Assembly (NCBI GenBank): GCA_947039955.1
Contig: CAMRAC010000001.1
Coordinates: 1-64,000 of the forward strand
Direction of reading: 5' to 3'
DNA length: 64,000 nucleotides
Source of the DNA: an uncultured Mycoplasma sp.
Lineage (GTDB): Bacteria; Bacillota_I; Bacilli_A; Mycoplasmatales; Metamycoplasmataceae
The notes beneath the pieces were generated by a model. It did not search any database, was not told where the DNA came from, and worked only from the letters and a program-made list of their open reading frames with translations. Position numbers and translations under genes: made by a program. This document shows, piece after piece, positions 1 to 64,000 of the stretch (its first letter is position 1; each line of letters opens with the position of its first letter).

Positions 1-1
1 T

Positions 2-78
2 ATTCAACAACAACCACAAGTTATTCAACAACAACCACAAGTTATTCAACAACAACCACAAGTTATTCAACAACAATT
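2..78 (+). repeat. 21-bp in-frame tandem repeat (attcaacaacaaccacaagtt), about 3.5 units, encoding IQQQPQV
   Basis: Near-perfect direct repeats visible at the window start; more copies probably lie upstream. Confidence 0.9.
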
Positions 79-328
79 TTCACCAATTTACGAACAACTA
101 CCAGTTACTCAAACTCCAGAAGTAAATGCATTAATGTTATCTAATAAAATTTTAACTAAAAATTCAAGATTTGATAATGTTGAGATGTTTGAAGCAGGAC
201 TTTTATCAACTGATTCTAAAATGAAGTTAGAAAACTTAAATAGTCTTTTAATTTTAGGAGGCATCTCTTATGAGGATTACTTCAAAATTAAAAATGAGAT
301 ATTCATCAAAGAAATTAAAACATTTTAA
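2..328 (+). CDS. C-terminal part of a protein with QQQPQVI heptad repeats and a SHOCT-like C-terminal motif (5' truncated by window)
   Basis: Frame 2 is open from position 2 to TAA at 326-328: IQQQPQVIQQQPQVIQQQPQVIQQQFSPIYEQ...MKLENLNSLLILGGISYEDYFKIKNEIF. The end resembles SHOCT (L..L...G.I..E.Y...K..I). Confidence 0.75.
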   Translation: MQQQPQVIQQQPQVIQQQPQVIQQQFSPIYEQLPVTQTPEVNALMLSNKILTKNSRFDNVEMFEAGLLSTDSKMKLENLNSLLILGGISYEDYFKIKNEIFIKEIKTF

Positions 329-337
329 TTAAATTAT

Positions 338-366
338 AAAAAATATGAATTTATTCATATTTTTTT
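338..366. terminator. Intrinsic terminator hairpin AAAAAATATGAA-TTTA-TTCATATTTTTT
   Basis: Perfect 12-bp stem with a 4-nt loop, followed by a T tract, just after the stop of the first CDS. Confidence 0.7.
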
Positions 367-382
367 ATTCACTTATATAAAG

Positions 383-388
383 TATAAT
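383..388 (+). promoter_or_regulatory. Candidate -10 box TATAAT for dnaE
   Basis: Exact TATAAT ending 8 nt before the dnaE ATG at 397. Confidence 0.45.
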
Positions 389-396
389 TTCATTAT

Positions 397-3300
397 ATGT
401 CTAAATTTATTAACCTGCACTTTAATAGTGAATACAGTTTATTAGAATCTAATGTAACAATGGATTCTTATATTTCTTTTGCCAAAGAAAATAATATTAC
501 AACTTTGACTATAACAGATCACAATAATATGTACGGTGTTGATAAGTTCATTAATCTTTGTACAAAAAATAATATTAAACCGGTTATAGGCATTGATTTA
601 GATGTTGAAGATTTTAGATTAGTTTTATTAGCTAAAAATTATCAAGGATTTCAAGAACTAAACAGATTAGTTTCATTGAAATCAAAACAAGAAATAAATC
701 TTAGCGATATTAATCACCAAGACCTTTTTATAGTTGATCATCCTAATCACGGTTTTGTCAATAAGAATAAAAAAATATTGGACTATAATAATTTTTATTT
801 TTCAAATGATAATCCACAAAATAAAAATTCCATAATCATAAAAGAAAATCGTATAATCGAAGCCAATGATAATGAAGCGCTCTCAATTCTTCATTCTATA
901 AAAAACCAAGAAGTAAAGAATTTTTCTTTTCCTGGTTTCATTAATGAAAGTAATCTTGATGAAGAAATAATAAATAGAACTAATTGAATTGCTGAGCAAT
1001 GTAATATTGAATTTCCTAAGATTATTTCTCTATTCCCAAAGTTTGATAAAAACTTAAACTCTCTAGAATATTTAAAAGAATTAGTTAAAAATGCTTTCAA
1101 TGAAAAATTCATATCTTTCAAAGACAAAGATATGAATATTGTTACAGATAGAATTAAATATGAATTATCAATTATTGAAAAGTTAAATGTTGAAGACTAT
1201 TTCCTTATCATTTGAGACTTCATGAAATGAGGAAGAGAAAACCAAATATCTTTCGGACCAGGAAGAGGATCTTCTGCAGGATCTCTTATTTGTTTCTTGC
1301 TTGAAATAACTGAAATCAATCCTTTGGAATATGGATTACTTTTTGAAAGATTTTTAAACCCAGAAAGAATATCTATGCCTGATATAGATATTGATGTTCA
1401 AGATGATGAAAGAGCGAAGCTGATAAAATACATTCAAGAAAAATATGGAAATGAAATGGTATCTCAAATAATTACTTTTTCAAGAATGACTTCAAAAAGT
1501 GCTTTCAGAGATGTAGCAAGAGTTCTTGAAATTCCTGCTTCAGAAGTTAATGTTATTTCGAAAGCAATACCTTTAGATTTTAGTCTAGAAGACTCTTATA
1601 AAAAAGCAACATCTTTTAGAGCTAAAATTAACGAAAAGGAAATTTATATGAAAGCATATAACTATGCTCTCAAGATTGAAAATTTACCTAGACAAATAGG
1701 GACACATGCAGCGGGAATAATTATTTCTGAAACACCTTTAGTAGAAAAGATTCCTGTTATATATGAAAATGGTTCTCTAACATCTCAATTCTCAATGGAG
1801 AACTTAGAATCTTGAGGAATGCTTAAAATGGATTTACTTGGTTTAAAAACCCTATCCACAATTAAAATGATCATCAAACAAATCGAACTAACCATGGAAA
1901 CCAAAATAGAATTTCAAAACATTCCATTGAATGATAATAAAACCAATCAACTATTAACAAATGGTAATACAGTTGGAATATTTCAACTAGAGTCTCCAGG
2001 TATGATGAACACATTAAGAAGAGTTCATGTAAATGACTTCAATGACTTAGTTGCTATCATTTCCTTATTTAGACCAGGGCCAATGTCAAACATACCTGAA
2101 TACACAAAAATTAAACATAATCAATCAAGTATAACTCTTCTTTCTAAAGAGTATGATGATGTTGTTAAGCCAACTTATGGAATTATTATTTATCAAGAAC
2201 AAATTATGGAGATATCACAAAAATTTGCTGGCATGTCTTTTGGAAAAGCGGATATTTTGCGTCGTGCAATTGGCAAGAAAAATAAATTTGAAATACAAGA
2301 TTTAAAAAGTGTTTTTGTTGAAGGTGCTCTTAATAAAGGAAAACCAATTGAATTGATAGAAAATATATATTCAGAGATTGAAAAGTTTGCTGAATATGGA
2401 TTCAATAAATCTCATGCTGTTGCTTATGCAACACTTTCTTATAAAATGGCTTATCTAAAAGCTTGGTATCCAATTGAATTTTATACCGCAATACTTTCAT
2501 CATTACCCGGACTTGATACAATAAACAAATATGTATTAGAAGCAAGAACTATGAGTTACCTAATTATTAGTCCTCACATTAATGATTCAAGATCAAATGT
2601 TTATAACAAAGATGGTCAAATATATTTACCACTAATTATTGTTAAGGGTTTAGGTAAAATAGCAAGTGAAAAAATAGAAAAAGAAAGAGTCTTATTCGGA
2701 CCTTTTACAAGTTTCTATAACTTTATAGCAAGAGCTAAGAAAATAAAACTTGGTGATGCAATTATTGATATTTTAATTCGTTCAAATTCATTAAGAACTT
2801 TTGGAAATATGGCAACCCTAAATGCTAATTTAATTAAAGCAAAAAATTATGCTGATTGTATCATCATTTTAAAAAATGAAGAGTTAATACTTGATTATGA
2901 TTTAGCCCTTGAACAAGACTTACTTATTGAAAAGAAAAACTTAACTGATGAAATGAATTATGAACAACAGTACTTAGGTGCCAAATATAACTCATTAGTA
3001 ACAATTGATCATGAAACAAAATATAGGTTGAAAAATTTATCTACCAATGTTGAATATAAAATAGTTGTATTACTTGATAAGATGGCTGAAAAAACTTCAA
3101 ACGCAAACGGTAATAAATTTGGAATTGTTTCTTTAAGTGATAGTAGTGGAACTGAAGATATTTTTATCTTTGGAAGTGTTTGAGAAGATTTTAAACAAAT
3201 TAAATTATTATCTTTAATAGAATGTAAAATTATTAAAAGCAAAAGCGCTTCTCGTACTAATTTTAGATTACTCGGTTGAAAGGTTATTAATGAAAAATAA
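397..3300 (+). CDS. dnaE: DNA polymerase III alpha subunit, DnaE type
   Basis: Continuous. PHP-like N-terminus (LHFNSEYSLLE, TDHNNMYG), FGPGRGSSAGSL, PDIDIDVQDDER, FRPGPM and YGFNKSHAVAYA. Confidence 0.95.
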
Positions 3301-4162
3301 AATATTACTGGTAGATGGTAATCTATTGTTATTCAAAAGTTTTTTTGCTACACAACACTCTTCATACCAATTAACCACATCTGATGGAATAAGCACTAGT
3401 GCAATAAATACTTTCATGTTGTCTTTAATAAAAGTTATGGACACTTACAACCCTACTCATTGTTTTGTTGCTTTTGATGCTGGAAAAAAAACCAAAAGAC
3501 ATGATGTCTATGATGAATACAAAGCAGGAAGGGCTAAAGCTCCTATTGAAATATTCGAACAAAAAAAGATCATTGTTGAAATACTAGATGCTATGAATAT
3601 AACTCACATGGACATGGAGGGTTATGAAGGCGATGACTTAATTGCAAGTATGACCACAAAGTTTTCAGATGATAATATTGTGATGGTTTGATCTGATGAT
3701 CAAGATTTATTACAATTAATAGATACTAATGTTGGGGTTATTGTCAAAGATTTTAAATCTAAAAAATTTATAGTAAAGGATATTCACAACTTTAAAGATA
3801 ACCACGGCTTTGAACATTACCAAATACCTGATTTTAAGGGTATTTCAGGAGATTCTTCAGATAATCTTCCTGGAGTTAAGGGAATTGGTCCAAAAGGTGC
3901 TATAGACCTTTTAAATAGATACGGAACATTAGAAAACATTTATAACAACTTAGATGGACTGACTGATAACCAAAAAAATAAATTTCTTGAATCAAAAGAT
4001 GTAGCATTTATGTGTAAAGAGTTAGCTAAACTAGAACTATTTTTGGATATTAGATTAGAATTAAAAGATATTGTGCTAAACGAGTTACTTAATGAAGAAG
4101 TAGATGACTTACTTAATAAATATGAATTAACTACCATTAAAAAAATAATAACAAAAAAATAA
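3290..4162 (+). CDS. 5'-3' exonuclease (PolA N-terminal-like, flap endonuclease family)
   Basis: Continuous. LLVDGNLLLFKSFFA, GYEGDDLIAS, WSDDQDLLQLI, GISGDSSDNLPGVKGIGPKGA. Overlaps the dnaE 3' end by 11 bp. Confidence 0.9.
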
Positions 4163-4169
4163 AAAGTTT

Positions 4170-4772
4170 TTAATATTCGTCTTCTTTGATGATACGTCTA
4201 CTTTTAATTGCTAAAGCAAATAAAATAGTTAATGGAATTGCTGATATTGATAAAAAAGAAATACCAACTATAAACCCGACTTCATCTTCATTTATTAATC
4301 TAAATTTATTGAATATCGGTTGAATTACTTTAATTTTTTCAGTTGCTTCTTTTGTTTTAGGATTTTCTAATAAAGTTTTAAAACATGTTTTAAAATTTAT
4401 ATCTTTATATTTTTCTCTATTGTGACTTAAAGACATAAATTTAGAAAGTTTGTAGTTTCAATTAATTCACATTGGACCTTCAATGATTTTATCCCCGCTA
4501 AAAACAACATTTAAAAATGATACAAAATTATTGGCGTCATTTTGTAAGGGGTCATTTAAATCTAATTCTATATTTGCTAGTAACTTCAATTCACCAACTT
4601 CAGCTTTTAAATTTTGATGCTTGGATAAATTTTTTAGAGTGTTTGATTGGATTGAAGAATCAAAACTTGTACCCAAAACTACAGAACCAACAGCAATCAA
4701 GGTTATCGCTGAACCCAACAATAACTGTTGTGAAACACTTTTTCCATTAAGCATAAATGACCTCACTAGCAA
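4170..4772 (-). CDS. Hypothetical protein with N- and C-terminal transmembrane segments
   Basis: Continuous: LLLGSAITLIAVGSVVLGTS near the N-terminus and VGFIVGISFLSISAIPLTILFALAI near the C-terminus. Confidence 0.7.
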
Positions 4773-4880
4773 TAATGATTGATCAATTAATTTTGATTTT
4801 TATTATCTTGTTGCTTTTCTTATTAATAATTATACATTAAAATATTTTCGATATTTATTATTATAAAGACAACCATCGAA

Positions 4881-6671
4881 TTAAGAGTTGTTTGTTTTTA
4901 ATATTGCCAAGAATGCTTCTTGCGGAACTTCCACTTTACCAAAAGCTTTTGCTCTCTTCTTACCAGCTTTTTGTTTTTTAAGTAGTTTTTGTCTACGAGT
5001 TACATCTCCACCATATAGTTTTGCAGTAACATCTTTACGATAGGCTTTAACGGTCTCTCTTGAAATTATCTTTCCACCAGCAAATGCTTGAATAGGAACT
5101 TCAAAGTTTTGACGAGGAATTACTTCTTTTAATTTCTTAGTTAGATCTCTTGCTTTGAATTCTAAAAAGTCACGGTGAATAATTGCACTTAATGCATCAA
5201 CTTTTTCTCCATTTAATAAAATATCAACTTTTACTAAATCTGATTGACGATAATCAATTAATTCATAATCAAAAGACGCGTAACCTTTCGAAGCTGATTT
5301 CATTTTATCAAAGAAGTCAAAGATTATTTCTACAAGTGGTAATTCATATACCAGTTTTCTTCTTGTGCCATCAATATATTCTAAATCAATGTATTTACCT
5401 CTTTTAAGTTGACATAAATCCATGATTACACCAATGAATTCATCATTAACAATAATAGTTGCTCTGATGTAGGGTTCTTCTATTTTACTAATACTTACTT
5501 TTTCAGGAAATTCAGATGGATTAGCAATAACTTGCATAGTTCTATCAGTTTTATATACCTTGAATTCAACGGAAGGTGCCGTAGCAATTATTTCAATTCC
5601 AAATTCTCTTTCTAATCTTTCTTGCAAAATTTCCATATGCAATAATCCTAAGAAACCAATTCTAAAACCAAACCCTAGGGCTTTTGATGTTTCTGGTTCA
5701 TATGTAATTGAAGAATCTGAAAGAGAAATTTTTGCCAAAGATTCTTTTAACAAATCATAATCTTTTCCATCAATTGGATAAAACCCTGTATAAACAACTG
5801 GATTCATTTTCTTGTAACCTTTTAACGAATGTTCTGTCGGATTGTTTGACAGAGTTATTGTATCTCCAACTGCCACGTCCTTCGCCTCTCTTATTGAAGC
5901 GGCAATTCAACCAACTTCTCCAGATGTTAATTTATCTCTTTTAACTTCTTGTGGTTTTCTAACTCCTAGTTCAGTTACTGTAAATTTTTTATTATTAGAT
6001 TTAAAAAAGAACTCATCTCCAACTTTAATTTTTCCATCAAATATTCTTGCCAAAAGAATGACTCCTCTAAAGGGATCAAAGTAAGAATCAAAAACCAAAG
6101 CTTTCAAAGGTAGTGAATCATCACAATCTTTAGGTGAAGGGATGTGCTTGATAATAGCTTCAAAAACACCTTCTATATTCTGTCCTGTTTTTGCAGATAT
6201 CAAAACAGCTTCCGAAGCAGGAATTCCAATAACATCTTCTATTTCTCTTTTTATTTTATCAGGATCAGAAGAAGGCAAGTCTATCTTGTTAATAATCGGA
6301 ATTATTTCCAATTCATTATCGATTGCTAAATAAACATTAGCAAGAGTTTGTGCCTCAATACCTTGAGTTGCATCAACAAGCAATAAGGCACCTTCGGTAG
6401 CTGCTAAAGATCTAGAAACCTCATAAGTAAAATCCACATGTCCTGGTGTGTCTATTAAGTGGAATAAATAATCTTTGTAGTTTATTTGAACCGCATTCAG
6501 TTTGATTGTAATTCCTCTTTCTTGCTCCAAATCCATAGTGTCAAGGTGTTGTGCTTTTAAAGAACGAGAATCCACAGTTTTTGTGTATTCCAGTATTCTA
6601 TCCGCCAATGTACTTTTACCATGATCTATGTGAGCTATAATTGAGAAATTTCTTATCTTTGATTTATCCAT
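4881..6671 (-). CDS. lepA: Elongation factor 4 (LepA GTPase)
   Basis: Continuous. [36 protein letters not shown], and the LepA C-terminus [23 protein letters not shown]. Confidence 0.97.
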
Positions 6672-6744
6672 ATTATGAATTATAAACAATTAAAAGTAAA
6701 TGATTGTTGTTTTTAGTGTTTTAATTGATAAAATTATTTTATAT

Positions 6745-8376
6745 ATGGAAAACGAAGAAATAATTAATAAATGAAAAGATGCTTTAATTGAAGATAAACA
6801 AGCGTTAAAACAACTTTCTAAATTAACTAATTTAAGTGATAATAACCCATTTTTCTCAAGATTATTTTTTGATTCAAAAAAGATTGTTGCACGATTGGGT
6901 GTTGGCTATGGAAAATTGAACAAATTAGTAGTTAACCAAATAGCATATTCATTTTCAAGAATACTAAGAAGGCGAAAGAAAGAAAGACAAACAATCGATG
7001 TTTTGGTTTGTAGCGATGGAGCTCCAGAGTTAAAAGAATTTTTGAAAAATATTTCTGATGTTTTTTATGCTCAAAAACAAACAGTTACCGCGTTTAAGTC
7101 TTACTCAGGTTATGACATAAAATTTGTTTGTAGAACTATTAACAAGTTAAAAATAACTGCCGGAATATATATTGAAAGATCTATTTATAATGACAATATT
7201 TTCAGTATTTTTTTCATTGATGGAAATGGTAATTATTTTGGAGAAGAATTTATAGAAGAATTAAAAGAAGATATTTCAAAACATGATATTTTTACAATTA
7301 AGTCACAAACAGCTAAAGTCGACTTTCTTTCAAACCACAGAGTTGTAAATGACTATGTTCAAAAATTATTATCACTATCTAATAGAAAGGGTGATCAAAG
7401 AAGAACAAAAATAGCTATTTCAAACTACAATAATGGAGTAACGGATATTATCCAAAAAATATTAGGTAACATGGATTTCAACTATCTTATTAACAATAAA
7501 ATTAACAAAGGGAATATTCATCAAAGTAAAAATATAAACGATAAGGTTTTTACAAGGTTTTATAGAAGGGATATTTCATTTGCCAAAGAAAATAAATGTG
7601 ATATGTTAATTTGTCCATCTAAAAATGGAACAGAACTAAATCTTTTTGTTTTTAATGGAAGACAAGTTTTTCACTTAGATGCTAACGAGATTTCGCTAAT
7701 GTTTTTGAATTACTTTTTAATAGAAGTAAATATCTCAACAAAGAAACTTCCTAACTCATACATTGGAACTGATATACCGCCAATACAAAGCATTCAAAAT
7801 TTAATTAAAAAATATGATTTAGCATTATCTGTATCAGAAGATATTAAACCCGATGATGATAAGTTTCTATTATTCTATTGAAACCAAAATTCTCAATTTA
7901 TTTTTGGTGAAAATAAAATTGTTGAATTTGGTTTTTATCATTTGATAATTAAATTTTTAGAAATGATTAATTATTATAAAACACAAAGGTTGACAATTCC
8001 TTCAGTAAGAAATGTATTATCTAAAATGTACGGCTCTTATAAAACTCATATTATAGTATTGGATTTTGAAGTTAATAGATTGTATAAATTTATGGAAAAT
8101 ATCAACCATACACATTTCAAAAATAAATTCCCAATAAAAAGCACAGCTTTATTTAATCACTCAAGTGTTTTAAATGAAAATCTAATTGCTAAAATATCAC
8201 TTAAAGATGGAACTGACTTATTCTTTAAATTTAATTACATGAATAAAAAAATATTGGTATTTGTTAGGTTAGAAGAAACAGTTCATAAGTTATGACATAG
8301 AGATGGAATTATTAAAAACTCTTTTATAAAACACTTACACACAGCTATTAAAAAAGATTTAAAACACACATTCTAA
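6745..8376 (+). CDS. Phosphohexomutase (PGM/PMM)-like protein lacking the catalytic motifs (putative pseudoenzyme)
   Basis: Continuous, 543 aa. Collinear with the PGM fold: LGVGYGKLNKLVVNQIAYSFSRIL; IDVLVCSDGAPELKEF; KITAGIYIERSIYNDNIFSIFFIDGNG in place of AGIMITASHNP..YNGYK.Y..DG; CDMLICPSKNGTELNLFVF...DANEISLMFLNYFL in place of AD.VLA.DPDADR......GNEI..LLLDYI; and a YYK-containing region similar to PGM domain 3. Confidence 0.7.
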
Positions 8377-8390
8377 ATAAATTAAAATAA

Positions 8391-9917
8391 CTAATTTTTC
8401 TTGTAAAAGTAATTAATATTATTTGTAGACAATTCAAACTCTGAAGGGTTTTCAAAAATTAATGTTGCAGGATTTTTATTACATAACATTATTAATTGTT
8501 GTAGTTTTAAAAACTTTTTCAAGTCAGTTGAATCAATTAACGATTCGGAGATGATTATTGCGTGTGGCATAATTGATTCTATCAATGTTATTGTTGAAGG
8601 TCCTATTTCATCTATTCTAACACCAAATTTGATATCTTTAGATTTCAAGGTAGAAGTAATTAGTTCAAAGTTTGGAATATCAGTAGATGTTAAGAATTTA
8701 ACTACAAAAATCATCCCTGATAATTTTTCTAATTTATCTACATTTTGTAGAATCACATAATCATTTACATCTATTAAGTATTGGTCCATTGATTTGAAAG
8801 ACGAAAGGGCACTGTTAAAGTACTCATCTTCAATATTAGGTAAGATGTTATTATTTTGGATAATCATGTTTGTTCAAAAATTTTCTGGGTATTCAGGTTC
8901 TGGCTTAATATATGTCGCTATTGATGAATCGTTTTTATAATCTATAATTGACATTTTAGAAAATTTAATTATTTTATTTTTAATTATATTATTTAATAAT
9001 AAATAGTTTTCTTTAAATTCTTCAAACTCATTGAAGAAGATGTTTTTAGCATTGAAATAAAACGTTTTATTAAGTTGTGTGGATTTAATAATTGAAAAAT
9101 AAATTCTGTTTATTATTTTGAGTAAATCTTTTAATTCAAATAAATTCTTACTTTCCACAACGCCGATAGCATCACAATATTTATCTAAATTTTCAGATAT
9201 TTTCACCTTTTCAAATCTCTTCATAATCAAATTTATTTTTTCTTGAATTTCTTTTGTTTTATCACCATATAAAATTATAATAACTATGTTTTTAGATACA
9301 AAGAAATCAAGATTTTTAATTTTTAAACTTTTAAATAAAATCATTATGAAATCTTTAAAAGTTTTTTGATCTTTTGTTCTTAGGTTAAATGCGATGAAAG
9401 ACTTGTATTTTTGAGTATTTTTAAATAATTCTTCTTTAGTTATAATTTTTAATCCTTCAGGAAGTTCTCTAACATAACTTCACTTGATTGTTGCATTAAT
9501 TGAATTTTTTGTTTGAAAAAATTCTACGATTCACTCAATGTAGTAATTTGGATTTTTAACTGTTTCATTTCTAATAATAAATTTAACATATTTCTTGTTT
9601 ACTTTAATAGCATCTAAAGCATTTAAAAAAATATCTTTGTTTTCATCAGATAAATTTGATAAGAATTGACTAATATCCATTCATCCATCATCAAAAAATT
9701 CGTGACCATTATTTTTAGAATCTTCTCTATCGATTGCTTCGATGATGTCAGATTTTCTTAATCTATTATTTTTAAGATCAATATCAATAAGGAAAATACC
9801 ATTATTATCTTTAACTATTTCTTTTTTTTGAACAAAGAATATAACTATTACACCAGCAATTAAAGCAGACATTCCAATTGCAAAAATTGCATAAAATATA
9901 TACAAGAATACATGCAT
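8391..9917 (-). CDS. Membrane-anchored protein with possible degenerate GGDEF-EAL-like tandem domains
   Basis: Continuous, 508 aa. N-terminal TM (VFLYIFYAIFAIGMSALIAGVIVIFFV); FFVSKNIVIIILYGDKTKEIQEKINLIMKRFEKV...AIGVVE resembles GGDEF; KSKDIKFGVRIDEIGPSTITLIESIMPHAIIISESLI resembles the late EAL region. The CDS is solid, the domain call tentative. Confidence 0.5.
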
Positions 9918-9918
9918 G

Positions 9919-12099
9919 CTAGCTTATCCTCTCAATTGATTTATGATTCTTTAAAAATTGCTTTGTTCCAACTTCTTCTTTATTAAATTTAATAGTTATT
10001 TTATCCCCTTCTAAATCTACAACAATACCTTCTCCAAAAGATATATGAGATATTAAATCTCCGACTATATAGTTTTTATTAATTTTAATATCATTTTCAA
10101 AGTTTTTAATCATTGTCAAATCACTAACATATGAAGAAATATCGATTCCCATTTCAGCAATAAATCTTGAAGGAGATTTTTGATTAGTAACATTAGCAAT
10201 AAAGTTGGTTCCACGAGCTCCCGAGATAAATAGTTTTTCCTTAGCCCTTGTAATAGCAACGTAAGCCAACCTTCTCTCTTCTTCCATCTTTTGAGTCTTG
10301 TCAATTTCATCTTCAATTTGAGATATTCTAGCAGAAGGGAATACATCTTCATTAAGACCTAACAGGAATACATTTTTAAACTCTAAACCTTTTGATGCAT
10401 GGATAGTCATCAATGTAACATAGTTAATAGCATCTTCTTCTGAATCAGAAGACATATTCATTAAAGATATTTCTTCTAGGTAATCTTCTAGTTTTAGAGT
10501 TGGATTTTTAACCTCTCAAGTTTCAATTGATTTAAATAGTTCTGTTATATTTTCTAGTTTAGAGTCAGACTCTGTGTTATCTTCTTTAATTAAAGACATA
10601 TAGTTAATAGAATTTAAGAAAGACTCTATTGTTTTACTAATAGAAATACCTCTCTCTAAAAAACTTTTGTGTCTTCTTATTTCATTCAAGAAATCAACTA
10701 TCTTAGTTTTAGTTTCTTTGGGCACAGGAAGTATTTTGAAGTGTTCAATCATAGCTTCATAAATTGACATTTGTTTTTCTTCAGCAAAAGCAATTAATTT
10801 TGCTTCTGTTGCCGGACCTATTTTTCTTGCTGGAACATTTATTATTCTTTGTAAATGGATTTGTGAGGGTGTTTTTGAAATAGTTCATAAAAATGAAATA
10901 ACATCTTTTATCTCCGCTCTTTCAAAAAACTTTTGACCTCCAAAAATTTTATGATTAATTGAATCTATAATTAAGTTAGCTTCAATTAATCTAGAATAGA
11001 AGTTTGATCTATAAAATATCGCAATATCTTTTAGTTGAACCTTATTTCTTTTTAGTTCATTAATTTGATTAACCACTCATCTAGCTTCAGCTTCTTGAGA
11101 GTAAGCATAATAAAACTCTATTTTATCTCCAGCTTCACCTTCAGTTTTTAAAGATTTAGGAAGTCTATCCTCATTAGAACGAATAAGTTTATTAGCAGCA
11201 TCTAAAATGTTTTTAGTAGAACGATAATTAATATCCATTGTAATGGTTGTAGTTCCCTTGAAATCTTTATGGAAATTGTTAATTAAATTAATATCAGCTC
11301 CACGTCAAGAGTAAATGGTTTGATCAGGATCTCCAACAATAGTAATATTTTTTAAATTTGATAGTAGCTGAATAATGTTGTATTGAATAATAGAAGTATC
11401 TTGGAACTCATCCACAAGAATATAATCATATTTAGCAGATCATACTTTTCTAACTTCAGGGAAGTCAAGTAAAATTTTGTTTGTTAAAATTAATAGATCA
11501 TCAAAATCAACATATTTTTTACTTTCAAGTTCTAATTTATACTTTCTAAAAATATCTATTTTCAATACTTCTGTATCATTATCAACTTTGCTAGCTTCTA
11601 CTTCATCATCATAATCCATAGATAGAATTTTTGACATTGAAATAAACTTAATCATTGAAGCATAAGAAAGCAATGAACTAGTTAAGTTTATTTCCTTGTA
11701 GATTTTTTTCAAAATATAAATTTGATCTGTCGAATCAATAACAATAAAGTTTTTAGGAAAATCAAGATTAGTAATCTCTGTTCTTAAGAATCTATAACAT
11801 AAAGCGTGGAATGTTGAAATATTACTTTTGTTTCCATCCTGTCCGATAATAGAAACCACTCTTGACTTCATTTCATTTGCAGCTTTATTAGTAAATGTTA
11901 AAGCTAATATTCTTTCAGGAAGAACTCCCATTTTTTTAATTAAATATGAAATTTTTTTAGTTAAAACACCAGTTTTACCAGAACCGGCACCAGCAATAAT
12001 TCTAAGTGGACCATCATTTTTTAAAATAGCTGCTTTTTGTTCTTTGTTTAAATTTTCGAATATTGTTTCTTCAAAAACTTTTGTTTCTTCTTTGTTCAT
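9919..12099 (-). CDS. pcrA: ATP-dependent DNA helicase, UvrD/PcrA family
   Basis: Continuous. LNKEQKAAIL, RIIAGAGSGKTGVLTKKI, ALTFTNKAANEMKSRV, VTLMTIHASKGLEFKNVFLLGLNEDVFPS, EERRLAYVAITRAKEKL. Confidence 0.95.
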
Positions 12100-12101
12100 A
12101 A

Positions 12102-12764
12102 TTAATCCTTTCAAATTAGTTTTTGTTTTTTGACTTTTTCTTTTAAGATAACTTTGTTTTTTTCATCAAATACTTCTATACTTTTTTTAGAATATATCAT
12201 TTGAGTGTTGGTTAATTTATCATTTAAACCAAACGCATTTTTATTCATGTTTATAGATAAAATACTAAAAACATTTACAAAAATTACAATCCCTGATGTT
12301 GTTGAGGGAATCGCCAACAAAGCCGCTTCCCATGACTCAAGTTTTAAAGTTCCGCCTTCTGGCTGGTTAGATATCGCTGTCATCTTATTAGCTAGAGATG
12401 GGCTTATAAAGCTCATCGACATAATAATGCTAAAAATTCAAAGAAATGCATACAATTGGTTTTTTTTCAAAACTACTAATCATATAGGTTCTTGCGAAAG
12501 AGAAATTATATTAATTTGGCAAAGTAACATACCGATACTTCTGCCTTTGGACAACATTGGTATTACAATAAATAAAATAAGTATTTCAAATATAACCAAT
12601 GTCATTCAAACATAATAACCCCAAGAGATAATTATGAAAGAATCGTTTTTTGTTTCAATTGCAATTAAGGAAGATGATATTGCAATCACACAAAACAACA
12701 CTAAGTCTATCAAGATTGATAGAACTCTAATTCAGAATCCTGCAGGTTTTTGGATAGTCTTCAT
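12102..12764 (-). CDS. RDD family membrane protein
   Basis: Continuous. MKTIQKPAGFWIRVLSILIDLVLFCVIAIS...PMLSKGRSIGMLLCQINII...LNDKLTNTQMIY matches the RDD pattern. Confidence 0.7.
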
Positions 12765-13756
12765 TATTCTCTTAAAATCTTAATAATTTTTGGCCACTTA
12801 TTAGGTGGATGTGATTTATTTAAGTACTCTGTTTCAGATAGGTTTAATAACATATATTTATTAGTGTAATTAAATGTTTCAAAAGATTGTGCTCTTAATT
12901 TATTATTTTTCTCAAATATCTTGGCAGACAATGTTTTGTCAACCCCTCTTGATCTAAGAATGATATCCACTAACCTCTTGTGAGTATATAAAAGAGGGAC
13001 TATCATTTCAATATTAAAAATTTCAGCATATTCAATTTCTTGAATAAATTTGTCTTCTAATACATATTTGCTTCTCACGCTTTTTCACTCTTTATAAAAG
13101 TTCATATAGTTTGGAACATCGCCTTTTTCAATAACAATATTACAGAATATTCTATCAACATAAATATAAGTTTTAGCATACAAGAATAGCATGTATAAAA
13201 ATTCTAAAGATAAGTGCGAAGCAGTTTCTAAATAAGATGCTTTCTTGCTTACTTCATTAGCTAACGAAACTTTGAATATCTTATTTGAAATAAAAGGAAA
13301 TGCAAAAGCTATAACCTTTGGAAATTCGTCAATTTCAAAAACGTGGTTTTGTTTGAGTTTACATCTTTTTTGTGGAGTTCAATTTTCAAAACCTCTAAAA
13401 GAAGCTTTGAACTCAACAATATCAATATCAGGATTTCTGCCAATAACTTCAGATATGTCATTAACAAAATTTCTAGAAATAGGTTCGCTTTCATTCAATA
13501 CTATTGCATGTGTTCCTTGAGATGTTTTAGAACCAGCAATAATAGCTTCATTAAATCCGATTTTTCTAGTTGTAAAAATTACTTGGAGCTTAATAAAAGA
13601 TTTTTTTTCTAGATCTTTAACAATATTCATAAATTCTTGAGATAAATCATTAGTTAAAATAATTAGTTCGAAAGGTTTAGAGTTTTGCTCTAAAATACTA
13701 TTTCAAAAATATTTGTGTACTTTATTTGAATAGATTGGCGCAATTAAAGATACCAT
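12764..13756 (-). CDS. Glycosyltransferase family 2-like protein (DxD motif apparently missing)
   Basis: Continuous, 330 aa. MVSLIAPIYSNKVHKYFWNSILEQNSKPFELIILTNDLSQEF...KIGFNEAIIAGSKTSQGTHAIVLNESEPISRNFVNDI resembles GT-A family 2. Stop/start overlap with the RDD gene. Confidence 0.6.
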
Positions 13757-13818
13757 TTTCACTCCCTTACTTAAATCAACAAAGATTTATATTAAAATAT
13801 AATTAATTATATCACAAA

Positions 13819-15156
13819 CTACATTTTTAAATTGCCTGGAGTTCTTGGATAAGGTATTACATCTCTAATGTTTTCAACACCAGTTACGTACATAACTAAC
13901 CTCTCAAATCCAAGTCCAAACCCAGCAGAACCAGAATCACCGAATCTTCTTAAATCAAGATATCATTGTAAGTCATCTTCATCAATATTTAAAGATTTCA
14001 TTCTAGACTTTAAAACATCTAATCTCACTTCTCTTTGAGAGCCGCCTATCAACTCTCCAATTCCAGGAACTAATAAATCAAATGCTGATACTGTTTTGTT
14101 GTCAGTGTTTAGATGCATATAAAATGCTTTGAAATCTTTTGGATAATTAATAATTGCAACCGGTCCTTTAGAGTAAATTTCTGCTAAATATTTTTCATGT
14201 TCTGTACTTAAGTCCATCCCGAATTCTATTTTTGAATTTTCAAAATCTATTTTTGCATTTTTCAATATTTCAATAGCATCTTTGTAATCCAAAGTTTTTA
14301 GAGGATTATCCAAAAATAGATTTAAACTTTTCAATAATTCATTATCATTTTTATCATTTAAAAAAGCGAATTCTTCCGGATGTTTTGCAATTGTATTTGT
14401 AATAACCGTTTTTAACATTTCGTCTGAAAGTTTAATAATGTCATTCAGTTCATAAAAGGCGACTTCCGGTTCTAGCATTCAAAATTCTGCTGCATGTTTT
14501 TTAGTATTTGAATTCTCAGCTCTAAATGTTGGACCAAATGTATAAACTTTTTGAAATCCTATTGCATAAGATTCTGCATGTAACTGACCAGTCACTGAAA
14601 GTGTTGCTTTTTTTGAAAAGAATTCATCTTTACTTTCATCATCAACAACAAATGCTTCTCCAGCACCTTCGCCATCATTAGAAGTAATGATTGGAGAATG
14701 CATATAAAGAAAATCTTTATCATCAAAGAAGTTATGAATTTCTTTTGATAAAGTTGATCTAATTAACATAATTGATCTAAACAAATTAGTTCTATGTCTA
14801 GCATGAGGAATTTCTCTTAGTGTTTCCAAATTGATTTCTTGTTTTTGGATTGGAAAGTCTTCATCAGTCAAAGATAACAACGAAATTGTTTGTGCTTGAA
14901 ATTCGAAATTTTGTAATCCACCAGAAGTTTTAATAAAATCACCAAAAATAGAAATTGCTGAACCAATTCTTCATTTGTCTATTTCTTCAAATCCAACTAC
15001 TTCAGGTTTGATAACTACTTGTAAAGAAGTTACCGAAGAACCATCATTAATGTTTAAAAATCTAATTTTTGGATTACCTCTATTTGCTGTAATTCATCCT
15101 TTAATTAATATGGCTTTGACTTCTTGTTCATTTTTGAAAAGTTTTTTTATGTTCAT
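13819..15156 (-). CDS. asnS: Asparaginyl-tRNA synthetase
   Basis: Continuous. [64 protein letters not shown], end [13 protein letters not shown]. Confidence 0.95.
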
Positions 15157-15255
15157 TTTTAATTTCCTTCTAAATTCTAATTTTATTATTAATTATAAGA
15201 TAAAAAAATAATATTTAAAACTTTAAAATGTATAATTCAAATAAATTACCAATAA

Positions 15256-16578
15256 ATGAAGAAACAAAGGCAGAAAATGCAATCAAATGTTAAAAAAATA
15301 TTATTGAGTTTAGGTGTGGTGACATTACCAATTATTCCACTTATAACAATTGCTTCTTGTAGTACAAACAACGTTTTTAATATGACCGGTTATTTTGAAA
15401 TTGAAAATAAGGTGAATGAAATTATTTTTGGAAATTCTGAAAATAAATCAATAGAAAAATTTAATAAATTTTTCACCAAATCTGAAACCTTGATTACTCA
15501 AGATGTTGTTGCACTTAATGTTGTTCAAAGTTTGACTAATATAAGATTGAATATATCTGATTTACAAAAAATGTTATATAACCCAGAATCAACTTTTATT
15601 GAACCTTCTTTATTCATAAACTCACTTAATGAATTAGCAAAAAATACCCCATCTCTTGAAGGTTATTCATTTATAATAAAATTAACTGGTGATATTGCAA
15701 ATCCCATAAATAAAATGTACTTAATTAATTCGCAAGGGAATTATAGTGTAGGCACTATAGATATTACTAGTAAGTTATTTTTTAACAGTGAAGATTTAGC
15801 AGAATATCAAAATAAAACGAATTACAAATACAAGGGTAAAACTTATAATGAATTAAGTAAAGAAGAATCTAAAATTGAAAAAAAGAAAATGTTGTCAGTC
15901 AACCACTCTTTAACTCAAGGAAGAAATATCAGAACTTATCAACAAACACAATATATTAAACTAGGATTACTCAAAGATGTTAACTTGATTGGAAATTATA
16001 TAAATAGCAAGGGTGTTGTTGAGGATGTAACTCCAAGAATTACATTTAATAATAGATTATTATTAGAGCAAGTTAATCTAGATGAATTATCTACAGCAGC
16101 AAAAGAACTTGACGATTTCCAAGTAAATAATTTTGATGAGTTAATGGTATATGCAAATGATACTTGAGTTGAAAACCCCAAAGCTTCAAAACCTTTTTTG
16201 AAAAATCTTGTTAGACTTCAAGAAAGATATACAAAAATTAAAGATAAATATACTTTTGGAATTACAAAAGAATTAATTCAATTTACTAAATCAAGCATCA
16301 TGATATCTACAAATCTTAAAACTCAAAAAGAATGAGATGACTTATTAACTCTTCAAGATAAAATTAACAGTTTAAAGTTTGATCCAATTATCCCTATAAA
16401 TATAATTAAAAATATTAGTGCTGTATTCTCTGCTAACGGATGAACTTTTACTATTGAGTGAGATTTATTTACTAGAAAATCAGAAGGAGATAAGGAAGTT
16501 ACAAACGGATTAACTCTTTTTAAAGAAAATACTCTTGCTGCTATTGATTTTTTACCAACAATAGGTACTTTGATTTAA
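15256..16578 (+). CDS. Putative lipoprotein, orphan
   Basis: Continuous. Basic N-terminus, hydrophobic core and lipobox: VKKILLSLGVVTLPIIPLITIASCSTNN. Confidence 0.8.
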
Positions 16579-16656
16579 AATGATTGTTTACTAAACAATT
16601 TTAATAATAAATAATAAAATCATAAACTTTATATAACAAAATGATAAAATTGTTTT

Positions 16657-18813
16657 ATGAATTATAAAGCACTTTACAGAACATATAGACCAGCTAATTT
16701 TAGCGAAGTTGAGGGACAACCTCACATTGTTAAAACTTTGACAAATTTAATCAAATTAAAAAGAATTAGCCATGCATATCTTTTTTCCGGACCTAGAGGA
16801 ACAGGTAAAACATCTGTTGCTAGAATTTTTGCCAATGTCGTTAATTGTGGTCATAACGTAAATATTGAAATAGCATGTAATACTTGTATTATGACAATCA
16901 ACAATTCTGTGGATATCATTGAAATAGATGCAGCTTCAAATAATGGAATAAGTGAAATTAGAGAACTTAGAGAAAAAGTTAAGTTTTCGCCAACTAAATT
17001 TAAATATAAAATTTATATAATTGATGAAGTTCACATGTTAACAAAGGGTGCTTTTAATGCTCTTTTAAAAACTTTAGAAGAACCACCAAAACATATTATT
17101 TTCATCTTGGCAACAACAGACCCAGATAAACTTCCTTTAACAATATTAAGTAGAGTTCAAAGATATAACTTCAAAAGAATTAACAAAGAAGTTATTGAGA
17201 AACAAATTTCTTCTATTTTCCAAAAGGAAAAAATTACTGCTGAAGCTGGAGTTGTTGATATGATCGCAGGATTATCTAATGGTTCTTTGCGTGATGCACT
17301 ATCAATATCAGACCAAGTTAATGCTTATTCTAATCAAAAAATTAAATTAACTGATTTAGATGAAATTTTCGGACTTACTTCAAAAGATAATCAAGTTTTA
17401 TTACTTAACTATTGTGCTGATAACTTCGTCGGTTTAGCTTTAAAGTTATTTGATGAACTAATCAATCAAGGAGCAGATATTCAAAGATTAATTAATTCAT
17501 TAATTAGAATGTTGAAGGATCACTTACTTTTCTTAAAAACAAAAGATGAAACATTAATTGAAGAATTTAGTATTGAAACTTTAAATAAATTAAAGGTAAG
17601 AGAAACTTTTGTATATGACATTATGGACGTCTTAATTGTCCTTATGCACGAAGTTAAATACAGTGATATTCCTCAACAACTTTTCCAAATAGCAATTATT
17701 AAGATTTGTTCTTTTAATAATGAATTTAATAATGTTTCTTTTAATACTATTAAACAAAGTTCTCCCGTTGAACCTAAAGAAGTATTGGTAGAAAAAACAG
17801 AAGAAAGAGATGTTAACGAGATTACTGATAACTTTATAATTCAACAAGAAGCGGAAACAGATAACTTTGTAATAAAAGAAGAATCTAAAGAAGAAGTAAA
17901 ACCAGTTAAATCATCAAACCCATTATTCAACAATGTCCCACAACAACAAAAACCTGCAGCTGAAACAGTTGTAAATAATTCTGAAAACTTATTTGCTGAA
18001 ACAGAATCAATTGGAAATTCTATTGAACTTAAAAATGAAAAGTTTATTGAAGATAACGTTCTAGAAGAAGTAACCAACTTATTAACATTATCTAATGAAT
18101 CAAATATTGATGGTGATGTTGTAGAAGGTTCTATCCTAGGTCAAACTGATACTGAAAGTATTATTTATGACACTAATGAGTTTGCAACTCAACAAAAAGT
18201 CAAAACCAAAGAAGGTTCTAGCGATGATGGAGCAACTAAATTATTTAATTCTGAACCTGAACCAACAATACTTGAAGAAAATAATTTTGCTTTTGATAAT
18301 TTCCCTGCTCAAAAAACCATCGATAAACCAATTATCTTAACTCAACCAGATATTATAAACTTATTTCTATTAGGAGACAAAATTGAAGTTGCTAAAGCTA
18401 AAGTAATGTTAGAAGAAGCTTTGTTACTAACTGATGAAAGATATACAACACTTATTAGTTATTTAGAAAATTGTAAAATAATTACATCATCAAAAGATTT
18501 TTTATTAATGTCTTCAGATGATAATGCATCTATTGACTACTTGATGTTAAATAGTGTTAATGCAATGTTTAAAGATTTTATATTTGAAGTATTTGGATCA
18601 CCAAAACACTTCTACGCAGTAACAAAACCAAACTTTTTAGATTCAGCTGAATTATTTAAAGAATTAAAAAGTAAAGACAAGTTACCAGATGCAACTCCTT
18701 TACCAGTTCTAGAAAAAAGAGAAGAAACCATTAGACCCGCAGGAGATATTGTTGAAGCTGAGAAAAAGGGTATGGATATTTTTGGTAGAATATTTAATAA
18801 AACAAGAAAATAA
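16657..18813 (+). CDS. dnaX: DNA polymerase III subunits gamma/tau
   Basis: YRTYRPANFSEVEGQPHIVKTL, FSGPRGTGKTSVARIFA, IIDEVHMLTKGAFNALLKTLEEPP. Confidence 0.97.
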   Translation: MNYKALYRTYRPANFSEVEGQPHIVKTLTNLIKLKRISHAYLFSGPRGTGKTSVARIFANVVNCGHNVNIEIACNTCIMTINNSVDIIEIDAASNNGISEIRELREKVKFSPTKFKYKIYIIDEVHMLTKGAFNALLKTLEEPPKHIIFILATTDPDKLPLTILSRVQRYNFKRINKEVIEKQISSIFQKEKITAEAGVVDMIAGLSNGSLRDALSISDQVNAYSNQKIKLTDLDEIFGLTSKDNQVLLLNYCADNFVGLALKLFDELINQGADIQRLINSLIRMLKDHLLFLKTKDETLIEEFSIETLNKLKVRETFVYDIMDVLIVLMHEVKYSDIPQQLFQIAIIKICSFNNEFNNVSFNTIKQSSPVEPKEVLVEKTEERDVNEITDNFIIQQEAETDNFVIKEESKEEVKPVKSSNPLFNNVPQQQKPAAETVVNNSENLFAETESIGNSIELKNEKFIEDNVLEEVTNLLTLSNESNIDGDVVEGSILGQTDTESIIYDTNEFATQQKVKTKEGSSDDGATKLFNSEPEPTILEENNFAFDNFPAQKTIDKPIILTQPDIINLFLLGDKIEVAKAKVMLEEALLLTDERYTTLISYLENCKIITSSKDFLLMSSDDNASIDYLMLNSVNAMFKDFIFEVFGSPKHFYAVTKPNFLDSAELFKELKSKDKLPDATPLPVLEKREETIRPAGDIVEAEKKGMDIFGRIFNKTRK

Positions 18814-18822
18814 GGAGTATTT

Positions 18823-19113
18823 ATGGATATAAAAAAAATGATGGAGCAAGCAAAAAAAATGCAATCTGTAATGGAAAAACAAGAGGGAGAGTTAAAAGCT
18901 AAGATTTTTGTTGTAGAGAAACAAGGAATAACAATCAAAGCTAATGGCAACAGAGAGATCTTGGAAATTGACATTAATGATGTGTTAATAGATCCTGAAG
19001 ATAAAGAAATGTTACAAGACATCATCATCATTGCTACAAATGAAATGACAGAATTAATAAATGATGAATACGAGAAAATTTCTCCAAAAAATCAACAAGG
19101 AATGTCATTTTAA
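18823..19113 (+). CDS. YbaB/EbfC family nucleoid-associated protein
   Basis: MDIKKMMEQAKKMQSVMEKQEGEL; located between dnaX and recR. Confidence 0.9.
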   Translation: MDIKKMMEQAKKMQSVMEKQEGELKAKIFVVEKQGITIKANGNREILEIDINDVLIDPEDKEMLQDIIIIATNEMTELINDEYEKISPKNQQGMSF

Positions 19114-19114
19114 T

Positions 19115-19696
19115 ATGGATTCAAGAGAGATATCAAATCTTTCTATTTTCTTTCAAAAGTTTGTTGGCATAGGTAATAAACAAAGTAATAAAATGGCTCA
19201 TCAAGTATTAAAATTTGATGAAAATGAATTTGAAGAATTTCTAGTTTTACTTAATGAATTAAAAGATAATGTTCGTAATTGCCAAATTTGTAAAAACTAT
19301 ACAAACAATGACATTTGTCAAATCTGTTCTTCAACAACAAGAGAAAAAAAACTAATGATTGTTGAGTCTATAGAAGATATTTCAAGATATGAAGATTGAC
19401 AATTTTTCAAAGGAAAGTACTTTGTGTTTCCTATTATTTTCAATAATAAGTTTGAAAGAAAAAGTGATATTAATATGGATGAACTAATTGATTATGCTTC
19501 TAACTTTGACGAAGTAATACTAGCTCTTAGCGCTACCATAGAAGGTTCATTAACAGCCAACTTTGTTGATGAGAGTCTTTCCCCAATAACCAAAGTTTCT
19601 CATTTAGCAAATGGTGTTCCTGTAGGTTCGAATATCGAGTATATCGATCAACTAACATTCAAACATGCATTTAAAAATAGAAAAGAGAGCGAATAA
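19115..19696 (+). CDS. recR: Recombination protein RecR
   Basis: Continuous. FQKFVGIGNKQSNKMAHQVL, zinc-finger pattern CQICKNYTNNDICQIC, Toprim-like ALSATIEGSLTANFV. Confidence 0.93.
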
Positions 19697-20346
19697 TGTT
19701 TATAACCTTTGAAGGACTGGAAAGAGCTGGGAAAACAACAGCAATTAAAGCAATTGTCAAATATTTAGAAGATAATAAAATAGAGAAGCACTTCCTCGTT
19801 ACTAGAGAGCCTGGAGGAACAGGAATTAAAGAAGCAGAAATCATTCGTAATTTTGTTTTATCTCCAGAACACAATATTGACCCTATGTCTGAAGCGCTAT
19901 TATATTTAGTGTCTAGAAAAATGCACATTACTCAAAAAATAGAACCAGCACTAAAAGATGGGAAAATAGTTATATGTGATAGATTTATTGACTCATCTTC
20001 TGCTTACCAAGGTTTTGGTAGAGAATTAGGTCTTGAAAAAATTCAAACATTAAACGCCATTGTTACAAATAGTATGAAACCAGACATCACTTTTTTTATC
20101 AAAATAAGTGCCCAAACATCTTGAGACAGAGTTTTTAAAAATGAAAATAAAAATATTGATAGACTAGAGAATAATAGTGTTTGTTTTTATGAAAAAATAG
20201 AAAATGGTTATGACGAAATAATTAAGCAAGACCCAAAAAGATTTATTATTATTGACGGAACACTAAGGATGGAAGAAGTGTCAACTTTAGTAATTAAAGA
20301 ATTAGAAAAAATATTAGAAAAAAATAACTTTGATTTTAAAAAATAA
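19696..20346 (+). CDS. tmk: Thymidylate kinase
   Basis: Continuous. MFITFEGLERAGKTTAIKAI, TREPGGTGIKEAEIIR, ICDRFIDSSSAYQGFGRELG. Confidence 0.95.
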
Positions 20347-20364
20347 ATACTTTATAATTTAACT

Positions 20365-21297
20365 ATGAATACTAAAATACAATCTTTAAGAGTAATGGAA
20401 AACGCTAAAATAAATAACTCTTTTTCACATGCTTATTTATTCTTTGGAGAACAAGGAGTGGATGTTTTTGCAATTGCTTTAGAAGCTATTAAAATAATGA
20501 TTTGTGAGGAAGATAAGAAATGTTTAAAATCCAAAACAATTGAAGAGCTAAATTACCCTGACTTATTATTTGTCAACCCTGAAAATAACTTAATAACAAA
20601 AGAAAGTATTGTTTCAACAATGAAGATAATGTCTAACACTTCTTTAGTTTCTAATAAAAAGAAAATTCTTTTAATAAAAGATATTGATTTAGGAAATAAA
20701 TATTCTTTAAACTCTTTACTTAAATATATTGAAGAGCCTTCAAAAAATACTCACATTATAATGACAACAAATAGAATAGATCTTTTATTACCAACAATTA
20801 AATCTAGGGCACAAAACATAATGGTCAAAAGACAAACGACTGATCAAATAATTGAAGACTTATTGGTGAATAAAATTGAAAACAAATATATTAGATTGTT
20901 TGCCAATATTTTCCCCAACGCCAATAAAGTTAAAGAAATGAATGCCAAGATTTTTAATAAAACTTATTCGGATGTTTTAAATGCTTTGAAATTAGGGTTA
21001 GATAATCCAGGAAAAATGAAAATGGAATTATCAAACACAATTACCAAAGATAATATCTTATATGCAATTAATATTTTAGAATACTTCTATTACCAAATAC
21101 AAACTATTGTAGATGATAAATACCCTCTATTTCCAGACTCTGATAAATTGATTAATAAATACAAGAAATGTCAAATAGATTATAGTGGTATTCAAATGAT
21201 TCTTTCTGTATGAAAAAAATCGTTTATAAATAAAGGGAACTTCAACTTACAAAAAGAAAGCTTTTTAATAAAGTTAGTGAATATTTATGAGAGGTAA
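20365..21297 (+). CDS. holB: DNA polymerase III delta' subunit
   Basis: Continuous. FSHAYLFFGEQG..., SLNSLLKYIEEPSKNTHIIMTTNRIDLLLPTIKSRAQ; located between tmk and rsmI. Confidence 0.88.
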
Positions 21298-22006
21298 ACT
21301 TTTCATAGTTGGAACTCCAATTGGAAACTTAAAAGACATCACCTTAAGAGCAATAGAAACACTACAAGAAGTTGATTATGTTGCTTGTGAAGACACCAGA
21401 GTCACCAAAGTTCTTTTAGCATCTCTTAATATCAAAGGGAAAAAGATTATTTCATATCACAACCATAACGAAATCCCTTCAACTAAAGGTATTTTAGAAT
21501 TATTAACTAATGGCAGCAATGTTGCCTTAGTTAGTGATGCAGGAATGCCTATGATTGCAGACCCTGGTTTTAACTTATTGAAAGAAGTAAAGAATGGTGA
21601 ATTTGATTTTGAAATTATCCCTGGAGTTTCAGCTGTAACCACCTCTATTGTTATGTCAGGTTTAGGTCCAAACTTTACCTTTCTAGGATTTCCTAAAAAC
21701 ACAAAAAGTCAAATGGCAAATCAAATAAAAAATATTACAACTGGAACATATATATTTTTTATTGCTCCACATAAATTATTATTTTCATTAGAAACACTGC
21801 ATGAACAATTCCAAGGAAAAGAAAAGGTTTTTCTTTGTAAAGAACTAACAAAAAAATTTGAAGAACACTTTCAAGGAACTGCTCAAGAATTGATTGAAAA
21901 ATTACCAGAAAACATTAAGGGTGAATTCACTTTAGTATTTTCAATTGATAAAATTAAAAAAGAAAAAATTAACAAATATCAAAAAAACAGCATTAATAAA
22001 ATATAA
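21287..22006 (+). CDS. rsmI: 16S rRNA (cytidine 1402-2'-O)-methyltransferase
   Basis: GKLFIVGTPIGNLKDITLRAIETLQEVDYVACEDTRVT, LVSDAGMPMIADPGF, PGVSAVTTSIVMSGL. Confidence 0.95.
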   Translation: MRGKLFIVGTPIGNLKDITLRAIETLQEVDYVACEDTRVTKVLLASLNIKGKKIISYHNHNEIPSTKGILELLTNGSNVALVSDAGMPMIADPGFNLLKEVKNGEFDFEIIPGVSAVTTSIVMSGLGPNFTFLGFPKNTKSQMANQIKNITTGTYIFFIAPHKLLFSLETLHEQFQGKEKVFLCKELTKKFEEHFQGTAQELIEKLPENIKGEFTLVFSIDKIKKEKINKYQKNSINKI

Positions 22007-22034
22007 TTATAAATAATTAATTTAAAGAGGTTTT

Positions 22035-22853
22035 ATGAAAATGATATTCGCTACAGATGTTGATGGAACAATATTGACAGATCAAGGAGTTCCTCATGCA
22101 GCGACAAATATTGCATTTAAGTATGCTAGATCAAAAAATCACAATGTTGTGATAGCAACTGGAAGATCACTTTCAAGAACCAAACCATTAGTAGATATGA
22201 TGCCAGATGTTAATTACTTAATTTGTAATAATGGAGCCTTAGTTAAAGACTTAAAAAACAAGAAAATATTGGACTTGCATTCTATTTCTCCAAAACATTA
22301 TTCAGCAATGATTGACTATGCTAAAAATAATAACTTCTCTTTTACAATGCATACTGACAAGCAAACTTATACATGACCGGAAACAAGGCATTCAAATAAT
22401 ATCAACATTGACGAAACACTTAATATTAGCATTAGCAACTTTATTCTTTCAAACCCAGAATCTAAAACTTTAGAAAACGGAGAATCAATTACTCAACTTT
22501 CTCTTTTAGGCTCAATCGAAGCATGCACAAAAAGTTTTCCAATAATTGAAAATATGTTTAACGGTCTTCAATCTGTATTTTTAACTAACGCTATTTTTAT
22601 AGATGTTAATCCTTTAGGTGTTTCAAAATGAACTGGTCTAAAATTCTTAGCTAATATATTAGATATTGACTCACAAGACATTGTTACATTTGGTGATTCT
22701 GGCAATGACTTAGAAATGTTAAAAGGTGCTGGTAAATATGGTTTTCCTTTAGAAAATTCCACAGCTGACTTAGTTGCAATTTTACCTCCTAAAATAGGAA
22801 ATAATAACACTGATGCTATTGCAAAAAAAATAACCGAATTGGTTAATCAATAG
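22035..22853 (+). CDS. Cof-type HAD-IIB family phosphatase
   Basis: Continuous. MIFATDVDGTILTDQGVP, VVIATGRSLSRT, VTFGDSGNDLEMLKGAGKYG. Confidence 0.93.
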
Positions 22854-24692
22854 TTATTTATTTTTAGATTTTTTGAAAAGTTTTTTTCCTATTCTTTCAT
22901 ATTCATCAATTTTTGATTTCAAAACATCAAATGCTTGATTATAAATATTTTCATCATATAGATCAATCCCTGCATTCTTTAGAACCTCAACAGGTCAATC
23001 ACTTCCGCCAGCTTTTAAGAAGTTATTAATATAATCTTCTAAAGCTTCTTTACCATTGTCTTTATATTTTTGAAAGAAAGCATTAGCGACCACAAAACCA
23101 ATTGCATATTTATATACGTAAAAATCATAGTAAAAGTGTGGAACAATAACAGAGGCTATTAGTTGCTCATCTTTATCATATTTTTGATTCTTTTTTAGTG
23201 AATATTTTTTAACATTGTTAGCATAGACTTCTTTTATGGCATCAAATGTTGAAACAGATTTTCCCTCATCAACTAAGTTATATAAATCATATTCATAATT
23301 AGATCACATTGTTTGTCTTCTAACAGTGCCTTCAAAATCTTCAATAGCTTCTGATAATAAGTGGAATTTCAATTTATCATCTTTTGTATTATTTAATAAA
23401 TAATCTTGTAGCATCAACTCATTAAATATAGAAGCAATTTCAGCCAAGAAAATAGGATAAGAAGCTAAGTTGATTGGTTGTTCATTATCCGAATAGTAAG
23501 AATGCATAGAGTGACCTATTTCATGAGCTAAAGTAGCTACAGATCTAATTGATTCATCAAAATTCATCAAGATATACTTTTTATCTAAACCAAAAGATCC
23601 ACCAATTGAATATGCCCCCGTTCTTTTATTGTCCACAGGAATATAGTCAATTCATCTTTCGTCAAACATCTCTTGAACTTTATCTTGATATTCTTTACCC
23701 ATTGGCGCCAAAGATAAATGTACTTCTTTTTGCATTTCTTCAACAGTATAGTTTGTGTCTGCATCAACTAAAGGCAACATTGAATCTCAAGCTTTCATAG
23801 TTTTATTAAACTTAACAGCGAAGAATGATTTTTTCAAACTATAGAATCTTTGAAAGTGATAATTATTTTTTTGTACCGAATCATAAAGAGTGTTCAATAA
23901 TTTTTTATCTACTTGATCTTCATCTATTAAAGCCGAAACACTAGAATCATATTTTCTTTCAATAGATCATGTTGATATATTTTTAAAATGTTGATATAAA
24001 AGGTTTGCAAAAGTACCTTTATGTTGTAAATAAGCGCTATTTCAATTGTTGTAAGTTGATTTACGCACTAATTCATCTTTCGATTTTAAAAGGGCGGTAC
24101 GGTTAGCTAAAGTTATCTTTGTTTTTTTACCTGTTTTAGAAACTGCTTCTTTATAGTTTAATTCCGAGTTATAAAGGATGCTAAAAACATCACTAGCACT
24201 AATCTCCGCTCTTGATATCTTCTTAACAAACTCTTCAATTTCGTTTGGTAATTTATGCATCTTGCCGTCAAGAACAAAAATGATGTCCTTTTTGTAATTT
24301 GTGAATTCAGGCAATGTAACTCATTCTCTTAGTTTATTTTCATTATCAAAAAATCTATTTGTTTCTGATCCTAACCTTTTATTAAATTCAAATAATTTAA
24401 ATTCTAAATCATCTTGCAACTTACTAAATTCTGGAGAAACAACATTTACACTTATATTATTACTTATGTAGTTGGATATTTTATTAGCTAGAATAGAAGA
24501 CTTCTCGCTATTTTCAATATGACTTAAATATGACTTTGATGAATCATATTTTGAATCTTTCTCAATTATATCAACTTCAATTAATTCAAAATATTGGGAA
24601 ATTAAATCTTCTATTTTTTGACCTTCTAATAAGTAGTCTAGGTCAAATCTATATTCTTCAGGTATGTCCTTATATTTTTTATATTCTTTCAT
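22854..24692 (-). CDS. pepF: Oligoendopeptidase F (M3B)
   Basis: Continuous. [10 protein letters not shown] and [21 protein letters not shown] (HExxH), TVRRQTMW. Confidence 0.95.
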
Positions 24693-24707
24693 AAAACTCT
24701 TTTCAAT

Positions 24708-25217
24708 TTATGTTTTTATTAATGACACTACTTCAATGTCTTTAAATTTATTTGCACCATGTAGCTCAGTTAATTCCAATAAGAAAACAATCTTTGAAAC
24801 AATACCACCTTGTGATTCTACTAAGTCAATTATTGCTTTTGTAGTTCCTCCAGTAGCAAGAACGTCATCAATAATGATAACCTTTTGTCCAGGTTGGATT
24901 CTATTAGTTTGAATCTCTAGAATATTTTTTTCACCATATTCTAATAAGTATTCTTTTTGGATAACTTCACCAGGAAGTTTTTTTTGTTTTCTAACCATTA
25001 CAAAAGGTTTTGAAAGAATTGCTGCAACAGGAGTTCCAAACAAAAATCCTCTAGCATCAGGGCCTAATATGATGTCTGCATCACGACATGATTCAACCAT
25101 TTTCATAACACTATAATTTAAAGCTTCTCCATTAGCTAACAAGGGAGAGATGTCTTTGAAATTAATTCCTTTTTCTGGGAAGTCAGGAATATTTGTAATA
25201 TATTTTTCTAAGTTCAT
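24708..25217 (-). CDS. apt: Adenine phosphoribosyltransferase
   Basis: YITNIPDFPEKGINFKDISPLLANG, ILGPDARGFLFGTPVA, VIIIDDVLATGGTTKA. Confidence 0.97.
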   Translation of the reverse strand: MNLEKYITNIPDFPEKGINFKDISPLLANGEALNYSVMKMVESCRDADIILGPDARGFLFGTPVAAILSKPFVMVRKQKKLPGEVIQKEYLLEYGEKNILEIQTNRIQPGQKVIIIDDVLATGGTTKAIIDLVESQGGIVSKIVFLLELTELHGANKFKDIEVVSLIKT

Positions 25218-25365
25218 AATATGTAAACATTATATCACTAAAAAATACAATTATTGTTTTAAAAATAAATAGACATACTCCTTATATTTAAGAAAAAGTC
25301 AATATGCACCTTGTTATATTGGTTATATTATTAATTGTAAATATAAAATTTACCATTAAATAATT

Positions 25366-25371
25366 GCTATA
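25366..25371 (+). promoter_or_regulatory. Candidate -10 box (gcTATAATtt) upstream of the M42 peptidase
   Basis: TATAAT-like hexamer about 25 nt upstream of the ATG at 25397; position approximate. Confidence 0.4.
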
Positions 25372-25396
25372 ATTTATATTAAGAAGTAGGTGTAAT

Positions 25397-26485
25397 ATGA
25401 ACAAAAAAGATCAAGAGTTATTTAATAAATTAAAAAAATATATGGATATTCAAGGAATGTCTAGATACGAAGAAGAAGTTGCTAATGAATTAAAAACAAC
25501 ACTAAATGATAAGTTAATGTATGAAAGAGATGGACTAGGATCTATGATTATTAGCCACAAAGCAAAACAAAGTGGACCAGTAATCCAAATTGCTGCGCAC
25601 ATGGATGAAGTTGGATTTATTGTACAAGACATTTTAGATAATGGTCAATTAACTTTATCTATGATTGGTGGTGTTTGACCTTTAACAGTAATCGGTACAA
25701 AAGGGCTTTTATTATTAAATGATGGAAAAAAAATTAACGGGGTATTTGGTCATACTTCGATTCATATTTTAGAAATTGAAAAAAGATCTAAGGCACCTGA
25801 GTTGAAAGAGTTATTCTTAGATGCTGGTTTCGCATCTAAGAATGAAGCTGTTGAAGCAGGTATTGAAGTTGGTAACCAAGTTTGTTTAACTGGAGATGTT
25901 TTTGCTTTTGGTAAAGATGATAAATACGTTGCTGGTAAAGCAATGGATAATAGGGCAGGTGTGACAATTTTACATGAGTTGATTTTAAGACTAAGGGATA
26001 AGACCTTGCCAAACCAAACTTACTTTGTTGGGACAACTCAAGAAGAAGTTGGGACAAGGGGAGCAAAGACATCTGTTTCAAAGATTAAACCAGATGTTGC
26101 AATAGCTCTTGATACTTGTGCTGCACATGATACTTTTGGTGCTATTAAAGGTATTCAAAAACTTGGAGATGGTGCTTCTCTTAGAATAAAAGATGGTGGA
26201 ACATTAATGGATCCAAAATTAGTTGATTACATTATGAATATCGCTAAAGAAAACAACATACCCGCTTACAAATATGTTGCTCAAGGTGGAGGAACGGATG
26301 CTGCAGAGTTACAATTTGGTTCAAACGGTGTTTCAACAATCACTATTTCAATACCTCAAAGATATTTACACTCACCTCTAGGTGTATCTCACTTAGATGA
26401 TTTAAATGCAATAATTGATTTAATTGAGAAAATTGTATTAGGTTTAGACCAAAAAACATTTGACACTAAAATAAAATATAATTAA
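25397..26485 (+). CDS. M42 family metallopeptidase (glutamyl aminopeptidase/endoglucanase-like)
   Basis: Continuous. IQIAAHMDEVGFIVQ, YVAGKAMDNRAGVTILHELI, TTQEEVGTRGAKTS, GGGTDAAELQFGSNGVSTITISIPQRYLHSP. Confidence 0.95.
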
Positions 26486-26498
26486 TTTTAAATATTAA

Positions 26499-28184
26499 TT
26501 AATATAAATCGAAAACTCTTGTTTCAATTACAAGGGTTTTTTCATCTTGTTTTTGATTATATATTTCAACATCAATATCTTCGAAAATATTTTTTTCATT
26601 TTTTATTCAAAATAATAAGTAATTTATTGTTGGTAACAAAACAAATATTGCAATAAAAACAAGGTACAGTATTGCCGCTGTTAAATTATTAATAAATGTT
26701 GTTCCATCAGGATTAGGTCTCATAAAACCTCAATTTGAATTATCAAATGGATTATTTACAGCAGCAACTATTGTAAAAATTATACTCATTGTTAATGCGA
26801 GGAAAACACCAATTACAGAAGTCATTACTAAGACTGTGTATACTCATGATTTATCATTGTCTTTTATCTTACCTTTTTTAAAACTTAACCTGTTTTGGTT
26901 ATCAAGTTTCATTGTTTTAAGGAAGTTTTGGTTTTTTAAGTTTTTACCTTTTGAAAATTTAGGTTTAAAAATATTTTTTCAATATAAAAATATCATTATT
27001 GCATATACCAAGAAGAAGAAGAAGACAGGGAAATTAGATAAACCATCAATAAAAGAATCTGAATTCATTATTATTGCCGGAATGTATGCCACGAGTGCTC
27101 AAAATAAAATGGTTAATGAATAGTAAATTAATCCGGTTGTTTTATGACCAAATTTAAGATTCATTTGTCTTGAGTAAAATATTTTTTCAGAAAAAGAAAT
27201 ATTTTCAAATTCAGATAATGTTCCTGCGCCGATAGCGTTTGTAGTTCCTGCGGCTGAAATAAACAAGAAAAGTGAAACAAATATTTTCATTCCATAAGCA
27301 ACCTCTGAACCAAAGATATCTCCAAACATTTGATCAATGCTTGATGAAGGTTTAAGATTTCCATCAGCATCAAATCTTTGCACATGTAATATTGCTGAAA
27401 TAGAAATTAATAAATAAGCAATAACTACAAGCAACATACTTAAAACTATTACTTTTGAAACTACTTTTTGACCACCCTTCACTTTTCTAGACATTGATCC
27501 AACTCCTGCAAAAGCATCAAAAGCAAATAAAGCTGCAGGCAATGATTTCATCACACCCTGGAATGATTCAAAAGAATTTGGTCCATTAGTTCCGGGGATA
27601 AATCCATTTTCCCCTCCCGCGTGGTGTGTGTTAGGTAAGACAATACCGACAATCATAACAATTAACAAAGGAATAAATTTTAAGAATGTAGTGACTAAAG
27701 CAAATCTACCAGAAGCTTTAACTGATAATTTATTCATTAAAGTTAAGAATGAAACCATAACTAGTGAAACTATGGCAATAACATATAAAGGAACTTCTAT
27801 ACTTGGATTAATATTATTTAAGAAAGAGAAAAAAATCTCAACAGAAAAAAAACTTAAAACAACCATCATAATAGAATTGTAGAAAAAAGAGTAATTAGTT
27901 GTTACTGCATGTCTAAATCAATTTTGTTTATTAGTGCTAACCCTTTGAGCTCAAGAAGATAATCCTGAAGCGTTTTTAACTCTAGCAATTTTACCAAAGT
28001 GAACAGCTACCAAAAGAGCAATAATACCTGAAATTACTCAGGTAGAAATTCAACCAACTCCATCGCCGCCAACATTACTTGCAATACTTCCATTTTTAAA
28101 AAATATTCCAATACCAACAATAGAACCAATACATATAGCAAAAGCTGAGAAGAAACCAAGTTTTTTAAAATTTTGTTCTTTCAT
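26499..28184 (-). CDS. APC family amino acid permease
   Basis: Continuous, multiple TM segments: FFSAFAICIGSIVGIGIFFKNGSIA..., SLPAALFAFDAFAGVGSMSRKVKGGQKVVSKVIVLSML. Confidence 0.88.
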
Positions 28185-28282
28185 GAGTGTCCTTGCTTTG
28201 TTTTTTAAAATTAATTATATATTAAAATGACAATTAAAGAAGATATAATAATTATATTATACACAAAAGAAAAGAGCTCAAT

Positions 28283-28759
28283 ATGTCAATATATGATTTC
28301 AAATTGAAAAACTCAATAGGAGAAGTAATCGATTTTAAAACATTTAAAGGCAAAACAATTTTAATTATTAATGTTGCTAGTAAATGTGGTTTCTCAATCC
28401 AGTATAAAGGATTGGAAAAATTACATCAAGATTATAAAGAAAGTGGCTTGGTTGTTCTAGGATTTCCTTGTAATCAATTTAAAAATCAAGAATTTGAAAA
28501 TGATCAAGAAATCAAAGATTTTTGTACATTAAAATATGATGTAACATTTGAAATATTTTCAAGAATAGATGTTAAGGGAGAAAATCAAACTCCATTATAT
28601 AAATTTTTAACAGAAGGTTTTCCTTGAAATAGTAAAAACCTTGATGTAAAATGAAACTTTGAAAAATTCCTAATTAATAAAGAAGGACAGATAGTTAACA
28701 GATATCTTTCATTAAAAACACCGAAAAATATAGAAAAAGATATTATTAAAATAATATAA
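28283..28759 (+). CDS. Glutathione peroxidase-like thiol peroxidase (Cys form)
   Basis: Continuous. TILIINVASKCGFSIQYKGLEKLHQDYKESGLVVLGFPCNQFKNQE, PWNSKNLDVKWNFEKFLI. Confidence 0.93.
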
Positions 28760-28762
28760 TTT

Positions 28763-29920
28763 TTACTTTAAAAGATTACCATCAATATATGATTGAATAT
28801 ATTTCATATCATTTTCAAATGTCATGAAAACAATATTCGCTTTTTTACCAATAACAATGTCTCCGATATTATTTTCAAGTTTCAGATTTCTAGCAGCATT
28901 ATAAGAAGATACCATTACTAATTCTTCTCATGAACATTTAGTCGCTTTCTTGAAGTTATTAACTAAAAAGATAAATGGACAAGCTCCACCAGAAAGCGTA
29001 CTTGTTCCTTCTAAATAAAATCAATTACCTTTTTTCTCAATTGCAAGATTTCCTAATTTGTATTTTCCATCTTTAAAACCTTTTGGTGGTAAAGAATCAG
29101 ACACAATAGAAATGTTTTTAATATCTATATTTTTGTATGAGTATTCAATGACTTTGTTATCAACGTGAACTCCATCAGCAATAATTTCAATATTTAGATT
29201 TGATTCATATTGCTTATTAAAAATAGCATTAAGAATACCTAAATCATGATGATGAAAACCGCTCATTGCATTATACAAGTGAGTAATTCTACTTACACCG
29301 TTCTTCAATGACTTTTTAGCATCATCAAAACCTGCATTAGAGTGTCCTAAAGCAAAGATGAAGTCATCTCCATACTTTTCAATTAGATCAAGGTTTTTAT
29401 CCACTTCTGGGGCAACTGTCATAATCACAGGAATTGAGACATTTTTCTTAATTGTTTTCAAAAATTGTTCATTGATAGGAATAATTAATTTTTCTTCATG
29501 AGCACCTTTTTTAACTTTGCTAATAAAAGGACCTTCATAATATCACGCAGCCAATTTTGGAAGCGTAGCATTCTTATTAGCTAACTTGTCAATTAATACA
29601 GATGAGCTAACTAATTTTTCTAATGTTGAAGTAACGGTTGTTCCTGCAAAAGCAACAACACCTTCCTTAGATAGGTTTTTTAAATAATTAATGTAATCAT
29701 CTTCAAAAGAAGTATTTCCTAAATCATCGAAAGCCATTCCATAACCACCATGAGTATGTGAATCAACGAAGCCAGGCATTAATATTTGACCATCACAATC
29801 TATTCCTTTTTCAATAGTTGTACCAGGTTTCATACTAACTACAATACCAGAATCATCTATTTCAATGAAACCTATATATGAAGAATTTTTGGTAATTATG
29901 AAAAGGTTTTTATAAATCAA
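28763..29920 (-). CDS. nagA: N-acetylglucosamine-6-phosphate deacetylase
   Basis: Continuous. QILMPGFVDSHTHGGYGMAFDD, FALGHSNAGFDDAKKSLKNGVSRITHLYNAMSGFHHHDLG, ADGVHVDNKV, IVSDSLPPKGFKDG. Confidence 0.95.
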
Positions 29921-30665
29921 GTTCTAACTCTTCCCCTAGTCCAGTAGCTTTATCAAAAATAATTGTTACATCTTTGTGTTTCAATAATGCACTTGCTGGT
30001 AAGTCAATATCAAACTTTTTAGCATTGAATAATTTGTGCAATACTTCTTTTTTAGAATCACCAAAAGCTAATAAGTATATTTTTTTAGTGTTTAAAATTG
30101 ATTCTAGACCCATTGAAATAGCTTGTTTTGGAACTTGTGAAATATCTTTTTTGAAGAATTTTGCAGCATTAACATTAATTGTTTCTTCAGTTAAATCTAC
30201 AACTCTTGTTAAAGAATCTAATTTAGAACCTGGTTCATTAAATCCGATGTGTCCATTTGTACCAATACCTAATATTTGAATATCAATTCCACCATTTTTT
30301 TCAATTAATTTATCAAAGTTTTGATCAACTGTTGGAAAGTGTGTATTTTCTAAATTCATTTCAACACGTGAAAATAATTGATGATTCATAAATTCTTTAT
30401 ATGTTTGTGGGTGACCTTCTTCAAGACCTAAGTATTCATCTAAATTATATGTAGAAACATTTTCTCAAGGTGTACGGCTTTCTTCAAAGTCTGCACCTAA
30501 AGTTTGGTAAAGAGCCATAGGTGTTGAACCAGTAGCTAAACCTAAATTTAATGGTTTTCCTTTTTTAATTTCTTTAAGTAATTCAAGAGCGACGAAACTT
30601 GATGCTTCAACACTAGTTTCGAATCCCTTAAATTTAATATTTGATTTCTTGTTAAATAAACTCAT
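29910..30665 (-). CDS. nagB: Glucosamine-6-phosphate deaminase
   Basis: Continuous. KPLNLGLATGSTPMALYQTLG, IDIQILGIGTNGHIGFNEPGS; overlaps the nagA start by 11 bp. Confidence 0.96.
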
Positions 30666-30749
30666 TTTATAATATCCTTTTTTTTCAATAATTTTTTATA
30701 TGTCTAATTTTAACACTTAAATGTACAAAAAATATATAATTTATTTATT

Positions 30750-31373
30750 ATGAATCAAAAAACAAACATTACAAAAGAAGCGTGCATAGCAACAATAGAA
30801 GAAGCAAAATATTTTATAGAAAAAAAAATTGATAGGTTTGAAACTTGTCACGATATGTCTAAAGGTGGATTAACACCCAAGGTAGAATTATTTAAATATA
30901 TTAAAGATAACTCCAATATACATCAAGTAATTATGATTAGAACAAATGATAATTTCTCAGTTAATAAGCAAGAGTTAGATTTAATGATTGTTCAAATAAA
31001 AGAATTTAAAGCGTTAGGTGCCACAGAGTTTATTTTTGGATTTATAAATGAAAAAAATGAAATTGATATACCTGCTTGTGAGACGTTAATCAAAAACCTT
31101 GATGGATGTAAATATGACTTCCACATGGCAATAGATTCTTTGGATAATTACAAAAGGGATTTTCCTATTTTAGTAGAAATGGGATTCAATAGAGTATTGA
31201 CAAAAGGTGGAAATTCACCCGCTATGAATAATATTGATTCTTTGAAAGAAATAATTAATGAATTCGGTGATAAAATTGAAATTCTTGTTGGTGGAAGTGT
31301 AACAAAAGATAACTATGAAGAAATAGTTTCTCTAACTTCCGCTACTCAAGTTCATGGAACTAAAATTGCTTAA
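30750..31373 (+). CDS. CutC family protein (copper homeostasis protein CutC-like TIM barrel)
   Basis: KKIDRFETCHDMSKGGLTPKVELFKYI, IPVHQVIMIR-like strand, LGATEFIFGFINEKNEIDIPACETLI, FHMAIDSL, GFNRVLTKGGNSPA, ILVGGSVTKDNYEEI. Confidence 0.85.
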   Translation: MNQKTNITKEACIATIEEAKYFIEKKIDRFETCHDMSKGGLTPKVELFKYIKDNSNIHQVIMIRTNDNFSVNKQELDLMIVQIKEFKALGATEFIFGFINEKNEIDIPACETLIKNLDGCKYDFHMAIDSLDNYKRDFPILVEMGFNRVLTKGGNSPAMNNIDSLKEIINEFGDKIEILVGGSVTKDNYEEIVSLTSATQVHGTKIA

Positions 31374-31377
31374 TTAT

Positions 31378-34300
31378 CTAAAATAATGTTGTTTGATCTG
31401 TATCATTCAATTGTTTAAATATTTTCATTTCCTTCATTTTGGTAATGATAGTTTTATTTGCTTGTGTTCTTTTTGAGAAATTTTCAATAGAATAAAATTC
31501 TCCATTTTTACGAGCTTCAACAATTGATTCTGCCGCAGCATTACCAAGGCCATCTAAACTTATGAAGGGTGGAATTAAAGAATTAGTTTCTTTCTCAATT
31601 AATCACTTATAAGAATCTGATTTATATAGATCAATATTTTGAATATGAAATCCCCTTGCAAACATTTCATTCGCAACTTCTAAATTAATTATTAAAGCTT
31701 GTTCTTTTGTTGTTAGTTTATTTTCATCACGCTTGTTTTGTCTAGATAATAATTCTCTCAACTTTTCTACTATTGCTTTTTTATCAGTTGTTAATATTCC
31801 AATATCAAAGTGGTCAGACCTTGTTGAAAAATATGAAGCATAATATTCAATTGGAAAATATAACTTGAATCAAGCTACTCTTCAAGCCATCATTACATAT
31901 GCAGTAGCATGAGCTTTAGGGAACATATACTTTATCTTTTTCAAAGAATCAATACTTCATTGAGGAACTCCGTTTGTGGTTAATAACAATTCTTCTTCAG
32001 GAGTTATTCCCGCTCCTTTTCTTACCTTTTCCATTATTTGGAAAGATTTCAATGGATCAATCCCTTTTTGAATTAAGAACACCATAATATCATCACGACA
32101 AGAAATTACTTCTTTCAACTTAAGGTTTCTTGTTTTAATTAAATCTTCAGCATTACCACTTCAAACATCTGTTCCATGAGAAAGACCTGAAATCGAAACC
32201 AAATCAGAAAATGAAGAAACATTTGCTGTGACAAGCATTTTACGAACAAACTTAGTTCCAAATTCAGGAATTCCTATTGCGCTTGTTTTTTCTCCATTAA
32301 TATCATCAGGATTAATTCCTAAGGGTTCAGTTGAAGAAAACATCTTAACTATCTTCGGATCTCAAAAAGGTATTTGATCTGGATTGATCCCAGTTAGTTC
32401 TTGCAGTAATTTAATAGCTGTGGGATCATCGTGACCTAGCAAATCTAACTTTAATACATTATCATGAATGGCATGAAAATCAAAGTGTGTAGTTCTTCAT
32501 TCAGCTGATTTATCATTTGCAGGGAAATTAATTGGTGTAAAGTCTTCAACATCATACTCTTTTGGAATGATTATAATCCCTCCAGGGTGTTGTCCTGTAG
32601 TTCTTTTAGTACCTGTTATTTGTGTAGAAACAAATTCAATAAAAGAATCTGATTTATCAATATTTTGCTCTTCACGTCAACTCTTAGCATAACCAAAAGC
32701 AGTTGTTGAAGCAACAGTAGAAATAGTTCCCGCTCTAAAACAATGGGTATCGCCAAAAAGGTTTTTGACTTCTTTATGGATAATATGCTGATATTCACCA
32801 GAAAAGTTAAGATCAATATCAGGAACTTTATCAGCATTAAATCCTAAGAAAGTTTCAAAAGGAATGGTTTGACCTTCTCTATTCAAGATAACATCAAGAC
32901 AGGTAGGGCATTTTTTCTCTGGTAAATCATAACCTGAAATATATTCTCCATTTTCAAAGAATTCTGAAAATTTACAAACTTTACAAATGTAATGTGGCAC
33001 CAGTGGGTTAACTTCTGTGATTTTAGCTAGAGTTGCCACTAAAGAAGAACCGACAGAACCCCTAGAACCGACTAAATAACCGTCACTAAGACTTTTAGCA
33101 ACTAAAACATGACTAATTCAGTAAACGACAGAAAAACCATACTTAAGAATAGGTTTTAATTCTCTTGCAATTCTTTCTGAAACAATTTCTGGTAAATTAT
33201 CTCCATATGTTTCATAAGCCATTTCATAAACCAATTTTTTCAACTTATTATCTGAATCATCAAATTTAGGTGTGTATAGTTTACTTTTAATAATTTCTAT
33301 TTTATCTTCAATCATGTCTGAAATCATGTTTGTATTTTCTACAACCAACTCATAAGCTAATTTTTCATCATTTAAAAACTTAAAGTTTTCAAGCATTTGA
33401 TTTGTTGTCAAGAAATGTTGACGTGGATAAACAGGAAGGATTTCTTTGTATTTAAATAAATAATGTCTTTTACCTTCAAGTCCTTTAGCATTAATGTAAA
33501 CGTTATGTAAAATACTTTCCTTTTCTTCTATATAACGGACATCACCAATAGCAACACAAGGTTTATTTAGTTCCCTTGCTTTATAAATTAAATCTCTTAA
33601 AGCAATTTCTAAGTTTTCTTGAGAGATACTTTCTCTATTAACAAGATGAACGAACATACTAGGTGAAGGAATTTCAATATAATCATATTTATTGATTTCT
33701 GCAAGAATGTCTTCCGTGGTTCCATTGAAAACTTTTTCAAGAAGTCTTGACTTAATTCCAGAACTACCAACAAGAATATCCTTAGAAGGTTTGAAAATAT
33801 CAAAGAATATTCTAGGTTCAGCATGAAAGTTGACAGTTGATGCTTCTGATATCATGTTAAATAATTCTTTTAATCCCTTTTGATTTTTCGCCAAAATTGT
33901 TATTTGATTAGAAAACTTCTTATGATGAATGGAAGGTGTTTCATTATTATTAAGATCTTGAAAAGTGTTTATGTTCATCAAAGATAAATCACTAATAAAT
34001 TTAAGTCAAAGAAGCGAAAGAACTTCGGCGTCATAATCAGCTCTATGGGCTATTTCTGTGTTGTAATTTATAGCATACTTTTTACAAACTATTTCTAATC
34101 TATAAGACTTAGAAATTGGAATTAACATTCTGGCAATTGATAAAGTATCTACTCATTGATTTTTTAATTCTTTTAATTTATATTTATATACTTTTTCTTT
34201 CAAGAATCCCATATCAAAAGAAGCATTATGAGCAACCAAAGTAAATCCTTGTATGAAATCAATAATTCTTTGAAGTCCTTCTTTTTCTGACATACCAGAA

Positions 34301-35682
34301 TTAACCATATCTTGTGTAATTCCAGTAAGGTCAGTTGTGAATCTTGAAATTGGTTTTTCACCTTTAATAAAGAATTGTAACTTATCAGTAACAATACCTT
34401 TTTCAATTTTAACTGCTCCAAATTCTATAATTTCATCAAACCTAGGCGAAAGACCTGTTGTCTCTAAATCAAAAACAATATAAGTATCATTTTTAATAAC
34501 TTTGTCACTAACATTAACAACAAACTTATTATTTTTATCAATAGCATTAAAAGTAGAACCATAAAGTGGTTTAATTCCCATCTTTTTTGAATCATGATAA
34601 AAGTTAGGGAATGCTTGAATGTTTTCTAAATCAACTATCCCAATAGCTTTGTGCCCGAGTGCTTTAGCATGCTTTAAAAAATCCTCTGGTTTTTTAAATC
34701 CATCCATAGCAGTCATAGAAGTTCTTATAGATAATTCAACTCTTTTAACTTTTGCATTATCTTCTTCTTTTGATTGATCATCTAAAATTTCCATTTTCCT
34801 AGAATTAAGAATTGCTTTAGAAGTAAATGAATCGATTGTTTTTTCGCCAAACACTTTTATTTTGACACCAATATTAATATTTTCATATTGTGGCAAATCT
34901 GTTTCATTACGAATAAAGTTCTTGATAGTGACCGCTTCTGAATAATCCGTGATGGCAAGAGTTAATATATATAACCCTGTTTTTGTTTTAAATAATTCCT
35001 TTTTAAATACAACACCTTCAAAGATGAAATTAGTTTCTTCAGATGTATAAAACTCTTCCATCTTCATAGAAAAATATTTCTTACCCATTGCTTTATTTTT
35101 AAGTAATTTATTTCCACCTACATTTAGTTCTTGTTTGTTTTTTTGACTTACAAGATTATTGAATTGTTCTTTCTCTTGTTCCACTTCTTTTTGCAATTCT
35201 TTTTCAACTAATGCATGAGAAGATAAGTCAACAAAAATAATATCAAATCCTTCAAATCCAAACGTTTTTAAATTGTCAATCATTTGTTGTTTTTTAGAAT
35301 TTAAAACCCTCAATTTATTGCTAGAATGAATATTAATTTTTAAATCTTTATAATCATCAAAATTTAAGTCAGATTTTGAAATCATATTTGCTATTGTTTC
35401 TTTTTGTAAAAACAAAAAAGAGAATAATAAATATTCATAAATGCTTTGTAGTGTGTAGTTTCTATTCATGTAAGTTATTTTGAAGTTAACTTTAAATTCA
35501 AAGTTATTATCCATATCATCTATAAAACTTTGTAAATCTTTTATTGTTGGTATGGAAAAAAAATTGATACTTATATCAAACTTATTATCAACAAAAGCAA
35601 CATTTAAAATCTCTGATTCCTTAAGGTATTCAGGGATAGTATATTTTATCTCTTTACAAAAATTAATAAATGCATTGTTCAT
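31378..35682 (-). CDS. polC: DNA polymerase III alpha subunit, PolC type
   Basis: Continuous. Embedded exonuclease [51 protein letters not shown]-type region at [19 protein letters not shown]; PQEYxFxxTTG-like Zn cluster [11 protein letters not shown]...KKCPTC. Confidence 0.96.
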
Positions 35683-35711
35683 AGTTTTATTATATAAAAT
35701 ATATTGTAATT

Positions 35712-36719
35712 TTATGCAAAAGACATGAAAAATGATAAAGTAAATATAACTAAAATCAATGAATCAAATCTATCTAAAACACCACCATGAGAAGGAATTA
35801 AATTTGAGAAATCTTTTATATTTAATTTTCTCTTTATAAATGAAAATAACAAATCACCAACAATAGCGGCAATAGGAATTGTGATAGGCACAACTATCAA
35901 TGAAATTAAAGGATCAATATTCATTTTTCCAAAATTAATTCCACCTGGGATATGTGCATAGTTTAAACCAAATATTAAAAACAAAAATGCTGATGATATT
36001 ACAAATCCTACAATTGCTCCTTCAATAGTTTTATTCGGAGATATTTTAGGAGCTAATTTTTTCTTGAATAATTTGTGTCCAAATAACCTTCCACCAAAGT
36101 AAGCAAAAGTATCAGTTAAAACAACCGATGTTATTAAAACAAGAGTTAATGAAAATTGTAAAATTATTAAATATAGTAGAAATTTAATTGAAAATGTAAT
36201 TAATATAATTCCTATAAGTAACGCAAAAAAACTAGGTATTATTTTTGCTTTATCTTTGATAAATAAACAAGGAATTAAAACAAATATGAATATTATTGGA
36301 AAACCAATGCCCGGAATACCGGCAACATAAAACATAAATTGTTCTTGAATAAGTTCCTTTAGAATATTTGTATATTTTGAACTCGCTGCCAAGTCGGTTA
36401 ACTCACTATTGGGAGTGTTAATAAAATTAATAAAGTTTTCACTAAATGGAGTAATCATTATAAACACTGCCGCACTAGGAATAATGAATTTTGACCAAGT
36501 TGGAATTTCAAATGATTTACAAAATTCAAATGTTGTGAATATTGCTATCAAAGAAAAAATGGATAATCCTAAAATTTTTCCCGGAGTTTCTAGAAAGTAA
36601 ATTAATGTAATTAACCCCACACAAAATATTGCTACCAAAAGAGCAAATAATGATTTTTTTACCATTGGGTTTAATTTTGTTTTCTTTGACTCAGAGGTTA
36701 CTTTTTCCATTAATTTCAA
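35712..36719 (-). CDS. cdsA: Phosphatidate cytidylyltransferase
   Basis: Multi-TM, TDTFAYFGGRLFGHKLFKKKLAPKISPNKTIEGAIVGFV, GDLLFSFIKRKLNIKDFSNLIPSHGGVLDRFDSLI. Confidence 0.95.
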   Translation of the reverse strand: MKLMEKVTSESKKTKLNPMVKKSLFALLVAIFCVGLITLIYFLETPGKILGLSIFSLIAIFTTFEFCKSFEIPTWSKFIIPSAAVFIMITPFSENFINFINTPNSELTDLAASSKYTNILKELIQEQFMFYVAGIPGIGFPIIFIFVLIPCLFIKDKAKIIPSFFALLIGIILITFSIKFLLYLIILQFSLTLVLITSVVLTDTFAYFGGRLFGHKLFKKKLAPKISPNKTIEGAIVGFVISSAFLFLIFGLNYAHIPGGINFGKMNIDPLISLIVVPITIPIAAIVGDLLFSFIKRKLNIKDFSNLIPSHGGVLDRFDSLILVIFTLSFFMSFA

Positions 36720-36723
36720 ACCC

Positions 36724-37275
36724 CTATATTTTCATTAATTCTATTTCTTTGTCTTTGATTTTATTATCAATCAAACCATTGTAATGATCAACACTTTTTT
36801 GAACATTATTTTTAAAATCAATTAAGACATCTTCACTTAATTCTTCGTCGGCTTTCATGAGCTTCAAAACAGCTTGTCTAGCATTTCTAACTTTTACTTT
36901 TGCAGCTTCTTTAGCTACTGAAAGTTGTTTAACTGATTCTCTTCTTTTTTCCGTTGTTAATAAAGGAAAAATAATTCTTAATTGGTGTCCTTCATCAACA
37001 AGAGAAATAGAATAGTTTTGCTTTTCAATTATTTTATAAATATCCTTCACAGTTTCTTTGTCAAAAGGTTTAACTAATAATTGTTGTGGTTCAGGAATAG
37101 TTATTGAACAGAGTTCGCTAATTGGTGTTAACTCATCATAATACATGATGTTCAATACATTAATTAATTGTGGGTTTGCTCCTGATGTTGAAATACGTGA
37201 AAGTTGTTTATCAATGAAAACAAGAGTTTCATTTAAATCACTAATCAGTTCCATCTCATACAATTCATATTCCAT
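36724..37275 (-). CDS. frr: Ribosome recycling factor
   Basis: LSRISTSGANPQLINVLNIMYYDELTPISELCSITIPEPQQLLVKPFD; located between pyrH and cdsA. Confidence 0.96.
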   Translation of the reverse strand: MEYELYEMELISDLNETLVFIDKQLSRISTSGANPQLINVLNIMYYDELTPISELCSITIPEPQQLLVKPFDKETVKDIYKIIEKQNYSISLVDEGHQLRIIFPLLTTEKRRESVKQLSVAKEAAKVKVRNARQAVLKLMKADEELSEDVLIDFKNNVQKSVDHYNGLIDNKIKDKEIELMKI

Positions 37276-37991
37276 TATTTGAAAACCTTTGTGAATAGAC
37301 CTTTACCATTTAAAACGTTTAAGATGGAATCTTTTTCACCAATATCAAATACCAAGGCATCAATATTATTGTCTCTAGCCATGGTAGCTGCAGTAGCATC
37401 AATAACTTTTAAGTTTTGAGCTAGTATTTCATCATAAGTAATTTCAGAATATCTTTTAGCATCAGGATTGATGTTAGGATCTGAATCATAAATTCCTTGT
37501 ACTTTGTTTTTACCCAATAAAATAATATCTGCTTCAATTTCTGAAGCTACCAAAGTTGCAGCAGTATCAGTTGTAAAGTAAGGTCTTCCGGTTCCGGCAG
37601 AGAAAATTACTATCTCTCCTGTATTTAAATATTTAACAGCTTTTTCAGTAATGTAATTTTCGGCAACTTTTGGATCAATAGTAATAGCTGATTGAACTCT
37701 ACACTTAAGTCCGTGTTTTTCAAATCCTGATTGTAATGCTAAAGCATTCATTATTGTTGCAAGCATACCAATGTAGTCAGCTCTATTTCTTGGAATACCA
37801 TTTTTTTCAGCGCTAGCTCCTCTTCAAAAGTTGCCTCCACCAATAACAATTGCTATTTGAACTCCTTGATCTTTAATCTTTTTTAATTGACTAGCAATAT
37901 TCTCAATTAATGAATAATCAATTGAAAGAGATTTTTCTTTATTTGACAGTCATTCTCCTGATAATTTTAATAATATTCTCTTATATTTCAT
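37275..37991 (-). CDS. pyrH: Uridylate kinase
   Basis: Continuous. KRILLKLSGEWLS, VIGGGNFWRGA, NRADYIGMLATIMNALALQ, FSAGTGRPYFTTDTAATL. Confidence 0.97.
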
Positions 37992-38037
37992 CTAATGCAC
38001 CCTTTAGTTTTTTTCAATTATATTATAAAAAGGTTAT

Positions 38038-38253
38038 TTATTTAGAATTTATGAATGGTTTAAGTTTTTTTCTCGACTTATCTATTGCATCAAAAACAGC
38101 GCTTCTTGTTGTAGCTACTATTTCTGATATTTCTCCCATGGACAAATCTTCGATATAGTGAAGGTGCATTATCTGTTTTTGATTTTGTGTTAAAACAAAA
38201 TCATATGCCAAAAAAGCCTTAATTATTTCTTCACGTTCTTGAGTTTTATTCAT
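38038..38253 (-). CDS. YlxM-like (UPF0122) HTH DNA-binding protein
   Basis: LTQNQKQIMHLHYIEDLSMGEISEIVATTRSAVFDAIDKSRKKL; overlaps ftsY. Confidence 0.85.
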   Translation of the reverse strand: MNKTQEREEIIKAFLAYDFVLTQNQKQIMHLHYIEDLSMGEISEIVATTRSAVFDAIDKSRKKLKPFINSK

Positions 38254-39400
38254 TAGTCATTAAACCTTTAGTTAAACCATAAATGTATGCATCTAAATCA
38301 AACTCTTGCAAGTCATCTATTTTTTCACCAAGACCTATTAACTTAACATCCATGTCTAACTTATCTTTGATAGATAAAATAATTCCACCATTTGAAGTAC
38401 CATCCATTTTAGTTAAAATGATTCCAGTAAGAGGAGTTACTTCTTTAAAACTTTGAGCTTGCAATACTCCATTTTGTCCAGTTGTTGCATCTAAAACCAA
38501 TAATGATTCATGCGGTGCATCAGGAATGAATTTTTTAATTATTCCATTCATTTTTGCTAACTCATTCATTAAATTTATTTTGTTTTGCAGTCTTCCTGCA
38601 GTATCAACTATTAAAATATCATATCCGCCTTCTTTGGCCATAGTTAAGCCTTTATAAACTACTGAAGATGGATCTGCCCCTTCTTTTTCCGGCAACACTA
38701 TGTCGGCACCGATTCTTTCTGCTCAAATTCTTAATTGTTCAACAGCACCCGCTCTAAAAGTGTCTGCAGCAGCTATTAAAACTTTCTTACCTTCTTTAAT
38801 TAACTTGTTTGCAATTTTAGCAATAGATGTTGTTTTTCCTGAACCATTTATTCCAACAACTAACAAAACATTCAAACCTTCATTATAAATTTTAAGAGTT
38901 GTATCTACGATTGATTGGTTAGCATAAATTACGAACATTTTATCAGCAATAATCTCATTAATTAAATTTCTATCCACAACATTTTCAGTCTTAACTTCTT
39001 TTTTGATTTCATCAATAATCGTAAAAACAAGGTTGACAGAAATATCTGACATAATCAATATCTCTTCTAATTCTTCAAAAAAATTATCATCTATTTCATT
39101 GTGTCTATTTTGTAGTTCGATTATTTTTTGACTAAAATTGTTTCCACTTTTAGATAATCCCGAAACATATTTGTTAATCTTTTTTTCTTTAGATAATGTT
39201 TTTAAACGAAGTTTCTCTTCTTTTTTATCTAATTTTTCCTGTAATTTAACTATTTTTTTAGCTTCTTTTTCAGGATCTATTTTTTCTTGCTTAACAATCA
39301 ATTTCGGTTTTTCAACCACTATTTTAGACTTTTTCTTATCTTCAGAATCACTAGTATTTAAAGTGAATAATCTCTCTTTTATTTTTTTAAAAAAACCCAT
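38246..39400 (-). CDS. ftsY: Signal recognition particle receptor FtsY
   Basis: Continuous. [74 protein letters not shown]. Confidence 0.97.
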
Positions 39401-39487
39401 ATATTGGAATTATATTGAAAATATTTTGAAAATAGACAAAATAGTTTTATGGTATAATTTATTAATTATTAAATTAGGGGTGTTCTT

Positions 39488-40579
39488 TTGAAAATTATAA
39501 AAAAGTTTTTACCAATTTTGACAGCTCCTATTTTTCCAATTTTATTTTTGTCTTCTTGTAGTCAAACAACCGACGAATCTCCAGTTAGACTAGAAACAAC
39601 GGTTTATAAAACAAAAAATAAAAATGCTTTTAATAATATTTTTAACTTATTAAATACTCAAAATGGAACTGATAGTTTTATTTCTAAATCAACTGAACAA
39701 ATTAACCAATATATAAGTGATGAAATAACAAGTAATTCATTAATACAAGAAAAGTTAAGATTATATTTTTTTAATTCAATATACCAATCATTAAGTAACA
39801 TTTCTGATTTAATTGATAACGAAATTACGCCAATTATACTTGCAGGAGAAAGAGAAATCGGAGTTAACGCAATAAAGAAATTAATTGATGATGCTATAAA
39901 GACTGATGAAAATAATTCAAATAAATATGAAACTCTTGAAAAAGAATTAAATAAAATTATAGATATGAAGATTGAATTAAGTTATAAAAAAGTTGATGAG
40001 TTACCTTTTCAATGAACTTGAAAAACATCATTTAAATTAGCGGAAGATTCTGAACTTAAAAAAATATTGAAATTACAGAATACTGGAATTGATTCTAGTA
40101 TCTTTTATAAAAGATCTGCAATAACAGAAGAAGAACTTGAGGAAGCTATAGCTGCTTCAAATGGTGATGCAGTTAAACTTGAAGCCCTTAAGGTTCAATT
40201 AAAATATCAAAGTTCAAAATGATATTGAGATCAAAAAGAACAAACTTTAACCTCAATCGAAAAAGAATCAAACACTAACCCTTATTCAACAAACGGAACT
40301 AGCGGAGGTTTTACAGCTACAGATATCAAAAGAACTGAGTTTGCTATAGATTTTGAGCAACACCCATCAAATATATTACTGTATAAACCAGTATTTTTAT
40401 TCCAAACTAGTGGTGATATATCAAATATATATATAAACAGTGCTTGAAGTGATTACTTAGTATTTAAAGGTTTCAAAAAAGTTTCTGGAGAAGATGAAAC
40501 GGAACAAGTTATTAAAAACACCAAAGATATTACTATAGACTTAAAAAGTGATTATGTAGAATATGACAAAAAAGTTTAA
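39488..40579 (+). CDS. Putative lipoprotein, orphan (TTG start)
   Basis: Continuous. MKIIKKFLPILTAPIFPILFLSSCSQTTDES lipobox. Confidence 0.8.
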
Positions 40580-40652
40580 TAACTCACAATAATAAAATTC
40601 TTATTGACTTCCTCTATATTATTAAAAAAAATACAAATTAATTTAATATATA

Positions 40653-41840
40653 ATGGATATTATGTTATATAAATCAATTTCCAAACTAACACTTTACTCA
40701 ATATTAATGATTGTTTTTTTAATTGTTGGTTTTACTCTTTTAGGTATTTATTGAAATGATTGAATAAAATATGACAGTAATTATTTAAGTGGAAAACCAG
40801 ATTATATTTTGCCAGTTTCAGTACAGGTGATTAGAGTATTAACCATAGTTCCATTAATTCTTTCAATCATGACTTGATTGGCATCTTTATGAGAAACCAA
40901 TAAAATTGATGATAAGCGAATCAAAAAAACTTATTTTCTAACTGGTGGTTTGTTTGTTTGATCATTATTACCCTACACTTTTTATTTGGCATATCAAACC
41001 AAGAGTTATCAAAATTTTTGAAAATACTTAAAAACTCACAAGGAAGGTAATGAGCAAATAAATTTTTATAAATGATTTAAAAATTTCAAAGGTACAAAAC
41101 CAAATAAATTATTTTGAAACACAACACTTTTTATATTTTTAGTTTTAATTGTAATTGTTGACTTCTCTTTAATATGAATTAATGAAACATATACATCCCA
41201 AGACCCAAATTCTAACATTCTCTTCAATACTTTTTCATACTTCACACAAATAACAAATTTTGCAGTTATAGGGTTTATTTGTTTATTCTCTTTTGCACAC
41301 CGAACAATAACTTTTAGAAATAACACTTTATTAATTCTAATATCAGCATATATAACTGTAGTAGGAGTTATTTTTTGAAGTTATTTATTGCCTTTTGGAA
41401 ATTTCAAAGCTGATTATTCTAAAATACAATCTTTAATAAAAACTATTTGATTGCATGCTGTGACTCCGATATTTTTTGCAATTTTTGCAATTAATTCTTT
41501 AATCATTTCCAAAGAGAAACCGAACAGTTTTATCAACACTGCAACAATTGGATCAGTTTATCCGTTATTCTACGCTTTCTTTTCTTACTCTATGACTTTT
41601 TATACTCGTCATAGCGTTTATGGAAATATCACAAACATAAACCCTAATATGACTACGGAAATTAATAAAGAAACAGGTAACCCTTTATACTTTTTATTCT
41701 TCTTTGCAATTGCAGCAACTTTCTATTTTTTCTTTTTTGTTTTTTGAAAGATTGCTGATATTTCCTATAAAAGAAATGACGAATCATTAAAAAAACAAAA
41801 TACTATTCCAATATTGGATTCTTCTCAATCTATTAAATAA
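40653..41840 (+). CDS. Multi-TM membrane protein, Pr6Pr/FAR-17a-AIG1-like (or mycoplasma DUF1600-like)
   Basis: Continuous. YFTQITNFAVIGFICLFSFAHR, IWLHAVTPIFFAIFAIN, SVYPLFYAFFSYSMTFYTRHSVYGNIT: six to seven hydrophobic segments. Confidence 0.6.
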
Positions 41841-41931
41841 AATCATTTAAAAGTTGTTTTATATGATTAATTTGGTATAATTTTAATAAATTTATTGACG
41901 ATTGAACAGTAAATTATTTAAAGGAGCTTTT

Positions 41932-44508
41932 GTGCAAAAAAAGATTAAAAATGTTTTAATAGGTACTTCTGTACTGGGTTTATTAGTTACAACAACAGTA
42001 GTTGCTGCTAACTCAACAAACAATATAAACGAAGTAAATGAATATTCTAAAGAAATCCAAGAAGGTGTTAATAATAAAGTTGTTGTTACTACGGCAGAAA
42101 CAATTTTAACTAAAGAAGTTGCTACAACTCTTGGTTGAGATACTAAAAATGTAATAAGCTTGGAAGATTGAAAAACACAAGCACCTAAAGTTGTAGAAAT
42201 AAACGGTGCTTTTTTAGAAAATACTCTTTTAACAACAATACAAATACCTGCCCAAATTAAAACTATTGGTTTACAAGCTTTTGCAACAAGTATGTTGACA
42301 AATATTTCATTTGAGAAAAATTCACAATTAACAAACATTGGAGAAAAAGCTTTCTTTAACACTGTTCAATTAAGCACAATCGAACTACCTAAATCTTTAT
42401 TATATTTAGGTATAAATAGTTTTGATTCTTCTTCAATTTCTAAACTAACATTTGAAATTGGATCAATGCTAAATACTATTGGTGCTAATTCATTTGCTAC
42501 AACTGTAAATTTAAAAAATATAATTGTTCCTAATTCAGTAAAAGTTATTGATAAATTAGCTTTTAATACAACTTCGTTAGAGACAATTACAATGCCAGCA
42601 AGTTTTCAAGTTAATGGCATGGAATACTTTGGTTTTACGCTAGTTCAATGAGATGCTATTAATTGAGTTTTCCCTTCAACAACAGCAACAATTTTAACTA
42701 AAGAGGTTGCTGCCAAAATAGGATGAGATAAAAAGGCCATAATAACTCTTCAAGATTGAAAAACATACGCACCTAAAGTTGTAGAAATTTATGATGCATT
42801 TCAAAATAATACTGTTTTAACTGAAATTGAAATAATTGATAGTGTATCACTTATTGGTAAAACTGCTTTCGCAGGAACAACTTCATTAACTAAAATTTCA
42901 ATGCACACTTCTTTAAAAACACCTAAACTTGATTATGGTTTTACAGAAAACCAATGAAAAGCAATAGTTTGAACTACTAAATTAGAAGGGGCGATACTTG
43001 ACTCTAAAATGATTATCAAATTAGGTTGAGAAGAAAAGGAAACAATAAATTTAAAAGATTGAGCATTGATTCCAAACGTTGAGGAAATAACTGATGCCTT
43101 TACAAATAATACTATATTAACTTCAATTGAAATTCCAGGTACAGTTGTGGTTCTTGGCAAAAAATCTTTTACAGGAACAACTTCATTAACTAAAATTTCA
43201 ATGAGCGATAGTTTAAAAACTGCAGCAGCTAACTATGGTTTTACATCTAACCAATGAAAAGCAATAGAATGAATACCGGCACCAAAAGTAACTCTATTAA
43301 CTTTAAAACTTGTTAAAGAATTGGGTTGAGATATTAAAACATTAATAACTTTAGAAGATTGAAAAGAACTACCTGATATTCTTGAAATTTCTAACGAAGC
43401 TTTTAGTGGTAATGAAATCTTAACTTCAATTGAAATTCCAAGTACTATAAACGTTATTGGAGAAACTGCTTTTGCAGGAACAACTTCATTGACAAAAATA
43501 ATTATAAATATTAAATTCAAAACTCCAACACCATCTTTTGGTTTTACAGAAGCACAATGAACATCAGTTCTTTGAACTTATGCACCAATAGCTACAACTA
43601 CATTAACTGTTGCTGATTTGGTTTTAATTGGTTGAGAAAATAAATCTTCAATATCTTTTGAAGATTGAAATATGGTTCCTAATGTTGTAGAAATATCTGG
43701 CGCTTTCTTATCACATGAATCTTTAATGTCAATTGAAATTCCAAGTAGAATAAAAATTATTGGTGATTCTTCCTTTGAAAAAACAAGTTCACTAACTATT
43801 GTAACATTTGATAAAAATTCAGAATTAGAAACCATAGGTAACAACGCTTTTGCTGATACAACAATCTTGAAAAAAATTAATATAGAATTTAATTCAAAAT
43901 TAAATTCTATAGGTGATTCTGCTTTTGCTAATACAACTCTAGAAACAATTGAATTACCAAACTCTATAACTACATTAGGTACTGACGTTTTCTCTACAAC
44001 TTCACTAACAAACATCTCTATGGATTATTCACTTTCTAATGAAAGCACAACACCTTTATATGCACTTACTGAAAGTCAATGAAATAATGTTATTTGAAAA
44101 AACATACCTACAACAGGAATGATCAACTCTTTCATTGCCAATCAACTATTAAAAACAAACTTAAGAATTGATTGAGATAAAATTTCAACTTATGAAGGCA
44201 TTAGCGCCAATGCCTTCTCTGGAACATCTATAGTTGCAATCACTATTGAATCAGGGTTTAAATTAGATGACAAAGCTTTTGCTGATACACCAAATTTAAC
44301 AAACATTATTTTAAATCCTACCTATCAGAAAGAAAGTGTAAGTTATGGTTTAACACAAAAACAATGAAGTGAAGTTACATGATTCACTACATCGATGAGT
44401 TACTACAACCAAGTAATAACTATTGTTGGATCAACATCAGCTGTTGTTGCACTAATATCAGTGGCATTAGTTACTTACATTGCTTATCGTAAAAGAAGTA
44501 GATATTAA
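41932..44508 (+). CDS. Large surface protein with BspA-like LRR_5 repeats, N-terminal signal anchor and C-terminal TM
   Basis: Continuous; GTG start preceded by aaaggag. LRR_5 signatures (LTTIEIPSTINVIGETAFAGTTSLTKI), several modules starting LGWD.K..I.LEDWK, C-terminal SAVVALISVALVTYIAYRKRSRY. Confidence 0.85.
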
Positions 44509-44511
44509 AAC

Positions 44512-44545
44512 AAAAAAACTCTTTTTTAATAAAAGAGTTTTTTTT
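44512..44545. terminator. Bidirectional intrinsic terminator between the LRR protein and the convergent aminopeptidase
   Basis: AAAAAAACTCTTTT-TTAAT-AAAAGAGTTTTTTT, perfect 14-bp stem in a convergent intergenic region. Confidence 0.75.
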
Positions 44546-45872
44546 AATAATTTTTAATAAATTCAACAACAGTTTTAATCATTGGTGATTTTGCTTTTTC
44601 TTTGATATCAGCTGTTCCAGCAATATCAATATGAACATATTCTTTATTTTCTACAAATGAGTATAATCATGAAGCAGCAATGTTGCAATCACTATATTCA
44701 ACATTAGAACAAGATAAAGTGTCTGCAAAAGTGTTTTTAGAAAGTGATTCAATGTATCTTTCATCTAATGGCATTCTTCAAATTTTTTCATTAGATTTAC
44801 TCGCAGCTTCTTCCATTAGGTTTCAATTTTTATTTGAAGATGATCAAACACCTGTATAAAGATGACCAAGTGCAGAGACTACTGATCCAGTTAATGTAGA
44901 GATATCCATAATCAAACCAGCTTTAAGTTTAGTAACTGAATAAGTTATCCCGTCAGCAAGAATTAAACGTCCCTCTGCATCAGTGTTTGCTATTTCAACT
45001 GTTCTACCACTCATTGATTTAATAATGCTCTCAGGAAGTGTTGCGTTTGAATCTACAAGATTATCTGTAATAGGCAATACTATTGAAACATTAACTTTTA
45101 ACTTTAATTTATCAACCGCTTCTAAAATATGAGCAGCTATTATAGCTCCTGACATATCATATTTCATTCCTAGCATCCCTTTACCTAATTTTAAATCATA
45201 ACCACCAGTATCAAAAATAATACCTTTACCAACAATGGCTATCTTTTTTCTAGAAAGAGGATTATTATTGTATTCACAAACAACAACTCTAGCACCTTGC
45301 TTTGAACCAGCATTAACTGATAAAACTAGATTCATTCCTATTTTTTCTATATCAGACTTATTTAAAATGGTTGTTTTTACTTTTCTTGAATTTGAAAATA
45401 TTTTTTCTATCTCACTAGTTAAAAAATCAGTTGTACATAAATTAGCTGGCATATTCTGAAAATATCTTGCTGAGTTCATTTGTGTTGCTAACAATATAGT
45501 TTCATGAAAATCATCAATACTAAAAGCATTACTAATAATTTTATGTTTATAAGTTGTTTTTTCATCAGTTGTTTTTTTAGTAAATTTTTTTCCATTAACT
45601 AAAATATCTTGTTCAATAAATAAATTAACAACATCTTTTTCTTCTATTTTTTTAGTAACAAATGTACTAGCATCGATTTCATAACTTCTTCCAGCATTTG
45701 TAAAAAAATCTTCCATCGCTTTAGCAAGTTTTTCAAGAGTTAATTCTGTTTTCTCACCAATTGAAATAGTTGCTTCCATTTTTGAAGCATCATCTAAAAC
45801 AAGGTTCTTTGTTTTTTGAAATTTGGCACTACAATAAAATGCAGTATTTGTTCTATTCTTAATTATTTCCAT
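44544..45872 (-). CDS. Leucyl aminopeptidase (M17), copy 1
   Basis: Continuous. IVGKGIIFDTGGYDLKLGKGMLGMKYDMSGA, VEIANTDAEGRLILADGITYS. Confidence 0.93.
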
Positions 45873-45879
45873 AATCTAA

Positions 45880-47253
45880 TTACTCTTTAGCATTTAGAGC
45901 CATTTGAACTAATGTCTTAACCATAATTCCTGTTGGTTCGTCAGCCTTACCTGCAGAACCTGCGATATCTAAATGAATGTATTCCTTTTCTTCTGTAAAT
46001 TCTTTTAAGAACATAGCCGCAGAACATGATCCACCATGACCTGTTAAGTCAGTGTTTTTATAATCAGCCAAAATTGATTTTTTAATATTAACTAAGAAAT
46101 CATTGTGGAAAGGCATTCTTCAAACTAATTCTCCTTGACCTTTTGAAGCTTCTAATAAATCACTTCATGCTTTGTCAGTTGTTGCTCATGCTCCTGTATA
46201 TGTTGAACCAAGTGAGACAACAATTGCTCCTGTTAAAGTTGCAATATCAATAATTCTTGTAGGATTGAATTTTTTAATTGCATAAGTTATAGCATCAGCT
46301 AAAATTAATCTTCCTTCAGCATCAGTATTATTTACTTCAACAGTTTTTCCGTTCATTGAAGTATAAATTGAATCAGGTAATGAAGCAGTAGAAGATACTC
46401 TATTATCTGTTAACGGTAAAACCATTGACACATTAGTCTTTGGAGCTAATTCGATAATTGTATTCATGGCTGCGAAACAAATAGCAGCTCCTGACATATC
46501 ATATTTCATACCTTGAATAGCATTAGAAGGTTTTAAATTATAACCACCTGTATCAAAAGTAATTCCTTTTCCTATATAAACGGTTTTTTCTTTAGAAGAA
46601 GGATTTCCTTTATATTCAACAGTTACTAATTGAGCTTCATAAGCTGAACCTGCATTTACAGATAAAAATAATCCCATTTTCTCTGCTTCAATTTCTTTCT
46701 TGTTAAGAATCTTAAGATCAATCTTTGAGCCATGAACTTTTAAAACATCATTCATTTCTTTCGCTAATCATTCAGAGTTACAGATATTAGGAGGCGTTGC
46801 TTGTAGTCTTCTAGCAAGATTTACAGACTTAGCTAAAGATAATGCTTCTGTTGCCACTTTAGTTAACGAAGCAGTATTAGAAAAAATAGTTACTGAGAAT
46901 TCTTTTGATTTCTTAGCTGTTTTAGCAGAATACAAACCTTGACCCAATAAGTATTCTTGTTGGTCGATAAACACTCTTACAACCATTTCTTCTGTTACTA
47001 ATTTAGAAACGAAAGACTTCGCATTTACTTCAAAGTCCCTGTTTCCCAAAGTAATTACTTTTTTCATAGCTGACTTTAAAGAATCATTATTAAATTTACC
47101 TTCTTCACCTAAGTAGATGTAAGTAGTTTTTTTGTTAGGAAACTCTGTTATTGAAAGTTTTTCAGTTAACATATTTTCTTCTTGTATTTTTGAATTTTGG
47201 AAGAAACCAATAACTTTAAACGCCTTTAAATTTTCTTTATTTACTAGTTTCAT
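45880..47253 (-). CDS. Leucyl aminopeptidase (M17), copy 2
   Basis: Continuous. YIGKGITFDTGGYNLKPSNAIQGMKYDMSGA, VEVNNTDAEGRLILADAITYA. Confidence 0.94.
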
Positions 47254-47316
47254 ATTTGCCTTATTTCTGTTTTTATTTTTTAATTTATTTTTACTAATTA
47301 TATAAGTTATCAAAAA

Positions 47317-49212
47317 TTATTTAATAACAAAATTAATTATTTTATTTTTAACCACTATGGTTTTGATTATTTCTTTGTTTAATAAAAATTTAGCTACATT
47401 ATTTTCTTCTTTAGCTATTTCAATCAATGCGTCTTGAGTCATAGATTTTTCAACTTTAATGTTTCCTCTTAATTTTCCATTAACTTGAACAACAATATTT
47501 AAATCATCTTTAATAATTTTACTTTGGTCATATGTAGGTCATGAATGTTCGGAAATTTGTTTCTCATTTAATTTTTCCAATAACTCTTCTGCCATGTGCG
47601 GAGCAAGAGTGGAAAACATAATTAAAAAATCAACTAAATATTTCTTATTCGGAATTCCTTCTATTTTATAAAGGTAATTCATATAAACCATTAAATTAGA
47701 AATTGCTATATTGAATTTAGTTTCCTCAATATTTTTAGTAACTTCCATAATTAAAATATTGTAGTTTGATTCTAAATCATTATCCACAATACTTGAATCA
47801 ATCTTATATTCTTTATCAATATATTTACTAAACATTCTTCAAACTCTATCTAATCATTTCTTAGTACCATCAAGGGCTTTATCGCTTCATGGTTTAGTAT
47901 CTGTTAGTGGACCCATAAACATTTCATAGATTCTTAAAGAGTCTGCCCCGTGTGATTCAATGATGATAGTCGGATCAATAACATTACCTTTAGATTTTGA
48001 CATTTTTAAATTATCACTACCTAAAATCATTCCTTGATTAATTAATTTTAAAAATGGTTCTGATGTAGGAACAACTTTTAAATCAAAAAGTACTTTATGT
48101 CAAAATCTAGCATATAGCAAATGAAGAACTGCGTGTTCTTGTCCACCAATATATAAATCCACAGGTAATCACTTTTGGAATCTTTCATAAGCTTCTGGTG
48201 AATCAAGGTCTAAATATGTTCCATCATCATTCTTTAAAATGTATCCTAAGTAATATCAAGAACTACCAGCTCATTGTGGCATAGTATTAGAATCTCTACG
48301 GTATTTTTTACCTTCATGTTCAAAGTATAATCATTCTTCGTTATTAACTAAAGGACTTTCTCCATTACCAGAGGGTTTAATATTTTCCATCTTTGGAAGT
48401 TCCACTAATTCTTCAATTAATAAAATATTATTATCTTCATCAAAGGCAATTGGGAAAGGTTCTCCTCAATATCTTTGACGTGCAAAAACTCAATCTCTTA
48501 AGTGGTAAGTTGTTTTTCCATTTTTAACTTCTTTACCAATTCAATTTCTTTGTAAAGATTTCAAAGAGTTAGGTCAATCAAGTTCTTCTAATCCTTCTAA
48601 TAATTTATCAGCATAATTTGTAATTTTTAAAACTCATTGTTTCATAGGCTTTTTAACAACAGGGAAAGAACCTCTTTCACTTACATTGTTTCCATCTTCA
48701 TCTTGTAAAACTTCTTCATTAGCAAGAACTGTTCCCAAACCTTCACATCAGTTTACATCAATCTCTTTTATTTCTGCTAAACCATTTTTATACATTTGTG
48801 AAAATATTCATTGAGTTCAACGGTAATAATTAGGGTCTGTTGTATTAACTTCTTTATCGTAGTCATATGAAAAACCTAGAGACTTTAATTGCACTCTAAA
48901 TTTATCAATATTTTCATTAGTAAATGTTGCTGGATCATTTCCGGTTTGAATTGCATATTGTTCAGCGGGTAAACCAAAAGCATCTCAACCAATGGGATGT
49001 AAAACGTCAAAACCATTTAATCTTTTGTATCTGGCAATAATATCAGTTGCAGTATATCCTTCAGGGTGTCCAACATGCAGTCCAGAACCAGAAGGGTACG
49101 GAAACATATCTAAAACATAATATTTTTGTTTCTTGTCAGATGTTGTTTTGAAAGTTTTATTTTTCTCTCAAAAGTTTTGTCATTTTTTTTCAATTTTTAA
49201 GTGATTATACAT
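47317..49212 (-). CDS. leuS: Leucyl-tRNA synthetase lacking the CP1 editing domain
   Basis: Continuous, 631 aa. [66 protein letters not shown] joins the two flanks of CP1 with a short linker. Confidence 0.95.
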
Positions 49213-49258
49213 ATATAAAAAATTATATCAATTTAATTAAAATTAAGACAATTAATAA

Positions 49259-50806
49259 TTAGCCATTAATTTTTTGAGCTTCTTCAGAAATAGTTTCTGG
49301 GTCTTTTGTTTCTAATGTTAAGTTCTTACCTCAATTTAATTTATGGAATAAAATTTCAAAAACAAATACTTTGGTTAAGTCTGATAAAAAGAATATTACA
49401 TACGCTATAGGGAAGGGGAGGTTGGTTGCAGGCACAATTACAAAAACCAATATTGATATTCAACCAGTTTGGATCATACCTCCAGCAGCATCAACAAAAG
49501 AAGTTATGTTTGTGTTACCTCCAGCAGAAATACATCTACTTCTTGTAATATATCAAATTCACATCGGCATATACCCAGCTAGTGGTCAAATTGTCATTTT
49601 TAATTGACTTAAATATTCTGTAACACCGTCATCAGCTATACCAGGTATTTTTGCTATCATATCAGGATTATCTGCATACTTTTCATATAGAGATTCAATT
49701 GTTCCTGCTTTGTACCCCTCTGCTAAAAATGTCATATGAGGAACTATAAATGAAAATGATAATAGAAGACCACCCATTATAAAAGCCATTATAAAATGGA
49801 ATCCTTGTAATTCTCTAGCATTTGTTTTAGCCTGCTCTAGATTTCCATTGCCAAGTTCACGACCAACAAAAATTGTTGTATTAGCACTTATGGATTCGAA
49901 GGTAGACCAAAATATATTAAATACAGCTCCAGAAATTCCTAAAATTGTTGCAGCAGAAAGGAAATAATCCGGTATACCTATTGTTCCTGGAGAATAATTT
50001 GCATTTCAAAAAATAAATCTAATTGAAACAGCGATTGAACCAATTGCTAAAAAAACAAAAGATAAAGATCTTCTTATTAATTGTTTTCAAATTTGTTTAG
50101 AGATTGAAAGTATTTTTAAAGGATTGATAATAATTTCCTTGTTTTTAACTCAAACAAAAATAATATTAAAACCCACTGAAAAGATTTGTGAAATAATTGA
50201 TGACACAGCTAGTGATCAAATACCCGCTTTAAAACCTCAAACAAACATTGAGTTTAAGGCAATGTTAAGAGATAAAGAAATAATCGATGACATCAAAGAA
50301 GCTCTACCGTGGCCAGCTTCTCTCATAATCATAGCTGAAGTATAACCTCAAGCACCAGTTAATCAAGTTACTGCAATTATTCTTAAATATAATCCTGAGT
50401 CTTCAACAATCTCTGGTTTGACTTTGAATGAACCAACTAAATTAATCATGAATTCAGGAGCTATAAAAGCAGGTATTGCAAATAATGCAGTTATTCCTAA
50501 AGCAATTAACATTCTTGCTCTTAAAACATATCTTGTATTAACACGATCTTTAGCACCATAGTATTGACCAAACAAAGATGAACCAATAACTGTTGTAGCA
50601 GCTATTATTCCAGTAACTAAACTTGTTCAAGTGTTAGCATATGATAATTTATCAATACCATTTTCTATTGGAATAGCCATGAAGTTATCAATAAAACTGT
50701 TTAAAGCAAAAATCATTGCAGCAAAAATAATTGGCAATGAAGTCATAGTATATAATCCTCATCTTTTTTTACTAGATGGAAAAGTATGTTTTATTTTTTG
50801 AATCAT
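49259..50806 (-). CDS. MATE family efflux transporter
   Basis: Continuous. Multi-TM, VTGIIAATTVIGSSLFGQYYGAKDRVNTRYVLRARMLIALG. Confidence 0.85.
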
Positions 50807-50926
50807 ATTAATTAAATTCTATATTATATTTTTGAAAATTTAAAATATTATTGAAACCTGCCATAAAGCAAGGTATAATTATTATTTACATTACAAATGA
50901 ATTCATAGAAGTATTCGAGGTGTCTT

Positions 50927-52129
50927 ATGGTAATTAATATGTTAGAAATAATGCAAAAAGTAACAGATAATATTTGAGGATCAACAGATTTTGAAGTTGT
51001 TAGATTGATTGTTGTTCCTTTTTTATCTTTAATTACTGCCATTATGGCGATAAGTGTTTTTTCAGCTAGTTATTTTATAGTTTTTAGAATTAAAAAGTAT
51101 TTGAGAAGACATAAAAACTATTTAAACTTCACAAATAAGTTACTCACTTCTTTAAATAATAAAAAAGTTGGTGTATTAAGACCATACGAAACAACCATGT
51201 GAGGGTCAAAACTAGATAGTAACAAAGAATTAATTGGTAAAGTTTTAACACAATATAAAAATGCCGATTTAAAAGATTTAATTCTAGGGACATATAATGA
51301 TGAGTTAAAATTTATTAAAACAATTATTAATAGAGATTACAAATTAATTAATAATAATCAAAATTTTCTTAAATTTCAAAGAATGTTTCACAAGTATACA
51401 AAGGAAACAGGGGTAATCATTGAATACCTTGATAAAGATTATGTTTCATTTTATAAAGTTAGAAAATTAGGAGTTATTATAGGTGTCTTGAAAAAATCGG
51501 AATTAGAATCAAGAGAACTTAGTATTAAGTATGATGTTGACTACTCAGAATTATTTAAAAAACATAATTTAATGGAGCTTGCTTCAATTTACCAAATTTA
51601 CTTTATAAAAAGCAACTTCCTTTATAAAAATATTTCCAACCCTATTGCTGAGATGGAAATTAAATTAACTAAAATGAGAAAAGTATATAGTCAGATCTTA
51701 AAAAACAAATATAATCACCACAACGTTTATCTAAAAGATAAGTTTAAGGGATTCCCTAAATTAAACAAACTTTTAGAAAAAGATGGATACCAAGTTGAAG
51801 AAGAATTATTATTAGAACCTTTTAGTCAAAGAGTAGTTATTGATAATCGTATTTCTGCTTCAATCAAGAAGAGAAAAGAAATTAAAGAAGTTATTAATTA
51901 TAAAACTAAAATGGACTTGAAGAATAAAAAAGCAGCTGCCAAAGCCCAAATTGACGCTATTATTGCACTTGAAAAAGAAAAAGAAGCAAAAGTTAAAGCT
52001 ATTTTGAACACAACTGAAATTAATGCAAAAGTAAGTAAGTCTAAAAATGTTTCAAATACCGTTGAAACTATTGTAAATGAAAAGAAAAACAAAGTTATTT
52101 CTAATAATGATGAACCCAATCTAAAATAA
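50927..52129 (+). CDS. Hypothetical protein with one N-terminal TM segment and a Lys/Glu-rich C-terminal tail
   Basis: Continuous. IVVPFLSLITAIMAISVFSASYFIVF then a long soluble region, ending NKKAAAKAQIDAIIALEKEKEAKVKAIL. Confidence 0.7.
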
Positions 52130-52145
52130 GTAGAAAAATAATAAT

Positions 52146-52178
52146 AAAAAACAGACTCATTAAATGTCTGTTTTTTTT
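52146..52178. terminator. Intrinsic terminator AAAAAACAGAC-TCATTAAAT-GTCTGTTTTTT
   Basis: 11-bp stem plus T tract between convergent genes. Confidence 0.75.
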
Positions 52179-53148
52179 ATTGTTGGTTTAGTTTAGTTAT
52201 TTTAATAATCTCGTCTATCAATTTAGGTCTTTCTTTTGAAAGTGCATCTAAAATTGGTAGAGCATTAATTTTATTATTATTTATTCCAATTGCAAGACCA
52301 GACTTATCATCTAGCAACAATTCAACAGCCATAACACCCATTCTAGTAGCTAGAACTCTTTCATTAGCTGTTGGAGTTCCACCTCTTTGTAAATGAGCTA
52401 ATATACTTGCTCTAGTAACAACGTTAGTTTCAGCTTCAATATCTTTTGACATTTTGTCTAAATTATCATAAACATGTTCTGAAACAATTATTATCATTGA
52501 ATCCTTTTTCATAACATTCATTTGTTGATCAACAACTTTAGAAATTTCTTTTAAAGTCATTTTGTTTTCAGCAGTAATAATTAATTCAGCTCCAGTTGCA
52601 ATACCTGAATGCAAAGATAAATCTCCAGCAAATCTTCCCATTACTTCAACTATCATACAACGGTGGTGTGATCTAGCAGTATCTCTGATACGATCAACAT
52701 TTTCCACTATCGCAGATAAAGCTGTATCAAAACCAATTGTTAAATCTGTAGATGAAATATCATTATCTATTGTTCCAGGTAGAGCAATAGTTTTGATACC
52801 TAACTTATGTAATAATTGAGCTCCATGGTATGAACCATCTCCTCCAATAACCACAAGTGCTTCAATACCGTGAGACTCAAGTACTTCTTTCGCTTTGATT
52901 CTTATTGCTTCTTCCTTAAATTCAACATATCTAGCAGAATAAATAAATGTTCCACCTCTATTAATGTATTCATCTATCTTTACTTCTGAAGCAGGAACTA
53001 GTAAATTCTCAACTAGACCCTTATAGCCTTCATAAACTAAAAAAGCTTCTATGCCTGCGGCTTTTGCTGATTTAACAATTGCTCTAACAGCATTATTCAT
53101 ACCTTGAGAATCTCCACCAGATGTTAAGATTGCTATTTTTTTTATCAT
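52177..53148 (-). CDS. pfkA: 6-phosphofructokinase
   Basis: IAILTSGGDSQGMNNAVRAIVKSA, VVIGGDGSYHGAQLL, PGTIDNDISSTDLTIGFDTAL, LAHLQRGGTPTANERVLATRMG. Confidence 0.97.
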   Translation of the reverse strand: MIKKIAILTSGGDSQGMNNAVRAIVKSAKAAGIEAFLVYEGYKGLVENLLVPASEVKIDEYINRGGTFIYSARYVEFKEEAIRIKAKEVLESHGIEALVVIGGDGSYHGAQLLHKLGIKTIALPGTIDNDISSTDLTIGFDTALSAIVENVDRIRDTARSHHRCMIVEVMGRFAGDLSLHSGIATGAELIITAENKMTLKEISKVVDQQMNVMKKDSMIIIVSEHVYDNLDKMSKDIEAETNVVTRASILAHLQRGGTPTANERVLATRMGVMAVELLLDDKSGLAIGINNNKINALPILDALSKERPKLIDEIIKITKLNQQ

Positions 53149-53178
53149 GTGTTTTTTCCTTTTTTATTTTTATTAATA

Positions 53179-53895
53179 TTATTTTGCAATTAAACTAATG
53201 AATGAATCTACTTCTAGAGATGCTCCACCAACTAAAGCTCCATCAATATCAGGTTGATTTAATAATTCTTTAACATTAGCGCCATTTACTGAACCACCAT
53301 ATTGAATTAATAAATCTTGTGAAGTTAATGATCTAATGAATTCACAAATTTCTTGTGCATATTCAAAAGTAGCTGTTTTACCAGTTCCAATTGCTCAAAC
53401 AGGTTCGTAAGCAACTACTATCTTAGAAAAATCTAATCCTTTTAATGAATTTGTGATTTGTTCTTTAACAACAGCTTTTGATTCACCATTTTCATATTGT
53501 TCAAGTGTTTCACCAACACAAATAACCGGAACAATTCCATTACCTAAAGAAGCAACAGCTTTTGCGTTAACAACTTCGTTTGTTTCTCCATGGTATGTTC
53601 TTCTTTCAGAGTGTCCAATAACAGCATAACTAACATCGAATGATTTAAGCATTTTAGGAGAAACTTCTCCTGTGTAAGCTCCTGATTCAAATTGTGAAAT
53701 ATCTTGTGATGATATTTTCATATCTTTTGTTTTTAATTTTGCAAAAGTTTCAATGTTGATTGAAGGAACTGCGATTCCATAAATTGTATTTTCTCCAGCT
53801 TCAAAAGATTTTTTAGAAAATTCATTTAAGAACGCTTCTGTTTCCTTTTTATCTTTATTCATTTTTCAATTTCCTATAATTATTACTTTTCTCAT
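53179..53895 (-). CDS. tpiA: Triosephosphate isomerase
   Basis: Continuous. [63 protein letters not shown]. Confidence 0.97.
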
Positions 53896-53997
53896 GTGTT
53901 TTCTCCATTTACTTAATTTTTATTTTAATTAGTATAAATTATATTACCTTTTGGTTTAATTTGTGAGTTATTTATGAAAAAAATACTTTAGTAAGAA

Positions 53998-55413
53998 CTA
54001 ACCAATTTTAATATTTTGATTTTTATTAGATTCAATTTCAATATTTTCTTGCATATGATTAATGTCAATATTACATAAATAGAATATATCATTATTTTTA
54101 GTTCTCAATATTATGAAAGAGTTGCGGTAACCTTTGTATCTTACAAATAAGTCAAAGTAAAAATGATCCACAATTAATTCTCCATTGTTAGGTCTGAATG
54201 GCGTTTTTTCATCATTATAAATATCATCATTAGTAAATCATGAAATACCAATGTAATTCTGATTGTGAGTAGACAAGTACATAGTAAAATTTGTTGAGTT
54301 TGATAACATATGATTTCTTCTTATCTTATCAATAGTTAAAGTTATAATATTTTTAATTATTAAAGATAGGTTAAATATCTTGATATCTTCCACTACCATA
54401 TTGTTTGTTTTAAAGAATATTCTAACATAACAATTATTACCATATTTTGGATTCAAGTTTTCTTCATCATTTGAGTAAATGAAAATATCTTGAAATACAT
54501 CAATTGGTTTTAATAACTTTTGAAGCATCATTCTCAATTGCTCTAATTCATTATGAGGAAAATCAGATAAATTTATTAATACTGATGAATAAAATATTTC
54601 AGGCAAAGTAACAAGTGCGTGTCCATTTTGATGTGTGGGGAAATAATTATTAATTTCTCTACATAGCAATTCTGGTGAAAATAATATTTTTTCAGCTTCA
54701 TTAGAATTAATGATCATATATTTATTATTTCTAAAAATAATGTTATATTCAACTTTATCTATTTTAAAAGTGTTTCTACTTGCACGTTCTAAAATTGTTT
54801 TTGTTGAAGCTACAAAAACTTTTTTAGAATTAGGAGAATATAAATCTGTTTTTCAAGAATTTTTATGTTTTGTATCATATTCATATTTATTGACTAATCT
54901 ACCAGTGAAATCAGTTGATACAATTTCGTTTCCATAAAATAATTCTCAAATTTTAATTGGGTCCATTCCTCCGCCTTTTGCTTGTTGTCTTGAACTCTCT
55001 AATTCAAGTTTGTCTTGGTCCTCGTCATTAGTTGAGTACTCATTGTTAGTGTCAGAGAAATGATCTATATTGAAAGATTGGATTTTGTCTAAAGTTGGCG
55101 TAGGTTTAACTGGTTCATATTCTTGCTCAATATCAGTAAGTAATAAAACATTAAAACCATCATGATAGTTTTTCACAAACTGATATTCTTTACCCTTGAT
55201 GAAAAAGTTGTCCTGTCAATGGTCTGGCATTTTTTTAAAAATTTTAGAACTAACTGAAATACACTCCTTACCTTCGATGTAATAAATTTCTCACGAATCA
55301 GGAGCATTAGGGTTTTGATAAAAATCTCTTTGAATTGATTCTCCTGAGAAATCATGAGCAAAAAATGTTTTTGCGCCAAATTGTTTTGCTCAAATTTCTT
55401 GTCAATTTTTCAT
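53998..55413 (-). CDS. Hypothetical protein with two tandem diverged copies of a DF[ST]G...Y...SW domain (possibly HNH-derived)
   Basis: Continuous, 471 aa. EIWAKQFGAKTFFAHDFSGESIQRDFYQNPNAPDSWEIYYIEGKE...FFIKGKEYQFVKN and KIWELFYGNEIVSTDFTGRLVNKYEYDTKHKNSWKTDLYSPNSKK...TFKIDKVEYNIIFRN. Confidence 0.6.
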
Positions 55414-55482
55414 AATACTCCCAACTTTTCAATATAAGATTTTAAATATATAACAATTATAACAACTAATAAACTTTTAAAT

Positions 55483-56130
55483 TTAATAAAGTTTCTTCAA
55501 AGTTTCAACACTTAAATTGTTAATTAGATATGATCCACAAACCAAAGCACTTGCTCCTGCTGCAAATGTTTTTTTTGAATTTGTATTATTGATACCACCG
55601 TCAACTTGAATTATAGTTTGTAATTTATTATCTTCAATGTATTTAGAAATTTGTTTTATTTTTGGAATAGTAGACTCAATAAATACTTGACCACCAAATC
55701 CTGGTTCAACTGACATAACTAAAATAATTTCAAAATGATGAATAATATCTTCTATTTCTTCAAACTTAGTTTCTGGTTTAATAGCTAAACCTATTCATGT
55801 AGTTTGTTGGTATTCTTTGACAAATTTTAAAATATTTTCTAATGGCATAGACTCATAGTGAATAGTCATGCAAGTTGCATAGTCTTTAAATTTTTCAGCA
55901 TAAGCAAAGGGGTCCTTAACCATCAAATGAACATCAGATAAATGTCCCGGTGTGCTTTTTATTATCTCAATATATTCATCAATTTCAATTGCTGTATTAT
56001 TTACAAATTCATTATCCATAATGTCATAATGAATTCATTGAACTCCTATATTTAAAAGTTCTTTAGCAACTTCTATTCTTTTCTCTGAAGGAACACTTAA
56101 CAGAGAAGGGCATATGTATTTATTTTTCAT
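55483..56130 (-). CDS. rpe: Ribulose-phosphate 3-epimerase
   Basis: Continuous. ICPSLLSV, WIHYDIMDNEFV, DVHLMVKDP, MSVEPGFGGQVFI, IQVDGGIN. Confidence 0.95.
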
Positions 56131-56959
56131 GTGTATCAACAACCTCACTAATTAATCTTAGATAATTATTATATCTTGTCTCTAAAATATTTCCATTTTT
56201 TACTTGACTTTTTATTTTACAATTAAGTTCTTTGAAATGAATGCATGTTCTAAATTCACACTCAAAAGATAATTTTTTAAAGTCATGAAATGATTTTGCT
56301 AAATCATTCTTTGAAAGTGTTGATTCTAAAATTGAAAACCCTGGAGTATCAATTATTTCAAAATCATCTAATTGATATATTTCAACAATACGAGTGGTAT
56401 GTTTACCTCTTCCAAGACTTTTAGAAATCATTTGAGTTTCTAAATTTAGATTAGAAATATTATTAATGGTTGTTGATTTTCCTGCACCTGATTGACCGGT
56501 AAAAACAGAAAGTTTATTTTTTAATAAGTTCGTTAATTGAGAATAATCTTGGGATTCATCTGTATTTGAAATTTTAACAACATCATAACCTTGAGATAAA
56601 TAATCTCTAAATATTTTGTCATCAGTTAAATCAGCTTTGGTGAAAAGAATAACTGGTTTGATTCCTTGAAATTCAATAATAGCTAAAAACTTATCCAAGA
56701 TAAAAGAAGAAAATTTAGGTTCACACAAAGCAGTAACAATAACAACTTGGTCAATGTTAGCAACCTTAGGTCTTACTAAGAAATTTTTTCTTTCTAATAT
56801 TTCATATAAAAAACCATCAGGGTTAAACTTAACTTGATCACCAACTAATGGATGTTGTGCCGTTTCTCTTAAATTGCCTGATCCTCTAGTGCGGTATACT
56901 TCTCCATCAGAAATGATGTCATAAAAACCCGAATTAACTTTAAGAACTTTACCTATCAT
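56120..56959 (-). CDS. rsgA: Ribosome small subunit-dependent GTPase A
   Basis: ANIDQVVIVTALCEPKFSSFILDKFL, SVFTGQSGAGKSTTINNI, GRGKHTTRIVEIYQ, IDTPGFS. Confidence 0.96.
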   Translation of the reverse strand: MIGKVLKVNSGFYDIISDGEVYRTRGSGNLRETAQHPLVGDQVKFNPDGFLYEILERKNFLVRPKVANIDQVVIVTALCEPKFSSFILDKFLAIIEFQGIKPVILFTKADLTDDKIFRDYLSQGYDVVKISNTDESQDYSQLTNLLKNKLSVFTGQSGAGKSTTINNISNLNLETQMISKSLGRGKHTTRIVEIYQLDDFEIIDTPGFSILESTLSKNDLAKSFHDFKKLSFECEFRTCIHFKELNCKIKSQVKNGNILETRYNNYLRLISEVVDTHEK

Positions 56960-56962
56960 ATT

Positions 56963-57949
56963 TTATTGGGTTGGTTGCAATACAACTATAAGAACAATAA
57001 TCAAGACTAGAACAAGCAAAGAAGCTATAGAACCAATCAAAAAGAATTTTGAATTAACAATTTGTTTTCAATCTTTTTTAACTTTAGAATTATTGTTATT
57101 TAATTCTATTTTCTTTTCTGTAATTCTATTTTGGTTTAAACATGTAGATAAATCTTGTGACAATTGTCTCATAGATAAATAACGATCTTCTTTTTTCTTA
57201 GCAGTTGCTTTAGCAACAACATTAGCTAACGCTTGTGGGATAGAAGGGAAGATTTGATTAACAGGTTTTATTTCTTCCTTCTTGTGTTTTAAAGCAGTTT
57301 CAAGAGCATCTTTACCTTTGAATGGTGGTTCACCAATTAACATTTCAAATAACATGATTCCTAATGCATAAACATCTGTTTGCGGTGTAGCATCTTCTTG
57401 ATTAACAATTTCAGGAGCCATATAATGAACAGAACCGATTACTCTACCTGTTTGTGTATATCTAACTGAGTCATCACTAATCGCAATACCAAAATCAATT
57501 ATCTTAACTTCACCTAGTGTTGAAATCATAACATTTGATGTTTTTAAATCTCTATGGATAATATTTTGAGCATGTATTTCAGCGAAACCTTTTGCAATTT
57601 GAGTAGCAAAGTTAACCGCTTCATCAACATTTAATCTTCCTTGCTCCTCAATATAATCTTTAAGCATTTTTCCTTCAACATATTCCATGATTAAATATTG
57701 AGTATCGTTGTTGTAACTACCTTCGTAAAATTTAACAACATAAGGAGATGAAATATACTTAGCTAGCCTAAGTTCTTCTTTAAATCTATTCTTATTTGTA
57801 AGAGGCATATTAGGATCAGTTAATAGAGTTTTAATTGCGACTTTTTGGTTTGTTTCTTTATTTAGTGCAAGATAAACTTTAGCCATTCCTCCTGAACCGA
57901 TTTCTCTAAGGATTTGATACTTAGCAGGTAAATGAGCAATGCTAATCAT
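56963..57949 (-). CDS. Serine/threonine protein kinase (PknB-like) with C-terminal TM and no PASTA domains
   Basis: Continuous. YQILREIGSGGMAKVYLALNKETNQKVAIKTL, IIHRDLKTSNVMIS, IIDFGIAISDDS, GSVHYMAPEIV; tail WKQIVNSKFFLIGSIASLLVLVLIIVLIVVLQPTQ. Confidence 0.95.
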
Positions 57950-57951
57950 AT

Positions 57952-58680
57952 TTATTCTACCTCCAACATAATAATAGTAAGATTATCTGTAGATTCACCT
58001 CTAATGGCTTGTTTGATTAATTCATCTGTTTTCGAAGCAAAATTACCATCTCCTGAAATGATCATTTCAAAATTAGGTTTAGTAATATAATCATGTATTC
58101 CATCAGAAGTTAAAATAATTGTACGAGCTTCATTTGAATTATCAATTGTAAATGCTTCAATATTTGTTTTCTTGTTAGGACCTAAAGCTGATGTTAGTGC
58201 TGCTGCTCCTGGCAATTTAGAAGCTTCAAAGGCTGACATGTTTTCTTCAATAATGTAGTAATTCATTAAGTTGTGATCAACTGTAATTTGATGTAACAAA
58301 CCATCAAAAATATAAGTTCTTGAATCACCAATGTTAAAAATATAAATATCTTTTGTGTCTTTGTAAATAATAGCCGCTGTAACTGTTGTTCCCATGTCTT
58401 TTTTCATTTCATCATTTCCAGCTTCGGCAACCATGTTACTTTTACATTTTTTAATAGTGTTTTTAAATCAATCAAAAATTTGAGTTTTATCTGTTGGAAG
58501 TGATTCAATTTCGCTTGCAAAAGTATTTATTGTAATTGATGCTGCTAGAGAACCGCCAAAGTGTCCACCCATACCATCACATAATAAAGCTAAAGTTGCT
58601 GCTGCCCCTTCGACAACTACTGCTCTATCTTGATTTTCTTCACGAACAACACCGATGTTGGTATTTATTTTATAATTCAC
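57952..58680 (-). CDS. PP2C family serine/threonine phosphatase (PrpC/Stp-like)
   Basis: Continuous. NIGVVREENQDRAVV, LLCDGMGGHFGGSLAASITI, NIGDSRTYIF, LTSDGIHDYI, GESTDNLTIIMLEVE. Confidence 0.95.
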
Positions 58681-59251
58681 AAATTTCCCCTTTAATTATT
58701 TTTGAAACACTATTTACTGATTCAGTTAATTTATTATTAACTATTATAAACATAAAATCATTTGTTTGTTGAATTTCTTTTTTAGCTTTGGCTAAGCGTT
58801 CTTTGATAGAATCGTCTGTTTCAGAGTTTCTAGTTCTAATTCTAGACTCTAAGACTTCTAAATTTGGAGGAGTTATAAAAATAGATATCAATTTGTCCAT
58901 AGTATTTTCATCCTTAAATTTCTTAATAATATTCAACGCTCCTATAGTATCAACTTCAACAATAACATTGTGTCCTTTATTAATCAAGTTATCAACATCA
59001 GCTTTTAAAGTCCCATAATAGTTACCAAAATGCTTAGAATATTCAAGGAAATCATTATTTTCTACTTTTTCAAGGAACTCTTCTTCAGTAGAGAAATAAT
59101 AGTGTTCTCCCTCTACTTCATTTTCTCTCTTGTTTCTTGTGGTCATTGAACAAGAAAGTGCCAATTTAAGTTCTGGGTTCTTAAAAAGTTCTTTTTCTAT
59201 TGTGCCTTTGCCGACCCCTGAAGGACCAGTTATAATTATTATTTTGTTCAT
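58670..59251 (-). CDS. gmk: Guanylate kinase
   Basis: KIIIITGPSGVGKGTIEKELF, SCSMTTRNKRENEVEGEHYYF, EYSKHFGNYYGT. Confidence 0.97.
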   Translation of the reverse strand: MNKIIIITGPSGVGKGTIEKELFKNPELKLALSCSMTTRNKRENEVEGEHYYFSTEEEFLEKVENNDFLEYSKHFGNYYGTLKADVDNLINKGHNVIVEVDTIGALNIIKKFKDENTMDKLISIFITPPNLEVLESRIRTRNSETDDSIKERLAKAKKEIQQTNDFMFIIVNNKLTESVNSVSKIIKGEICEL

Positions 59252-59347
59252 ATTTTAATTAAAATTATACATTAAGAAAATTAATATATATTTCTAATTT
59301 ATATAAAATTATTAAGATTGTTATCAAATTTGGGTTATTATCTAATT

Positions 59348-61483
59348 ATGATTTCATTAAAAGGTAAATTTATTAGATACATTTACCAAAATGTAGAGAA
59401 TGGGTTCTCTGTTGCTATTTTTAAAATAGATTCAGAAACACAACATGAAAATGGCAGTGAGTTTGCCTTTATTGCTAACATAGTAGTTTCGATAAAAGAT
59501 ATTGATATTTCAATGAATAAACTTTGCAAAATTCAAGTTTCAGAATCTAAAAGTAATAAATACAAAGATAGTTTTGAATTAGTTTCTGTGGAAAAAAATA
59601 TTATAGATTCAAAAGTTTCAGCAATAGATTATTTGTCTTCAAAGAAATTTGTTGGAATAGCTAAAACAACTGCAACTAAAATAATTAATGAATTAGGAAT
59701 TGATTTCTTGAAAAATCCTGAAGAATATAAAGATAAATTAGAAAACATTATTACCAATAAAAAAACATTGGCTTTAATAGAGCAAATTAATGTAGATAAA
59801 ATATACCAACAAGTTTTAGATAAATTTAACACTAACAATTTATCAATGAGACTACTTTACATGACTGAAAAACAATATAAAGATAAGGATCTTTTAAACT
59901 TCTTAGAAAATGATGTTTACTCGATTTTGGAATGAAACGATAATATTAACTTCTTTGATGTAGATAATATTGCTGAAGTCTTTTTGAAAAGTTTTTCTAA
60001 AGACATTAGATTGGAAAAATACATTTCATGGTCAATTTTAAATTTATCATTTTCAAGTGGTTCTACAATCTTCCAAATAAAGGAACTATATATATCAATT
60101 GCTAAAAGTTTTGGAATGTCTAAAGATGAATTTTTAGATGCTGTAAAAAGACTTGTTTCAAAAGAACATTTAATCCTTTCTAAGAACAAACAATCTGTAT
60201 CTTCATCAACAACATATAGCAAAGAAATTTATATTGCTGAAAGATTAAAACAAATTAACATGATTGAAATCAATAAATTCTCAGAAGAAATTATTGACAA
60301 CAACATTGACAAGATACAAAAAGAAGCTTTAGAGTATGCTTTGAATAATTCCATAACAGTTATTTCAGGATATCCAGGAACAGGTAAAACAACATTAGTA
60401 GATAAGCTTGTAAAAAATTTAACAAAGGTTGAACCAGGTTCTTTTCATCTTTTAGCACCAACGGGTAAAGCAGCATATCAAATATTTTTAAAGACTGGGC
60501 ATACAGCAAAAACTATTCACTCTTTTTTAGGAATGCAAAAGGGCACCAATCTTTTTAGAGTTAACGAAGAGAACCCTTCTGATGTTCGTACATTGATAAT
60601 AGATGAATTTTCAATGATTAATATTGACTTGTTTTATTCGCTATTAATTGGTTGTCCAGATTTAAGTAGACTAATACTTATTGGTGATAAAAACCAATTA
60701 CCTTCAATCGGTGCAGGTTATCTATTAAATGACATCATCGCTTCTGAAAAATTCAAAACGTTTTTATTACAAAAAATTTATAGACAACAACTCGGTTCTT
60801 CAATAATAGATATTGCTTTGGTAATTAATGAACAAAAGATGCCCACATTCAATGACATTGAATCAACCTTTTTTGAAGAAGAAGAATGAAATGCTAAAAA
60901 TAAAATATTAGAAAAAGTCGATAATTTTATTGAAACAAATGTTCAAATGTCTGACTACCAAATATTAGTGCCAATGTATTCTGGCGAATGTGGAATTGAT
61001 AAATTAAATTCATTTATTCAAAAGAAATATTCTAAAGGTAAACAAAAGTTAGAAATCCGCGATCAAATATATTACTTAGGTGACAAAATAATTCAAATAG
61101 AAAATGATAATGATGCCAATGTTTTCAATGGAGAGATTGGATACATTATAGAGTTTAATGGTGGGACTAATATAAATGAAGTGGTTGTTGAATTTGAAGA
61201 TGGAAAAATAATAAAATATACTTTGTCAAACTTTACAAAAAACATAAAATTAGCATATGCTATTTCAATTCATAAATTCCAAGGAAGTGAATCTAAAAAT
61301 ATTATTTTAGTAATATATAATTCTCACTTCGCTTTGTTAAGTAAAAAACTTTTATATACTGCAGTTACTAGAGCATCTGAAAACCTAATTATTTTTGGCG
61401 AGAGAAAAGCAATCGAAACATGTATTAGAAATGACAATGATTCAAAAAGACTAGGTAATATTTTAGACCTATTGTCAAAGTAA
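59348..61483 (+). CDS. RecD-like DNA helicase (RecD2/TraA family)
   Basis: Continuous. VISGYPGTGKTTLVDKLV, LLAPTGKAAYQI, IIDEFSMINIDLF, LIGDKNQLPSIGAG, AYAISIHKFQGSESKNIILV, LYTAVTRASENLIIFGE. Confidence 0.92.
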
Positions 61484-61503
61484 AAGAAGAGAAAGGAGGC
61501 CCA

Positions 61504-62055
61504 ATGAAAAACAATAAAATATATTTCGATTTAGAGACTACAGGATTTAACGGAAGTCAAGATGACTTGATAGAAATTTATGCAATCAAAGAGGCTCATG
61601 ATGGAACAATTTTAGGAGACATACATCTTTACTTTAATCCAGGAGTTTCACTTCCTTCAAGAATAGTTGAAATTACCAAAATAACAGACGCTATGTTACG
61701 AGATAAACCATCATTCATATCTCAAGCAAAAAACATAATTGATTTCATTGATCCCAATGATATTCTTGTAGGTCACAATGCAATTAGTTTTGATTTACCA
61801 TTTCTAAATAATCAATTTAAAAAACATAACTTAAATAAAGATGTCCAATTTACAAACGATGTTATAGATACGATGGTATTGGCCAGACAATTAGATAACG
61901 TTGGTCCATTTACAAAAGGTTATAAACTGATTGATTTAGCTAATAAATTTAAGTTTGAAATTGATGAAGATAAATTTCATGGAGCTAAATATGATGTAGA
62001 GATTACAAAACTACTCTGAAAAGCATTAGAGCAAAAAGCAAAACTAAAAACATAG
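61504..62055 (+). CDS. DnaQ-like 3'-5' exonuclease
   Basis: Continuous; strong SD (aaaggaggccca). IYFDLETTGFNGSQDDLIEIYAIK, LVGHNAISFDLPFLNNQF, HGAKYDVEIT. Confidence 0.92.
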
Positions 62056-62080
62056 TATAAAAAAATGTATAATAATAATT

Positions 62081-62638
62081 ATGAAAATAATTATTGGTTT
62101 AGGAAATCCTGGCGAAGAATACACAAACACCAGACATAACATTGGATTCCAAGTTGTGGACTTGATTTGTAAGGAATACAACACATCACTAAATGTTAAT
62201 AAATTTGGTGGTTTGTACTTTGTAGAGAAAGATGTTATTGTTGCAAAACCAATGGTTTTTATGAATAACAGTGGAACCTTTGTTAAAGACCTTATTAACT
62301 TTTACAAAGTAAAGGTAGAAAATGTTTTAATCATTTATGATGATTTAGATTCTGAAGTAGGGAAAGCTAAAATTAAAACGTTTGGATCTTCAGGTGGACA
62401 CAATGGATTGAAAGATATTATTGAATCATTAGAAACAGATGAAATTAAAAGATTAAAAATAGGAATTGGCAGACCAAAGAATTCAAAGGGTGTTGCTAAA
62501 TATGTTTTAAGTAGTATACCTCAAACGGATGTTGCAATCCTTGATAAAGTTAAAGAGCAAGCAGCTAAAATTGCTTTGAGTTTTGTTTACAATGATATTA
62601 GAGTAGTGATAAATAGTTTTAATGGAAAAAATAAATAG
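62081..62638 (+). CDS. pth: Peptidyl-tRNA hydrolase
   Basis: KIIIGLGNPGEEYTNTRHNIGFQVVD, KPMVFMNNSG, IIYDDLDSEVGKAKIKTFGSSGGHNGLKDI. Confidence 0.97.
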   Translation: MKIIIGLGNPGEEYTNTRHNIGFQVVDLICKEYNTSLNVNKFGGLYFVEKDVIVAKPMVFMNNSGTFVKDLINFYKVKVENVLIIYDDLDSEVGKAKIKTFGSSGGHNGLKDIIESLETDEIKRLKIGIGRPKNSKGVAKYVLSSIPQTDVAILDKVKEQAAKIALSFVYNDIRVVINSFNGKNK

Positions 62639-63491
62639 TCAAAAAATAATCGCAGTTAGTGGCGGTGTTGATTCAATGTTTTTATTGAATCAATTTAAAG
62701 ATGAAAACGTTATAGTTGCACATGTTAATTACAATATTAGAGAAGATGTAGAGGTTGACTTAAATATTGTTACCAAGTTTTGTAAAGAAAACAATTTGAA
62801 ACTCGAAGTTTTATCTTTGAACGAAGATCATTCAGGAAATTTTCATGAATGAGCAAGAAATAAAAGATATGACTTTTTCAAAGAACTTTATGACAAACAT
62901 AGTTGTGATCAACTAATCATAGCTCATCATAAAGATGACTTTTTAGAAAGCGCAATTATGCAGTGACGCTCAGGAAGACAACCTTATTATTTTGGTATAA
63001 ATAAAAATAATAATAATTTTGGTATGAATATATATCGACCAATGATTTTTAAATATTGAAAAACCGAAATTTATCATGAAGCTAATCTTTCAAAAATTCC
63101 TTTTAATGATGATTTATCAAATTTCACTGATAAATACACTAGAAACACTATTAGAAAAGAGTTAACACTAAAATCAAACTTTGCAAAAGAAATTTTATTC
63201 AAATCTTTCCAATTTATTAATGTAGAAAAGTGTAAAAAAAACATTGAAATAATTAAAAAATATATTGATTGAAGTTCTTTGTCTTTTAATATTGATTTTT
63301 TACTTGAAAATGAAGAGTTTTTAAATGACTTAATTTTCAAGTTTTTGATAGATAATTTTGAATCAGTAAACATTAATTTGAATATTTTAAAAGCAATAAG
63401 AGAGTTTTTACTTGTCAAAAATGGAAACAAGGAGTTTTTACTATCAAACAACCAAAAACTTATCAAATTAAACAATAATCTTATTATATAA
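62622..63491 (+). CDS. tilS: tRNA(Ile)-lysidine synthetase
   Basis: Continuous. [52 protein letters not shown]; located between pth and ftsH. Confidence 0.93.
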
Positions 63492-63537
63492 ATAAAAAAA
63501 TGAATTATAATTGTTATTAATATATAAAGAGGCAAAT

Positions 63538-64000
63538 ATGAATAAAGAAGACAAAGTAAAAACACCTAAAAAGAAAAATTGATTTTTAATCATATCCATA
63601 ATAATTCTTTTAGCTTTATTTGCAGTTTTCTTATACAGTATTTTCAAGACAAATGGAATCCAATTATCTCTAAGTGAATTTTGAGATAAATATGATTTAG
63701 TTGCTGCATCAACAACTGATGAAACTTACTTCTCATCTATTATTGTTACGGATTATCAAAGACTTATGCAAGTTACTTTTGTGCAAGATGGTGTTACACA
63801 AGGAACATACTTTGTTGGATTAGTTGATTCAACTTCTCCACTTTCAAAAGATCAATGACAAACAGCAATCACAAATGGTAAAGGTGCAAATGGTATTTAT
63901 TCAGGAACAGCTGTTGCTGAACAAAATGTATTTGTTACATTCTTATTTCAATTTGGACCGATATTATTAATCTTAGTAGTTACATTCTTCATTTACAGAT
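63538..64000 (+). CDS. ftsH: ATP-dependent zinc metalloprotease FtsH, N-terminal part (truncated by window)
   Basis: N-terminal TM, extracytoplasmic region and start of TM2 (FQFGPILLILVVTFFIYR); the position after tilS matches conserved order. AAA domain lies outside the window. Confidence 0.75.

Follow-up and report, generated by a model that had tools for sequence, protein, structure and literature searches.

The window, the whole 64,000-nucleotide stretch of DNA analysed here, carries on its forward strand a stand-alone gene for a protein predicted to have the alpha-D-phosphohexomutase fold. With genetic code 4, in which TGA encodes tryptophan, the gene is an uninterrupted reading frame of 543 codons at 6745–8373 (8376 with the stop codon). 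It contains three TGA tryptophan codons, and translation table 11 breaks it into pieces. If translation began at an ATG at 6700, the protein would be 15 residues longer. The orthologues L130–L134 have no start codon at the position matching 6700, and their frames open at the one matching 6745; L129 is the one orthologue that also has the upstream ATG. The gene and its former active-site loops, the latter positioned by profile–profile alignment, HMM alignment and MAFFT (33 stand-alone proteins aligned jointly with 19 intact ones), are as follows.

6745–8376 (+): putative stand-alone phosphohexomutase-fold pseudoenzyme, 543 residues plus stop, code 4 (Pfam, NCBIfam, AlphaFold/Foldseek, profile–profile alignment)
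7174–7191 (+): former catalytic phosphoserine loop, TASHNP replaced by ERSIYN (residues 144–149); Ser146 retained, His, Asn and Pro gone (alignments)
7618–7635 (+): former Mg2+ loop, DPDADR replaced by SKNGTE (residues 292–297); three Asp ligands and Arg gone (alignments)
7879–7899 (+): former sugar-binding loop, EES region replaced by WNQNSQF (residues 379–385); W379 and N380 do not vary within the genus (alignments)
7924–7929 (+): former RDKD (general acid/base) segment; E394-F395 invariant in the genus (alignments)
8227–8247 (+): former phosphate-binding loop, RPSGTEP replaced by KFNYMNK (residues 495–501); K495 and N497 do not vary within the genus (alignments)

In the window's genus, the convergent neighbour of this gene encodes an MHO_4530-family protein (NF045955; 8391–9917 on the reverse strand in the window), which is widespread in the taxonomic family and is present also in genomes without the pseudoenzyme. 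Across genera the neighbours (lepA/MHO_4530, gyrA, rpsD) differ and are mostly housekeeping genes. They indicate no pathway, and we rejected the idea of reading function from gene context. Elsewhere in the window we observed two tandem leucyl-aminopeptidase-like genes (44544–47313, reverse strand) and a gene for a large, likely surface protein that combines BspA-like leucine-rich repeats with a membrane segment at its C terminus (41902–44508, forward strand).

The first-pass annotation had described the reading frame as collinear with the alpha-D-phosphohexomutases, and sequence profiles and structure prediction agreed on this point. The window protein matched the first phosphohexomutase domain of Pfam (PF02878, E 8e-5) and nearly the whole of the NCBIfam model NF045968, "MAG5620 family putative phospho-sugar mutase" (E 1.6e-27). 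Profile–profile comparison with 13 intact mycoplasma mutases aligned 509 columns (E 6e-32). An AlphaFold model (pLDDT 79, pTM 0.79) displayed the four-domain fold of the superfamily over the full length of the protein. When this model was compared with the PDB by Foldseek, all 50 matches listed belonged to the phosphohexomutase superfamily (best E 2.8e-19), with alignments of 500–614 columns; TM-scores were 0.53–0.63 by query and reached 0.71 by target. Because the model was built from 11 sequences, the window protein plus ten orthologues from the same genus, with no intact mutase among them, this evidence for the fold is largely independent. Searching the PDB with the window sequence alone returned nothing significant (two chance hits, E about 0.5), and a ten-sequence profile found no match there; likeness to PDB entries was found by fold comparison only.

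We compared 13 key residues of the intact enzymes: the loop Arg, the Ser, three Asp, an Arg, two Glu, a Lys and the Arg-Ser-Gly-Thr of the phosphate loop. Every complete intact mutase had all 13, and the window protein retained one, Ser146. The 33 stand-alone relatives in the tree retained 0–3; among 20 additional stand-alone loci, which include the three identical copies of G118, the count was 0–4. None of the TASHNP, DxDxDR, Glu-Glu-Ser and RxSGT loops was found in the window protein, and none of the orthologues read had intact loops. It had been claimed from the window alone that every active-site loop was replaced. This held for the metal loop, which has neither Asp nor Arg, and for the sugar loop (GEESGG to WNQNSQ), in which both Glu are absent; the counterpart of the Glu-Glu pair is N380-Q381 or W379-N380, according to which aligner is used. 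The phosphoserine loop is altered as claimed, but its register was one residue off, and the corrected alignment keeps a serine at the position of the nucleophile. The phosphate loop has likewise changed and lost its SGT grip, although the segment aligned to it is KFNYMNK rather than NYMNKK; within the genus, its Arg has become an invariant Lys and its Ser an invariant Asn. Ten of the 11 genus members have Ser at position 146 and L007 has Asn; outside the genus neither Ser146 nor E394 is kept.

The window's own genome has three phosphohexomutase-like genes. One is the separate intact mutase that the first-pass annotation had proposed looking for: it is cut by the end of contig C6, and it has intact TASHNP and DPDADR loops and residues matching the enzyme at all six of the key positions that the truncated copy includes. 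An intact mutase is also present in all 11 congeners examined. The third gene, next to dnaA on contig C2 (L065:4775–7678, forward strand), encodes a 968-residue protein in which a degenerate phosphohexomutase is joined to an MprF-type LPG_synthase_TM region. In a phylogenetic tree, all 33 stand-alone degenerate proteins fell on one side of a single branch (support 100/99), where the window protein grouped with NF045968 members that exceed the curated cut-off of 115 bits, apart from the intact and the membrane-fused mutases. The window protein scores 96.5 bits, below that cut-off; despite this, we assign it to the NF045968 (MAG5620) line. Membrane-fused degenerate proteins formed a second group, the unity of which was not rejected (p-AU 0.163), and long branches leave the deeper order of the tree unsure. 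We also noted three loci (L014, L063 and L109, in G020, G067 and G017) at which an intact-loop phosphohexomutase is fused to the same membrane region, possibly giving membrane-tethered mutases, and a single-contig genome (G118, C1) with three identical stand-alone copies (L151, L152 and L177, at 16.6, 32.1 and 723 kb).

Ordinary purifying selection acts on the gene, as on the housekeeping genes beside it. Between the orthologues of G003 and G005 (dS 0.63), dN/dS was 0.087, compared with 0.108 for both dnaE and the MHO_4530 gene, 0.062 for pcrA and 0.009 for lepA; distances among orthologues beyond this pair were partly saturated. The selection check suggested by the first-pass annotation thus gave a dN/dS of about 0.1 among close orthologues, and full-length frames are retained at 27–80% identity. 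Both purifying selection and the absence of the catalytic residues from all orthologues, the two properties by which we recognized a pseudoenzyme, were found. In the genus, conservation was higher at the 30 positions of the former active site than elsewhere (0.756 versus 0.621), a value reached in 1 of 492 circular shifts, and the residues D91, G295, W379, N380, E394, F395, K495 and N497, which line the former cleft, were invariant. Across all 33 stand-alone members, the former active site was not significantly more conserved (56 of 478 shifts were as high). Because the excess is significant in the genus only, the rebuilt cleft is fixed within the genus and not across the whole line, and the function shared by the line may therefore lie elsewhere on the surface.

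To survey the family, we used 124 genomes of the window's family that were at least 90% complete, of which 99 had NF045968 matches and 47 had an intact mutase. Leaving out five genomes in which the match was of the intact or membrane-fused type or was unresolved gave 94 stand-alone carriers, about three quarters of the sample; in roughly half of the carriers the tree or the residues confirmed the stand-alone type, and the others were assigned to it by score and frame. An intact mutase accompanied the stand-alone gene in 37 carriers and was missing from about 57 (54 when damaged copies are omitted). The stand-alone line spans at least six genera. Every carrier found in genus g13 was without an intact mutase. 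Loss or ongoing loss of the stand-alone gene was seen in some lineages: in genus g6, and as broken copies in G043 (C1:519152–520294, with one TAG and two TAA in frame) and in G165 (C1:603657–604958, with 20 TAA). By contrast, the membrane-fused paralogue tracks the intact enzyme: in genus g3, 24 genomes had both, one had only the first, one only the second and 31 had neither (Fisher's p 8e-14, which ignores kinship and therefore exaggerates the association). Second matches, where fetched and read, were fusions of 965–1056 residues in 18 of 19 cases. These co-occurrence counts indicate that the stand-alone line is independent of the active enzyme and that the fused line is not.

We consider it likely that the window protein is a paralogue of the alpha-D-phosphohexomutases that diverged anciently, lost catalysis and was kept as a cytosolic binding or scaffold protein with a rebuilt cleft. 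Sequences and model together support the fold, the loss of the catalytic set, the single line of descent, the purifying selection and the persistence in genomes with no detectable active mutase. A retained pseudoenzyme with a new binding or structural role had been suggested from the window alone, and this suggestion is well supported by the same evidence, with inactivity read from the residues and the new role one that we infer. The four-domain, cleft-bearing scaffold would have been retained while metal binding and phosphoryl transfer were lost, leaving a soluble binding or scaffold protein. What the eight genus-fixed residues of the cleft bind is most likely a partner protein or a different ligand, probably an anionic one. 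Closure of domain IV is the ordinary motion of the phosphohexomutase fold, and here it would couple binding to a signal or to assembly. More speculatively, the line may be a mycoplasma-specific family in which the whole cleft was replaced and reused, to sense or bind a different ligand or for new chemistry, and which has outlived its parent enzyme where sugar-phosphate mutation was dropped; this is possible, but we hold it only tentatively.

A new chemistry is the alternative to a binding role to which we give most weight, and we still think it unlikely. Here the cleft would be a new active site, built from residues such as S146, E394, K495 and N380, for a reaction other than mutation. Such a site is consistent with the near-constancy of Ser146 in the genus and with the new invariant set lining the former loops; the loss of Ser146 and E394 outside the genus, however, means that no catalytic set is common to the whole line. 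The database name implies an active phosphohexomutase, here one with unusual catalytic residues; we regard this as improbable. The fold, the name and the serine at the catalytic position fit such an enzyme, but the metal loop has lost its three Asp and its Arg, the sugar loop both Glu and the phosphate loop its SGT grip; judged by its residues, the window protein is very unlikely to carry out mutase chemistry.

Equally improbable is that the window protein regulates the cell's own active mutase, or supports it structurally, within a hetero-oligomer. The window's genome and all of the congeners examined do contain an intact mutase with which it could pair, but because about 57 of the 94 carriers show no catalytic mutase, such a partnership cannot be the conserved job of the line and we rejected it as such; it is the membrane-fused paralogue that accompanies the intact enzyme. 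Least credible of all is a decaying, functionless copy on its way out: broken copies exist in G043 and G165, but for the window's genus the selection test and the full-length frames refute decay. The binding or scaffold protein thus remains our preferred reading. Near-minimal genomes rarely retain dead enzymes, and a catalytically emptied metabolic enzyme that persists past its active counterpart would be a clean case of an enzyme fold put to a new or non-enzymatic use.

Our search of a literature library for MAG5620 and for degenerate phosphohexomutases of mycoplasmas found no paper. Among described families, NF045968 is the closest: its over-cut-off members (L035, L036, L012 and others) share the stand-alone line of the tree and are without the same catalytic residues. 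Judged by these residues, which do not support the implied activity, the name "mutase" is misleading for the MAG5620 family, and "putative phospho-sugar mutase" can make metabolic models of mycoplasmas assume a mutase step that is absent. The membrane-fused proteins, such as L065:4775–7678, resemble the window protein in having a degenerate domain (0–4 of 13 residues in those read), and differ in their C-terminal LPG_synthase_TM region, their separate tree group and their co-occurrence with the active mutase. M. bovis MBOVPG45_0728 is probably of this fused kind, given its length (2973 nt, PMC4045577). A precedent for a structural role of the fold in a mycoplasma is MPN066 of Mycoplasma pneumoniae, a phosphomannomutase by annotation that localizes to the attachment organelle (PMC4669176). 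Vertebrate PGM5 (aciculin), a further precedent for a binding or scaffold role and one of the Foldseek matches, has the phosphohexomutase fold, no phosphoglucomutase activity and a structural role in muscle (PMC7761743). The active site of PGM5 is mostly intact, and PGM5 binds glucose-1-phosphate (PMC7761743), whereas in the window protein the loops themselves have been replaced.
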